A DNA stretch of 36,172 bases, taken from the NCBI GenBank assembly GCA_902768715.1, contig CACXMH010000038.1, positions 1 through 36,172 on the forward strand, read 5' to 3'. The notes beneath the pieces are model-generated. The model searched no databases and was not told the origin of the DNA. It worked only from the letters and a program-made list of their open reading frames with translations. The DNA comes from Fibrobacter succinogenes. GTDB taxonomy: Bacteria > Fibrobacterota > Fibrobacteria > Fibrobacterales > Fibrobacteraceae. Positions 1-36,172 of the stretch are shown one piece after another. The translations under genes were made by a program, and so were the position numbers. The first letter of the stretch is position 1; each line of letters begins with the position of its first letter.

Positions 1-1
1 C

Positions 2-796
2 CTGATGCGCGTGCGCGGCTTTGTGCAGGACGACGCCCACATCTTCTGTACCGAAGACCAGATTGCAAGCGAAGTGGCCGACTTCTGCGCCCTCGTCAAG
101 GAAATCTACCACGACTTCGGTTTCGACGACATCGTGGTGAAGTTCTCTACCCGCCCGGAAAAGCGCGTGGGTTCTGACGAAATTTGGGACAAGGCTGAAG
201 CCGCCCTCGCCGAAGCCACCAAGCTCGCTGGCCTCGACTACATCCTGAACCCGGGTGAAGGCGCCTTCTATGGCCCGAAACTTGAATTCACGTTGAAGGA
301 TTCCCTCGGACGTGACTGGCAGTGCGGTACGATCCAGGTGGACTTCAACTTGCCGCAGCGTCTCGGCGCCGAGTATGTCGGCAAGGACAACCAGAAGCAC
401 ATTCCGGTGATGCTGCACCGTGCGGCCGTGGGTTCCATCGAACGCTTCCTCGGCATTTTGATTGAAGAATTCATGGGCGATTTCCCGCTGTGGCTCGCTC
501 CGGTGCAGGCCCGCGTGCTCCCGATTTCCGAGAAGTTCGTGGACTACGCCAAGTCCGTGGAACGCGAGCTCGTGAACGCCGGCGTCCGTGTGGAAGTCGA
601 CGAATCCAATGAGAAGCTCGGCTACAAGATCCGCCAGTGCGAACTCCAGAAGGTGCCGTACAAGATTATTGTAGGCGAAAAGGAACAGGCTGAAGGTGTT
701 ATCGCTGTCAACAAGAGAAAGGAAGGCGATAAGGGTCAAATGACCGTTGCCCAGTTCCTCGAAATGACCGCAGATGACAGAAAAGTCGTCCGCTAA
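2..796 (+). CDS. thrS: threonyl-tRNA synthetase, C-terminal part (5' truncated by window)
   Basis: This is the C-terminal 264 or so residues of the class II enzyme that charges tRNA-Thr in the cytoplasm. The frame is open from the first full codon, so the gene starts outside the window. The visible part opens with the RVRGFVQDDAHIFC block of the catalytic core. Motif 3 is GSIERFLGILIEEF, and the anticodon-binding HGTP domain follows from FPLWLAPVQARVLPIS. The protein ends in MTADDRKVVR. Codon use is GC-rich and regular, as expected for a housekeeping gene. A rho-independent terminator begins 22 nt after the stop. A diverged copy of the last 17 codons occurs at 12247-12297, which matters for how the region between was acquired. 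The identification is secure. Confidence 0.97.
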   Translation: MMRVRGFVQDDAHIFCTEDQIASEVADFCALVKEIYHDFGFDDIVVKFSTRPEKRVGSDEIWDKAEAALAEATKLAGLDYILNPGEGAFYGPKLEFTLKDSLGRDWQCGTIQVDFNLPQRLGAEYVGKDNQKHIPVMLHRAAVGSIERFLGILIEEFMGDFPLWLAPVQARVLPISEKFVDYAKSVERELVNAGVRVEVDESNEKLGYKIRQCELQKVPYKIIVGEKEQAEGVIAVNKRKEGDKGQMTVAQFLEMTADDRKVVR

Positions 797-818
797 TCAG
801 GCCATCTATAAAAATTCA

Positions 819-851
819 AACATCCGTCTTTAACGAGGCGGATGTTTTTTA
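819..851 (+). terminator. rho-independent terminator of thrS
   Basis: AACATCCG (819-826) pairs with CGGATGTT (839-846), with a short inner T-G/C-G extension. The stem runs directly into a T-tract and lies just after the thrS stop codon. Confidence 0.85.
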
Positions 852-853
852 TG

Positions 854-944
854 AAGGGGAAAGCCTTCCCCTGGTTCGCACGCCGTTGCTCACCACCCTT
901 TCTAGCGGGTGCTCAGTCGCCGCGCCCGCAACGCCCGGGCTTAC
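854..944. repeat. interspersed repeat, copy 1 (about 90 bp)
   Basis: The stretch begins with a small dyad (AGGGGAA-AGCC-TTCCCCT), continues through a CTAGCGGG block and a CAGTCGCC block, and ends in CCCGCAACGCC..GGCTTAC. The same order of blocks recurs at 19351-19439 with scattered differences and small indels. It contains no convincing coding sequence. Both copies sit in gene-free DNA beside housekeeping genes. It may be a family of short palindromic intergenic repeats; only two copies are visible here. Confidence 0.7.
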
Positions 945-962
945 CCGCCCACCCGCCCAAAA

Positions 963-997
963 CAGAAGGCCATTGCTTTATCAGCAATGGCCTTCTG
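963..997 (-). terminator. terminator for the minus-strand GNAT/70-aa operon
   Basis: A perfect 14-bp stem (963-976 with 984-997) has a 7-nt loop and is followed, reading the minus strand, by TTTTGGG. It lies 18 nt beyond the stop codon of the 70-aa gene. A run of A on the other side gives it some capacity on the plus strand too. Confidence 0.8.
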
Positions 998-1014
998 AAA
1001 AATATGTCCAACGT

Positions 1015-1227
1015 TTAAATTTCGAACAGCTTCATTTCCTGCTCTGTGAGCGGACGCCCCAAACTGTTTGAATAGGCGATCGCTTCATGCAAACGGAAAT
1101 GACGCTCGGTTGGAGACTGTTCGGTTAAACGACCATCAGAAAAATCTTCACCGAAGCGGTCGAATTTTTCTCGCAGCATATCGCTCTTGCGTGATGCAAC
1201 AACTGGTTCGATTTCTGCTACAATCAT
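1015..1227 (-). CDS. 70-aa protein paired with the GNAT-like gene; function unknown
   Basis: This is a small, charged, soluble protein of 70 residues with no signal peptide or membrane segment. The middle is helical in character and the end (LGRPLTEQEMKLFEI) is amphipathic. It starts one base after the stop of the GNAT-like gene (TAATATG). AGGAGG inside the end of that gene lies 6 nt before the ATG, so the two are almost certainly co-translated. A strong terminator follows. The tight pairing of a small acidic/basic protein with an acetyltransferase-like gene fits a toxin-antitoxin arrangement, but the order (GNAT first) and the lack of a recognisable DNA-binding fold leave this open. I do not recognise the family. 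Confidence 0.75.
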   Translation of the reverse strand: MIVAEIEPVVASRKSDMLREKFDRFGEDFSDGRLTEQSPTERHFRLHEAIAYSNSLGRPLTEQEMKLFEI

Positions 1228-1228
1228 A

Positions 1229-1753
1229 TTATGCCTCCTCAGGAAAATAGGTCCGGATTAGTTTCAATGCTCCATAACTGTCGATGAACATTTTTTGAGA
1301 ATCGATGTTTCGCGCTCCTAAAGTTTCACGATAATGTTCTACAAGGTTCGTTTTCGCAGTAAACTGAACATAGCCCTCGTTACCGACATCCCAGCTTAGT
1401 TTGCAGGCTATTGCAAAGAGGTGCGCTCCTACACCTTTGTATTTCCCTAAATGTCCGATATTCTCTGGAGCTGCTTCTACGATATCTACATGTGTATAGA
1501 ATTGATCGCGGATGTGCTTTAGGGCGATCATCCCCTGCACTAGTGGGTCGCCTTTTAACAGTAGCTCGTAAACCTCATAATCATGTTGATGGGGAATGCT
1601 CCAATCGAATTTCCATCCTTTTCGTTGTAGTGCTGCTGCATCCTTTTTTGAAATAGTTTTTAGGACAAGTCGAAATTCGGTATCGAGTTGTTCTCCTGTT
1701 TCTCGGCACACTAGGCAATTCGTTAGGGAATCTATTTGGATGTCAATTTCCAT
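1229..1753 (-). CDS. GNAT-like N-acetyltransferase family protein
   Basis: This 174-residue soluble protein has a GNAT-type pattern in its second half. A hydrophobic strand with HVDIVEAAPENIG is followed by a glycine-containing segment YKGVGAHLFAIACKLS, resembling the acetyl-CoA pyrophosphate loop and helix. Then come EGYVQFTAKTNLVEHYRETLGAR, which matches the 'neighbour, wrong-residue' strand and the YxxxLGA end typical of the fold. The N-terminal region is less conserved-looking. It would transfer an acetyl group to an unknown acceptor. It is the first gene of a two-gene operon with the 70-aa protein. TATATT (1780-1785 on the minus strand) is a plausible promoter, giving a leader of about 20 nt. 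Substrate unknown. Confidence 0.7.
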   Translation of the reverse strand: MEIDIQIDSLTNCLVCRETGEQLDTEFRLVLKTISKKDAAALQRKGWKFDWSIPHQHDYEVYELLLKGDPLVQGMIALKHIRDQFYTHVDIVEAAPENIGHLGKYKGVGAHLFAIACKLSWDVGNEGYVQFTAKTNLVEHYRETLGARNIDSQKMFIDSYGALKLIRTYFPEEA

Positions 1754-2020
1754 AGGGTTGCATTATCCTTATCATTCTAAATATACCTTTTTCGCCCCAT
1801 AAAGGCAAGTTTTAGGAAGGTTCATTCCAAGCTGGAATATCGGTTTGGCTTTACAAAATAGCACAAATTCGCCATTTTCGACATAAAAAATCGCTTGTTT
1901 TGTAAACTTTTTGGTCATTCCGCATAATTTTATGTTATTTTTAAAGAGTAAAAGAGTTTTTGCTCTTGTTCTCACCTTGAAATCAGCAAATTTCGAATGA
2001 ACGGGAACAAGACGAACGCT

Positions 2021-2190
2021 CACGCAGGTATGCCGTTTTGCGGCATGCTTCAGTTTGTCATACCGACTTTTTAGTCGGTCTTTGGTCGTATGACCAAGGG
2101 CAACAGCCCGTTTGGGGCGTGGGTCGTTTGTATTTATCGTTCATTAGGCATGCTGAGCCTCAAGGTGGTAAATGCAACGATCTGCGCCTT
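2021..2190 (+). ncRNA. candidate structured RNA / leader upstream of the zinc-ribbon cassette
   Basis: The 555-bp gap between 1753 and 2309 has no convincing gene, but this part carries a run of closely spaced hairpins. They are ATGCCG/CGGCAT (2030-2035, 2041-2046), ACCGACT/AGTCGGT (2062-2068, 2073-2079), TTGGTC/GACCAA (2082-2087, 2092-2097), GGGC/GCCC (2098-2101, 2106-2109) and AGGC/GCCT (2136-2139, 2147-2150). A weak GGTG/CGCC stem then runs into TTTTTT at about 2181, like an attenuator. Two overlapping frames are open here, but neither has a ribosome site nor protein-like composition. It could be a small RNA, a regulatory leader of the cassette, or part of a mobile element. The remaining bases up to 2308 hold only the ribosome site of the next gene. 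Confidence 0.4.
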
Positions 2191-2308
2191 TTTTGTTTCC
2201 TTACAAAAACTGGCGAAGTTCCTTGTCGAGCAGGGGCGGAACTCCAGAAGTTTAACAGAAAGAATGGAAAGCAACCGTTCTTTCACAATACAAAGGAGAT
2301 TCCTTAAT

Positions 2309-2587
2309 ATGTCAATGGTGAAAAAAAACGGCTACTGTCTTTATAAATGCGATGGCTGCGGAACAAACGGAAAATCTTGGGAAGAAGATGAACTTCCTGA
2401 TGGATGGACGAAACAAGGGTTCCTTGGTTCAAGTCACTATTGTCCTCGTTGTACAGACAAAATAGACAACAACAAGGGCTCTGCTGATTTTAAAAGAACG
2501 GTTAATATCAACAACAAAGCTCAGAGTTGTGCTGGATGCGTTGTTGTCGGTTTTATCATTATTGTTATTCTTGCAGTCATTCTTTAA
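2309..2587 (+). CDS. small zinc-ribbon protein with C-terminal membrane anchor
   Basis: The protein has 92 residues. I chose the ATG at 2309 because AAAGGAG (2292-2298) precedes it at good spacing; the open frame continues upstream through non-coding, hairpin-rich DNA. Cysteine pairs C14/C17 and C45/C48 make one treble-clef or zinc-ribbon site. The last 20 residues (CAGCVVVGFIIIVILAVIL) are a single membrane segment ending at the C-terminus, so it is a tail-anchored protein with the zinc domain in the cytoplasm. This layout recalls YdjG-like zinc-ribbon membrane proteins of envelope-stress loci. It is the first gene of the cassette and lies 33 nt before the protease gene. Confidence 0.75.
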   Translation: MSMVKKNGYCLYKCDGCGTNGKSWEEDELPDGWTKQGFLGSSHYCPRCTDKIDNNKGSADFKRTVNINNKAQSCAGCVVVGFIIIVILAVIL

Positions 2588-2620
2588 GGCATTGAAATCC
2601 CTGAATATTATCAAGCAATT

Positions 2621-4228
2621 ATGTCCTATTGCGAGAACTGTGGTGCTGAATTATCTGCAGGGGCGCGATTCTGCGAAGAATGCGGTGCCGAAGTCGATTC
2701 TTATAAGGAGTCGATGAGTTCTTGGCTATCCAAAAACAGTAATGACAATCAAACTATCTGTTCTACATTCATCGGTGACTGGAAAGAAAAGTGGGCTAAC
2801 GCGGCACAAGATGCAAAAAGCGGAGAGCTCGGCATCATTATGACGGATGTTGGTGCCCTTGCTACGCAGTTATCCTGTTCCGCGACAGATTTGTGCGAGA
2901 CAATTGACGACTATGCAAGATCCGCAGCAGAGAGAGGAGTGTATTACCATCCCCTTGATTTAGACAATAACGGCATATCCAATATCAATGGGAAAGATGT
3001 ATCGACAACAATCAGACTAATAAAAACAATTGCCTCGGTTGCGCGACCTAAATATTTACTTATCCTTGGTAATGAAGATATTGTCAATGTGACATATTGG
3101 GAGAATCAATGTCGCGATAGCGATGAAAATGTCTCTGCGGATCTGCCTTATGCTACTTTAGACACAACTTCCCCTTGGGAAGGGCAACGCTTTGTTTTTT
3201 CACAAGTATTGCGTGTCGGGCGAATTCCTAGCTATAGCGGCGAGAGTTTATCACAGTTTGCGGCATATTTCAGAAATGCTCAAGTAGGTATTAATTCCAT
3301 AAATAAAATTGTTTCCTATGGTCTCTCCGCGCTTGTCTGGGAACCGGCATCCGCCTCGCAATACAACAAGATTGGTGACGGAAAGATTAACACATCGCCG
3401 AATGTTACACTAAACAATGTTTCAGTGACAATTCCTCAAAATGCGAATATACTTTTCTTTAATTTGCATGGAAGCGATCAAACTGAGTTCTGGTATGGGC
3501 AAAAAGATACGAGTTATCCAGAAGCCTTTTCTCCTGAAATTATAAAATCATTGACCGGTCCCTTTTTTCTTGGTGTTGAAGCTTGCTACGGAGCCCGCTA
3601 TGTTGGTGGCTTAGCCCCTGAGGATAGTATCGTTCTCTCGGCAATGGAAAACGGATGTTTGGCGCTACTCGGTTCAAGTAAAATAGCTTATGGTCCGTGT
3701 ACTCCTCCAGGAACATGTGCAGATGTTATTATCGGAACATTTTTAAAAGCTTTGTGTGATGGTGAAAGTGCTGGCGACGCCTACTGCGAGGGAATGAACC
3801 GCCTAATGAACTCTGAAACGCCTGATGATTCAACCATAAAAACGTTAGCAGAATTTTCCCTTTATGGCGATCCATCGGCAAGAACAAAGAAATGTATTAC
3901 AAAATCCGTCTTGGCTAAGAGTTTGGCTGAGACATCTAAGGAAATTTATGTTCCTATGCCAGATATCCGCTGCGCTGTCACAACAAAATTAGTGGATGCA
4001 AGTAACAAAGCCGTTGCAGCGTTTCGCAATAATTCTTCAAAATTCAAAGCAAATGCCAATTTCAACATTGATGACTTTTTGAAAGATGTTGAACCTAAAT
4101 ATTACAAGGTAGGACAAGACAATCTCTACCAAGCTGTTTATAACAAAGTTGTCGGGTTGCATAAGGCAACGATCAAAGTTTATTTCGATGAATATGGGAA
4201 TGTGACAAAAGAACTTTTTTCCAAGTAG
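2621..4228 (+). CDS. zinc-ribbon C25 (gingipain-type, caspase-clan) cysteine protease
   Basis: The protein has 535 residues. An N-terminal zinc ribbon has C4, C7, C18 and C21 (YCENCGAEL...FCEECGAEV). The central part (about 90-430) matches peptidase family C25 of clan CD: a hydrophobic strand FFNLHGSD with candidate catalytic H283, then FFLGVEACYGA with candidate nucleophile C322, then CLALLGSSKIAYG and the family-typical end LYGDPSA (414-420). The C-terminal hundred residues are unassigned. Classical gingipains are secreted; this protein has no signal peptide and begins with a zinc ribbon, so it should act in the cytoplasm. Its cleavage target is unknown; proteins of the same cassette or a cell-death substrate are inferences. 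No strong Shine-Dalgarno is seen. It lies 8 nt before the next gene. Confidence 0.82.
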   Translation: MSYCENCGAELSAGARFCEECGAEVDSYKESMSSWLSKNSNDNQTICSTFIGDWKEKWANAAQDAKSGELGIIMTDVGALATQLSCSATDLCETIDDYARSAAERGVYYHPLDLDNNGISNINGKDVSTTIRLIKTIASVARPKYLLILGNEDIVNVTYWENQCRDSDENVSADLPYATLDTTSPWEGQRFVFSQVLRVGRIPSYSGESLSQFAAYFRNAQVGINSINKIVSYGLSALVWEPASASQYNKIGDGKINTSPNVTLNNVSVTIPQNANILFFNLHGSDQTEFWYGQKDTSYPEAFSPEIIKSLTGPFFLGVEACYGARYVGGLAPEDSIVLSAMENGCLALLGSSKIAYGPCTPPGTCADVIIGTFLKALCDGESAGDAYCEGMNRLMNSETPDDSTIKTLAEFSLYGDPSARTKKCITKSVLAKSLAETSKEIYVPMPDIRCAVTTKLVDASNKAVAAFRNNSSKFKANANFNIDDFLKDVEPKYYKVGQDNLYQAVYNKVVGLHKATIKVYFDEYGNVTKELFSK

Positions 4229-4236
4229 GTGACGCC

Positions 4237-4521
4237 GTGGAAAAGAATGTTGAAGCCAATCAAGTCTGTCTGCAAGGAATAGTTGTATTTATGCCTGTTG
4301 ATGCGGGCAGCAAGAGTGAAACACTAGCGCCAATCCTGTATTTAAACAGGGATAAAAAGATACGACTTTATAAAAGGGGGGACAATCCCTTCGAAAACAG
4401 CAGTTTTAACGATTATGACGGAAAGCATGTTGAAGTTCAAGGCGAACTCGTTCACGGGAACAAATTAAAAGTGCTTAGCATAAGGATTATTAACAAGGAG
4501 AAAGACAATGAATTGCCCTAA
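4237..4521 (+). CDS. small OB-fold-like protein of the cassette
   Basis: This 94-residue soluble protein has a GTG start preceded by AGGTGA (4227-4232), the only reasonable start. The pattern is all-beta: VCLQGIVVFMPV, LAPILYLNRDKKIRLY, then YDGKHVEVQGELVHGN and LKVLSIRII. The last part is the typical closing of a small OB-fold (G-K-x-V-x-V-x-G-x-L). There are no cysteines for zinc and no membrane segment. Its 3' end overlaps the next gene by 14 nt, so the products are probably made together. It may bind a nucleic acid, nucleotide or partner protein; nothing in the sequence decides which. I do not recognise a named family. Confidence 0.65.
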   Translation: MEKNVEANQVCLQGIVVFMPVDAGSKSETLAPILYLNRDKKIRLYKRGDNPFENSSFNDYDGKHVEVQGELVHGNKLKVLSIRIINKEKDNELP

Positions 4522-6619
4522 CTGTAATGCTGAATTAGATGATAATGCCAAATTTTGCTCCGAATGTGGGGCGAAAATTCCTGTTCAAAGGAAAACCAAT
4601 GGGGCCGGAGTTTCTATCGGTGATAAGAATGTTATTGCGGGTGATGTTTCTATAACAAATGTCAATGCACAGGATGAAACAAAGCTTGTGAATGAATGTC
4701 ATGTATGTGGCAAACATGTTACCAATGATCAGGGACATACTTGTCCTGAATGTGGACAATTTACTTGTAACGAGTGTTTTGACAATAATAAAAAAATGTG
4801 TGATTCTTGCGTAAAAGAAAAACACAAAGTTGCATTGGACAAATATCAAAATTTTGCTTCCAAAATTTATGCAAAGGGCGCAATATCTGCAGAAGATCGT
4901 GATATTCTAGAAAAAGAAGCAGAATCATTGGACTTGTCAAGTGCGGAAAAGGAGTCTGTTGAAAATAATTTCAGGAACGAATATTCTGATTTGACTGATG
5001 CTGATAAAATAGCACTTGAAGAATGTCAAAAGAATCTTTTGGAAAACGGTGAATATGGAGAAACTGAGAAAATAACTAGCGTTTATGAAGAACATCCCAA
5101 TAATCCCGATGTCCTTGCGTGTTATGTAAGAATGATTGCCAGATCAGATGATTATGATAATGAAGAAGTTGAAAAATGGATTAAACAATTGGATTATGAC
5201 AATCCTGTTGCGCAGATGACGCTTGTCGAATTTGCCTTGATAAAAGGAGATTTGTCAAAGGCTAACAAACTAATTGATGATGCTAAGAAAAAATGGCCTT
5301 TTGACTATTTGGTGACGTGTTACGAAATTATCTTGTATTGTCTTTTTGTCAATAAAAAACAAAAATTTGAGTATTTAACTAAAATTCACGACGTATTAAA
5401 CAATCTTGGTAAGCCCACTAATATTTTTGAAGAATCTTGTGGCGAGTTCACAAAATACCTGTATAATTGGATTGTAAAATGGAAAGATGGCGAAGATGAT
5501 GATTCCGTTGACCGCTTTTTGAATCCAGAAGAATTTTATATCGATGCTGATGAACATCTTTTTGATTCCTATTGGGGAAAGTTGTGGCTTGTTGATCATA
5601 GTGATATGTTTGAGTCTCAAAAAAGAGAGGATGAAGAGACTGCGTATGCGGAATATACCGCTGAAAAGAAATCGTATCTTTTGCAAAAGGCCAATATTGA
5701 GTTTAACTCATTCACCGACAAGAGAGATTCGAATGAATATAAAACCATCAAAATTGGAACTCAAACATGGATGCTAGAGCCTCTGCGTTATGTGGAAAAG
5801 TCTGGGTTATGTTCAATTGGTCAAGGCGTAGACGACAATCGGAACATGAATTCAGAATTCTTCGCCCAAAATACTTATACATGGGCTGCAGCGATGAAAC
5901 AAAAATCGAATAAAGTAACATTCCCTTTACCCGCTCGAATTATAAATGGATTATTGTCAACCATTCCCTTTATTATACTCGGTTTAATCTTGTCATATTT
6001 TTCGGATTTTGATTCCGTATGGGATTTTGTATTCTATTTTCTGATATCGGCTGCTTTCGTTGCTTTGTTTTTATATTTATTAAAAGAAGCTGATGCAAAT
6101 GCTGTTTTGGGAAAAGATGATGAGAATGTTGAAATTGAGCTGTCTAAAGTTGAAGGTGTCTTAAAATTCTCATACTTTGTCAGTCCAATCCCAATTGTTT
6201 TAGTTGCTTTTATTTTTAGCGGGAATTTTTGGCTAATATGGATTATTGGTTCCATATTATTGGCCATTCTCTCATCTTTTGACTCCAATGTAAAATCCTC
6301 TAAATTATTCAATCAAAGCAAAATGACAATTGCTCCAGAAGGATGGCGGATTCCGTCAAAAGCCGATGTAGATAAACTATATGAATTTATGCGCAAAAAC
6401 GAAATTGATGAATCTATACATGGCAAACATGTCGGTCTTGTTAAGGCTTTATCTTCTGAACTTGCGAATTTTAGGAATTTCTGGTTGGCTGATTACATAC
6501 CACTTTCTCCAGATTACATATTCACATATTGTCGCGATTATAATCATAACGTCAAAAATCTGAGAAATAATTGCAACAATGAAGATAGAAAGTATAGAAT
6601 TTTCTGCATAAAGAAATAG
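4508..6619 (+). CDS. zinc-ribbon membrane protein with a FISUMP domain split by transmembrane helices
   Basis: The protein has 703 residues. A zinc ribbon (C3, C6, C17, C20) is followed by a Gly/Val spacer and an eight-cysteine module (C64, C67, C79, C82, C87, C90, C98, C101) that resembles a two-zinc RING/double-ribbon domain. Residues of about 105-400 are acidic and helical, possibly TPR-like. From F402 the Fibrobacter FISUMP domain begins (YKTIKIGTQTWM, W421) and continues to YTWAAAM. It is then interrupted at about 478-602 by hydrophobic stretches that look like four membrane helices. It resumes with APEGWRIPS (G612-W613) and ends YRIFCIKK. The start at 4508 overlaps the preceding gene and has GGAG (4498-4501) ahead. 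DNA is AT-rich. It may be a membrane-tethered sensor or adaptor; this is inference. Confidence 0.78.
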   Translation: MNCPNCNAELDDNAKFCSECGAKIPVQRKTNGAGVSIGDKNVIAGDVSITNVNAQDETKLVNECHVCGKHVTNDQGHTCPECGQFTCNECFDNNKKMCDSCVKEKHKVALDKYQNFASKIYAKGAISAEDRDILEKEAESLDLSSAEKESVENNFRNEYSDLTDADKIALEECQKNLLENGEYGETEKITSVYEEHPNNPDVLACYVRMIARSDDYDNEEVEKWIKQLDYDNPVAQMTLVEFALIKGDLSKANKLIDDAKKKWPFDYLVTCYEIILYCLFVNKKQKFEYLTKIHDVLNNLGKPTNIFEESCGEFTKYLYNWIVKWKDGEDDDSVDRFLNPEEFYIDADEHLFDSYWGKLWLVDHSDMFESQKREDEETAYAEYTAEKKSYLLQKANIEFNSFTDKRDSNEYKTIKIGTQTWMLEPLRYVEKSGLCSIGQGVDDNRNMNSEFFAQNTYTWAAAMKQKSNKVTFPLPARIINGLLSTIPFIILGLILSYFSDFDSVWDFVFYFLISAAFVALFLYLLKEADANAVLGKDDENVEIELSKVEGVLKFSYFVSPIPIVLVAFIFSGNFWLIWIIGSILLAILSSFDSNVKSSKLFNQSKMTIAPEGWRIPSKADVDKLYEFMRKNEIDESIHGKHVGLVKALSSELANFRNFWLADYIPLSPDYIFTYCRDYNHNVKNLRNNCNNEDRKYRIFCIKK

Positions 6620-6639
6620 CCATTTAAAAGGAGTAAAAT

Positions 6640-8880
6640 ATGAAAAAGTGCAACCATTGTGGAAAAATTCTCAAAGACACGGCAAAATTTTGCTCCAATT
6701 GTGGGCCGACTTTTGTTAGTGAAATCATAACGGTCGAAGACGCCAAGGCTTTTGCTTCTAGTGAAATCTGTCCCCAATGCGGGACTCCGATTAAACCCGG
6801 TAAAAAATTCTGTGGCGCTTGTGGTGCAAAAATTGAGGGGGCTGATTCGCAGCAGGCTCCTAAAACGGAAAATGCTTCGCAGGATAATTTTACCTTGCTT
6901 GGCTCCTATATTCGTTGGAATATCTTGGATGGCCAAATCGCAGTAAAGATTGATGAAAAAGATATTGCAGCCTATGGTAAGGTAAAGGGTTTGCAGGTGC
7001 AGGATGGTGCCAAGGCGCTCTTCTTTGTTGAAGGAAAATTTGTGGTCGAACTTGAAGCTGGTAGCTATTCCTTTAAAGAACTGGGAGCGAATGACAATTC
7101 TCCCCATGTGGATAATCCGGGTATAGTTAGACGCTTCTTCAATAATATTGTTGGATTCTTTTCTGGCCGCAGTCGTGAACGTGCCGAGGCCGCAGGGCTT
7201 TCTGCTCAGGTAAATGCAAATGTTCCCCGAGTGTCGATCGTCTTGATTCGCGATACAAAGTTCCCGTTGTTATTTGATTTGAAGGATATGCCTACGGCGA
7301 ATTTGCAGAGCGATGTAGTATTGCATGCTTTGTGCAAGATTTCTAATGTAAATGAGTTTTATAGAACACTGCTTTTGGATAAGAAGTTCGTTTGCTATGA
7401 CGAATTTTCTAAGAAAGTAAATCCGCTTGTTCAGAATGCACTTCGCAATGTGTTGGCCAAAGTAACTCCCGATCAAGTGGTGGGTGATTTGGCTCTTTAT
7501 GGTGAGGTGTTGCAGAAATTGCAGGATATCATGGCTCAGGTGTATCCGTTTGTAACCGTGACGGATGTCTTGGACATGAGCGCTTCTCGCGAAGACTTGG
7601 ATAAAATTCGTAAGCTTAAGGAAGAACTCTACGTTTCAGAACTTGAACTCGAACAGCTTACAAAGCGTAATGATTTTTTGAATCGTTTAAAAGACGAGAC
7701 GAATGCGCAGACTCTGCACGAAGCGCAAACGCAAGTTGAATTTGTTGATGCAATAGCAAAAATTGACCAGCAAAATGAGCTGAATCAATTCGAACGAGAA
7801 AAATTTGCAACAATGCTTGCCGGACAACGCCGACTGCATAATGCCAAGTCTGAAGATGAAATTCAAACGGCACTATTGGAGCTAAAGAAAAGCCAGTTGC
7901 TTCGAGATGAAGAACTTGACAATCTTGAGCACAATAAGCGTCAGCGGACCGATTTGCGCAACTTGAACGACGCTCAGATTCTTGCGTTGGCAACAATGAA
8001 CAACGAACAGGTTCTTGAACGTCAAAAAACGTTATGGGAATTTGAAATCGGTCAAAAACGCCTTGAAAATGAGTTGCAACTGCGCAGAACGCAGGATGTT
8101 TACGAAGACAATCGTCGCGAAAAGGATTTGGAATTTTCGGCTCGTAGTCGTAAGACATCTATGGAACTTGAAAAAGAAGAAATGCAGAACCAGATGGATC
8201 TGCTTCGCCAAGCAGAGACAATTCGAAATGAACGCGAAGATGCCGAACACCGCCGTGCCGAAGAAACCCGTGCTGCAGACCGAGCCCATGAAGAAGAAAT
8301 GCGCCGCCTGTTCCAGAATATGACTGTTGAACAGATTATGGTTGCCAATCCGGACTTGACTCCCGCAGCAGCCGAAGCGATGAAGGCAAAATTTGAAGCC
8401 GAAACCGCAGTGGCCCAAAATGGGAAAATCGAAGGATTGATGAAGGACATTCTGCAAACAAACCGTGAAGATCGTGCTGCAGAAATAGAAAGAATGCAAC
8501 AAGCCAATAACGCAAACAATGCCAATATGCAACAGATGATGCAGATGTTTGCACAAATGAGTGCAATGGGAATGCAGACTGCGGCAGGTGCGACACAGGC
8601 CAAAATGCAATCCCAGGCAGAAATAACAAACATTTACAAGGATCAGGCACAAAAGGCTCATTCCGATGCCCAGAAGGAAAATGACCGAATTCTTCATGGA
8701 ATGGAAACGACCGTTCGTGCCGTTGCCGGGATGAAAAATTCTCAAAATCAACAGAATAATCGCCGTAAGGATGTCGAAGATAGCACAGACACAGTTGTCT
8801 TGGAACAGAAGTGTCCGAATTGTGGAGCCTCTTTAGAAGAAGGAACATCCTTTTGCGAAGAGTGTGGCGCAAGCGTGTAA
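6640..8880 (+). CDS. SPFH/band-7-like coiled-coil protein with zinc ribbons at both ends
   Basis: The protein has 746 residues. Two N-terminal zinc ribbons (C4, C7, C18, C21 and C44, C47, C58, C61) precede an SPFH-like region at about 85-320 (FVVELEAGSYSF, IVLIRDTKFPLLFDL, YPFVTVTDVLDMSAS). A long Glu/Arg/Gln-rich coiled coil covers about 320-560, then a Met/Gln/Ala-rich stretch, and a third zinc ribbon at the extreme C-terminus (C725, C728, C739, C742). No transmembrane helix is evident. SPFH proteins assemble into large membrane-associated rings, and zinc-ribbon SPFH proteins such as B. subtilis YdjI occur with PspA-like partners. AAAAGGAG (6626-6633) sits 6 nt before the ATG. It probably forms the scaffold of the cassette; the shared ribbons may mediate assembly (inference). 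Confidence 0.8.
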   Translation: MKKCNHCGKILKDTAKFCSNCGPTFVSEIITVEDAKAFASSEICPQCGTPIKPGKKFCGACGAKIEGADSQQAPKTENASQDNFTLLGSYIRWNILDGQIAVKIDEKDIAAYGKVKGLQVQDGAKALFFVEGKFVVELEAGSYSFKELGANDNSPHVDNPGIVRRFFNNIVGFFSGRSRERAEAAGLSAQVNANVPRVSIVLIRDTKFPLLFDLKDMPTANLQSDVVLHALCKISNVNEFYRTLLLDKKFVCYDEFSKKVNPLVQNALRNVLAKVTPDQVVGDLALYGEVLQKLQDIMAQVYPFVTVTDVLDMSASREDLDKIRKLKEELYVSELELEQLTKRNDFLNRLKDETNAQTLHEAQTQVEFVDAIAKIDQQNELNQFEREKFATMLAGQRRLHNAKSEDEIQTALLELKKSQLLRDEELDNLEHNKRQRTDLRNLNDAQILALATMNNEQVLERQKTLWEFEIGQKRLENELQLRRTQDVYEDNRREKDLEFSARSRKTSMELEKEEMQNQMDLLRQAETIRNEREDAEHRRAEETRAADRAHEEEMRRLFQNMTVEQIMVANPDLTPAAAEAMKAKFEAETAVAQNGKIEGLMKDILQTNREDRAAEIERMQQANNANNANMQQMMQMFAQMSAMGMQTAAGATQAKMQSQAEITNIYKDQAQKAHSDAQKENDRILHGMETTVRAVAGMKNSQNQQNNRRKDVEDSTDTVVLEQKCPNCGASLEEGTSFCEECGASV

Positions 8881-8889
8881 TAGGGAAAT

Positions 8890-9741
8890 ATGGGTAAAGT
8901 GAGAAATGAAACAACATACCCCAAAAGAATAGAATCTCACAGAATAGATTCTCTCGCTATGCGCTTTGTCCGCGCAAAGTTTCCCAGTTATTGGATTGAT
9001 AGAGACTTAAGCGAACGTGATTATGGCATTGACCTTGCTATAGAAATATTTAATCAGAAAAACAATAGTGTGGATTCTGAAACATCTACGGGCTTATTGT
9101 CTCTAATTCAGGTCAAAGGAACAACCATTCCACTAGAAAAGCGAGATGGGTATTATAAATTTTCGAATTTTCCTGTTAGAACGCTTAATTATGCAATGCA
9201 ATTTAAAATACCATTCATTTTAATTGTTGTTTCAGTAAACAGGGATTCTTTGTTAAATTCGACTGCACATTTTTTGTGGCTACAAGATTACATCAGAAAA
9301 GATGGATATGGCTGCTTAAGGAAAGATTGGCGGCTGCATAAGAAAATTACTCTGAGAATTCCTATAGAAAATGATTTTGTTCAAAAGCAGTCTTTCTTTG
9401 AAGATTGTGTTAAAGAAGACCATTTTGAAATGGAAAAAATAGATGCAGTAAAGAAATACTATCAGATAAAATGTTATACAGAAAGTATTTCCAATGTTGG
9501 CAATTATGAACTCGTAATGGATATGTGGCTTGATTTGCTTGCATCGATTGATAAACTAGATTTTATGAAAAAGGAATATGATATCGATGATGATTTTGAT
9601 ATTGCTTTTGATATAGAAAAAGTAAAAAAACTTTGTTTGGCAATCAAAAAACAAAAATCTATAGTCGAACATCAAAAAATTTTATTACAAGAATCTTTTA
9701 AGAAAATAGAGTATATCATTTATGATAATTTTGATGAATAG
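8890..9741 (+). CDS. DUF4365 family, PD-(D/E)XK nuclease-like protein
   Basis: The protein has 283 residues and no signal or membrane segment. The N-terminal 150 residues match DUF4365: IDSLAMRFVRAKFPSYWIDRDL, then DYGIDLAIEIF with D44 and D48, then LIQVKGT with Q74 and K76. The D...QxK arrangement is the active-site signature of the PD-(D/E)XK nuclease fold, which includes DUF4365. The C-terminal 130 residues are helical, Lys-rich and unassigned. The start lies 9 nt after the SPFH gene, with AGGGA ahead of it. The DNA is the most AT-rich of the cassette (13 G/C in 9601-9660). It is the last gene of the cassette and the likely nucleic-acid effector; activity is not shown by sequence alone. 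Confidence 0.8.
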   Translation: MGKVRNETTYPKRIESHRIDSLAMRFVRAKFPSYWIDRDLSERDYGIDLAIEIFNQKNNSVDSETSTGLLSLIQVKGTTIPLEKRDGYYKFSNFPVRTLNYAMQFKIPFILIVVSVNRDSLLNSTAHFLWLQDYIRKDGYGCLRKDWRLHKKITLRIPIENDFVQKQSFFEDCVKEDHFEMEKIDAVKKYYQIKCYTESISNVGNYELVMDMWLDLLASIDKLDFMKKEYDIDDDFDIAFDIEKVKKLCLAIKKQKSIVEHQKILLQESFKKIEYIIYDNFDE

Positions 9742-9785
9742 TTTTTTGTAAAAACTGGAAGAAAATTTCGTGGGAAAATGCGAGT

Positions 9786-9820
9786 AGATTGCTTCGGGGC
9801 ATTTGCCCCTCGCAATGACG
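9786..9820. repeat. REP-like imperfect hairpin
   Basis: ATTGC (9788-9792) and GCAAT (9812-9816) enclose GGGGC (9796-9800) and GCCCC (9805-9809). The two-part stem has small bulges and no T-tract, and ends in CAATGACG. It is in the 130-bp gap after the DUF4365 gene and resembles a short intergenic repeat more than a terminator. Confidence 0.5.
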
Positions 9821-9871
9821 ATGAAATTTGACAAATCTGTAGACCAATGCGATTATGAAAGGAGACGCTCT

Positions 9872-10492
9872 ATGAAAAGAATCTTTTTGCTTTTACTCGC
9901 TATTTCTGCCTTGGCTTTTGCCGATAAGCCATCCGGCGTGTGGCGGTTCGCCCGCACCAATTCCATGCAATCTACAGCTTGGAACCATCCAGGCGAACTT
10001 ATTGACCTTGGCGATAGGCAAGTCTGCCATTATGTCGGCCAGATTAACTTCCCGGCAAACCGTGACGGCAGATGTGACGACATCCTCATTCTCCACCTGG
10101 CGAAAGCACAGGCGATGGAGGAGAATGGTAAGATTATCGGGTTGTACTGCGCCTACGACTGGTCTTTTCCCGATATGGGCGGCAATTTTCTGACCAATGA
10201 CGTGTATCGCGAGAATTGCCCGGATATCTTGGCTGCGGTGAATGGTGGGTTCGATGTGATTGGCGAATACTGGTTCAAGCCCATGGAAAACCAGACCATC
10301 TATTACGAGGACGGCAAGCCTATTAAGCAGACTTTGTCAAACACGCGGGAAACCTTGGACAGGTTCGATAAGAAATACGAGAACCAGATTAGGTATCGCG
10401 ACACATACGACTGGATACAGCTGAAGCCCGGCTACGGATGGGACCAATGGGAGAGACCGGGAAGCGTCTATGGAAAACGGATGGGTAAATAA
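9872..10492 (+). CDS. secreted protein of unknown function
   Basis: The protein has 206 residues. The ATG at 9872 is chosen because AAAGGAG (9858-9864) precedes it and the encoded N-terminus (MKRIFLLLLAISALAFA) is a clear signal peptide with cleavage near ALAFA-DK; the open frame extends 23 codons further up without such support. There is no lipobox, so it should be periplasmic or exported. The mature part is rich in Trp, Tyr and Asp, with few cysteines, and ends in WDQWERPGSVYGKRMGK. I do not recognise a family. GC content is higher than that of the cassette just upstream, so it may belong to a separate unit. A 49-aa membrane protein follows after 20 nt. Confidence 0.8.
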   Translation: MKRIFLLLLAISALAFADKPSGVWRFARTNSMQSTAWNHPGELIDLGDRQVCHYVGQINFPANRDGRCDDILILHLAKAQAMEENGKIIGLYCAYDWSFPDMGGNFLTNDVYRENCPDILAAVNGGFDVIGEYWFKPMENQTIYYEDGKPIKQTLSNTRETLDRFDKKYENQIRYRDTYDWIQLKPGYGWDQWERPGSVYGKRMGK

Positions 10493-10512
10493 AAATGCCT
10501 AAACGCTAGACT

Positions 10513-10662
10513 ATGGAAACTCTCATTTTAGTGGCGATAGCTGCCGTCGTGACCCTATGTCTTCTAGTGCTCCTTGTGGTGGCGACCATAAAGGTCTTCT
10601 TTGCAGTTTTGTCTTTTCTGCTTGTCGTTGTGGGATTTATTGTTTTAGGGATAGTCGTCTGA
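10513..10662 (+). CDS. 49-aa two-helix membrane protein
   Basis: This short gene starts ATG GAA ACT CTC and ends TGA. The product is almost wholly hydrophobic, with two membrane segments (LILVAIAAVVTLCLLVLLVV and VFFAVLSFLLVVVGFIVLGI) separated by a short ATIK turn. It lies between two unrecognised genes on the same strand, 20 nt after one and 6 nt before the next, whose weak ribosome site (GAGG) overlaps its stop. It has no clear Shine-Dalgarno of its own. Small hydrophobic proteins of this type may be regulators, toxins or holin-like; nothing here decides. The reading frame and spacing support a real gene. Confidence 0.6.
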   Translation: METLILVAIAAVVTLCLLVLLVVATIKVFFAVLSFLLVVVGFIVLGIVV

Positions 10663-10668
10663 GGAAAA

Positions 10669-11283
10669 ATGCTGAACCTGTTCAAACACCAGTGGCTTCC
10701 GGACTACATCCGGGAATACATCTTGAAGAAATTCCCAACGAAGCACTTCAAGGTGACCTTCGAGATAAACGGTAAGGATATACCGATGGACCAGGTTGTG
10801 GGCGATGAGCGCAACATCAAAAAAGGAACTGTCACTTACACCGATGCCGAAGGAAATTCTACAATGAACTGGTTGTTCCTATACAAGGGTGAAATATCCT
10901 TCGACTCGGTGGACCATGCGGTGGATAATTTTACGCTCGAAGGCATTGAACCCGGCGTGCGCAAACTTCCGCGGGTAGGCAAAAAAGAGGTTGTCGAAAA
11001 GTACCGCAGGACGCTCAAGAAAAAACTCTCGGATGCGATGGACTACTGCCCAGGATCTTTTTTGGACAGACTTCACGAATACCCCATTACCGACATGCCC
11101 CGCTGGCGCCGCAAGCGCATCTTGAACCTGCTCGCCAACATGAGCGAAGACGGAATTCCCGCCTTTGTCAGTTTTGACTTGGACAACGCATCGCTTAGCC
11201 AGCTGGAACAGTTCAACGAGGAACTGGAACTCGCCATGATGATGGAAAACAAGTACGAGCCCGAACTGGATACGGAGGGATAG
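10669..11283 (+). CDS. hypothetical soluble protein
   Basis: The protein has 204 residues with no signal peptide or membrane segment. The N-terminus (MLNLFKHQWLPDYIREYILKK) looks like an amphipathic helix. The middle is beta-like (VTYTDAEGNSTMNWLFLYKG). The C-terminal half is helical with basic and acidic patches (YRRTLKKKLSDAMDY, RWRRKRILNLLANMSEDG), and the tail is acidic. GAGG at 10661-10664 gives a short but possible ribosome site that overlaps the stop of the 49-aa membrane protein, so the two are probably co-expressed. I recognise no family. Base composition is like the chromosome rather than the AT-rich cassette. Confidence 0.75.
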   Translation: MLNLFKHQWLPDYIREYILKKFPTKHFKVTFEINGKDIPMDQVVGDERNIKKGTVTYTDAEGNSTMNWLFLYKGEISFDSVDHAVDNFTLEGIEPGVRKLPRVGKKEVVEKYRRTLKKKLSDAMDYCPGSFLDRLHEYPITDMPRWRRKRILNLLANMSEDGIPAFVSFDLDNASLSQLEQFNEELELAMMMENKYEPELDTEG

Positions 11284-11348
11284 ACACGAAAAAGTACGCT
11301 CTCAACATTCCTAAAGCCGTATTACAAACAAATGGGAGATGACCCTTT

Positions 11349-11864
11349 ATGAGCGAGAAAAACAGAAGCGCCCGGTTTCCGAGTTATGCAATCCTCACGG
11401 CTGAAAACAACTCCATAGATGGTTTCACAAGCACTCTCCAAGGCGGTAAATACCCGTTTCGCAGAGTAAAAGAGTGTTCCGTAGTCATCGGGGGAATCTG
11501 TTTAAGTTCCGTGAAACATATTGCAGATTTTTATGGACTGCAATCGTTTGTCTTTATCCGTCGAGAAAAAGATAGCGAAGTTGTCTGTGAAATGTGGGCC
11601 AAGGGTTTTGCTGGGAAATTCAACAAAGTTGACGGGCGGAATGAAAATAATTTCGTGACAGCATTCGAGATTGACGTCGACATCAACGCGGCGATGGACT
11701 ATCTTGACGCATTCCTTGAAATCTGCGTGGTTGGAAAGGGTAATTACGGCAAATTATTCGAGGGGTTAGGCGGCGGCCCCAAGACCGCACGATACTATTG
11801 GCAGTGCCGTTGCACGGGCATGGCGGGTGCCAAGTATGACCCCGATGGTGTTGTCATGGATTAA
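11349..11864 (+). CDS. hypothetical soluble protein
   Basis: The protein has 171 residues. GGGAG at about 11334-11338 lies some 10 nt before the ATG. It is a mixed alpha/beta sequence with no signal or membrane segment. Noticeable parts are SVVIGGICLSSVKHIADFYG, then FVFIRREKDSEVVCEMW, and a Gly-rich segment FEGLGGGPKTARYYW near the end. Cysteines are scattered and do not form a zinc motif. It is the last gene before the repeat-rich gap ahead of radA and stands 65 nt after its neighbour. I recognise no family and propose no function. Confidence 0.7.
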   Translation: MSEKNRSARFPSYAILTAENNSIDGFTSTLQGGKYPFRRVKECSVVIGGICLSSVKHIADFYGLQSFVFIRREKDSEVVCEMWAKGFAGKFNKVDGRNENNFVTAFEIDVDINAAMDYLDAFLEICVVGKGNYGKLFEGLGGGPKTARYYWQCRCTGMAGAKYDPDGVVMD

Positions 11865-11869
11865 AGGAA

Positions 11870-12012
11870 TATGCCCCTTTTATTTGGGGCGGGTGTCAAA
11901 GGAGTATTTTTCTGATGCTTATTTTTTCTCTAAGATTTCCCAATGCCCACCGAAATCTCCACCGTTTCGCTTGATTATACTCTGTTACTTCAGTTTTTTG
12001 GTAAGGGGCATA
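11870..12012. repeat. 10-bp inverted repeats 123 bp apart (possible small inserted element)
   Basis: TATGCCCCTT (11870-11879) is the exact inverse of AAGGGGCATA (12003-12012). TA dinucleotides form both outer ends. The stretch between has no gene. The left arm also forms a local hairpin, GCCCC/GGGGC, which may act as a weak terminator for the gene ending at 11864. It could be a MITE-like remnant or chance. The wider 640-bp gap 11865-12503 otherwise holds the hairpin cluster, the thrS-like 3' end and a terminator listed separately. Confidence 0.35.
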
Positions 12013-12120
12013 AAATACAATCTAACATTTTGTCAGTAAAGAGACAAGATGGATTTATCAAGCTTGCAAACGAGGCCGAGACTTAGCTTTTTTGCGTTAG
12101 GGATAGTGACCCCTTGGGGA

Positions 12121-12225
12121 CAAGACTCGCGAAGCGAGGCTTGGTTCTGGGAGGTGAGCGGCAAGCGTATGCGCAGCCGATTGCCCCCAGAATATAGCCC
12201 GACCGCACATATATGTGCGGGAACG
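12121..12225. repeat. cluster of hairpins including an 18-bp perfect palindrome
   Basis: CAAGACTCGC and GCGAGGCTTG (12121-12143) form one stem around GAA. TTCTGGG with CCCAGAA forms a longer stem around a GCGGC/GCCG core. CCGCACATATATGTGCGG (12203-12220) is a perfect palindrome. No T-tract follows any of them and no reading frame here has a ribosome site. These look like REP-type intergenic repeats or the scar of an element boundary. Confidence 0.5.
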
Positions 12226-12246
12226 CCCAAAAGACCAATATGCGAA

Positions 12247-12297
12247 ATTGCCGACTTCCTCAAGATGACGGAAGACGACCGCAAGGTTGTGCGGTAA
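12247..12297 (+). pseudogene. relic of a second thrS 3' end
   Basis: This 51-nt stretch translates to IADFLKMTEDDRKVVR-stop; thrS at 746-796 ends VAQFLEMTADDRKVVR-stop. Eleven of 16 residues are the same, the stop is the same, and the next three bases (TCA) also agree. Most base differences fall at third codon positions, as expected of a diverged but once-functional coding end rather than a recent copy. There is no thrS-like sequence upstream of it and no start or ribosome site, so it cannot be a gene now. It is followed after 66 nt by a terminator. It may be the original thrS terminus displaced by the island. Confidence 0.55.
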
Positions 12298-12307
12298 TCA
12301 TCGCGGT

Positions 12308-12344
12308 CCTGGACCCTATCGTCGCCCTGCGGGCTTCCTCCAGG
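12308..12344. repeat. REP-like dyad
   Basis: CCTGGA (12308-12313) pairs with TCCAGG (12339-12344) around a GC-rich loop that itself contains GCCCTGCGGGC. No T-tract follows. The style, ending in GGTGACA, resembles other intergenic hairpins in this window (9786-9820, 31145-31181). Confidence 0.4.
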
Positions 12345-12363
12345 GTGACATACGGTAAAATTA

Positions 12364-12394
12364 AAACGCAGACTCAAAAGAGCCTGCGTTTTTG
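12364..12394 (+). terminator. rho-independent terminator upstream of radA
   Basis: AAACGCAG (12364-12371) pairs with CTGCGTTT (12384-12391), with an inner CT/AG extension, and runs into a T-rich tract (TTTTTGCTTTTT). No intact gene ends just before it on this strand; the thrS-like relic does. It may have been the terminator of that older gene end. Confidence 0.7.
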
Positions 12395-12490
12395 CTTTTT
12401 CAGCATTCACCACAGTTCGTCTAGCCACACAAATACTGCATTTTTGTACACTATTTTTCAAAATGTCATGTTTTGTCATAGCATTTTAGT

Positions 12491-12496
12491 TATATT
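12491..12496 (+). promoter_or_regulatory. candidate -10 element of radA (leaderless)
   Basis: TATATT lies 7 nt before the radA ATG. With normal -10 spacing the transcript would begin at or next to the start codon. No Shine-Dalgarno is present, which fits. The same arrangement recurs before several other genes in this window. Confidence 0.45.
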
Positions 12497-12503
12497 AGTG
12501 CAC

Positions 12504-13898
12504 ATGGTAGCAGTAGTCAAAAACAAGTCTAAAAAAGAGCTGGTGTATCTTTGCACCGAATGCGGAAACACCACCCCCAAGTGGGCAGGCAAGTGCCCGT
12601 TCTGCGGAGCCTGGAGCACCCTGAAAGAACATTCCGTCGAAATCACGCCGGAAGGCGTCCGTTCCGGTCGAGGTTTGGGCGGGCCCGTGCATCAGGTGGT
12701 GGCCCTGAAAGACGTTGCCGCCGAGGACACCAAGCGGCTCAGTACCGCCAATAGCGAGCTGGACCGAGTCCTGGGGGGCGGCTTTGCGCCCGGCTCCCTG
12801 GTGCTTATCGGCGGCGACCCAGGCATCGGAAAGTCCACCCTGGTGCTTTCCACCCTGGCGGTAATGAACGCCGCCGGAGTCAAGAGCCTGTATGTGAGCG
12901 GCGAAGAGAGCGCCGTCCAGGTGAAACTCCGGAGCGAACGGCTGAACGTGGCCGGTAGCGACATGCTTCTACTGTGCGAAACCAGCCTGGAAAAAATCCT
13001 GGACGAGGCCCAAAAGGTCAAACCCCAGATTCTGGTCATCGACTCCATCCAGACGGTCTATAAGCAGGACCTTTCCGGCACGCCGGGTTCCATGTCCCAA
13101 CTCCGGGAATGCACCCTGGACCTGATGGTTTTTGCCAAGAACACGGGCTGCATTACCGTGCTCATCGGGCACGTGACCAAAGACGGCCAGATTGCAGGCC
13201 CACGCATCTTGGAACATATGGTAGATACGGTCATCTACTTCGAGGGCGACCGGAATCACCAGTATCGTATTATTCGCTCCATCAAGAACCGCTTCGGCGC
13301 TACCGACGAAATCGGCGTGCTGGAAATGACGGGCCACGGCCTCACTCCCGTGCTGAACCCGAGCCTCGTGTTCCTGCAGCAAGGGACACCCCCTACCCCA
13401 GGTAACGTGGTGTGCTGTACCATGGAAGGCACTCGGGCCATGCTTTTCGAGACTCAGGCCCTTGTTAGCCAGACCAGTTTTGCCGTACCCCAGCGGGTGG
13501 CAGCGGGCATCGATCCCAAGCGGCTCACCATCATCCTCGCCCTGCTAGAAAAATTCGGCGGTATTTCCATCGGAGCATCCGACGTGTTTGCCAGCATCGC
13601 GGGCGGCATGAAGGTGAACGACACTTCTTCGGACTTGGCCCTCGCCCTCGCCATCGTGAGTAACCATCTGGGGATTCCCGTGCCAAGGCAGACCATCGCC
13701 ATGGGAGAACTGGGGCTTTCCGGCGAAATCCGCAGCGTTCACCTTCTGGAACAGCGGCTGAAAGAGGCCAAACGACTAGGGATGAACCAGGCCCTGATTC
13801 CCGGAAACGGAAAACTCCCCGAAAGCATTCAGGGAGTTGAAATCGTGAAAGTCAGTACCATCGCCGACGCCGTCAAGTGGGTCATGGACCGCAAGTAA
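12504..13898 (+). CDS. radA: DNA repair protein RadA (Sms)
   Basis: The protein has 464 residues, normal for the family. RadA is a RecA-related, DnaB-type helicase that promotes branch migration during recombination repair. A zinc finger with C17, C20, C31 and C34 (CTECG...CPFCG) is followed by Walker A GGDPGIGKST with K110. The RadA-specific KNRFG motif is at 261-265, and a Lon-like C-terminal domain (VNDTSSDLALALAIVSNHL, LGLSGEIR) completes the protein. The open frame reaches upstream to 12213, but that part is the thrS-like relic and terminator region; the family start and the TATATT element support the ATG at 12504. DNA is very GC-rich (41 G/C in 12781-12840). Confidence 0.96.
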   Translation: MVAVVKNKSKKELVYLCTECGNTTPKWAGKCPFCGAWSTLKEHSVEITPEGVRSGRGLGGPVHQVVALKDVAAEDTKRLSTANSELDRVLGGGFAPGSLVLIGGDPGIGKSTLVLSTLAVMNAAGVKSLYVSGEESAVQVKLRSERLNVAGSDMLLLCETSLEKILDEAQKVKPQILVIDSIQTVYKQDLSGTPGSMSQLRECTLDLMVFAKNTGCITVLIGHVTKDGQIAGPRILEHMVDTVIYFEGDRNHQYRIIRSIKNRFGATDEIGVLEMTGHGLTPVLNPSLVFLQQGTPPTPGNVVCCTMEGTRAMLFETQALVSQTSFAVPQRVAAGIDPKRLTIILALLEKFGGISIGASDVFASIAGGMKVNDTSSDLALALAIVSNHLGIPVPRQTIAMGELGLSGEIRSVHLLEQRLKEAKRLGMNQALIPGNGKLPESIQGVEIVKVSTIADAVKWVMDRK

Positions 13899-13948
13899 CG
13901 AGGAGAATTTATCTATATTTTCGGGAAAGAAGACTAAAGGAATGAATT

Positions 13949-16900
13949 ATGAATAAATTCCCGAAAATCCTTTTCCCTTGCCTACTGGCTTCTGCTTTAA
14001 TCACCGCCTGTGGCGATAGCAGTTCGAAATCAGAGGATTCCGAAGTTGTTTCCATTTCCAAGAAAAACGTAAGCGGTTTTTCACAGAAAGGGCCCTTTGT
14101 GAAAGGAGCTTCTGTACATCTGTACGAACTGGACTTTGAAACCCTTACGCAAACAGGGAACTCCTTCCTTGGAAAAATCAAAAGTGACCAGGGAGACTTT
14201 GTCATAGAGAACATCAACCTCAATTCCTCGTTTGCCCTGCTCGAAGCCACAGGATATTTCAAGAATGAAGTGACTGGAAAAAAATCCACTAGCACCATAA
14301 CCCTGAATGCCGTCTCAAACCTACAAGACAGGGAATCGGTGAACATCAATATACTCACGCACCTTGAGTTCGAGCGTGTCAACTATCTAATCAAGAAGGG
14401 TTCCAGTATTGCAGACGCAAAAGCACAGGCAGAAGCGGAAATACTTAAATCCTTCGGAGCAAAAGAAAACGGCAAATTTTTCGAAGAACTAGATCTCTTC
14501 GGTTCTGCGGACGAAAGCGCCATACTTCTCGCCATATCCATCCTAATGATAAACAATCAGTCCGAGGCAGACCTGACGGACTTCTTTACTGAATACTCGT
14601 CTGACATCGAAAAAGACGGCACATGGGACAACAAGAAACGCAAAGAAGAACTGGCCTCCTGGGCTCTTGACCAAATCGCGACAGACAATTTTGCCTCTAT
14701 CCGCAAAAATGTAGAATCACTAAACACAGGCAAGGCCCCAGACTTTGAAACCCATATCAAGAATTTCATTGACATGGTATTCCCCTGCAACAGCAAAACA
14801 GTAGGCGACACGCTGCACTCTGAAAGCGGACGTTTATTCGCCTGTAAAAAGGAAGAAAGCGGAAACTACAGTTGGCAAGCATCAGAAGGCTTCCTTAGCC
14901 AAAACCATTCGTGGACCTACAAAGACGGAGCCAAGTTCAACTTTTCAAACGGCGATTTTCATTCCGCCGCATGGTGGGACATGTATGCTAGCGAAGACTC
15001 CAAAATAGAATGGCCCGCAAAATTGGGCAAGGGAAATAACGCATTCCAGGCAATCATTGACACCTGCAAGGGTATTTGCGGACAAGCCACCAAAGGCGAA
15101 TATCTTGGGTTCACTCTCAATTTCACCGCCAAAGGGGTAGGCGAATCAACGGAATCTACGGATATTTCCGCTTGGGGTGGTTTGTGCGTTGAGTCAGAGG
15201 GAGACCTGAACATTGAAATCATTCCGAAGGATCAAGAAAATGAAACGGAGTACGGCAATTTCTATTATAATGTAACCAAAGCAGGCATAATAGACATCCC
15301 CTGGGAGTACTTTATACAACCTGTATGGGGCAAGCCCTCCGTTCTGGAAAGGAACCTAAAGGCCGCAGTGGGCATTAAGTTCAGAATCGAGAACAATGGG
15401 AAGTTCAAACTCAAGGCTATCGGCCCCATGGGAACCTGCGGCAAAGCGACAGTGAAGCCTGTCGAACAGAACGAATATGGCGGCGGAGAATACGACTGTG
15501 AAACATACGGAACCTGCTACATCGAATCAGAAAACGAATGCAACAGCGCCAATGATGGCATAAAAGGCATTAACGAGTATGGCGACTATGTAGTATGTCA
15601 AAATGGCGAATGGGTACTTGGCTGCAGAGTTGATGGTGATTGCGGTGAAACAGGAGTTAATTGCAAAGAAACCGATGTCTGCAACGAATACGGTGAAAAA
15701 ATCGAATGCGACAAATCTAACGAGGGCGAGGCAATCCCTGCAAATATTGGCGGTTACAATATTTGCAGCAGCGGAAAATGGGTTTACCTTTCTTCAGAAG
15801 ATTACGAAAATTGGACTGCAGACATAGACGGAAGAGTCTGTTCAAAAGACTTTGACCAGATAAAAGGTGCCGAAGACGGCTCAAACATCTACACCTGCTA
15901 CAAAGGATTCTGGTACGACAGCAAAATCTTCCCCTGGACAAAAGAAAGGGATGCCTACCTAAATTCTAGCATCACCTACAAAACTTTGAAAGACACCCGC
16001 GACGGTCAAAGCTACGCCACCATTGACATCGGCCCATACACATGGATGGCACAGAACCTTAACTATGCCGATACGGCCACCATGACCAACCTTAAAGAAA
16101 ATATCCAATGCTATTACGGTTACGACATCAACTGTGATTTCGGAGGACGTCTGTACAGCTGGACAGCCGCCATGAACATTGACCCAAAATACAAAGAAAA
16201 GTCCGCAGTCAATATTATAACAGAAAAAAATCAGGGCGTATGCCCCGATGGCTGGTGGCTCCCCGATACAACCGAATACGCCTATCTGTACAAGGTCACC
16301 GGAGAATCCATTGACGATCTCAGGTCAAAAGGTGTTGAATCCTGGAAATCTTTCGCCACAGATAAATACGGATTCAGTTTAATCAATTCGGGATGGGCCC
16401 CAAATTGGGGAACTATAGACGATCAATGGCCAACCCTTTGGTTTGCTTCTGAAAACCCAGAAAGCCCGAAAAAAGAAGCCATGGGATTAAATGCGAGTGA
16501 CTGGTGGACCCGCGTAAGCGGGAATGAAAAGGGGAATTACTACTCCGTACGGTGCATCACCTACAATACTCCATGCACATCAAGTAACGATGGCGCGAAA
16601 ATTAATGATCCAAAAATGGACTTTGTATGCAAAAACGGAACCTGGAAGGCTGCGGTTCCTACCAATGTAACAGGTCTAACAGTTGAGGGCGACAGGTTTG
16701 TCTCGATAAAGTGGACAGCCCCCGAAAGCAACAAAAATATTGTAAAATTCAAACTTTACTATAAAACCGAGATAATGGAAGATTTCGCAGAGGCCGGTCA
16801 ATGGACAGCTGAGCCTGAAAATCATGAAATTTTCACCGATACTCAGGACTTTGTAAACCTCAGTGAAATTCAGAAAATCACGTTCGCCGTAATCCCAGTT

Positions 16901-16969
16901 AACCTTGAAGGGTTCGGTCCAGATCTTTCGGGAGCCGAAAAGGTAGAATTCACAGTCCCCAAGGACTGA
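13949..16969 (+). CDS. FISUMP-domain lipoprotein with fibronectin-like C-terminus
   Basis: The protein has 1006 residues. The signal peptide ends in lipobox LITAC with C21 as the lipidated residue, so it is an outer- or inner-membrane lipoprotein. The N-terminal module (FSQKGPFVKGASVHLYELD...GDFVIENINL) is of a kind common in Fibrobacter lipoproteins. A middle region of about 275-660 is rich in Trp, Asn and paired cysteines and could be a binding domain. The FISUMP domain follows at about 675-870 (DGQSYATIDIGPYTWMAQNL, GRLYSWTAAM, CPDGWWLP, YYSVRCI). An FN3-like segment (VTGLTVEGDRFVSIKW) ends the protein. AAAGG at 13936-13940 precedes the start, and TATATT at 13914-13919 may be its promoter. 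Function of FISUMP domains is unknown; surface attachment is a reasonable guess. Confidence 0.9.
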   Translation: MNKFPKILFPCLLASALITACGDSSSKSEDSEVVSISKKNVSGFSQKGPFVKGASVHLYELDFETLTQTGNSFLGKIKSDQGDFVIENINLNSSFALLEATGYFKNEVTGKKSTSTITLNAVSNLQDRESVNINILTHLEFERVNYLIKKGSSIADAKAQAEAEILKSFGAKENGKFFEELDLFGSADESAILLAISILMINNQSEADLTDFFTEYSSDIEKDGTWDNKKRKEELASWALDQIATDNFASIRKNVESLNTGKAPDFETHIKNFIDMVFPCNSKTVGDTLHSESGRLFACKKEESGNYSWQASEGFLSQNHSWTYKDGAKFNFSNGDFHSAAWWDMYASEDSKIEWPAKLGKGNNAFQAIIDTCKGICGQATKGEYLGFTLNFTAKGVGESTESTDISAWGGLCVESEGDLNIEIIPKDQENETEYGNFYYNVTKAGIIDIPWEYFIQPVWGKPSVLERNLKAAVGIKFRIENNGKFKLKAIGPMGTCGKATVKPVEQNEYGGGEYDCETYGTCYIESENECNSANDGIKGINEYGDYVVCQNGEWVLGCRVDGDCGETGVNCKETDVCNEYGEKIECDKSNEGEAIPANIGGYNICSSGKWVYLSSEDYENWTADIDGRVCSKDFDQIKGAEDGSNIYTCYKGFWYDSKIFPWTKERDAYLNSSITYKTLKDTRDGQSYATIDIGPYTWMAQNLNYADTATMTNLKENIQCYYGYDINCDFGGRLYSWTAAMNIDPKYKEKSAVNIITEKNQGVCPDGWWLPDTTEYAYLYKVTGESIDDLRSKGVESWKSFATDKYGFSLINSGWAPNWGTIDDQWPTLWFASENPESPKKEAMGLNASDWWTRVSGNEKGNYYSVRCITYNTPCTSSNDGAKINDPKMDFVCKNGTWKAAVPTNVTGLTVEGDRFVSIKWTAPESNKNIVKFKLYYKTEIMEDFAEAGQWTAEPENHEIFTDTQDFVNLSEIQKITFAVIPVNLEGFGPDLSGAEKVEFTVPKD

Positions 16970-16979
16970 TTGAGCGGGC

Positions 16980-17540
16980 CTACCCCTTCGGCTTAGAGAC
17001 CACAGGGCGCAAGCGCTTGCCGCAGAGAGTCACCACGATGCCCGCCTGGGCGAACATGTAGTAGGCCGTGTCGCGGCTATTGTTCAGCGTGGATTTTGGA
17101 TCGTAATCGTCCTTGGTCACAAACACCTCGGCCACGCCCGAAAGGCTCACGTCCAGGGCGCAACGCTCGCAGGGGAAGCCAATCACGTACAACTTGGAGC
17201 CAGGGGGAACTTTCCCGCGGGCATAATGCAGGGCGTTGATTTCGGCATGGACCATGAAGGGGTACTTGTTGGCCTCGAACTCGTGATGGCTCAGCAGTTC
17301 GCCGGAATCCGCATCCAGGATGTCGTAGGCCAGTTTCTGCTTTTCGCGGGTGTAGGGCACCGTCTCGTCGTCGAAGCCCGCCGGGGCCCCGTTGTATCCG
17401 GTACTGATAACGCGACCCTCGGCAGAGACGAGTACCGCCCCCATCTGGGTATTCTGATCCTTGGAAAGACGTGCCTGTGCGCACATCATCTGGGTATATA
17501 CTTCGTCCCGAAGTTTGCTACGTGTAGAAGAATTATTCAT
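16980..17540 (-). CDS. dCMP deaminase family protein
   Basis: The protein has 186 residues. The cytidine/deoxycytidylate deaminase zinc site is complete: H98-A99-E100 (HAEINAL) and PCERC with C124 and C127. The N-terminal part carries the dCMP-deaminase features QMGAVLVS and STGYNGAP. It would turn dCMP into dUMP for thymidylate synthesis, although ComEB-like proteins share the fold. I place the start at 17540, one base after the fumarase stop (TAATATG); the longer frame runs back 13 codons inside fumarase with no signal for a start. The gene therefore appears co-transcribed with fumarase, an unusual pairing. It ends 10 nt from the convergent FISUMP lipoprotein gene. Confidence 0.88.
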   Translation of the reverse strand: MNNSSTRSKLRDEVYTQMMCAQARLSKDQNTQMGAVLVSAEGRVISTGYNGAPAGFDDETVPYTREKQKLAYDILDADSGELLSHHEFEANKYPFMVHAEINALHYARGKVPPGSKLYVIGFPCERCALDVSLSGVAEVFVTKDDYDPKSTLNNSRDTAYYMFAQAGIVVTLCGKRLRPVVSKPKG

Positions 17541-17541
17541 A

Positions 17542-19179
17542 TTACAGCAAGTCCTTGAAAAAGTCGTTGCCCTTATCATCCACGAGGATGAAGGCCGGGA
17601 AGTCCTTGATGGTGATCTTGCGGATGGCTTCCATGCCCAGCTCCGGGAAGGCGACGATGTCGTTGCTCAAAATGTTCTGCTCGGCAAGGATGGCGGCCGG
17701 GCCACCGATGGAGCCCAGGTAGAAACCGCCGTACTTGTGGCAGGCGTCGGTCACGTCCTGGCTGCGGTTGCCCTTAGCCACCATAATCATGGATGCGCCC
17801 TTGCTCTGGAAGCGCATCACGTACGGGTCCATACGGCCGGCGGTCGTGGGGCCGAAGCTTCCGGTGGGCATGCCTTCCGGAGTCTTGGCAGGGCCCGCGT
17901 AGTAAATCGGGTGGTTGCTGACGACTTCAAGAACCGTCTTTTCGATATCGGAGAGGGCCTCGCCCTTCTCCTGCTTGTCGAAGATTTCGGCAATCTTCGC
18001 GTGAGCCATGTCGCGGGCCACAATCATGGTGCCCTTCAGGTTCAGGCGGGTCTTCACCGGGTACTTGGTGAGTTCGGCGAGGACTTCCTTCATGGGGCGG
18101 TCGAGATCGATTTCTACCGCCGGGGCCATGTTCACGGCGTCGCCCTTCGGCAGGTACTGTTCCGGATTGTGTTCCATCTTCTCGAGCCAGAGGCCGTTCT
18201 CGTCAATCTTCGCCTTGATGTTGCGGTCGGCAGAGCAAGAGACACCGATAGATACCGGGCAGCTTGCGGCATGACGGGGGCAGCGGATCACTCGCACATC
18301 GTGCACAAAATACTTGCCGCCGAACTGGGCGCCAATGCCCGTCTTCTGGCAGATGTGCAAAACCTTTTCTTCCATCTCCACGTCGCGGAACATACGACCG
18401 CCTTCAGAACCGGTGGTCGGAAGGTCGTCCAGGTAGCCGCAGCTGGCCAGCTTCACTGTGTGGGTGTTCATTTCGGCAGAAGTTCCGCCAATCACGATGG
18501 CCAGGTGATACGGAGGGCAGGCCGCCGTACCGAGGGTCTTCACCTTGTCGCTGATGAACTTTTCAAGGGACTTGGGGTTGAGGAGCGCCTTGGTCATGGG
18601 CCAGTAGTAGGTCTTGTTGGCAGAGCCGCCGCCCTTGGCGACGAACAGGAACTTGAGGTCAGCCCCTTCTTCGGCGTGGATGTCAATCTGGGCGGGCAAG
18701 TTGCAGGCCGTGTTCTTCTCCTCGTACATGGTGAGAGGGGCAATCTGGCTGTAGCGCAGGTTCTTGCCGGTGTAGGCGTTGTAGATACCTTCGGAAATGG
18801 CTTTCGCATCGTCGGCGCCGGTCCAAACCTGCTGGCCCTTGTGGCAAATACAGATGGCGGTACCGGTGTCCTGGCAGAACGGGAGAATTCCCTTGGCGGC
18901 CACGCAGGCGTTCTTCAAAAGCGTGAGGGCCACGAACTTGTCGTTGTCCGATGCCTCCGGGTCCTGCAAAATCTTTGCCACCTTCTGGGTGTGGGCCGGG
19001 CGGAGTCTGAAGCTCACTTCCTCGAACGCCGCCTGGGCGATCTTGGTCAGCGCCTCGGGGGCGACCTTCAAAATCTTCTTGCCTTCGAACTCGGCGACAG
19101 AAATGCCGTCCTTGCCGAGGTTCACGTATTCAGTCTTGTCTTCGCCGTGCTGCACGGTCGCTTCGTATTTGAATGCCAT
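17542..19179 (-). CDS. fumarate hydratase, class I (4Fe-4S)
   Basis: The protein has 545 residues, normal for the single-chain FumA/FumB type. It interconverts malate and fumarate; in Fibrobacter this step lies on the reductive branch that yields succinate. Candidate cluster ligands are C102 in FCQDTGT, the cysteine of [18 protein letters not shown] and that of GVSCSADRN, all at the positions expected from E. coli FumA. The C-terminal beta domain has [17 protein letters not shown] and KGNRSQDV. The class I enzyme is oxygen-sensitive, in line with an anaerobe. The start MAFKYEATV is preceded by heptad-like repeats instead of a Shine-Dalgarno. The deaminase gene follows one base after the stop. 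Confidence 0.95.
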
Positions 19180-19180
19180 A

Positions 19181-19224
19181 GTTAGGTTTTAGGTTGTAGG
19201 TTGTAGGTGTTAGGTTGATTAGTT
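19181..19224. repeat. degenerate tandem repeat (about 7-nt unit) upstream of fumarase
   Basis: The plus strand reads GTTAGGTTTTAGGTTGTAGG and goes on as imperfect TAGGTTG/TAGGTGT units to 19224. It directly abuts the fumarase start codon, so it forms the 5' leader of that gene on the minus strand (CCTACAA-type units). The rest of the 456-bp gap 19180-19635 holds repeat copy 2 and an AT-rich promoter region; I see no gene in it. Confidence 0.65.
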
Positions 19225-19350
19225 ACAGGAAGTTTACGCCAAAAGTCAAAGAAGGGCCGTGAGCCACAAGCGACTCGTATTGACGAGGCGTGGTGGCGAG
19301 AGTGAGGCGATGCCGGAGGTACACCCCCGAGATTGAGCCGAACGGTAATT

Positions 19351-19439
19351 AAAGGGGAAAGCCTTCCCCTCGGTGGCACGTTGTTGCCACCTACCCCTTC
19401 TAGCGGGCTTCAGTCGCCAACCCGCAACGCCTGGCTTAC
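19351..19439. repeat. interspersed repeat, copy 2
   Basis: It shares with 854-944 the dyad AGGGGAA-AGCC-TTCCCCT, then CTTCTAGCGGG, CAGTCGCC, CCCGCAACGCC and GGCTTAC in the same order. In this copy GGTGGCA and TGCCACC form an additional 7-bp stem that has decayed in copy 1. No gene is inside. Confidence 0.7.
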
Positions 19440-19635
19440 AGTTCATATATTACAAGATAAAATTTCCATGCCCAAATGGAGCGTTTTCGACTATTTTAGG
19501 CCGCAATAATCCGCAAAAAAGCGACAAAAGGGTAAAAAAAGCGGACAAAATGTTTTTTTTTGAAAAAAAGTGAGCAAATCGGTCAAAGAAGTGCTATTTT
19601 TAGAGCGTTAAAGTTTAAACATAGAGAGGAATACT

Positions 19636-20319
19636 ATGAAGATCAAGAACCTGTTGTTGGCAACCATGCTGGCTTCCGCCGTTGCCTTTGCAGCCGATGC
19701 CGCAAAGCCTGCCGCCGCAGCCCCCGCTGCCGCTCCTGCTAAGACCGAAGCCGCTGCACCGGCAGCCGCTCCCGCCGCTGAAGCCCCGAAGGCCGAAGCT
19801 GCCGCACCGGCACCTGCCGCTGCTCCTGCCGAAGCTGCTCCTGCCCCGGCTGCTGAAGCCGCCGCACCCGCTGCCGCTCCCGCCGAAGCTGCCGCTCCCG
19901 CAGCTGCTCCTGCCGCAGTCCCTGCTGATTCTGCTGCTCAGCCTGCTGCCGAGGCCGCACCCGCCGAAGCCGCTGCCGCCCCAGCAGATTCCGCCGCTCA
20001 GCCTGCTGAAGCTGCCGCTCCCGCCGACTCCGCTGCCGCCGCTCCGGCTGAAGCCGTAGCCGCCGCAGATACCGCCAAGGCCGACTCCGCCGAAGTGCTG
20101 GAAGCCAAGACCGAAGAAGCTCCGGTTGACAGCGCCGCCCTCGCCCAGTCCGAAGCCGACAAGAAGGCCGCCGAAGAAGCCGCCAAGGCCGAGGCCGCCG
20201 CTCCCTCTGAATCTACCGCTTCTGCCAAGTCCTCCATCATGGAAAACCCCTGGGAATTCCTGATCGTGTCCGCCGCCTTCGTGGCGTCCGTGCTGGTGAT
20301 TATCTTCACCGGGGACTGA
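19636..20319 (+). CDS. Ala/Pro-rich exported protein with C-terminal membrane anchor
   Basis: The protein has 227 residues. A signal peptide (MKIKNLLLATMLASAVAFA) is followed by about 155 residues of APAAAPAEAA-type repeats with regularly placed Glu, Lys and Asp-Ser. A short charged helix and a C-terminal membrane segment (EFLIVSAAFVASVLVIIFTG) follow. Such Ala/Pro-rich regions are extended and could span the periplasm or lie along the cell wall, in the manner of TonB or Pal-type linkers. There is no enzymatic domain. GAGAGGA at about 19623-19629 precedes the ATG, TATTTT (19595-19600) may be the promoter, and a strong terminator follows, so it is a single-gene unit. The repeats are GC-rich and may vary in number between strains. 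Confidence 0.85.
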   Translation: MKIKNLLLATMLASAVAFAADAAKPAAAAPAAAPAKTEAAAPAAAPAAEAPKAEAAAPAPAAAPAEAAPAPAAEAAAPAAAPAEAAAPAAAPAAVPADSAAQPAAEAAPAEAAAAPADSAAQPAEAAAPADSAAAAPAEAVAAADTAKADSAEVLEAKTEEAPVDSAALAQSEADKKAAEEAAKAEAAAPSESTASAKSSIMENPWEFLIVSAAFVASVLVIIFTGD

Positions 20320-20346
20320 TAAAAACAGCTCGTTCGTTTTTCTGAG

Positions 20347-20375
20347 CGACCGATGATTATCGGTCGTTTTTTTTT
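20347..20375 (+). terminator. rho-independent terminator
   Basis: CGACCGAT (20347-20354) and ATCGGTCG (20359-20366) form a perfect 8-bp stem with a GATT loop, followed by nine T. It ends the Ala/Pro-rich protein gene. Confidence 0.92.
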
Positions 20376-20473
20376 CACAAGGGACGGCCACACAAAAGAA
20401 AATCCGAAAAAAAACACCAAGCTATTGCTTTTTTCAAAAAAAACAGGTAGATTTATTACGGAAAGGAGCTCCT

Positions 20474-20584
20474 ATGGGAAAAATCATTAAAATCACGGTC
20501 ATTATCGCTGTCTGCCTGATTTCCGCCCTCGGTATTTACGGGATCATCCGTACAGCACGCATCGACGAGAACACCGCCGACTAG
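20474..20584 (+). CDS. 36-aa single-helix membrane peptide
   Basis: An ATG with an excellent ribosome site (GAAAGGAG, 20461-20468) opens a 36-codon gene. The product has a short basic start (MGKIIK), one membrane segment (ITVIIAVCLISALGIYGII) and a charged tail (RTARIDENTAD). It lies between two terminators, so it has its own transcript. The strong ribosome site and the clean N-in topology make it a real gene despite its size. No function is known to me; such peptides often bind and regulate larger membrane complexes. Confidence 0.72.
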   Translation: MGKIIKITVIIAVCLISALGIYGIIRTARIDENTAD

Positions 20585-20606
20585 CCGACCTTCCCTTTTT
20601 AGAATC

Positions 20607-20630
20607 GCCGGGACTTGTACCCGGCCTTTT
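20607..20630 (+). terminator. terminator of the 36-aa gene
   Basis: GCCGGG (20607-20612) pairs with CCCGGC (20620-20625), followed by CTTTT. It is 22 nt after the stop codon. Confidence 0.7.
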
Positions 20631-20632
20631 GT

Positions 20633-20655
20633 GCACCCGTCCTTCGGGTGCTTTT
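20633..20655 (+). terminator. second hairpin, tandem terminator
   Basis: GCACCCG (20633-20639) pairs with CGGGTGC (20645-20651) and is followed by TTTT. It stands just before the YfhO-gene promoter and probably insulates the two units. Confidence 0.65.
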
Positions 20656-20656
20656 C

Positions 20657-20662
20657 TATATT
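20657..20662 (+). promoter_or_regulatory. candidate -10 element of the YfhO-family gene
   Basis: TATATT lies 6 nt before the ATG at 20669, with no ribosome site between, as for radA. It overlaps the end of the preceding terminator's T-tract region. Confidence 0.4.
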
Positions 20663-20668
20663 ATCCGC

Positions 20669-23335
20669 ATGAACTTTTTGAACAAGAAACCCCTATTTTT
20701 TGCAGTAATAGCCGCGGTTTTCCTGGGCATTTTGCTGATTGTTTTCCGGGAATTCGCCTTCAACCCCGACACCCTGATGCTGAACAGCGACCAGCTGAAC
20801 GGTATCGGCAGCCGTATTCTCCGCGCCGAAAACGCTGTCGTCACGGAATGGGACGATTCTCGCCTGGGCGGCGTCCCCACCATCGACGCCCTTTTCGCCG
20901 ACGTCTATCATCCCCTGGTTTGGGTTCAGTTCCTTACTGACCCCGCCCGAGCCGTGGGTTTCAAGTTTATCTTGACCGTCTGGGTGGCCTCGTCGAACTT
21001 ATAGTATTTTTTGAGGATTTCGATGGCAGCCGCGTAGTTGCTCTCCAGAGCATCCGGGGAGACATCATAGTATCCGGCATAGCCGTCGTTATGACCGGCA
21101 TTGGAACTGAAGTCAGTCATGCCGTCCGCTTCTGTCAGTCCGCTGGAGACGAAGGGGATGATCCTAAGTTCCCACCTGCAGCTCACCTACCTGTTCCTGT
21201 GGGGAGCAGGATTCTACACCCTCTACGAAGCATTCTTCCATTGTGATTCCTTTAAGACAAAAGGCAAGCGCATTGGACTTGCAGCGGCAGGACTCGCCTT
21301 CGGGCTTGCCATCAGCTGCTTCCAGGTAGTGCCGCCCTACCTGTACACCACCACCCAGTCCGTCCGTGGCGAAGGAGACCACACCAACCTGGGCCACGCC
21401 GTCAGCTGGTCCTTGCATCAAGAGGAAATGGCCCAGATGCTCCTGCCGGGGTTCATCGGGGTGGATGTCTATGAATACGACGACAAGGCCGGGAAACTGG
21501 ATGGCAGTTCTTTCGTGGGATTTACCGTACAGGAATACCAGTCCTCGGGCGGGTCTCCGTTCTACTGGGGACACAACCCATTCAAGTTGGATCACAACAA
21601 CGCAGGAGCACTTCTCACCCTGCTGGGATTCCTATGCCTGTTCTTGCCCGGCAAACGCCGCTGGGCCATGTTCTGGGGACTTGGAGCAGTTCTTGCCCTG
21701 AGCTACGGCATGGGAGCGCACTCTCCGCTGTTCAAGCTCTGGTACAACATCTTGCCTGGTGTCAAAAATTTCCGCGCCCCCGGCATGGCGCTGTTCTGGT
21801 TGCCCCTGCTGCTCGTGATGATGGCAGCTCCCGTGCTCAAAGCCATTTCCGATGACTCTGCCGACTCCATCAAGAATCGCCGCGCCCTGTTCCACGGCGC
21901 CGTCATGTTTGTGCTGCTCCTGGTCATCGTTGTCATCGCCCGCTACAACTGGACACTCTTTATCGGGCCCTTCGGACTTGTCGCCTGCCTGGTGTATGCC
22001 GCAGCATGTCTCGGCGTCATGAGCCTGGACGACCAGGGGAAGGAATTTTCTGTAGCCAACTTTGCAGATAGCTTCAAAACGGGGCTTCCTGGAACACACC
22101 GTGCGATTCAGGTCTGTATCGTAATCGGATTTGCTCTGATAGGGCTGTTCCTCATGAGCGGGCAGAAACTCCTGGAAGATGGGGTAACGGCCCCCTATTT
22201 CAAGCCCCTGAACGAAATCGCCATGCAGACGAGCGCAGGAAAAATCATTCCCGGATTCATCCTGGTACTCGTAATCGTAGCCGCCACCTTGTTCACCTTC
22301 AGGTGGAAAGCGGGCATTGCCCAAAAGGCAGGACTCCTTGCCGCCGTGGCCGCCGTAGAGCTGTTCTTCATTGACGGGGCGTTCATCCAGAACGTAGAAG
22401 CCAAGGAATACCTCCAGCCGGCAAACCCCGTGGTAGCCGCCGTCAAGGCCCCCTTCAAGGCAGACAGTCTGAACACGCCCCGCGTGCTTTCCCTTTCCAG
22501 GAACAAGGCGCTGGGAGCAAACGCCTTCCCGCAGTTCCACTTGCGCAACGCCGACGGGTTCCACGACAACGAACTGGCAAGCTACAGGGCTTTCCGCGGC
22601 GGCCAACAGAACGCCAACTTCCTCTTGAACATCAACAATCCCGAAGCGGCCCACCCCTTCCTGGACCTGATGAACATCGGCTTTATCATCTTCGACAGCC
22701 AGCGGGGCACGACCTACATGCCTATCCCTACCGCCATGGGAGAGGCTTACCTCTACGGCGAGGCCACCGTCATGAGCGACGAAGACGCCATCAAGACCTT
22801 GCAGACCAAGGCGGCCATCCGCAAGCCCAAGGCCCCGGAACCCGCGGCAGAACCTGTTTCAGATTCTACGGCCGCAGACTCCACCGTGGCAAGTGCCGAT
22901 AGCGCCGCCGCGCCTACAGAAGTTGCCGCAGAACCCGAAAACGACCCCAACGTTTTCTACTACAAGGAAAAGGCAATCCTGTCCGAAAATCCCGAGCAGC
23001 CCTTAGAAGGAGGCATTGTTCAAGGGCAAGTCCGTCTCGTGGAACAGCCCAAAATGGACACCCAGGTATTCGAAGCCGAAAGCGACAGGCCCGCTATCAT
23101 GGTGGTGGCTGGTAATTACCACCCCTACTGGAAGGCTTACGTAAACGGAAAGGAATCCAAGGTCTATAAGGCCTTCGGGAACTTGCGAGCCGTAGAAGTG
23201 CCCAAGGGAAAATCCACCATCCGCATGGAATACCGGAGCAAGCCCTTCCACGCCTGCCTCAAGGTCAGCGCACTCGCCATAGTCCTGCTTGCCATCTTTG
23301 GAGTGGCAGTGCTGGCAAGAGCAAAAAAACAATAA
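20669..23335 (+). pseudogene. YfhO-family membrane protein gene interrupted by antisense DNA
   Basis: The N-terminal piece (20669 to about 20987; MNFLNKKPLFFAVIAAVFLG, then SDQLNGIGSRILRAENAV, LGGVPTIDALFADVYHPL) and the C-terminal piece (about 21163-23335) both look like one YfhO-type multi-pass membrane protein. These proteins act in cell-envelope glycosylation. The C-terminal piece has many membrane helices, an Ala/Asp-rich insert near 22850 and the end YHPYWKAYVNGKE typical of the family. The two pieces are in the same frame, but the bases between are unrelated, read as protein only on the minus strand, and contain several in-frame stops, the first at 21002-21004. A part of the original gene is missing. 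A shortened C-terminal protein from the TTG at 21101 is conceivable but would lack the family N-terminus. Confidence 0.8.
20988..21165 (-). other. antisense coding-like fragment inside the YfhO gene
   Basis: On the minus strand this stretch reads as a protein-like sequence with RIIPFVSSGLTEADGM, then NAGHNDGYAGYYDVSPDALE and IEILKKYYKFDE, without stops and with chromosome-like codon use. There is no start site or family match I recognise. The edges cannot be placed to the base. It may be a real rearrangement or an assembly chimera. Confidence 0.6.
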
Positions 23336-23366
23336 AAAATGCCGCACTTGCGTTGCGGCATTTTTT
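23334..23366. terminator. bidirectional terminator between converging genes
   Basis: A perfect 13-bp stem (23334-23346 with 23354-23366) carries an A-run on one side and a T-run on the other. It overlaps the end of the YfhO gene and lies 17 nt from the end of the minus-strand lipoprotein gene, so it can serve both. Confidence 0.92.
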
Positions 23367-23383
23367 CTTTGAAAAAAAGGAAA

Positions 23384-24385
23384 CTACTTCAATCCGGAAA
23401 GAATGAGACTGGCAACGCCCTTGGCGAACGTCTTGCTTTCGGTCTTCAAGGAAGCGGACTTTTTCAGATTTAGAGGGATGTTCTTGTCTCTCTTCAGATT
23501 CAAAATCAGCTGAGCAATACAGTATTCGTCATATTCGACATTCATGCCATAGTCAGCAAAGTTGAATCCTTCTGCGCCCTTTCCTTTTTCCTTCTCAAAT
23601 TCGCTGTAGGCGGCATTGCAATCTTCCTTTTCCGAGGCGTACCGGATTGCAAAATTCACGGAGCATTCGTCCCCTTCGTAAGAAACCGTCAGTTCTCCGG
23701 AGGATTCCTTCAGTTCGTCCACCTCGATTTCCACAAGGTCGTTGTACAAGGTCAAACGGTCGCAATCCACCGCACGAATATTCTTGAGAACTTCCTTTTC
23801 ATCCTTAACTTCTTTCTTGTCATCAGGCTGGAACATCAGGTAAAATTTCACCAGGGCGTTTTCTGTCTTGGCAATGGAGGCATTCTTATTGAACATATTC
23901 GCCTTGAAATCCTGGGCGTAACATTCGCCTGTATAGCGGACTACACTGGACAGGGCATCGCCCTTTTCGAACACCAAACCCGGCTGGAACTTAAGCCCCT
24001 TCTTGTCCAACGCCTCGGACCAGAATCCCGTAGGGAACTTACCGCCGTCAAAATCGTACTGCTTTGGCTTATCAGCCCCTTTTTGCTGGAGCACCGCCGT
24101 ATTCCTGTCCAGGTAGGCCTTAAACTTGGCCGTGGAATCCGAATCCTCGTTTGCTTTTTTCCAAACAAGGTCACCAAGTGTTCCAACCTTGCAAACGGGA
24201 TAAGTGACCTTCAGGGTAGAATCTTTTGAATTATAATCATAACTGGCCTTGGAGAGGACAATATCAAAGGAATCTTCCAAGTCTATGCTAGAAGAACCGC
24301 TATCGCTGCCACAGGCCGAAAGCACAAATCCACAGGCGACGGCAACCCCAAAGGGAGTCACATACTTTTTCAAGTTCAAGTTCAT
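23384..24385 (-). CDS. lipoprotein of unknown function
   Basis: The protein has 333 residues. I start it at 24385: MNLNLKKYVTPFGVAVACGF leads into lipobox LSAC, and GAGG stands 9 nt before the ATG. A longer frame from 24412 adds nine residues that spoil the signal peptide. The mature protein starts CGSDSGSSS, a flexible linker. Most of the rest alternates beta-like and Lys/Asp-rich segments, with four or more cysteines that may pair (YTGECYAQDF, VDCDRLTLY, EDCNAAY, YDEYCIAQL). It looks like a Fibrobacter-type surface or periplasmic lipoprotein; no family is recognised. It is a single-gene unit with TATAAT upstream and the bidirectional terminator downstream. Confidence 0.85.
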   Translation of the reverse strand: MNLNLKKYVTPFGVAVACGFVLSACGSDSGSSSIDLEDSFDIVLSKASYDYNSKDSTLKVTYPVCKVGTLGDLVWKKANEDSDSTAKFKAYLDRNTAVLQQKGADKPKQYDFDGGKFPTGFWSEALDKKGLKFQPGLVFEKGDALSSVVRYTGECYAQDFKANMFNKNASIAKTENALVKFYLMFQPDDKKEVKDEKEVLKNIRAVDCDRLTLYNDLVEIEVDELKESSGELTVSYEGDECSVNFAIRYASEKEDCNAAYSEFEKEKGKGAEGFNFADYGMNVEYDEYCIAQLILNLKRDKNIPLNLKKSASLKTESKTFAKGVASLILSGLK

Positions 24386-24403
24386 CAAAAAACCTCTAAC
24401 CCT

Positions 24404-24409
24404 ATTATA
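24404..24409 (-). promoter_or_regulatory. candidate -10 element of the lipoprotein gene
   Basis: TATAAT on the minus strand lies 18 nt before the ATG at 24385. It would give a leader of roughly 12 nt that contains the GAGG ribosome site. Confidence 0.45.
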
Positions 24410-24428
24410 CATTTTTTCACGAAAACCG

Positions 24429-25229
24429 TTACAGCCGGCCCTCGAAAAAGCCCTCGAAATCGATATCCTTGACGCTTTCGACCACGTATTCCGGCTTCAC
24501 ATCCAGTTTTTCCACGTCCGAGCGCTTGGTTTCGCCGCACAGGGGCAGCACGAACCTGCAACCGGAGCGCTTTGCCAGCTCAAAATCCGTATAGAGCCTA
24601 TCCCCTACAAACAGGATTTCTTCGGGAGCATACGTCTTCAACAGCCCCGATAGCATGGCGGGGTTGGGCTTACCGAAACTGCGCTCCGGCTCTACACCGT
24701 AAGCCGTCTTGAGTAGCGCCATGAAACTTCCGATGTCGGGCACAGGGCCCCGGGCGTCGGGGCACACGAAATCTGTATGGGTCACCCAGAAAGGTATCCC
24801 CCGCTGCACCCGGAACGAAAGCTCGCAAAGTTCCCGGTAGTCAAAACTGTTGTGGTAGGCCACCAAAACCAATTCCGTATCAGTTACAGATGGGCGCAAA
24901 TTGAGAGAGGGATCCTGGGCGGCAAACCATTCGAAGACTTCGGGATTGGCAAAGAAATAGACGTTCTTGAGCCCTTTTTCATGTATGGCCGTCAAGGATA
25001 AAGTCAGCGCAGAAATAATGCCGTCGTCGCGAAGAGGAAGCCCCATCACGTTCAGACGGTTCTCGTAAAACACGGGAGACTTGCTGGTGTTGTTGCTCAG
25101 GTAGTAAACAGGCACTTTTGAGGCCACCCGCTTCACGGTATCTACCGCACCAGGGTACGGACGGCCGCTCAGGTAGAGGGTTCCGTCCAGGTCAAAGACC
25201 ACCACTTTTACGGGCTTGTGCGCTGTCAT
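24429..25229 (-). CDS. HAD-superfamily hydrolase, subfamily IIA (NagD-like)
   Basis: The protein has 266 residues. All HAD motifs are present: FDLDGT with nucleophile D13 and D15, LSNNTSKS as motif II, GKPNPAML with the motif III lysine, and FVGDRLYTDFELAKRSG as motif IV. The cap between motifs II and III is of the IIA type, as in NagD and p-nitrophenylphosphatases. It removes phosphate from a small sugar phosphate or nucleotide; the substrate cannot be read from sequence. I chose the ATG at 25229 over the upstream frame because TACCTT stands 7 nt before it. It is divergent from rsmE, 37 nt apart. Confidence 0.9.
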   Translation of the reverse strand: MTAHKPVKVVVFDLDGTLYLSGRPYPGAVDTVKRVASKVPVYYLSNNTSKSPVFYENRLNVMGLPLRDDGIISALTLSLTAIHEKGLKNVYFFANPEVFEWFAAQDPSLNLRPSVTDTELVLVAYHNSFDYRELCELSFRVQRGIPFWVTHTDFVCPDARGPVPDIGSFMALLKTAYGVEPERSFGKPNPAMLSGLLKTYAPEEILFVGDRLYTDFELAKRSGCRFVLPLCGETKRSDVEKLDVKPEYVVESVKDIDFEGFFEGRL

Positions 25230-25236
25230 GGGTACT

Positions 25237-25242
25237 AAGGTA
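25237..25242 (-). promoter_or_regulatory. candidate -10 element of the HAD gene (leaderless)
   Basis: The minus strand reads TACCTTAGTACCCATG, a TANNTT hexamer exactly 7 nt before the start codon. The divergent rsmE element is only 11 nt away, so the two polymerase sites must overlap. Confidence 0.45.
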
Positions 25243-25253
25243 GAAAAAATTGC

Positions 25254-25259
25254 TACCTT
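25254..25259 (+). promoter_or_regulatory. candidate -10 element of rsmE (leaderless)
   Basis: The plus strand reads TACCTTAGATGCCATG, the same hexamer and the same 7-nt distance as the divergent HAD gene. No Shine-Dalgarno is present. Confidence 0.45.
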
Positions 25260-25266
25260 AGATGCC

Positions 25267-26022
25267 ATGAAGACTCCCGATAGCCGTTTTTACTGCCCAC
25301 AAATCCAATGCGGAAAGGCAACCCTGGACGAAAACGAAAGCGCCCATGCCGTAAAGGTATGCCGCGCCACCCAAGGAGACGTTCTGGAACTTTGCGACGG
25401 ACAGGGCCACTTTGCGGCCGGAACCATCGTGGTTGCCGACCCGAGGGCCTGCCAGGTGGAAATCTCCAAGGTAGAAACGCCCAAACCGGCGAGACCCCTG
25501 CTGAACCTGGCCATCGCCTGCCTCAAGGACGACGCCCTGGAAGAAGTGGTATTCCATGCCGCCCAGACCGAAATTGCAAGCATTACCTTCTTACGGACGG
25601 ACTATTCCCAGGAGCCCAAGAATTCCGACTTGCACAAGTTGGTCCGCCGTTCCGAGCTCAAGAGCCTGGTAAGCCTGAAACAGTCCAAAAAACCTTGGCT
25701 TACCGAAATCTGCGGACCTGTCGAATTCAAGGAATGGCTAAAAAGTTACCGTGGCGACCTGATCCTCTGCGATGTAGATGGCGAAAGGACAGCCCCTAAA
25801 GAAGTCACAGACAAACTCACAGCCGACCCTGCCTGTGACAATAAGAGCGACGCAACTTCAACTCCCGTGACCCTTCTGGTGGGGCCCGAAGGCGGTTTTT
25901 CTCCCGAAGAAATCCGCATGACAAAAGAATTTACAGGCGGAAAAAGTTACGCCCTGAACCTGGGAAACACAAGACTCCGGGCCCGTACAGCTGCCATCGT
26001 GGCTCTCGGAAAATTGCTGTAA
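25267..26022 (+). CDS. rsmE: 16S rRNA (uracil-1498-N3)-methyltransferase RsmE
   Basis: The protein has 251 residues, normal for RsmE, which methylates U1498 of 16S rRNA with S-adenosylmethionine. The N-terminal PUA-like domain starts RFYCPQI and includes ESAHAVKVCRATQGD. The C-terminal SPOUT domain has the knot motifs LLVGPEGGFSPEEI and LNLGNTRLRARTAAIVAL. Between them is a somewhat longer acidic loop (about 180-200, TAPKEVTDKLTADPA). The ATG at 25267 fits the family start and the TACCTT element; an in-frame ATG at 25228 would overlap the divergent gene's start. Confidence 0.94.
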   Translation: MKTPDSRFYCPQIQCGKATLDENESAHAVKVCRATQGDVLELCDGQGHFAAGTIVVADPRACQVEISKVETPKPARPLLNLAIACLKDDALEEVVFHAAQTEIASITFLRTDYSQEPKNSDLHKLVRRSELKSLVSLKQSKKPWLTEICGPVEFKEWLKSYRGDLILCDVDGERTAPKEVTDKLTADPACDNKSDATSTPVTLLVGPEGGFSPEEIRMTKEFTGGKSYALNLGNTRLRARTAAIVALGKLL

Positions 26023-26026
26023 AAAA

Positions 26027-26782
26027 CTACATCATCCGGAGACGCATCTCGAAGACCGCACGGTCCGTCTCGTCCAAGATACGCATGTAGGTAGCCCCGC
26101 TGTGGTCCGCACGGAAAATGCGCAGGGTCTGGCCTTCTTTCGATTCGCCCAGGTAATGAATCTCCAGCGTTGCCGGATTGCAAAGTTCCCAGTCGGGAGT
26201 CCCGAACACGTTCAAGGCAAGCTTCACATATTCGATGTTGTTCATGTGGTGGGACATGTCGATGTGCTGGGGCAGCACCTTCTGCTGGTAAACTTCCTGG
26301 TATTCTTCCGGCTTTACGTGAAAACGATCGAAGTCCGAAGCATCGAGTGTCTCCGGAAAACCTTCCGTCGGAAAACCCACCGACGAAAGCCGCAGAGGAC
26401 GATGATTTTCAAAACCAAGACAGCACATCTCCTGCTTGGCCAAAATGATGGGCTCGCCCTCGGTCGTAGTGATGGCGGTATTTTCGTTGAGCCTGATTAG
26501 CTGGTTATCCGCCGGAAACGACGTGGTGACCACCTTGTCCCGCCAGTACGGGCGCTTGAAAAACTTGAACTTGGCCTTGTAAACCACCCAGAAGCCACCC
26601 TTCTCCTTCACCACAAAATTGTCCATCTTCATGGCGCCGAAATTTTCGGTGATGTTATCCTGGACCATAAGCACCGTCTGGGCAAGGCCCATCTTTCCGG
26701 ACACATCGATATAGGCCGACGTGATGGTCCGCTGTTTCTGGAATACAAGAGGGTTCTTTGACAAGGCGTAAATATCTATCAT
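26027..26782 (-). CDS. acyl-ACP thioesterase
   Basis: The protein has 251 residues with two hot-dog domains, as in plant and bacterial acyl-ACP thioesterases of the FatA/FatB family. Domain one has AYIDVSGKMGLAQTVLMVQD and FWVVYKAKFKFFKRPYWRD; domain two has HIDMSHHMNNIEYVKLAL, matching the catalytic D-x-N-x-H-x-N-N-x-x-Y block with the usual NN-x-x-Y end. It releases free fatty acids from acyl carrier protein. The ATG at 26782 is favoured over an upstream TTG because TATATT lies 7 nt before it. It is the last gene of a compact minus-strand run but seems to have its own promoter. It converges with rsmE 4 nt away. Confidence 0.9.
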   Translation of the reverse strand: MIDIYALSKNPLVFQKQRTITSAYIDVSGKMGLAQTVLMVQDNITENFGAMKMDNFVVKEKGGFWVVYKAKFKFFKRPYWRDKVVTTSFPADNQLIRLNENTAITTTEGEPIILAKQEMCCLGFENHRPLRLSSVGFPTEGFPETLDASDFDRFHVKPEEYQEVYQQKVLPQHIDMSHHMNNIEYVKLALNVFGTPDWELCNPATLEIHYLGESKEGQTLRIFRADHSGATYMRILDETDRAVFEMRLRMM

Positions 26783-26789
26783 GGTGAGC

Positions 26790-26795
26790 AATATA
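26790..26795 (-). promoter_or_regulatory. candidate -10 element of the thioesterase gene (leaderless)
   Basis: TATATT on the minus strand is 7 nt before the ATG, within the 23-nt gap after the preceding gene. Confidence 0.4.
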
Positions 26796-26805
26796 ATTTA
26801 AATGG

Positions 26806-27498
26806 TTAGCGTTTCAGAAGACGCATGATTCCCTGGCGGTTGTATTCCGGGTCGTCCTTGGCGAAGGGGCTTTTCGTCTCTTGCCGCAGGGCGTAAATTC
26901 CGCACTCGCCGCAGTCCACTTCGGTCCCTGACTTGGAGCTGACACCTTCCACAAACAGGCTGTCGGCCACCACGCTCAAGACCTCGCGGGGGTCTGTGCC
27001 ATCCGAAGCTTTCGAGATGCACAGGTCCGGCAGGGCAAAGGTTTCAAGGCCCAAGGTGTAAAGCACGTCTGGGCCTTCCAGGTAATTCATCCAGGGGTCC
27101 ATCGGGAACTGGGCGTCGCCCAATTCTTCACGGAATGCCTCTGCGGTCCAGGCGGCGCCGCTCTGCTGCATATACACGCCCAAGGCTCCTGCCGAAAGCA
27201 CCTTCAGTATGGCGGTATTCACCATAGTCAGGTCCGCAGGGCTTTTCAAGCTCCCAAGCAAGAATAGCAGAGACTTGTGGGAATCGATGGCCGAAGCATC
27301 TTCTGCAGAAATTTCCTGATGTTCCTTGAAGATTTCGGAAAGCCCCGGAGTTGCCTCCTTGCGGACCACCTTGAAATTCAAGGTACAGCCAGGCACCATC
27401 AGGCTTGCCGTATCTTTTTCTACTACGACATTAGGTGTTACGGCAAAAGGCTCGTCCTGAGCCACGGTCAACGGGAATGCGAGAACAAAAGAATTCAT
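26806..27498 (-). CDS. DUF4261-like protein
   Basis: The protein has 230 residues, soluble, with no signal peptide. The start at 27498 overlaps the stop of the glycosyltransferase gene as ATGA, so the pair is translationally coupled; the longer open frame to 27564 lies inside that gene. The sequence (FVLAFPLTVAQDEPFAVTP, SHKSLLFLLGSLKSP, AGALGVYMQQSGAAW, LYTLGLETFALPD) resembles DUF4261 proteins, whose function is unknown. A CGECG pair near the C-terminus could bind metal but stands alone. Assignment to the family is moderate; existence of the gene is well supported. Confidence 0.78.
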   Translation of the reverse strand: MNSFVLAFPLTVAQDEPFAVTPNVVVEKDTASLMVPGCTLNFKVVRKEATPGLSEIFKEHQEISAEDASAIDSHKSLLFLLGSLKSPADLTMVNTAILKVLSAGALGVYMQQSGAAWTAEAFREELGDAQFPMDPWMNYLEGPDVLYTLGLETFALPDLCISKASDGTDPREVLSVVADSLFVEGVSSKSGTEVDCGECGIYALRQETKSPFAKDDPEYNRQGIMRLLKR

Positions 27499-28586
27499 AC
27501 CTGTTTCAAGGCCTCCTTTACCAAGGGAGTGAGCAAGTTCTGCAATGGCGGTTTCGGCAGGCACACCTGTGTTTCCATGGCGGTCTGCAATGTTTCCAGG
27601 TTCAGTTTTGCCGCAGGAATTTCTACCGCGTAGCCTGCCCGGGAAAGACTTTTGGCGAGCACCACCTGTTCGTACTGCCCAGGCGTGGGCACAAAGATAC
27701 AGCTGGCACCCAGAACGGCCATGTCCATAATGGTGCTGTAGCCGCCTCGAGAAATAACCCAGCGGGCGCGCCGGACGGTGCGCGCAAATTCGGAGGATTC
27801 CAAATGACTAAAAAACTGAATGTTTCCTTCGGTCCATGATTTTCTTTCTGCACCGGGTTTCCCGAGAATCATCACATGGTTTCCGGGCAGTTCGGAGAGC
27901 AATTCCCGCAGTCTGCGTTCAAAGGCGCTGCGGGCAGGTTCCACTCCAGAGATGACCGCTACCACGTTCAAATCTCTTGATGTCGTTGCCATAATTTCAG
28001 GCAAGTCATCCAGTTCCGTAAAACGGCTCAACGGGCCTGCATAACGAATGTTTTCCGGGCAAAATTTCACATGGGACATGGCACCCGCATAACCGGGGGC
28101 ATCTTCCAAATCGGGAATCCACACCTGGTCGAAGTTTTCCATTTTCTTTCGATGCCAATGGACCCCGATTCCCTCGAACTTGGAGAAAAGGGCCGGGAAC
28201 GCAATACGGCACTGGTGCGTCATGTAAATGGAAAGCGCCTTCGCCGAATAAAAACCGAAGCGGTTGTCCGAAAACAAAATGTCGAACCCGTGACGGCGGA
28301 CCATTTCTTCGGCATAGTGGTGTTCGTATTCAACGACCCTATTCAAATGGACGCTGTTTTTCAGGAGCCAAAGCCCCATATTGAATCCATGTTTCGGATA
28401 AACAATACCATAAGACGGAGCCGTATGTTTTTTCAGCTCCGGAAAAATTTCGTTGTACAATGGCGCATAAGATTCCGTAACGGCAAGCTCCACCTGAGCT
28501 CCCTGCCGTAGGAACTCCTTAATGACAGGGACGCAGCGGGTCGCATGGCCCAGTCCCCAGTCCAAAGGCGCCACCAGGACTTTCAC
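27495..28586 (-). CDS. GT-B glycosyltransferase (MurG-like)
   Basis: The protein has 363 residues. I chose a GTG start at 28586, giving (V/M)KVLVAPLDWGLGHATRC, the usual N-terminus of this family, with GGAGG at 28596-28600 nine bases ahead. The ATG at 28604 has no such site. The two Rossmann halves are seen from the N-terminal GLGHATR loop and the C-terminal SRGGYSTIMDMAVLGASCIF, followed by PTPGQYEQVVLAKSL, which is the donor-binding signature of MurG-type enzymes. It would transfer a sugar from a nucleotide-sugar in the cytoplasm; the product is unknown. The start overlaps the stop of the upstream gene by one base (TAGTG), and its stop overlaps the next start. Confidence 0.85.
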   Translation of the reverse strand: MKVLVAPLDWGLGHATRCVPVIKEFLRQGAQVELAVTESYAPLYNEIFPELKKHTAPSYGIVYPKHGFNMGLWLLKNSVHLNRVVEYEHHYAEEMVRRHGFDILFSDNRFGFYSAKALSIYMTHQCRIAFPALFSKFEGIGVHWHRKKMENFDQVWIPDLEDAPGYAGAMSHVKFCPENIRYAGPLSRFTELDDLPEIMATTSRDLNVVAVISGVEPARSAFERRLRELLSELPGNHVMILGKPGAERKSWTEGNIQFFSHLESSEFARTVRRARWVISRGGYSTIMDMAVLGASCIFVPTPGQYEQVVLAKSLSRAGYAVEIPAAKLNLETLQTAMETQVCLPKPPLQNLLTPLVKEALKQV

Positions 28587-31096
28587 TACCTGGCCTCCAG
28601 CCATGCGTTAGCCCAGTCACCGTGATCGCAGTCCTTGTTGCCTCCCTGTTCCAGTACCAGCTGCAGGTTCTGGACTCCGGACACATCTACTTCTATGATC
28701 TGTTTTTGCGTGGAATACATCTTGTTTGAGCGGAACAGTTCGCGACCGTCACCTTTTACCACGAAGAACGCCCCGTCACCGCAGGCACTTTCGTCGTCAA
28801 GGCCGATAACGCCGTGAAGCGTACTGAACCTACCCGCAATATCGTACTCCAGGACAGCATCGGCGTGGCTTCCAATTCCGTAGCGGAAGGATTCCTTGTC
28901 CAAAGTTATCCCGTTGTGTTCTACCGTCTGGTCTTTTTGTGGCTCACCCCAATCCTGACGGTAACTCTTCATGGGCATCTCCGAAACCAGGGCGACGCCT
29001 TCGCCTGCTACAAACAGGTCCTTATGCAAGGTCAAGGTGTCGGCATCGGGCATCAAGCACCTCATTTCCAAGCGGTTCATACCAATGGCAAAATCCGTTG
29101 AATCCAGTACAAGCGAATCCTGGGTTTCGGATACCACCTTTTCCTTTTCGGGTTTGCCGTTGATGGAATAGGAGCAGGCCACCGCTTCTGCAAAATTCTT
29201 GTGCAGCGACACGATGTTACTGTCCATGTTCGCAACGGAGAACCGCTGTGCATACTGGGACACGCCCTTCTTGGCGTCGATGCGGTAAATTACCAGCGGG
29301 TAGCCGAACAGCTTGGGTTCCAGAAGTACACGTTCGTTCTTGTAGGAATCCAGAATTTCGTCAATCTGGTCGGTGGTCTTGAAACCAACCACGCGGCTCT
29401 GGCGATTCACCGAACCGTAGCCATCCTGACCGCGCACCAGGTAGATGTTTCCTCCAGACGCCTGGTACCACTTGGCAAAGGTATCCGTATCCCAGCGTTT
29501 GAATGTCCGTTCGCTAAAGGCGCTGTGGCCAGAGGCAAGCATCTGCCAGGGTCTTGAGTAAATGTAGATGGAATTCTCAGGATACTTTTTCAGTTCCGTA
29601 TTCAAGAAATCTTCTTCACCCAGCAATTTGTTCTTGTAATAGAGCATGTTGGCCTTGTAACTCGGCGCATGATACATCATGAGCCCAACAGCCATGGCAA
29701 CAGCTACACCAAGGACCAGGCGACCTATACCGTCGGGTTTCATCTTGGAGAAAAAGCACAGGGCGTCGTAAGGGCCAAGGGCCATCAAGAGAGCGAACAG
29801 GGGCAAGGCCACCAGCACGTAACGCTGATTAATGTCGATGGTGAAGGTGCCCGACACGTTCAGCAAGATGACAAAAATCTGGATGCAGAACGAAATCCCG
29901 AGAACAAAGCCACGAACATAGCGCCTGGAGTAAACCATCCTGAACAGGAGCCATACCGTGGACGCCAGCAGGAGTACCGTAAAGGACGTGTAGAACGGAT
30001 TTTCGAGAATCCCGCCAAAAGCCGTATCTGGCTTCATGTTCATCATGATTTCTACATTGGTCTTCAGGTTGAACCACAGGTTTTCAAGAGAGTGGGCCGC
30101 GTGTTCCCCGCCCTGGAAATCATAACCGCGGTAAGCCGCCATGGTATTGATGGAGGGCCAGCTCACCGCAATGACCGAAGCCACAAAGAGGGGCAGTCGG
30201 TATGGTTTTTCCAAGAAATAGCGATAATAATACAGAGCGAAAGGAATAAAGGCGAAAACAGTTTCCTGTCTAGTCTGTGCAAAGAAGCCAAGCAGGGGCA
30301 CGGTCAGCAAGAAATGTTTCCAGGTCACCTTGTTAGTCGGCACAAAGGCGTACCAGGCCATCAAGGCCGTCAGGAGGGCGATGTAGAGGACTTCTGTGGA
30401 GGCAGAGCGTGCCTGCAAAAGGAATATGGGCATGCCGCCCAAGAACGCCGTGGCCGCAAGCGCCAAAGGCTCACTCTTGAACCATCTGCATAGCGCAAAG
30501 AAAAAGAAAATCAGGCTCAGGATGTAGAAGGGGTAGTTTACCAACAAGGCGGTATCCCTGTTGGGTTCCATAAAGTTGAACACCAGGGAATACACAAAGC
30601 CGAGGGCCTTGCCCTTGAAATTGTTCACCTCGTCGGTACATTCCAGGTTGCCGTCTTTCCAGATACCTTCGTTGCAGATACCGCCGGAGTGCTGGAAGTA
30701 CATCTGCAGGCCCATGGATTCCCAGCTGGTCTCGTCGCTCAGCACCCGATGGCTGTTCCCGATGTTTCCGAACATGAAAACAGAAAACACCAGAAGCAGC
30801 ACGGCCAGCCCGCAAAGGCTCTTGCCGCCGGGCAAATACCCGCGGATATGCTTTGCGATAAAGGGCAGGTTCACCGCAACACCTACGAGGCCCACCACAA
30901 ACGTGGAAAGGATGGCGTAATAGCCCCATTCGATATCCCACTTGCGGGCCGTAGCCACGGAGGTTCCGTTAAAAATAAGGAATGCTATGACCAGCACAAT
31001 CAGGGTGACCACAAGCATGAGCCCCTGGGGTTTCCCCAGGTTCAACGACTTGAACCACTCCTTCAACGCATTTTTCTTTTCTTTATCCTTTTTCAT
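28586..31096 (-). CDS. multi-pass GT-C-like membrane protein with C-terminal NPCBM domain
   Basis: The protein has 836 residues. A basic N-terminus (MKKDKEKKNALKEWFKS) is followed by about a dozen membrane helices to about residue 480, with a GT39/GT-C-like first loop (GNSHRVLSDETSWESMGLQM) carrying acidic residues. A soluble periplasmic part follows. The last 125 residues look like an NPCBM carbohydrate-binding domain (FRYGIGSHADAVLEYDIAG, IGLDDESACGDGAFFVVKGD, ending DWANAWLEAR). GT-C enzymes use lipid-linked sugars, and the attached domain could bind the growing glycan. It is the first gene of an operon with the GT-B enzyme. No clear ribosome site. Confidence 0.85.
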   Translation of the reverse strand: MKKDKEKKNALKEWFKSLNLGKPQGLMLVVTLIVLVIAFLIFNGTSVATARKWDIEWGYYAILSTFVVGLVGVAVNLPFIAKHIRGYLPGGKSLCGLAVLLLVFSVFMFGNIGNSHRVLSDETSWESMGLQMYFQHSGGICNEGIWKDGNLECTDEVNNFKGKALGFVYSLVFNFMEPNRDTALLVNYPFYILSLIFFFFALCRWFKSEPLALAATAFLGGMPIFLLQARSASTEVLYIALLTALMAWYAFVPTNKVTWKHFLLTVPLLGFFAQTRQETVFAFIPFALYYYRYFLEKPYRLPLFVASVIAVSWPSINTMAAYRGYDFQGGEHAAHSLENLWFNLKTNVEIMMNMKPDTAFGGILENPFYTSFTVLLLASTVWLLFRMVYSRRYVRGFVLGISFCIQIFVILLNVSGTFTIDINQRYVLVALPLFALLMALGPYDALCFFSKMKPDGIGRLVLGVAVAMAVGLMMYHAPSYKANMLYYKNKLLGEEDFLNTELKKYPENSIYIYSRPWQMLASGHSAFSERTFKRWDTDTFAKWYQASGGNIYLVRGQDGYGSVNRQSRVVGFKTTDQIDEILDSYKNERVLLEPKLFGYPLVIYRIDAKKGVSQYAQRFSVANMDSNIVSLHKNFAEAVACSYSINGKPEKEKVVSETQDSLVLDSTDFAIGMNRLEMRCLMPDADTLTLHKDLFVAGEGVALVSEMPMKSYRQDWGEPQKDQTVEHNGITLDKESFRYGIGSHADAVLEYDIAGRFSTLHGVIGLDDESACGDGAFFVVKGDGRELFRSNKMYSTQKQIIEVDVSGVQNLQLVLEQGGNKDCDHGDWANAWLEAR

Positions 31097-31144
31097 TTCA
31101 CACTTCTCGTTTCATACTCTAAATAACCGACCCTAACCACCGAC

Positions 31145-31181
31145 TCCTCAAGCGGATCCTCGCCTCCGCGAGGATGACACC
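31145..31181. repeat. 37-nt direct repeat, copy A
   Basis: It is identical to 31232-31268. Each copy has the dyad ATCCTCGC-ctcc-GCGAGGAT and ends GATGACACC. They lie in the 241-bp gap 31097-31337, which otherwise contains CTAACCAC/CTAATCAC-type degenerate short repeats and no gene. Confidence 0.8.
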
Positions 31182-31231
31182 TCTTGAGACCCGCAATCCT
31201 AACCACCAACCACTAATCACTAATCACTGAT

Positions 31232-31268
31232 TCCTCAAGCGGATCCTCGCCTCCGCGAGGATGACACC
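31232..31268. repeat. 37-nt direct repeat, copy B
   Basis: Exact copy of 31145-31181, 87 bp further on; see there for the hairpin. The bases between the copies are ordinary non-coding sequence. Confidence 0.8.
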
Positions 31269-31337
31269 ATTTGTCCCCATCACACCCCACACCTCAAAGG
31301 GCCGCAGGCCCGACCTCATACCTCATACCACTAACAC

Positions 31338-34300
31338 CTACCCCACCCCCAGCCTTTCCATGGCGATCTTCTTGCCGGTCTGGAAATCGCACTTGCCACT
31401 GCCCAGCTTGGGAAGGCTTTCCACCTTCACCACGGCGCCAGGCACCATCAGGGGCGGAAGCCCTATCTGGCGGAGCATGTCCTTCACCTCGTCTTCGGAC
31501 TTTTCGCCGGCATAGACCAGCACAATCTTTTCGCCCTTGCTCCCGTCGGGAACGGCCACGGCAAAATGGTCGATTTCGTCGAACATGGCGTTTTCCGAAA
31601 TCTTGAAATCCACGGAGCCGAGGCTCACCATCTCGCCGCCAAGCTTTGCAAATCGGCTGTAGCGGTCCACGATGGTCAGGTAGCCGTCTTCATCTACATG
31701 GCCCTTGTCGCCGGTCTTGTACCAGCGCTTGCCGTTGATAACGGCTATGGCCTGGGCGGTGCGTTCCGGGTCCTTCAGGTAGCCCTTCATAATCTGGGCA
31801 CCACCGATGAGAATCAATCCGTCGCCACCGATGGGCAGCTCTTCCATAGTGTCCGGATCTACAATGCGGAACTGGGTTCCCGGGAGAGGCGCTCCCACGG
31901 TCCCCGGCTTGTTGCCCTGCAGCACCGTCTTGTAGTCGTCCATCAGAACATCCTTGGTGTTTACCGCCGCCACGGGGGTGGTCTCGGTACAGCCAAAGCC
32001 TTCGAAAATTTCCAGTTTGAACTTGGTGCGGTATAGCTGGCGCACGTCTTCGCGAATCTTTTCGGCTCCGGCGTAGATGCTCCGCACATGGCCAAACATC
32101 AGCGGGTGCACCGCACGGTTCATGCCCCACATCCGCAAGAAGGTGCCCGTGGCCACCATGATAGTCACCTTGAACTGGGCGCACATGCGGGACACGAGCC
32201 TTGCATCCGTGGGGTCGGGGCAGGTAGCCACCGGCACGCCGTCCACCAAGCAAAGCATAGTCGTAATGGAGAACCCGAAGGCATGGAACAACGGGAGCGA
32301 CCCCAGGAACACGTCGTCGGAGCCGGGGTTCAGCACGCTTTCGCACTGCTTGATGTTACCCATCAAGTTGAAGTGGGTCAGTTCCACTCCCTTGGGGCGA
32401 CCCTCGGAACCGGAACTGAAAATAATCGTCGCCACGTCGTCCAGGGAGACCTTCTTGAAGAACCTAAGTTCCAAGTACCAGGCCGGAAGTAGCATCACCC
32501 GCAAGAAGTTCAGCACCAGGGCGGGCTTTTTCAGCTTTTCCTTCAGGTCTTCCATGTAATAGACCTTGTACTTGTCCAGAAGCTGCTCCATGGGGAGTCC
32601 CTTCTGCTTCAGCTTGTCGATAAACACCCGGGCGGTAATGATGGTCTTCACGTCGGCCACGTTACAGCAGTAGTCCATGGTCTCCGGCGTGTTGGTGTAG
32701 TTCAGGTTATAGACCGTCTTGCCCTTGATGAGGCAGGCCATATTCACGATGATGCCCGGGCCCGAAGGCGGAATCAGCACGCCCACGTTCTTTTCGCCCT
32801 TGGTAAGGCTGTCAATCATCTTGGCAAAAGTCAGGGATGCCGCCGCCAGGGCGTTTGCCGCCAGGTGGTGGCCGTCGGGACTATAGACCGAAGGTCCGCT
32901 CCCGATACGCTTGACCGTGCGTATCCAGGCAGACGCCACCGGACGGAGCAGCCGGATATAAGAGGTCCACGCCGTAATGGAAAGTTCCTGCACGGCCCGC
33001 TGGACCGTAACCGCATCCGCATCCAGGGGAAGTTCCTCGCCAAAGGCTACGGAGATGACACGGCCTTCGCTGTGAATCAGGTCCTTGAAGCCGGAACCCG
33101 CCTGGGAGTAACTGCTCCCCCACAGTCCCTGCACATAGAACGGCAAGAGTTTCAGGTGGTGCACATCCTTGATGGCGTCGGAATAGTCCAGGCGGAAACG
33201 GCTCATGTTACCCGTGGCGGTCATGGTGTTCTCGGGGAACATCACCACGGCCTCGCCCCGGAGCAGGGCCTCCCGGGCCTCCTTCATGGCGGACTCCGGG
33301 TGTGCAATGTCCAGCTCGATGGTCCGCATCTGTGAAAGGAGCAGACGCACATACCACTTTTCAAAAGGCCGCTTGGTAATCACAAAGCGCAAGGGGCGGG
33401 GGCTTGCCATCTGGATCATGGCCCAGTCCACATAAGAAATGTGGTTACCCACCAAAAGTACCGGACCTTCCCAGGGAATGCGCTCCACGCCAGACACCAG
33501 GAACTTGTAATGGAACGAAAGCACCGAGCGCATCAGCTGGCGAAGCAGCGTATGGGGCATGGCCATCAGGGCCCAAATGGTGCCGCCCAGGCACACGATA
33601 CCCAGAATAAAGAACAGGCTCATCCGGTCCAAGTTCAAGAACCGGATAAGGACAACGGCCACAATTTCAAAGAGGAGGATACAAAGGTTCTGCACCCCGT
33701 TGGCCACCGAAAGCACGTGGCCCGCCGACCTGGGCTTGGTATGGTACAGCAGCATGGAGAACATGGGAATCATGTAGATGCCGCCACAGAAACCCAGCAA
33801 GGTAAAGGCGATGGCGTTGTAGGGCCTGGGGATAAAGGGAATCAAGAATATGAGAATGGCAGCCCCGGCTGTGCCCATGGGGATAAGCCCGGTCTCGATA
33901 AAGTTCCTGGACATGCGCATGGCAAAGACGATGCCCACCACAAGACCCAGGGCCGTTCCGAAGATGGCGTAGTTGGCCAAGATATCCCGGTTAAAGAGCG
34001 AACCCGAACCGAACAGGTCCTGGATGATAAACACCAGTAGGAATATCATGACCCAGAACATGGAAAGCCCGATAATGGACTGGCGAAGCGCCCGGTTCAC
34101 CCAGAGCTTGCTCAGCTTGCGGCGGGTAAACAGCAGGTTCCAGTAACGCTTCCAGGGGAATTTCAGCTCGGCATCGTAGGCGCCAATAGGCGGGAGCCCG
34201 AAGGTGAACAGGATTCCCAAAATTTCAAGGGCCACGAGGGTTATCCCCACAGGGGCGAATGTCTGGAGCGCCTCCGAAAGATCCCCTGCCACAGGGAGCA

Positions 34301-34808
34301 TCCGCTCATAGGCGTAGGCGGTAACGCCTCCGCTCAGCACCAGGGCCACGAACAGGATAATCATCAGGATACCGCTCCCCTGGGCCAGGGAGCGCACCCC
34401 TACCAGTTCCTTCATGTAGCCGTTCTTGGCCGGACTCTGGAACGCCTGCAGCACAAAGAACAGGCCAATGGAAAGAAACTCGAACAGGAGGTTCGCCGTA
34501 CAGACCCCGTAACCGAACAGCACCACCGTAGGTAGCGAAAGCAGGGTCGTCCACCTAAGGACCCGTTCCTTGGGGAACTTGTCGGAAAAATAACCCGCAG
34601 GAGTCATGAGCAAGGCACAGGGCAGCAAGAACAACAGGTGCAGCACATAGAACTGCCAAGAGCCCATGGCCGTAAATCCGGCACGGCTCAGCACCAGTTC
34701 CATATAGGCGACAAGGATAGTAGAGAGGGCCACCTGGGTAAAGGCAAACCCATAAAAAGCAAAAAAACCCTTAGACTTTTTCATCGGTTTATCCCGTAAA
34801 TCTTTCAT
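31338..34808 (-). CDS. LplT-PlsC-acyl-ACP synthetase fusion (Aas-type lysophospholipid recycling)
   Basis: The protein has 1156 residues with three modules. Residues of about 1-420 form a 12-helix MFS transporter of the LplT type. About 430-630 is a PlsC-type acyltransferase with H456-x4-D461 (NHISYVD) and FPENTMTATG. About 650-1156 is an AMP-forming acyl-ACP synthetase with IIFSSGSEGRPKG near 795 and YKTGDKGHVDEDGYLTIVDR. In E. coli LplT is separate and Aas holds the other two. The protein would import lysophospholipid across the inner membrane and re-acylate it. The start may be 34808 or the ATG eight codons later (34784); neither has a strong ribosome site. It is alone in its unit. Confidence 0.92.
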   Translation of the reverse strand: MKDLRDKPMKKSKGFFAFYGFAFTQVALSTILVAYMELVLSRAGFTAMGSWQFYVLHLLFLLPCALLMTPAGYFSDKFPKERVLRWTTLLSLPTVVLFGYGVCTANLLFEFLSIGLFFVLQAFQSPAKNGYMKELVGVRSLAQGSGILMIILFVALVLSGGVTAYAYERMLPVAGDLSEALQTFAPVGITLVALEILGILFTFGLPPIGAYDAELKFPWKRYWNLLFTRRKLSKLWVNRALRQSIIGLSMFWVMIFLLVFIIQDLFGSGSLFNRDILANYAIFGTALGLVVGIVFAMRMSRNFIETGLIPMGTAGAAILIFLIPFIPRPYNAIAFTLLGFCGGIYMIPMFSMLLYHTKPRSAGHVLSVANGVQNLCILLFEIVAVVLIRFLNLDRMSLFFILGIVCLGGTIWALMAMPHTLLRQLMRSVLSFHYKFLVSGVERIPWEGPVLLVGNHISYVDWAMIQMASPRPLRFVITKRPFEKWYVRLLLSQMRTIELDIAHPESAMKEAREALLRGEAVVMFPENTMTATGNMSRFRLDYSDAIKDVHHLKLLPFYVQGLWGSSYSQAGSGFKDLIHSEGRVISVAFGEELPLDADAVTVQRAVQELSITAWTSYIRLLRPVASAWIRTVKRIGSGPSVYSPDGHHLAANALAAASLTFAKMIDSLTKGEKNVGVLIPPSGPGIIVNMACLIKGKTVYNLNYTNTPETMDYCCNVADVKTIITARVFIDKLKQKGLPMEQLLDKYKVYYMEDLKEKLKKPALVLNFLRVMLLPAWYLELRFFKKVSLDDVATIIFSSGSEGRPKGVELTHFNLMGNIKQCESVLNPGSDDVFLGSLPLFHAFGFSITTMLCLVDGVPVATCPDPTDARLVSRMCAQFKVTIMVATGTFLRMWGMNRAVHPLMFGHVRSIYAGAEKIREDVRQLYRTKFKLEIFEGFGCTETTPVAAVNTKDVLMDDYKTVLQGNKPGTVGAPLPGTQFRIVDPDTMEELPIGGDGLILIGGAQIMKGYLKDPERTAQAIAVINGKRWYKTGDKGHVDEDGYLTIVDRYSRFAKLGGEMVSLGSVDFKISENAMFDEIDHFAVAVPDGSKGEKIVLVYAGEKSEDEVKDMLRQIGLPPLMVPGAVVKVESLPKLGSGKCDFQTGKKIAMERLGVG

Positions 34809-34880
34809 GGGAAAGATACATAATTAGAAGCCCTACTGGCGGTCTTCAGACCTGCAAAAAAAGAAGGAAACGGAGAAATC

Positions 34881-34913
34881 AAAAAAATCCGGCGAGCCGA
34901 AGCCCACCGGATT
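34881..34913 (-). terminator. terminator of the 287-aa lipoprotein gene
   Basis: On the minus strand AATCCGGTGGGC pairs with GCTCGCCGGATT around a TTCG tetraloop, with two G-T pairs, and is followed by TTTTTT. It begins 23 nt after the stop codon. Confidence 0.9.
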
Positions 34914-34935
34914 CAAAAGTTTTTTCAAGAGCGGA

Positions 34936-35799
34936 TTACTTGTTCTCGAAGTAGTAGGTGGTCAGAGTCTTGCCATCCTGGGAGAACTGGATAATCTGCT
35001 TGCCCTTGGGAAGATCGCCGGTGATCTTGAACAGGTTTTCGGCCATGTAGGTCACCGTCAGGTTCGTGCCCTTGTCCTTGTCGGCAAAGAGTCCCTTCTT
35101 CTCGCTTTCTTCGAAGCCCTTGCAGTCCTTGTGGGCAGCCACGTCCTGTTCCACGGCGGGATAGGTCTTGGCAATGAGCGGAGAGGTCACGGAGCTAGCA
35201 TTGCGGTAGAAGACTTCCAGCTTGCCCTCGATTACGCGAGGAGCAGGCAGCGGAGACATCTTGGCAGCGTCCTTCTTGCCTTTCTTCTTGCTCTTCTTCT
35301 GGTCGGGCACCTTGGCACCGTCGCCAGCCTGGGGGCGTTCCAGCTGATAGCCAGCAATGGATTCGTTGCACTGGGTGGACCAGACAACCCATTCGTTGGA
35401 AATCTTCTTCGGGCCGTTTTCTTCGTCGCCAGGCAGGTAGAGACCCGGTTCAATCTGGTCGCTATAGATGTACAGCGTCACCTTCAGGTTCGGGTTTTCT
35501 TCGGTGGTAGAAATCATGTTCTTGCTCTTGATGTACTTGGAGCGGCCGGCGAGAATCTTGTAGTTACCCACGGGGACCTTTTCGAACTTGAACTGGCCCT
35601 TGCGGAGTTCCTGCTTGTACTTGTACTTTTCCTTGAGGGTGGAGTAGATAGTGGAGTCCATCCAGATGGTGGGCATTTCGAGAGGCTTGCCAGTGAAAGC
35701 GTCACAGACTTCACCTTCGATAGTACCGGTCTTTTCGCAACCGGTGAGAGCCATAGCCACGAGAGCGGCGGTAGCACAGAGAGTAAGTGTTTTTTTCAT
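34936..35799 (-). CDS. lipoprotein with carboxypeptidase-regulatory-like domain
   Basis: The protein has 287 residues. The signal peptide ends in LTGC, so it is a lipoprotein. Next to it is a transthyretin-like (CarboxypepD_reg) segment: IEGEVCDAFTGKPLEMPTIW, then GQFKFEKVPVGNYKILAGRS. A Lys-rich stretch (DQKKSKKKGKKDAAK) stands near residue 170 and separates it from a C-terminal beta-rich part (YMAENLFKITGDLPKGKQII). Four cysteines in the mature part may form disulfides. AAAAGGAAA precedes the start and TATATT (35824-35829) may be the promoter with a leader of about 17 nt. No enzymatic role is seen; it may be a surface or periplasmic structural protein. Confidence 0.85.
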   Translation of the reverse strand: MKKTLTLCATAALVAMALTGCEKTGTIEGEVCDAFTGKPLEMPTIWMDSTIYSTLKEKYKYKQELRKGQFKFEKVPVGNYKILAGRSKYIKSKNMISTTEENPNLKVTLYIYSDQIEPGLYLPGDEENGPKKISNEWVVWSTQCNESIAGYQLERPQAGDGAKVPDQKKSKKKGKKDAAKMSPLPAPRVIEGKLEVFYRNASSVTSPLIAKTYPAVEQDVAAHKDCKGFEESEKKGLFADKDKGTNLTVTYMAENLFKITGDLPKGKQIIQFSQDGKTLTTYYFENK

Positions 35800-35830
35800 T
35801 GTATTTCCTTTTGAATTTCTTTAAATATAC

Positions 35831-35856
35831 AAAAACCCTCCCGTTTTAGGGGAGGG
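35831..35856 (-). terminator. terminator of rpmE2
   Basis: On the minus strand CCCTCCC pairs with GGGAGGG around CTAAAAC and is followed by TTTTTG. It starts 10 nt after the rpmE2 stop. Confidence 0.92.
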
Positions 35857-35866
35857 CATAAAAAGA

Positions 35867-36169
35867 CTAGGCTTCTTCTTCGGCCTTGGCGGGAGCCGCC
35901 TTGCGGGTCTTGCGCTTTGCACCGGTGATGTTGCCGGCGAAACGCTTGTTGAAGCGGTCGATACGGCCAGCCGTATCCACGCGATGCTGCTTGCCCGTCC
36001 AGAACGGATGGGTATCAGCGGTGATTTCCAGAGAAATCACGCTATGTTCAACCCCATCGATAGTCTTCTTTTCGGCGGAAGACTTCGTGGAGCGGGTGAT
36101 GTATTCTTTACCCGTATTCGCATCGACGAACACGACCGGTTGATAGTTAGGGTGGATACCTTCTTTCAT
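35867..36169 (-). CDS. rpmE2: 50S ribosomal protein L31 type B
   Basis: The protein has 100 residues. It opens MKEGIHPNYQPVVFVDANTG and has the L31 blocks YITRST, ISLEITADTHPFWTGKQ and VDTAGRIDRFNKRF. There is no cysteine, so it is the zinc-free (type B) paralogue. The C-terminal 20 residues are an extra Lys/Ala/Glu tail. Type B proteins often replace the zinc form when zinc is short, but here it may be the only copy; the window does not tell. The start codon lies three bases from the window edge, so no promoter is visible. Confidence 0.95.
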   Translation of the reverse strand: MKEGIHPNYQPVVFVDANTGKEYITRSTKSSAEKKTIDGVEHSVISLEITADTHPFWTGKQHRVDTAGRIDRFNKRFAGNITGAKRKTRKAAPAKAEEEA

Positions 36170-36172
36170 TTT

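Follow-up and report, generated by a model that had tools for sequence, protein, structure and literature searches.

The cassette lies at positions 2309-9741 on the plus strand of the window, by which we mean the whole stretch of 36,172 nt that was analysed (contig CACXMH010000038.1 of assembly GCA_902768715.1, Fibrobacter succinogenes). It holds six genes, and the fourth begins with a head that is also found on other proteins:

2309..2587, plus strand: gene 1, 92 aa, ATG start preceded by AAGGAG; Cys-x2-Cys protein of the tail-anchored type, a local addition
2621..4228, plus strand: gene 2, 535 aa; C25 (clan CD, gingipain-type) cysteine protease with an N-terminal zinc ribbon
4237..4521, plus strand: gene 3, 94 aa, GTG start; predicted OB-fold partner of the protease
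4508..6619, plus strand: gene 4, 703 aa; zinc-ribbon/eight-Cys head, then a long middle part, and FISUMP halves that flank hydrophobic segments
4508..4852, plus strand: constant head ("adapter") of gene 4, from a 14-row alignment with invariant Cys and motif columns
6640..8880, plus strand: gene 5, 746 aa; SPFH (band 7) scaffold with three zinc ribbons
8890..9741, plus strand: gene 6, 283 aa; DUF4365 protein, a local addition

All six reading frames described in an earlier note on this sequence are present. The gaps between consecutive genes are 33, 8, -14 (an overlap), 20 and 9 nt, which agrees with its description of several gaps under 25 nt (there are three) and one overlap. The scan for terminator-like sites was uninformative because it gave 7 sites as compared to 8.1 expected, and none of them was in the cassette gaps. 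Promoter-like sites were more frequent than in shuffled sequence, 35 as compared to 21.9 (sd 4.5), so internal promoters may exist. The note had also called genes 2 to 5 a C25 protease, an OB-like protein, a zinc-ribbon/FISUMP membrane protein and an SPFH protein with three zinc ribbons, and the searches below uphold these calls, the second on weak fold matches and the last by its model.

Most of what is known of C25 peptidases concerns secreted virulence proteases and sortases. The gene 2 product matches Peptidase_C25 (PF01364) with 30.8 bits, the curated cut-off being 23, and its N-terminal ribbon is likewise over the Pfam cut-off (Zn_Ribbon_1). Among the matches listed, H283, G284, E320 and C322 are kept in 88 of 88 family members and D174 in 87 of 87. 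From the clan CD pattern we presume H283 and C322 to be the catalytic pair. D174 is what we take as the candidate S1 acid; no gingipain in the PDB was matched by the protease sequence, and the position of this acid could therefore not be mapped. Where a gingipain or a PorU-type protein would carry a secretion signal, the N-terminus here reads as a zinc ribbon, and a hydrophobic N-terminal segment was found neither in this protein (P0002) nor in P0007, no 19-residue window exceeding 1.6 on the Kyte-Doolittle scale. Judged from sequence, the protease looks cytosolic, and so does this C25 branch across loci titled as many phyla.

The window protease ends in -S-K. Among the matches listed, the last residue is Lys or Arg in 83 of 88 C25 proteins as compared to 143 of 653 neighbouring ORFs, and after thinning to below 50% identity in 34 of 36. 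All eight Lys/Arg codons are used, and such ends are seen in every gene order. With the window's own protein left out, they occur in 8/8 proteins with the OB gene upstream, 29/33 with a gap, 42/42 with an overlap and 3/4 without an OB gene; since they persist in the non-overlapping arrangements, translational overlap was rejected as their source.

The pair of protease and OB gene is the strongest link in the cassette. Among the matches listed, 83 of 87 loci have an OB gene within 300 nt of the C25 gene and in the same orientation, with a median gap of -4 nt, and all 83 matches of the OB profile in the 1.51 Mb searched adjoin a C25 gene. An OB gene is present in 58 of 60 distant C25 loci, none of which contributed sequence to the profile. 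All seven plasmid records matched by the OB query, several of them near-copies, carry C25 alongside, while two of nine plasmid C25 records were missed by it. The partner is thus near-obligate; an OB gene was not found at C25 in L034 and L037 (near-copies), L044 and L099. The earlier note had overlooked the pair.

The predicted model of the gene 3 product (E9-21 E29-35 E41-45 H55-60 E64-72 E76-84; pLDDT 79.2) combines five strands with a helix that lies between the third and the fourth, as an OB fold requires. Its top fold matches are PriB, SSB, CcmE and other OB-fold chains, all weak (best E 6.7e-3) and with no one family standing out in the list, and the modelled fold would fit nucleic-acid binders equally well. 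The best VIA match has Z 7.1 and rmsd 5.5 over 84 residues; as Z is below 8, it may reflect a merely common arrangement. Between strands 1 and 2 the window protein has the loop G24-S-K-S-E28. The Lys of this [S/T]-K-S-E loop is found in 82 of 83 OB proteins among the matches listed, and the pattern [ST]K[SNA][EQDH] in 32 of 34 members of the set below 50% identity, as compared to 2 of 208 similarly sized ORFs nearby.

The gene 5 product has two N-terminal zinc ribbons and one C-terminal, and a long charged stretch that by eye resembles a coiled coil; no hydrophobic segment was found in it. Band_7 (PF01145) scores 18.4 bits on its core, under the cut-off of 23.6, and at E<=0.1 this Pfam model matches 2 of 17 SPFH members. 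The predicted model (pLDDT 76.7) shows an SPFH fold with a long helix after it. All 26 PDB matches of the model at E<=1e-3 are SPFH proteins, with TM-scores by query length of just 0.28-0.43, and the best VIA match has Z 10.4 and rmsd 7.3 over 179 residues.

The head of the gene 4 product consists of a zinc ribbon, the motif G-D-K-N-V-I-A-G-D-V, for which we considered a possible RHIM-like or amyloid reading, and an eight-Cys cluster. The FISUMP part matches TIGR02145 with 62.2 bits (cut-off 41.65) and falls just short of the Pfam model (33.5 vs 33.9), and its hydrophobic segments were read as about four membrane helices. In related loci the head is common to otherwise different proteins (the 14-row alignment), with beta-helix, Sel1, HSP70-like or multi-pass membrane tails. 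That one constant head is borne on many tails had escaped the earlier note. Neither the second zinc ribbon nor the longer linker is present in window gene 4, and the head is missing from P0009, the FISUMP protein encoded in a second genome belonging to the genus of the window. Within 245 genomes of one Treponema family, head proteins were present in 12 of 13 C25-positive and 4 of 232 C25-negative genomes, counting rows of at least 85 bits, two of them partial or cut by a contig end; at E<=1e-8 the head search matched 73 of 245 genomes, mostly over the zinc-ribbon part alone. Without C25, head proteins stand beside a distant SPFH gene in G301 and G343, and in G334 they occur without C25 or SPFH.

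The conserved core is made up of C25, OB and SPFH with zinc ribbons, often together with a constant-head protein. The loci were collected by scanning genome contigs with two patterns taken from conserved parts of the alignment itself, which gave 174 stretches, of which 136 were confirmed and the best 80 of 136 used. The structure-prediction alignments exclude L014 and the plasmid loci. Among the matches listed, the SPFH core accompanies C25 in 17 of 20 close loci, most of which bear Spirochaetota or Lentisphaerota titles, and it does so also in the second genome mentioned above. Many of the loci come from MAGs, and their titles may mislead (L067 is titled Klebsiella pneumoniae). The trio occurs in four orders, C25-OB-SPFH, SPFH-C25-OB, OB-C25-SPFH and SPFH-OB-C25, so the linkage has outlived rearrangement. 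In the Treponema family, a sample that was chosen through a C25 match and drawn from a larger group, the SPFH core at strong score was found in 12 of 13 C25-positive and 1 of 232 C25-negative genomes (Fisher 2e-18, genomes treated as independent), and 12 of the 14 genomes holding either had both. As the linkage is kept across loci, chance neighbourhood was rejected for the core. No strong SPFH match was found near C25 in the 60 distant loci, and one weak match in L068, so the C25-OB pair as such needs no SPFH. SPFH was also not found in two Clostridia loci of the clade, one of them a 3.9 kb contig.

The protease-SPFH partnership and the recurring zinc ribbons of the earlier note thus recur in other genomes, while its expectation that six families co-occur failed: the full set was found in the window alone. 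The gene 1 product has Cys-x2-Cys pairs and one C-terminal hydrophobic segment (residues 69-92), and no Pfam match over cut-off. Gene 6 matches DUF4365 (PF14280) with 50 bits (cut-off 24.3) and contains, by eye, a PD-(D/E)XK-like motif, D48...Q74-x-K76. Neither P0001, the gene 1 product, nor DUF4365 had a phmmer match (E<=0.01) in 21 related loci, some of them short contigs. Among 167 genomes of the window's phylum, gene 1 has relatives in five others of the genus, one of them weak and none with C25, and DUF4365 occurs in five genomes, of which the four other than the window's lack C25. A six-gene unit was therefore rejected, and the two genes are best accounted for as passengers of a mobile island. 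As to the note's pairing of protease with nuclease, nuclease-like genes do lie in or beside four other related loci (L014, PDDEXK_2; L027, PLD, DrmC-like; L037, PDDEXK_4, with its cluster present in L035 too), an anecdotal set for which we claim no enrichment. A strong match was sought in PADLOC and none was found; the best was 1.8e-3, between the DUF4365 protein and PDC-M02A, and the core proteins reached only 0.034 and 0.051.

From the gene linkage, predicted folds, conserved residues and patchy spread over phyla we propose that the cassette is a module for regulated proteolysis, a reading to which we give a probability of roughly 0.55. A cytosolic C25 protease, cleaving after Lys or Arg, would be made together with its OB partner, whose [S/T]-K-S-E loop may act as a substrate mimic that blocks or steers the active site. 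The Lys/Arg C-terminus of the protease could occupy the same pocket in the manner of a product-like tail. The Lys/Arg specificity is suggested by this apparent mimicry and by the behaviour of gingipains. The zinc ribbon of the protease would dock it onto a soluble SPFH oligomer, which the multi-pass gene 4 product may anchor to the membrane, with the tail-anchored gene 1 product perhaps a second anchor in the window. When the scaffold or constant-head proteins sense a disturbance, the protease would be freed and might then cleave proteins delivered by their zinc-binding heads. Membrane sensing and recruitment by ribbons, as well as any role in defence, are the more conjectural parts; a defence function is possible, with proteolysis under membrane stress as its main rival.

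The OB protein may instead be the first substrate or an activator of the protease, so that a cut after loop Lys26 provides the signal or the active site takes its shape from the loop; we regard this as a tentative second choice. The nearly invariant loop Lys (82/83) would suit this equally. In the canu defence system the caspase CanA was recovered in soluble form as a complex with CanB, a suggested modulator (PMC12799240). What speaks against it is a precedent for inhibition: the metallopeptidase inhibitor Potempin A (8b2n) is one of the fold matches of the OB protein, at Z 6.4 with an rmsd of 3.0 over 68 residues and level with rows for SSB and PriB.

A housekeeping protease for membrane stress or quality control, in the style of HflKC-FtsH, stomatin-NfeD/ClpP or PspA-YdjGHI, would use the scaffold to gather damaged membrane proteins for C25 and have no conflict role. 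The SPFH fold of gene 5 and the HSP70-like stretch in one head protein are consistent with this, and SPFH-protease operons and soluble SPFH proteins with membrane anchors are known (PMC2636767, PMC8581546, PMC11237479). However, the cassette is rare and patchy (2/167 genomes of the window's phylum and 13/245 of the Treponema family), in both genomes of the genus its G+C is below that of the DNA on either side (0.391 vs 0.489/0.537 and 0.366 vs 0.50/0.428), and the window clade is nested among other phyla in the tree. This is unlike core quality control, and we consider the housekeeping account rather unlikely.

The cassette, which was seen in animal-gut bacteria among others, has apparently passed between distant groups. 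The SPFH protein P0005 had no match in phages and just short zinc-ribbon-end matches in three plasmid records, and neither P0005 nor P0002 was found in viral contigs with single-protein patterns that reach close relatives only, so a phage or plasmid origin gained no support. A doubtful extension of the regulated-proteolysis module is an apoptosome-like platform, in which SPFH rings would be the scaffold, C25 with its OB lock the executioner and head proteins with swapped tails the sensors or targets. It would protect bacteria of the gut and rumen from phages or from the toxins of rivals, and the C25-OB pair would be a wider and older protease-lock module with other partners elsewhere.

The C25-type protein PorU works as a sortase in type IX secretion, and the window protease could likewise be a transpeptidase, with the -S-K/R terminus and the S-K-S-E loop as donor and acceptor of a new bond. 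NCBIfam T9SS_sortase_N matches below cut-off (14.3 bits vs 40), and four of the five C25 ends that are not Lys/Arg are Lys/Arg plus one or two residues. The lack of a hydrophobic N-terminal segment speaks against it, a product-like tail is the simpler account, and the idea is highly improbable. Least credible is that all genes travel together on a mobile island without sharing a function, as the low G+C, the patchy spread and the transposase-like genes at L032 might suggest; the trio stays together through four orders and several phyla by title, and the C25-OB pair over many more, and this linkage refutes it for the core. The transposase-like genes were noticed by eye and in that one locus.

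Under regulated proteolysis, this cytosolic-looking C25 branch has a near-obligate partner, and its S-K loop and K/R tail hint at restraint. One clade joined the pair to SPFH, by which a clan CD protease gained a membrane-organising partner and tail-swapping head proteins. If true, this would be a new regulated-proteolysis platform that offers one-residue tests (C322, K26 and the last Lys), and it would place SPFH proteins in one frame with caspase-like immune proteases.

No description of this gene set was found in the open-access literature, and several known systems share parts of it. Gingipains and PorU, which are secreted C25 proteins, share the Peptidase_C25 domain and the conserved His and Cys, whereas the cassette protease has an N-terminal zinc ribbon in place of a hydrophobic segment and a near-obligate OB partner. 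Potempins, which we take to be encoded by the small ORFs before the KLIKK protease genes, are small OB-fold-like proteins next to proteases, and two structures (8b2n, 8b2q) are among the gene 3 fold matches. They are predicted to be lipoproteins, the proteases beside them are secreted and belong to other families, and the likeness seen is one of fold. In Tannerella forsythia each KLIKK protease gene is preceded by a small ORF (PMC4404884).

SPFH proteins pair with proteases (PMC2636767), and in stomatin-NfeD1b (ClpP-type) and HflKC/prohibitin-FtsH the SPFH scaffold is encoded or works with a protease. The cassette differs in its clan CD cysteine protease and OB partner and in an SPFH protein with zinc ribbons and no hydrophobic segment; no NfeD, ClpP or FtsH domain was found in its six proteins (E<=1 for NfeD and ClpP). 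PspA-YdjGHI of Bacillus subtilis has a soluble SPFH protein that bears a zinc ribbon (YdjI, or YdjL in PMC11237479) and a membrane protein, YdjG, that bears one too; YdjI depends on membrane partners (PMC8581546). In place of PspA/TPM the cassette has the protease and its OB partner, and neither PspA (E<=1) nor a TPM domain was called in the six proteins. The archaeal, ESCRT-linked Meth_adaptin SPFH unites SPFH, coiled coil and zinc ribbon in one protein, with partners that are ESCRT- and adaptin-like (PMC10936438), whereas here they are C25 and OB.

Canu and other nuclease-protease antiphage systems combine a clan CD protease with a small partner, as the cassette does, in the window with a nuclease-like gene too. 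Canu has a caspase domain and an MBL-fold nuclease, while Pfam gives C25 and DUF4365 in the window, and neither C25 nor SPFH was matched in the text of PMC12799240. EAD1-type conflict systems resemble the cassette in having a constant adaptor domain on many tails, encoded within the operon or at other places in the genome, together with proteases (PMC7159879); the adaptor of the cassette is instead a zinc-binding head with the GDKNVIAGDV motif.

All six open reading frames that the earlier note had reported are present in the window, and the cassette has a G+C content of 0.391, as compared to 0.489 in the left flank and 0.537 in the right. The FISUMP proteins of the source genome point to Fibrobacter. 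Pfam backs the C25 domain and zinc ribbon of gene 2, the zinc ribbons of gene 4, three zinc-ribbon stretches in gene 5 and the DUF4365 domain of gene 6; the FISUMP domain of gene 4 is above the NCBIfam cut-off (TIGR02145) and slightly below that of Pfam. Gene 5 had been called an SPFH protein, and it misses the Pfam cut-off, but the predicted fold confirms the assignment. Its AlphaFold model (270 aa, 16 sequences, pLDDT 76.7) gave 26 matches in the PDB at E≤1e-3, every one an SPFH protein, including HflK/C, prohibitin, stomatin, flotillin, erlin and QmcA, with TM-scores of 0.28–0.43 by query length. The Pfam and NCBIfam matches of gene 3 were all below cut-off; its model (pLDDT 79.2) is an OB fold, with PriB, SSB, CcmE and other OB chains as top PDB matches (best E 6.7e-3). 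Hydrophobic segments are present in genes 1 and 4, and none was found in the C25, OB or SPFH proteins. The window also holds, at 13949–16969, a large protein that by eye is FISUMP-like, with many cysteines and a lipoprotein-like start.

The closest partner of the protease gene is the OB gene. The genome-contig scan gave 136 confirmed loci from 174 candidates, and among the best 80 the two genes adjoin in 18 of the 20 loci closely related to that of the window (L024–L043; exceptions L034 and L037) and in 58 of the 60 distant ones, as they do in all six plasmid loci. An OB profile had 83 matches in 87 loci (1.51 Mb), and every match shares the strand of C25 and lies no more than 300 nt from it, 75 downstream and 8 upstream, with a median gap of −4 nt. 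The reciprocal plasmid search with OB as query returned seven records, each with C25 alongside, several of them near-copies, and left two of nine C25 records unmatched. A related gene lies upstream in seven distant loci:

Subtilisin-type protease gene, by eye, upstream of C25: L047, L052, L053, L057, L070, L086, L101

Another locus, L009, has an annotated S8 peptidase about 4 kb upstream. A cytosolic-looking C25 with an adjacent OB-fold gene is seen among L006–L011 and L044–L103, whose titles span many phyla, and in L076 the title is that of an archaeal MAG. In L007, L008, L009 and L094 the pair lies near a set of genes that carry, in L007 and L009, the annotations ferritin-like, radical SAM and tryptophan 7-halogenase, and a biosynthetic context is possible there. 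The tree neighbours of C25 from L067, titled a Klebsiella pneumoniae MAG, are titled Desulfobacteraceae and Burkholderiales-type genera, and the label may be wrong.

His283, Gly284, Glu320 and Cys322 of C25 are conserved in 88 of 88 proteins, and Asp174 in 87 of 87. Of the 88 chains, 83 end in Lys or Arg, as compared to 143 of 653 neighbouring ORFs (p 6e-42), with all eight codons used and in every gene order; after thinning to <50% identity it is 34 of 36, and four of the five exceptions have Lys/Arg plus one or two residues. The OB proteins carry a loop Lys in 82 of 83, most commonly as G-S-K-S-E, and the pattern [ST]K[SNA][EQDH] occurs in 32 of the 34 OB proteins left after thinning, as compared to 2 of 208 neighbouring ORFs of similar size. 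Since gingipains cleave after Lys or Arg, the simplest reading is that the OB loop and the C25 tail would both imitate the enzyme's substrate or product side.

The earlier note had taken the six families as one set; of these, the linkage holds for a core of C25, OB and SPFH. Across the phylum, sampled with 167 genomes, C25 and a full SPFH protein are found in the same two; in seven further genomes the SPFH query gave short matches to the zinc-ribbon stretches only. The second genome, G131, has in a row (L014) C25, OB, a FISUMP membrane protein, SPFH and a zinc-ribbon/beta-helix protein, with no match to gene 1 or DUF4365. Relatives of gene 1 (five other genomes, one weak) and of DUF4365 (four others) were never in a genome with C25. 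Genes 1 and 6 are local additions, since they have no match in L014 and have their relatives in genomes without C25.

The close loci come from MAGs whose titles give Treponema or another spirochaetote, Lentisphaerota or Clostridia (one has no such name), and several titles mention rumen, cecum, colon or feces. The SPFH core is present in 17 of the 20; in L036 the contig ends within the SPFH zinc ribbons, and in the Clostridia loci L042 and L043 it was not found. The C25–OB–SPFH trio occurs in four gene orders. In a quick C25 tree, where a very long L044 branch joins at the window's clade, the 22 clade sequences form one side of a branch (99% SH-aLRT), and the window's genus contributes two sequences, which pair as sisters (100%) within an assembly of spirochaetes and Lentisphaerota (inner forks 83–87%). 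The locus has likely passed between phyla. Near five spirochaete loci (L032, L033, L036, L037, L041) histidine-kinase-like, response-regulator-like and membrane genes recur by eye, partly on the opposite strand.

That protease and SPFH co-occur was borne out in the family to which G171, the genome of Treponema locus L028, belongs: of 245 genomes, 13 have C25, 15 have the SPFH core (strong in 13, at 22–23% identity in two) and 12 have both (Fisher 2.3e-18). In G179, which has C25, the SPFH gene is cut by the contig end (L036), and in G221 SPFH stands at a contig start. The association is general; the rates are not, since the family centre was reached through a C25 match. A set of 28 C25 loci traces to 27 genomes; the SPFH core is present in 16 of these and was found in none of the eight distant ones.

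Gene 4 has a constant head in common with the L014 beta-helix gene and with proteins from 12 of the 20 close loci (that of L031 cut short); the L014 FISUMP protein (P0009) is without it. In a 14-row alignment the head consists of zinc ribbon(s), the stretch G-D-K-N-V-I-A-G-D-V, nearly invariant but divergent in L032, and a cluster of eight Cys, followed by beta-helix, Sel1, HSP70-like or FISUMP tails, the last with membrane segments. Two adjacent proteins of L041 have identical residues at 121 of 150 head positions, and at 120 of 467 in the remainder. At ≥85 bits the head is found in 12 of 13 C25-positive as compared to 4 of 232 C25-negative genomes (Fisher 3e-16). Heads also stand on other contigs, three in G168. 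In G301 and G343 a head protein adjoins a divergent SPFH protein and C25 was not found, so the head seems linked to SPFH no less than to C25. These loci (L174, 4004–9967; L175, 1872–5582) share a third gene, by eye reading MKYEI...GFLGKD. G334 has several head proteins in separate places (L176, L181–L183) and gave no match to C25 or to the SPFH core. In L029 (7383–8522) the second gene downstream from the head protein fuses a zinc ribbon to an AIM24 domain.

We favour, at a probability of roughly 0.55, a regulated C25 protease that would be placed on an SPFH scaffold, with the OB protein as its lock and the head-bearing proteins as its clients. The patchiness, likely transfer, low G+C, exchange of tails and occasional nuclease neighbours suggest a candidate role in defence; PADLOC gave no strong match to the core proteins. 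The main rival, proteolysis in response to membrane stress, is the less probable of the two. Among the matches listed from the open-access literature on C25, SPFH and prokaryotic caspases, the C25–OB–SPFH set is not described. For the regulated protease on a scaffold, published work offers precedents for its components: SPFH proteins paired with proteases (PMC2636767), the soluble SPFH protein YdjI, which goes together with zinc ribbons and partners in the membrane (PMC8581546, PMC11237479), antiphage systems with nucleases activated by a protease (PMC12799240), constant adaptors carrying many tails (PMC7159879), and a caspase homologue that cleaves an antitoxin (PMC7935541).

Follow-up and report, generated by a model that had tools for sequence, protein, structure and literature searches.

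Closest described systems and comparison with the locus

To our knowledge, nearly all described peptidases of family C25 are secreted virulence enzymes whose propeptide belongs to the same chain. They cleave after Arg or Lys. In the gingipain RgpB, a loop of the propeptide puts an Arg into the S1 pocket (PMC4357240), and in Kgp the P1 Lys is bound through D516 and T442 (PMC6426963). The potempins of Tannerella are cognate inhibitors that are encoded directly before the KLIKK proteases (PMC7296668). Staphostatin, the inhibitor of staphopain, is a beta-barrel protein that binds in a substrate-like manner (PMC7863939). For the cytoplasmic Bacillus protease Isp1, an endogenous protein inhibitor, IPI, has been reported (PMC3901451). 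Craspase (TPR-CHAT/Csx29), SAVED-CHAT and separase-securin are clan CD proteases of the cytoplasm that regulatory partners keep in check.

The locus considered here lies in a Fibrobacter succinogenes contig (CACXMH010000038.1), of which a stretch of 36,172 nucleotides, the window, was analysed. It encodes a gingipain-type protease (positions 2621-4228, + strand) and, after a gap of 8 nt, a small protein of predicted OB fold (4237-4521, + strand), termed the partner below. The protease shares with RgpB and Kgp the catalytic fold over residues 69-435 (Z 31 and 28.5), the His-Gly and E-x-Cys motifs and the Pfam C25 match. Gingipains have an export signal and an in-chain propeptide of about 230 residues, whereas the Fibrobacter protease is without both; it also differs in its N-terminal zinc ribbon, its C-terminal region and its separate OB-fold partner gene. 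The locus resembles the potempin loci in having a small protein gene beside a protease, and the partner comes close to Potempin A (Z 6.4) in predicted fold, with no sequence relationship seen; potempins, however, are secreted lipoproteins directed against metallo- and serine proteases. Staphostatin offers a parallel as a small substrate-like inhibitor of a bacterial cysteine protease, but it has Gly at P1 and another type of barrel, and staphopain is secreted and related to the papain fold. The Bacillus pair is comparable in its cytoplasmic setting and differs in that it consists of a subtilisin and an Ig-like inhibitor. Craspase, SAVED-CHAT and separase match the protease far more weakly than the gingipains do (Z about 14-16 versus 31), and the locus is without CRISPR, SAVED or TPR parts.

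The protease and its predicted structure

The protease comprises 535 amino acids. It begins with a zinc ribbon at residues 3-25 (2627-2695, + strand), which has the spacing C4-x2-C7-x10-C18-x2-C21 and matches Zn_Ribbon_1 of Pfam (E 3.7e-8, 33.4 bits against a cut-off of 25). When the N-terminus was read directly, the ribbon was found without a hydrophobic signal stretch, in agreement with an earlier sequence-only reading of the locus, which had described a ribbon and no export signal. The catalytic domain spans approximately residues 69-421 (2825-3883, + strand), of which Peptidase_C25 (PF01364) covers 123-421 (E 2.4e-7, 30.8 bits against a gathering score of 23); in the aligned family, 64 of the 72 members match PF01364 at E<=0.01. 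The motifs from which that reading had proposed C25, namely H283-G284, E320-A-C322, LLGSSKIAYG (349-358) and LYGDPSA (414-420), are all in place. LYGDPSA ends the catalytic domain but not the protein, since about 115 residues follow. The predicted catalytic residues His283 (codon 3467-3469, + strand) and Cys322 (codon 3584-3586, + strand) are invariant in 72/72 aligned relatives, together with G284, E320 and G324. D368 and D174 are invariant as well and are candidates for the acid of the S1 pocket.

The model of the protease, built with AlphaFold from a 66-sequence alignment, had a mean pLDDT of 86.7 and a pTM of 0.79. Its top fold match was RgpB (4ief_B; Z 31.4, 2.7 A over 309 residues), with further gingipain matches to RgpB 1cvr (Z 30.9) and Kgp (about 28.5); in Foldseek searches of solved structures, RgpB and Kgp likewise came first, with E about 1e-11. 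The best match outside C25 was separase, and separases, Csx29/CHAT proteases and caspases were all far below the gingipains (Z 16 to 11), with separase, Csx29/TPR-CHAT and SAVED-CHAT among this second tier. H283 directly follows strand 277-281, and C322 likewise strand 315-320, which are the clan CD positions. The gingipain matches stop near residue 435, before the part in which a secreted gingipain would have its IgSF domain and its type IX C-terminal domain. Searched by sequence, with either the protease or its profile as query, the PDB gave no gingipain; these were found by the fold search alone. Best matches outside clan CD, which would have refuted the earlier proposal, did not occur, the gingipains leading by far (Z 31 versus 16 for separase).

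The product of 2621-4228 is a peptidase of family C25, clan CD, in which all catalytic residues are kept. This membership holds for the catalytic domain and not for the architecture of a secreted gingipain, with its signal peptide and in-chain inhibitory propeptide, since the N-terminus is a ribbon and the catalytic domain starts at about residue 69. The enzyme is apparently intracellular and, by analogy with other C25 enzymes, would cleave after Lys or Arg.

Distribution of cytoplasmic C25 proteases

Searches of plasmids by tblastn gave leaderless, ribbonless homologues on plasmids of Rhizobium, Bradyrhizobium, Sinorhizobium and Novosphingobium, several of which carry the annotation 'C25 family cysteine peptidase'. 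In GTDB genomes, 136 relatives were found by a scan, and the best 80 of the 136, which were fetched, belong to Bacteroidota, Pseudomonadota, Spirochaetota, Lentisphaerota, Clostridia, Actinomycetes, Planctomycetota and other groups, including one archaeal assembly. In total, 87 protease loci were examined, and a convincing export signal was found in none of the 72 aligned sequences. Predicted cytoplasmic C25 proteases are widespread, occurring in many phyla and one archaeon over these 87 loci. As leaderless relatives occur in so many phyla, the intracellular C25 enzymes would form a broad group that is not defined by the ribbon. About 67 of 86 relatives are leaderless and yet ribbonless; the earlier idea that the ribbon takes the place of a signal peptide was rejected, most relatives having neither.

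Viral contigs and phages held no relative of the protease, and a phage origin is therefore not supported. Within Fibrobacterota, the protease and the partner occur in the same 2 of 168 genomes and the remaining genomes have neither; six weaker protease matches in the phylum are short and lie within long unrelated frames. A protease-partner pair was also seen on a contig labelled as a Klebsiella pneumoniae MAG, which may be misbinned.

The OB-fold partner

The partner, of 94 amino acids, was overlooked in the sequence-only reading. Itself free of a ribbon, it would suit the regulatory role of the gingipain propeptide, which is missing from the protease chain, better than ribbon contacts would. 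Members of its family adjoin the protease in 83 of 87 loci, mostly downstream and, in 7 Treponema-type loci, upstream; gene order varies and linkage does not. Of these partners, 57 came first, from a search with a pattern containing the conserved Lys (see below), and the other 26 from a profile; the latter are all basic at this position (25 K, 1 R). In 35 genomes searched in full, 37 proteases and 36 partners were found; every listed partner match adjoins a protease, and where a genome has a second protease it also has a second partner. Protease and partner distances are correlated (Mantel r 0.75, p 0.001), and it should be borne in mind that the relatives share kinship, a non-independence that inflates the counts. 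In four of the 87 loci (L086, L021, L024 and L031) the partner was not found. One of these, L086, holds a Simkaniaceae protease (7779-9296) with an intact-looking catalytic domain and a C-terminal SK, and there no recognisable partner gene was seen nearby or elsewhere in the genome. In the open-access literature, no description of the pair was found.

The partner model (pLDDT 81, pTM 0.65) has a predicted OB fold of the order b-b-b-a-b-b, with strands at 9-21, 29-37 and 40-45, a helix at 55-60 and strands at 64-72 and 76-84. Its lists of structural matches are filled with OB proteins; the best-ranked are ssDNA-binding proteins, with which Potempin A is only tied. Searches with the partner profile gave nothing useful in the PDB and NCBIfam, and in Pfam weak OB-type families only, DUF5818 being matched by 12 of 52 members. 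Its top conserved columns are Gly14 and Lys26 (codon 4312-4314, + strand), the latter being K in 71 and R in 1 of 72 sequences. Lys26 is located in an exposed loop, GSKSE, which joins strands 1 and 2 in the model, and this basic-residue loop, [ST]-K-[SN]-E across the family, is the most conserved feature of the surface.

The protease itself ends in Ser-Lys (4220-4225, + strand). A terminal K or R is present in 82 of the 87 relatives, compared with 29% of the other ORFs at the same loci, a count that is not to be read as a probability because the sequences are related. Four of the five exceptions run 1-2 residues past a basic residue (HAR-GL, HAR-GG, HAR-GA and HRK-S), and the fifth, from L031, is short. 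The likeness of this end, often S-K/R, to the S/T-K of the partner loop is suggestive only.

Proposed mode of regulation and alternatives

The specificity of C25 enzymes, the RgpB propeptide and the precedents of the potempins and staphostatin together favour a detached, substrate-like inhibitor. We would give an even chance to an intracellular Lys/Arg-specific C25 protease that is held by such a partner, separate and of OB fold. The partner would bind the protease in the cytoplasm and its Lys26 would enter the S1 pocket as a substrate-like residue; the protease would stay latent, or turn the partner over only slowly, until the partner is removed. What the propeptide does in-chain in gingipains would have moved to a separate gene, and the protease's own conserved terminus, Ser/Ala-Lys/Arg, may occupy this pocket in the manner of a product. 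For the gut clade described below, zinc ribbons on the protease and on the operon neighbours would probably co-localise them, perhaps at the membrane. Inhibition by the partner is inferred. Against it, OB folds serve many functions and ssDNA-binding proteins head the partner's structural matches; moreover, the blocking P1 residue of staphostatin is Gly, whereas a Lys-Ser bond, placed in a flexible loop, might just be cleaved.

Such a cut is the essence of a reading that we regard as unlikely, in which the partner is a substrate or released effector: a protease activated by some signal would cleave it after Lys26 and the cut partner would act elsewhere. The Lys26 loop does look like a Lys-specific site, and the strict linkage and matching copy number also speak for this reading; on the other hand, conservation extends over the entire small domain, a single compact fold to which no effector region has been added. 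Craspase, in which RNA recognition controls the CHAT protease, is the model for another possibility, which is distinctly doubtful, namely that the partner is a sensor and activator similar to SSB or PriB that binds nucleic acid or another ligand by the loop between strands 1 and 2. The ssDNA-binding proteins at the top of the partner's matches and the presence of separase, Csx29/TPR-CHAT and SAVED-CHAT among those of the protease point in this direction, but a Z of about 7 for the partner is at the level of a common fold, and conservation falls on a single short loop, a Phe and glycines and does not trace an aromatic or basic face for binding DNA. Quite improbable, finally, is a housekeeping role, in which an ordinary intracellular peptidase would need the partner as an obligate structural subunit or as a helper in folding. 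Outside the gut clade there is no consistent third partner except an S8 subtilase in 7 loci, and PADLOC families match the proteases by one stray hit among 72, as would suit a housekeeping enzyme; the patchy occurrence in Fibrobacterota (2/168) and the low-GC island, however, do not suggest housekeeping in this phylum, and the basic loop would be left unexplained.

The zinc-ribbon clade and the operon of the window

The ribboned proteases are monophyletic (20/20 sequences, support 1.0). They come from Fibrobacter, Treponema and other Spirochaetota, Lentisphaerota and Clostridia, mostly in herbivore gut assemblies, and the tree places a single addition of the ribbon to the protease, in a gut-bacterial clade. 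Because this clade crosses phyla, horizontal transfer within it is likely. Neighbours that bear ribbons occur beside 14 of 19 ribboned and 0 of 67 ribbonless proteases (Fisher p 2.6e-12), and of the five ribboned proteases without such a neighbour three lie at contig ends. As all of these belong to one clade, the link has to be counted once, as one evolutionary association, rather than as many separate cases. An intracellular protease held to its neighbours by ribbon contacts had been suggested from the sequence; the C25 assignment, the clan and the apparently intracellular location stand, while for contacts between ribbons the data are compatible and correlative, within this one clade.

In the window, the apparent operon starts with a gene for a small protein with CxxC pairs and a C-terminal hydrophobic stretch (2309-2587, + strand), probably tail-anchored; a GGAG ribosome-binding site precedes its ATG at 2309, and 33 nt separate it from the protease. 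The partner gene is overlapped by 14 nt by the gene of a zinc-ribbon protein (4508-6619, + strand; ribbons by Pfam) that also has hydrophobic segments and a FISUMP domain (TIGR02145, E 9.9e-17). It is followed by a 746-residue protein with three zinc ribbons, also detected by Pfam (6640-8880, + strand), homologues of which are found beside or near the protease in 16 related loci. We took this protein to resemble an SPFH-type protein, an identity that was not confirmed, its profile having matched only ribbon-containing chains. After a gap of 9 nt, the operon ends with a DUF4365 protein (8890-9741, + strand; PF14280, E 4.1e-13), which was not seen as a conserved neighbour at the loci of relatives and has a match to PDC-M02A of PADLOC (E 0.0018); whether it belongs to the system is uncertain. 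The six genes (2309-9741) have a GC content of 39% against 51-53% around them, the DUF4365 gene being lowest at 31%, and the operon is probably a horizontally acquired island.

A second Fibrobacter operon (L010) runs on to a 948-residue zinc-ribbon protein (13209-16055) with the look of a right-handed beta-helix repeat. Elsewhere in the window, at 1020-1753 on the - strand, an acetyltransferase-like ORF of 174 residues, without a Pfam match, adjoins a short ORF, and the two could be a toxin-antitoxin-like pair.

Cellular role and significance

At seven loci (L034, L039, L040, L044, L057, L073 and L088) the C25 protease is preceded by an S8 subtilase gene of the same orientation, with a gap of 2-37 nt in five and 251-287 nt in two; no signal peptide was seen in those subtilase N-termini that look reliably called. 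In Bradyrhizobium, a trypsin-like protease is found upstream. These neighbours are hints of intracellular proteolytic relays. Among alphaproteobacterial pairs, L005, L006 and L008 are near ferritin-like genes, with radical SAM genes in L005 and L006 and a halogenase gene in L005, surroundings resembling a biosynthetic cluster.

A wider role can be imagined, though we think it fairly unlikely, in which the pair is a widely transferred protease/antidote module: a detached OB-fold pro-region would silence the cytoplasmic C25 protease, and loss or inactivation of this antidote would lead to cleavage of self proteins after Lys/Arg, making the protease an executioner in immunity or cell death, and the gut version would work in a zinc-ribbon membrane assembly. 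No phage, viral or clear PADLOC link was found for the family. If the proposed regulation by the partner is true, a large intracellular C25 branch with a separate, co-inherited regulator would show that another gene can carry the job of the propeptide, and the protease and partner would make an easily tested two-protein system. The caspase-like enzymes of bacteria that are linked to immunity and cell death would also gain a further candidate for a regulated protease.
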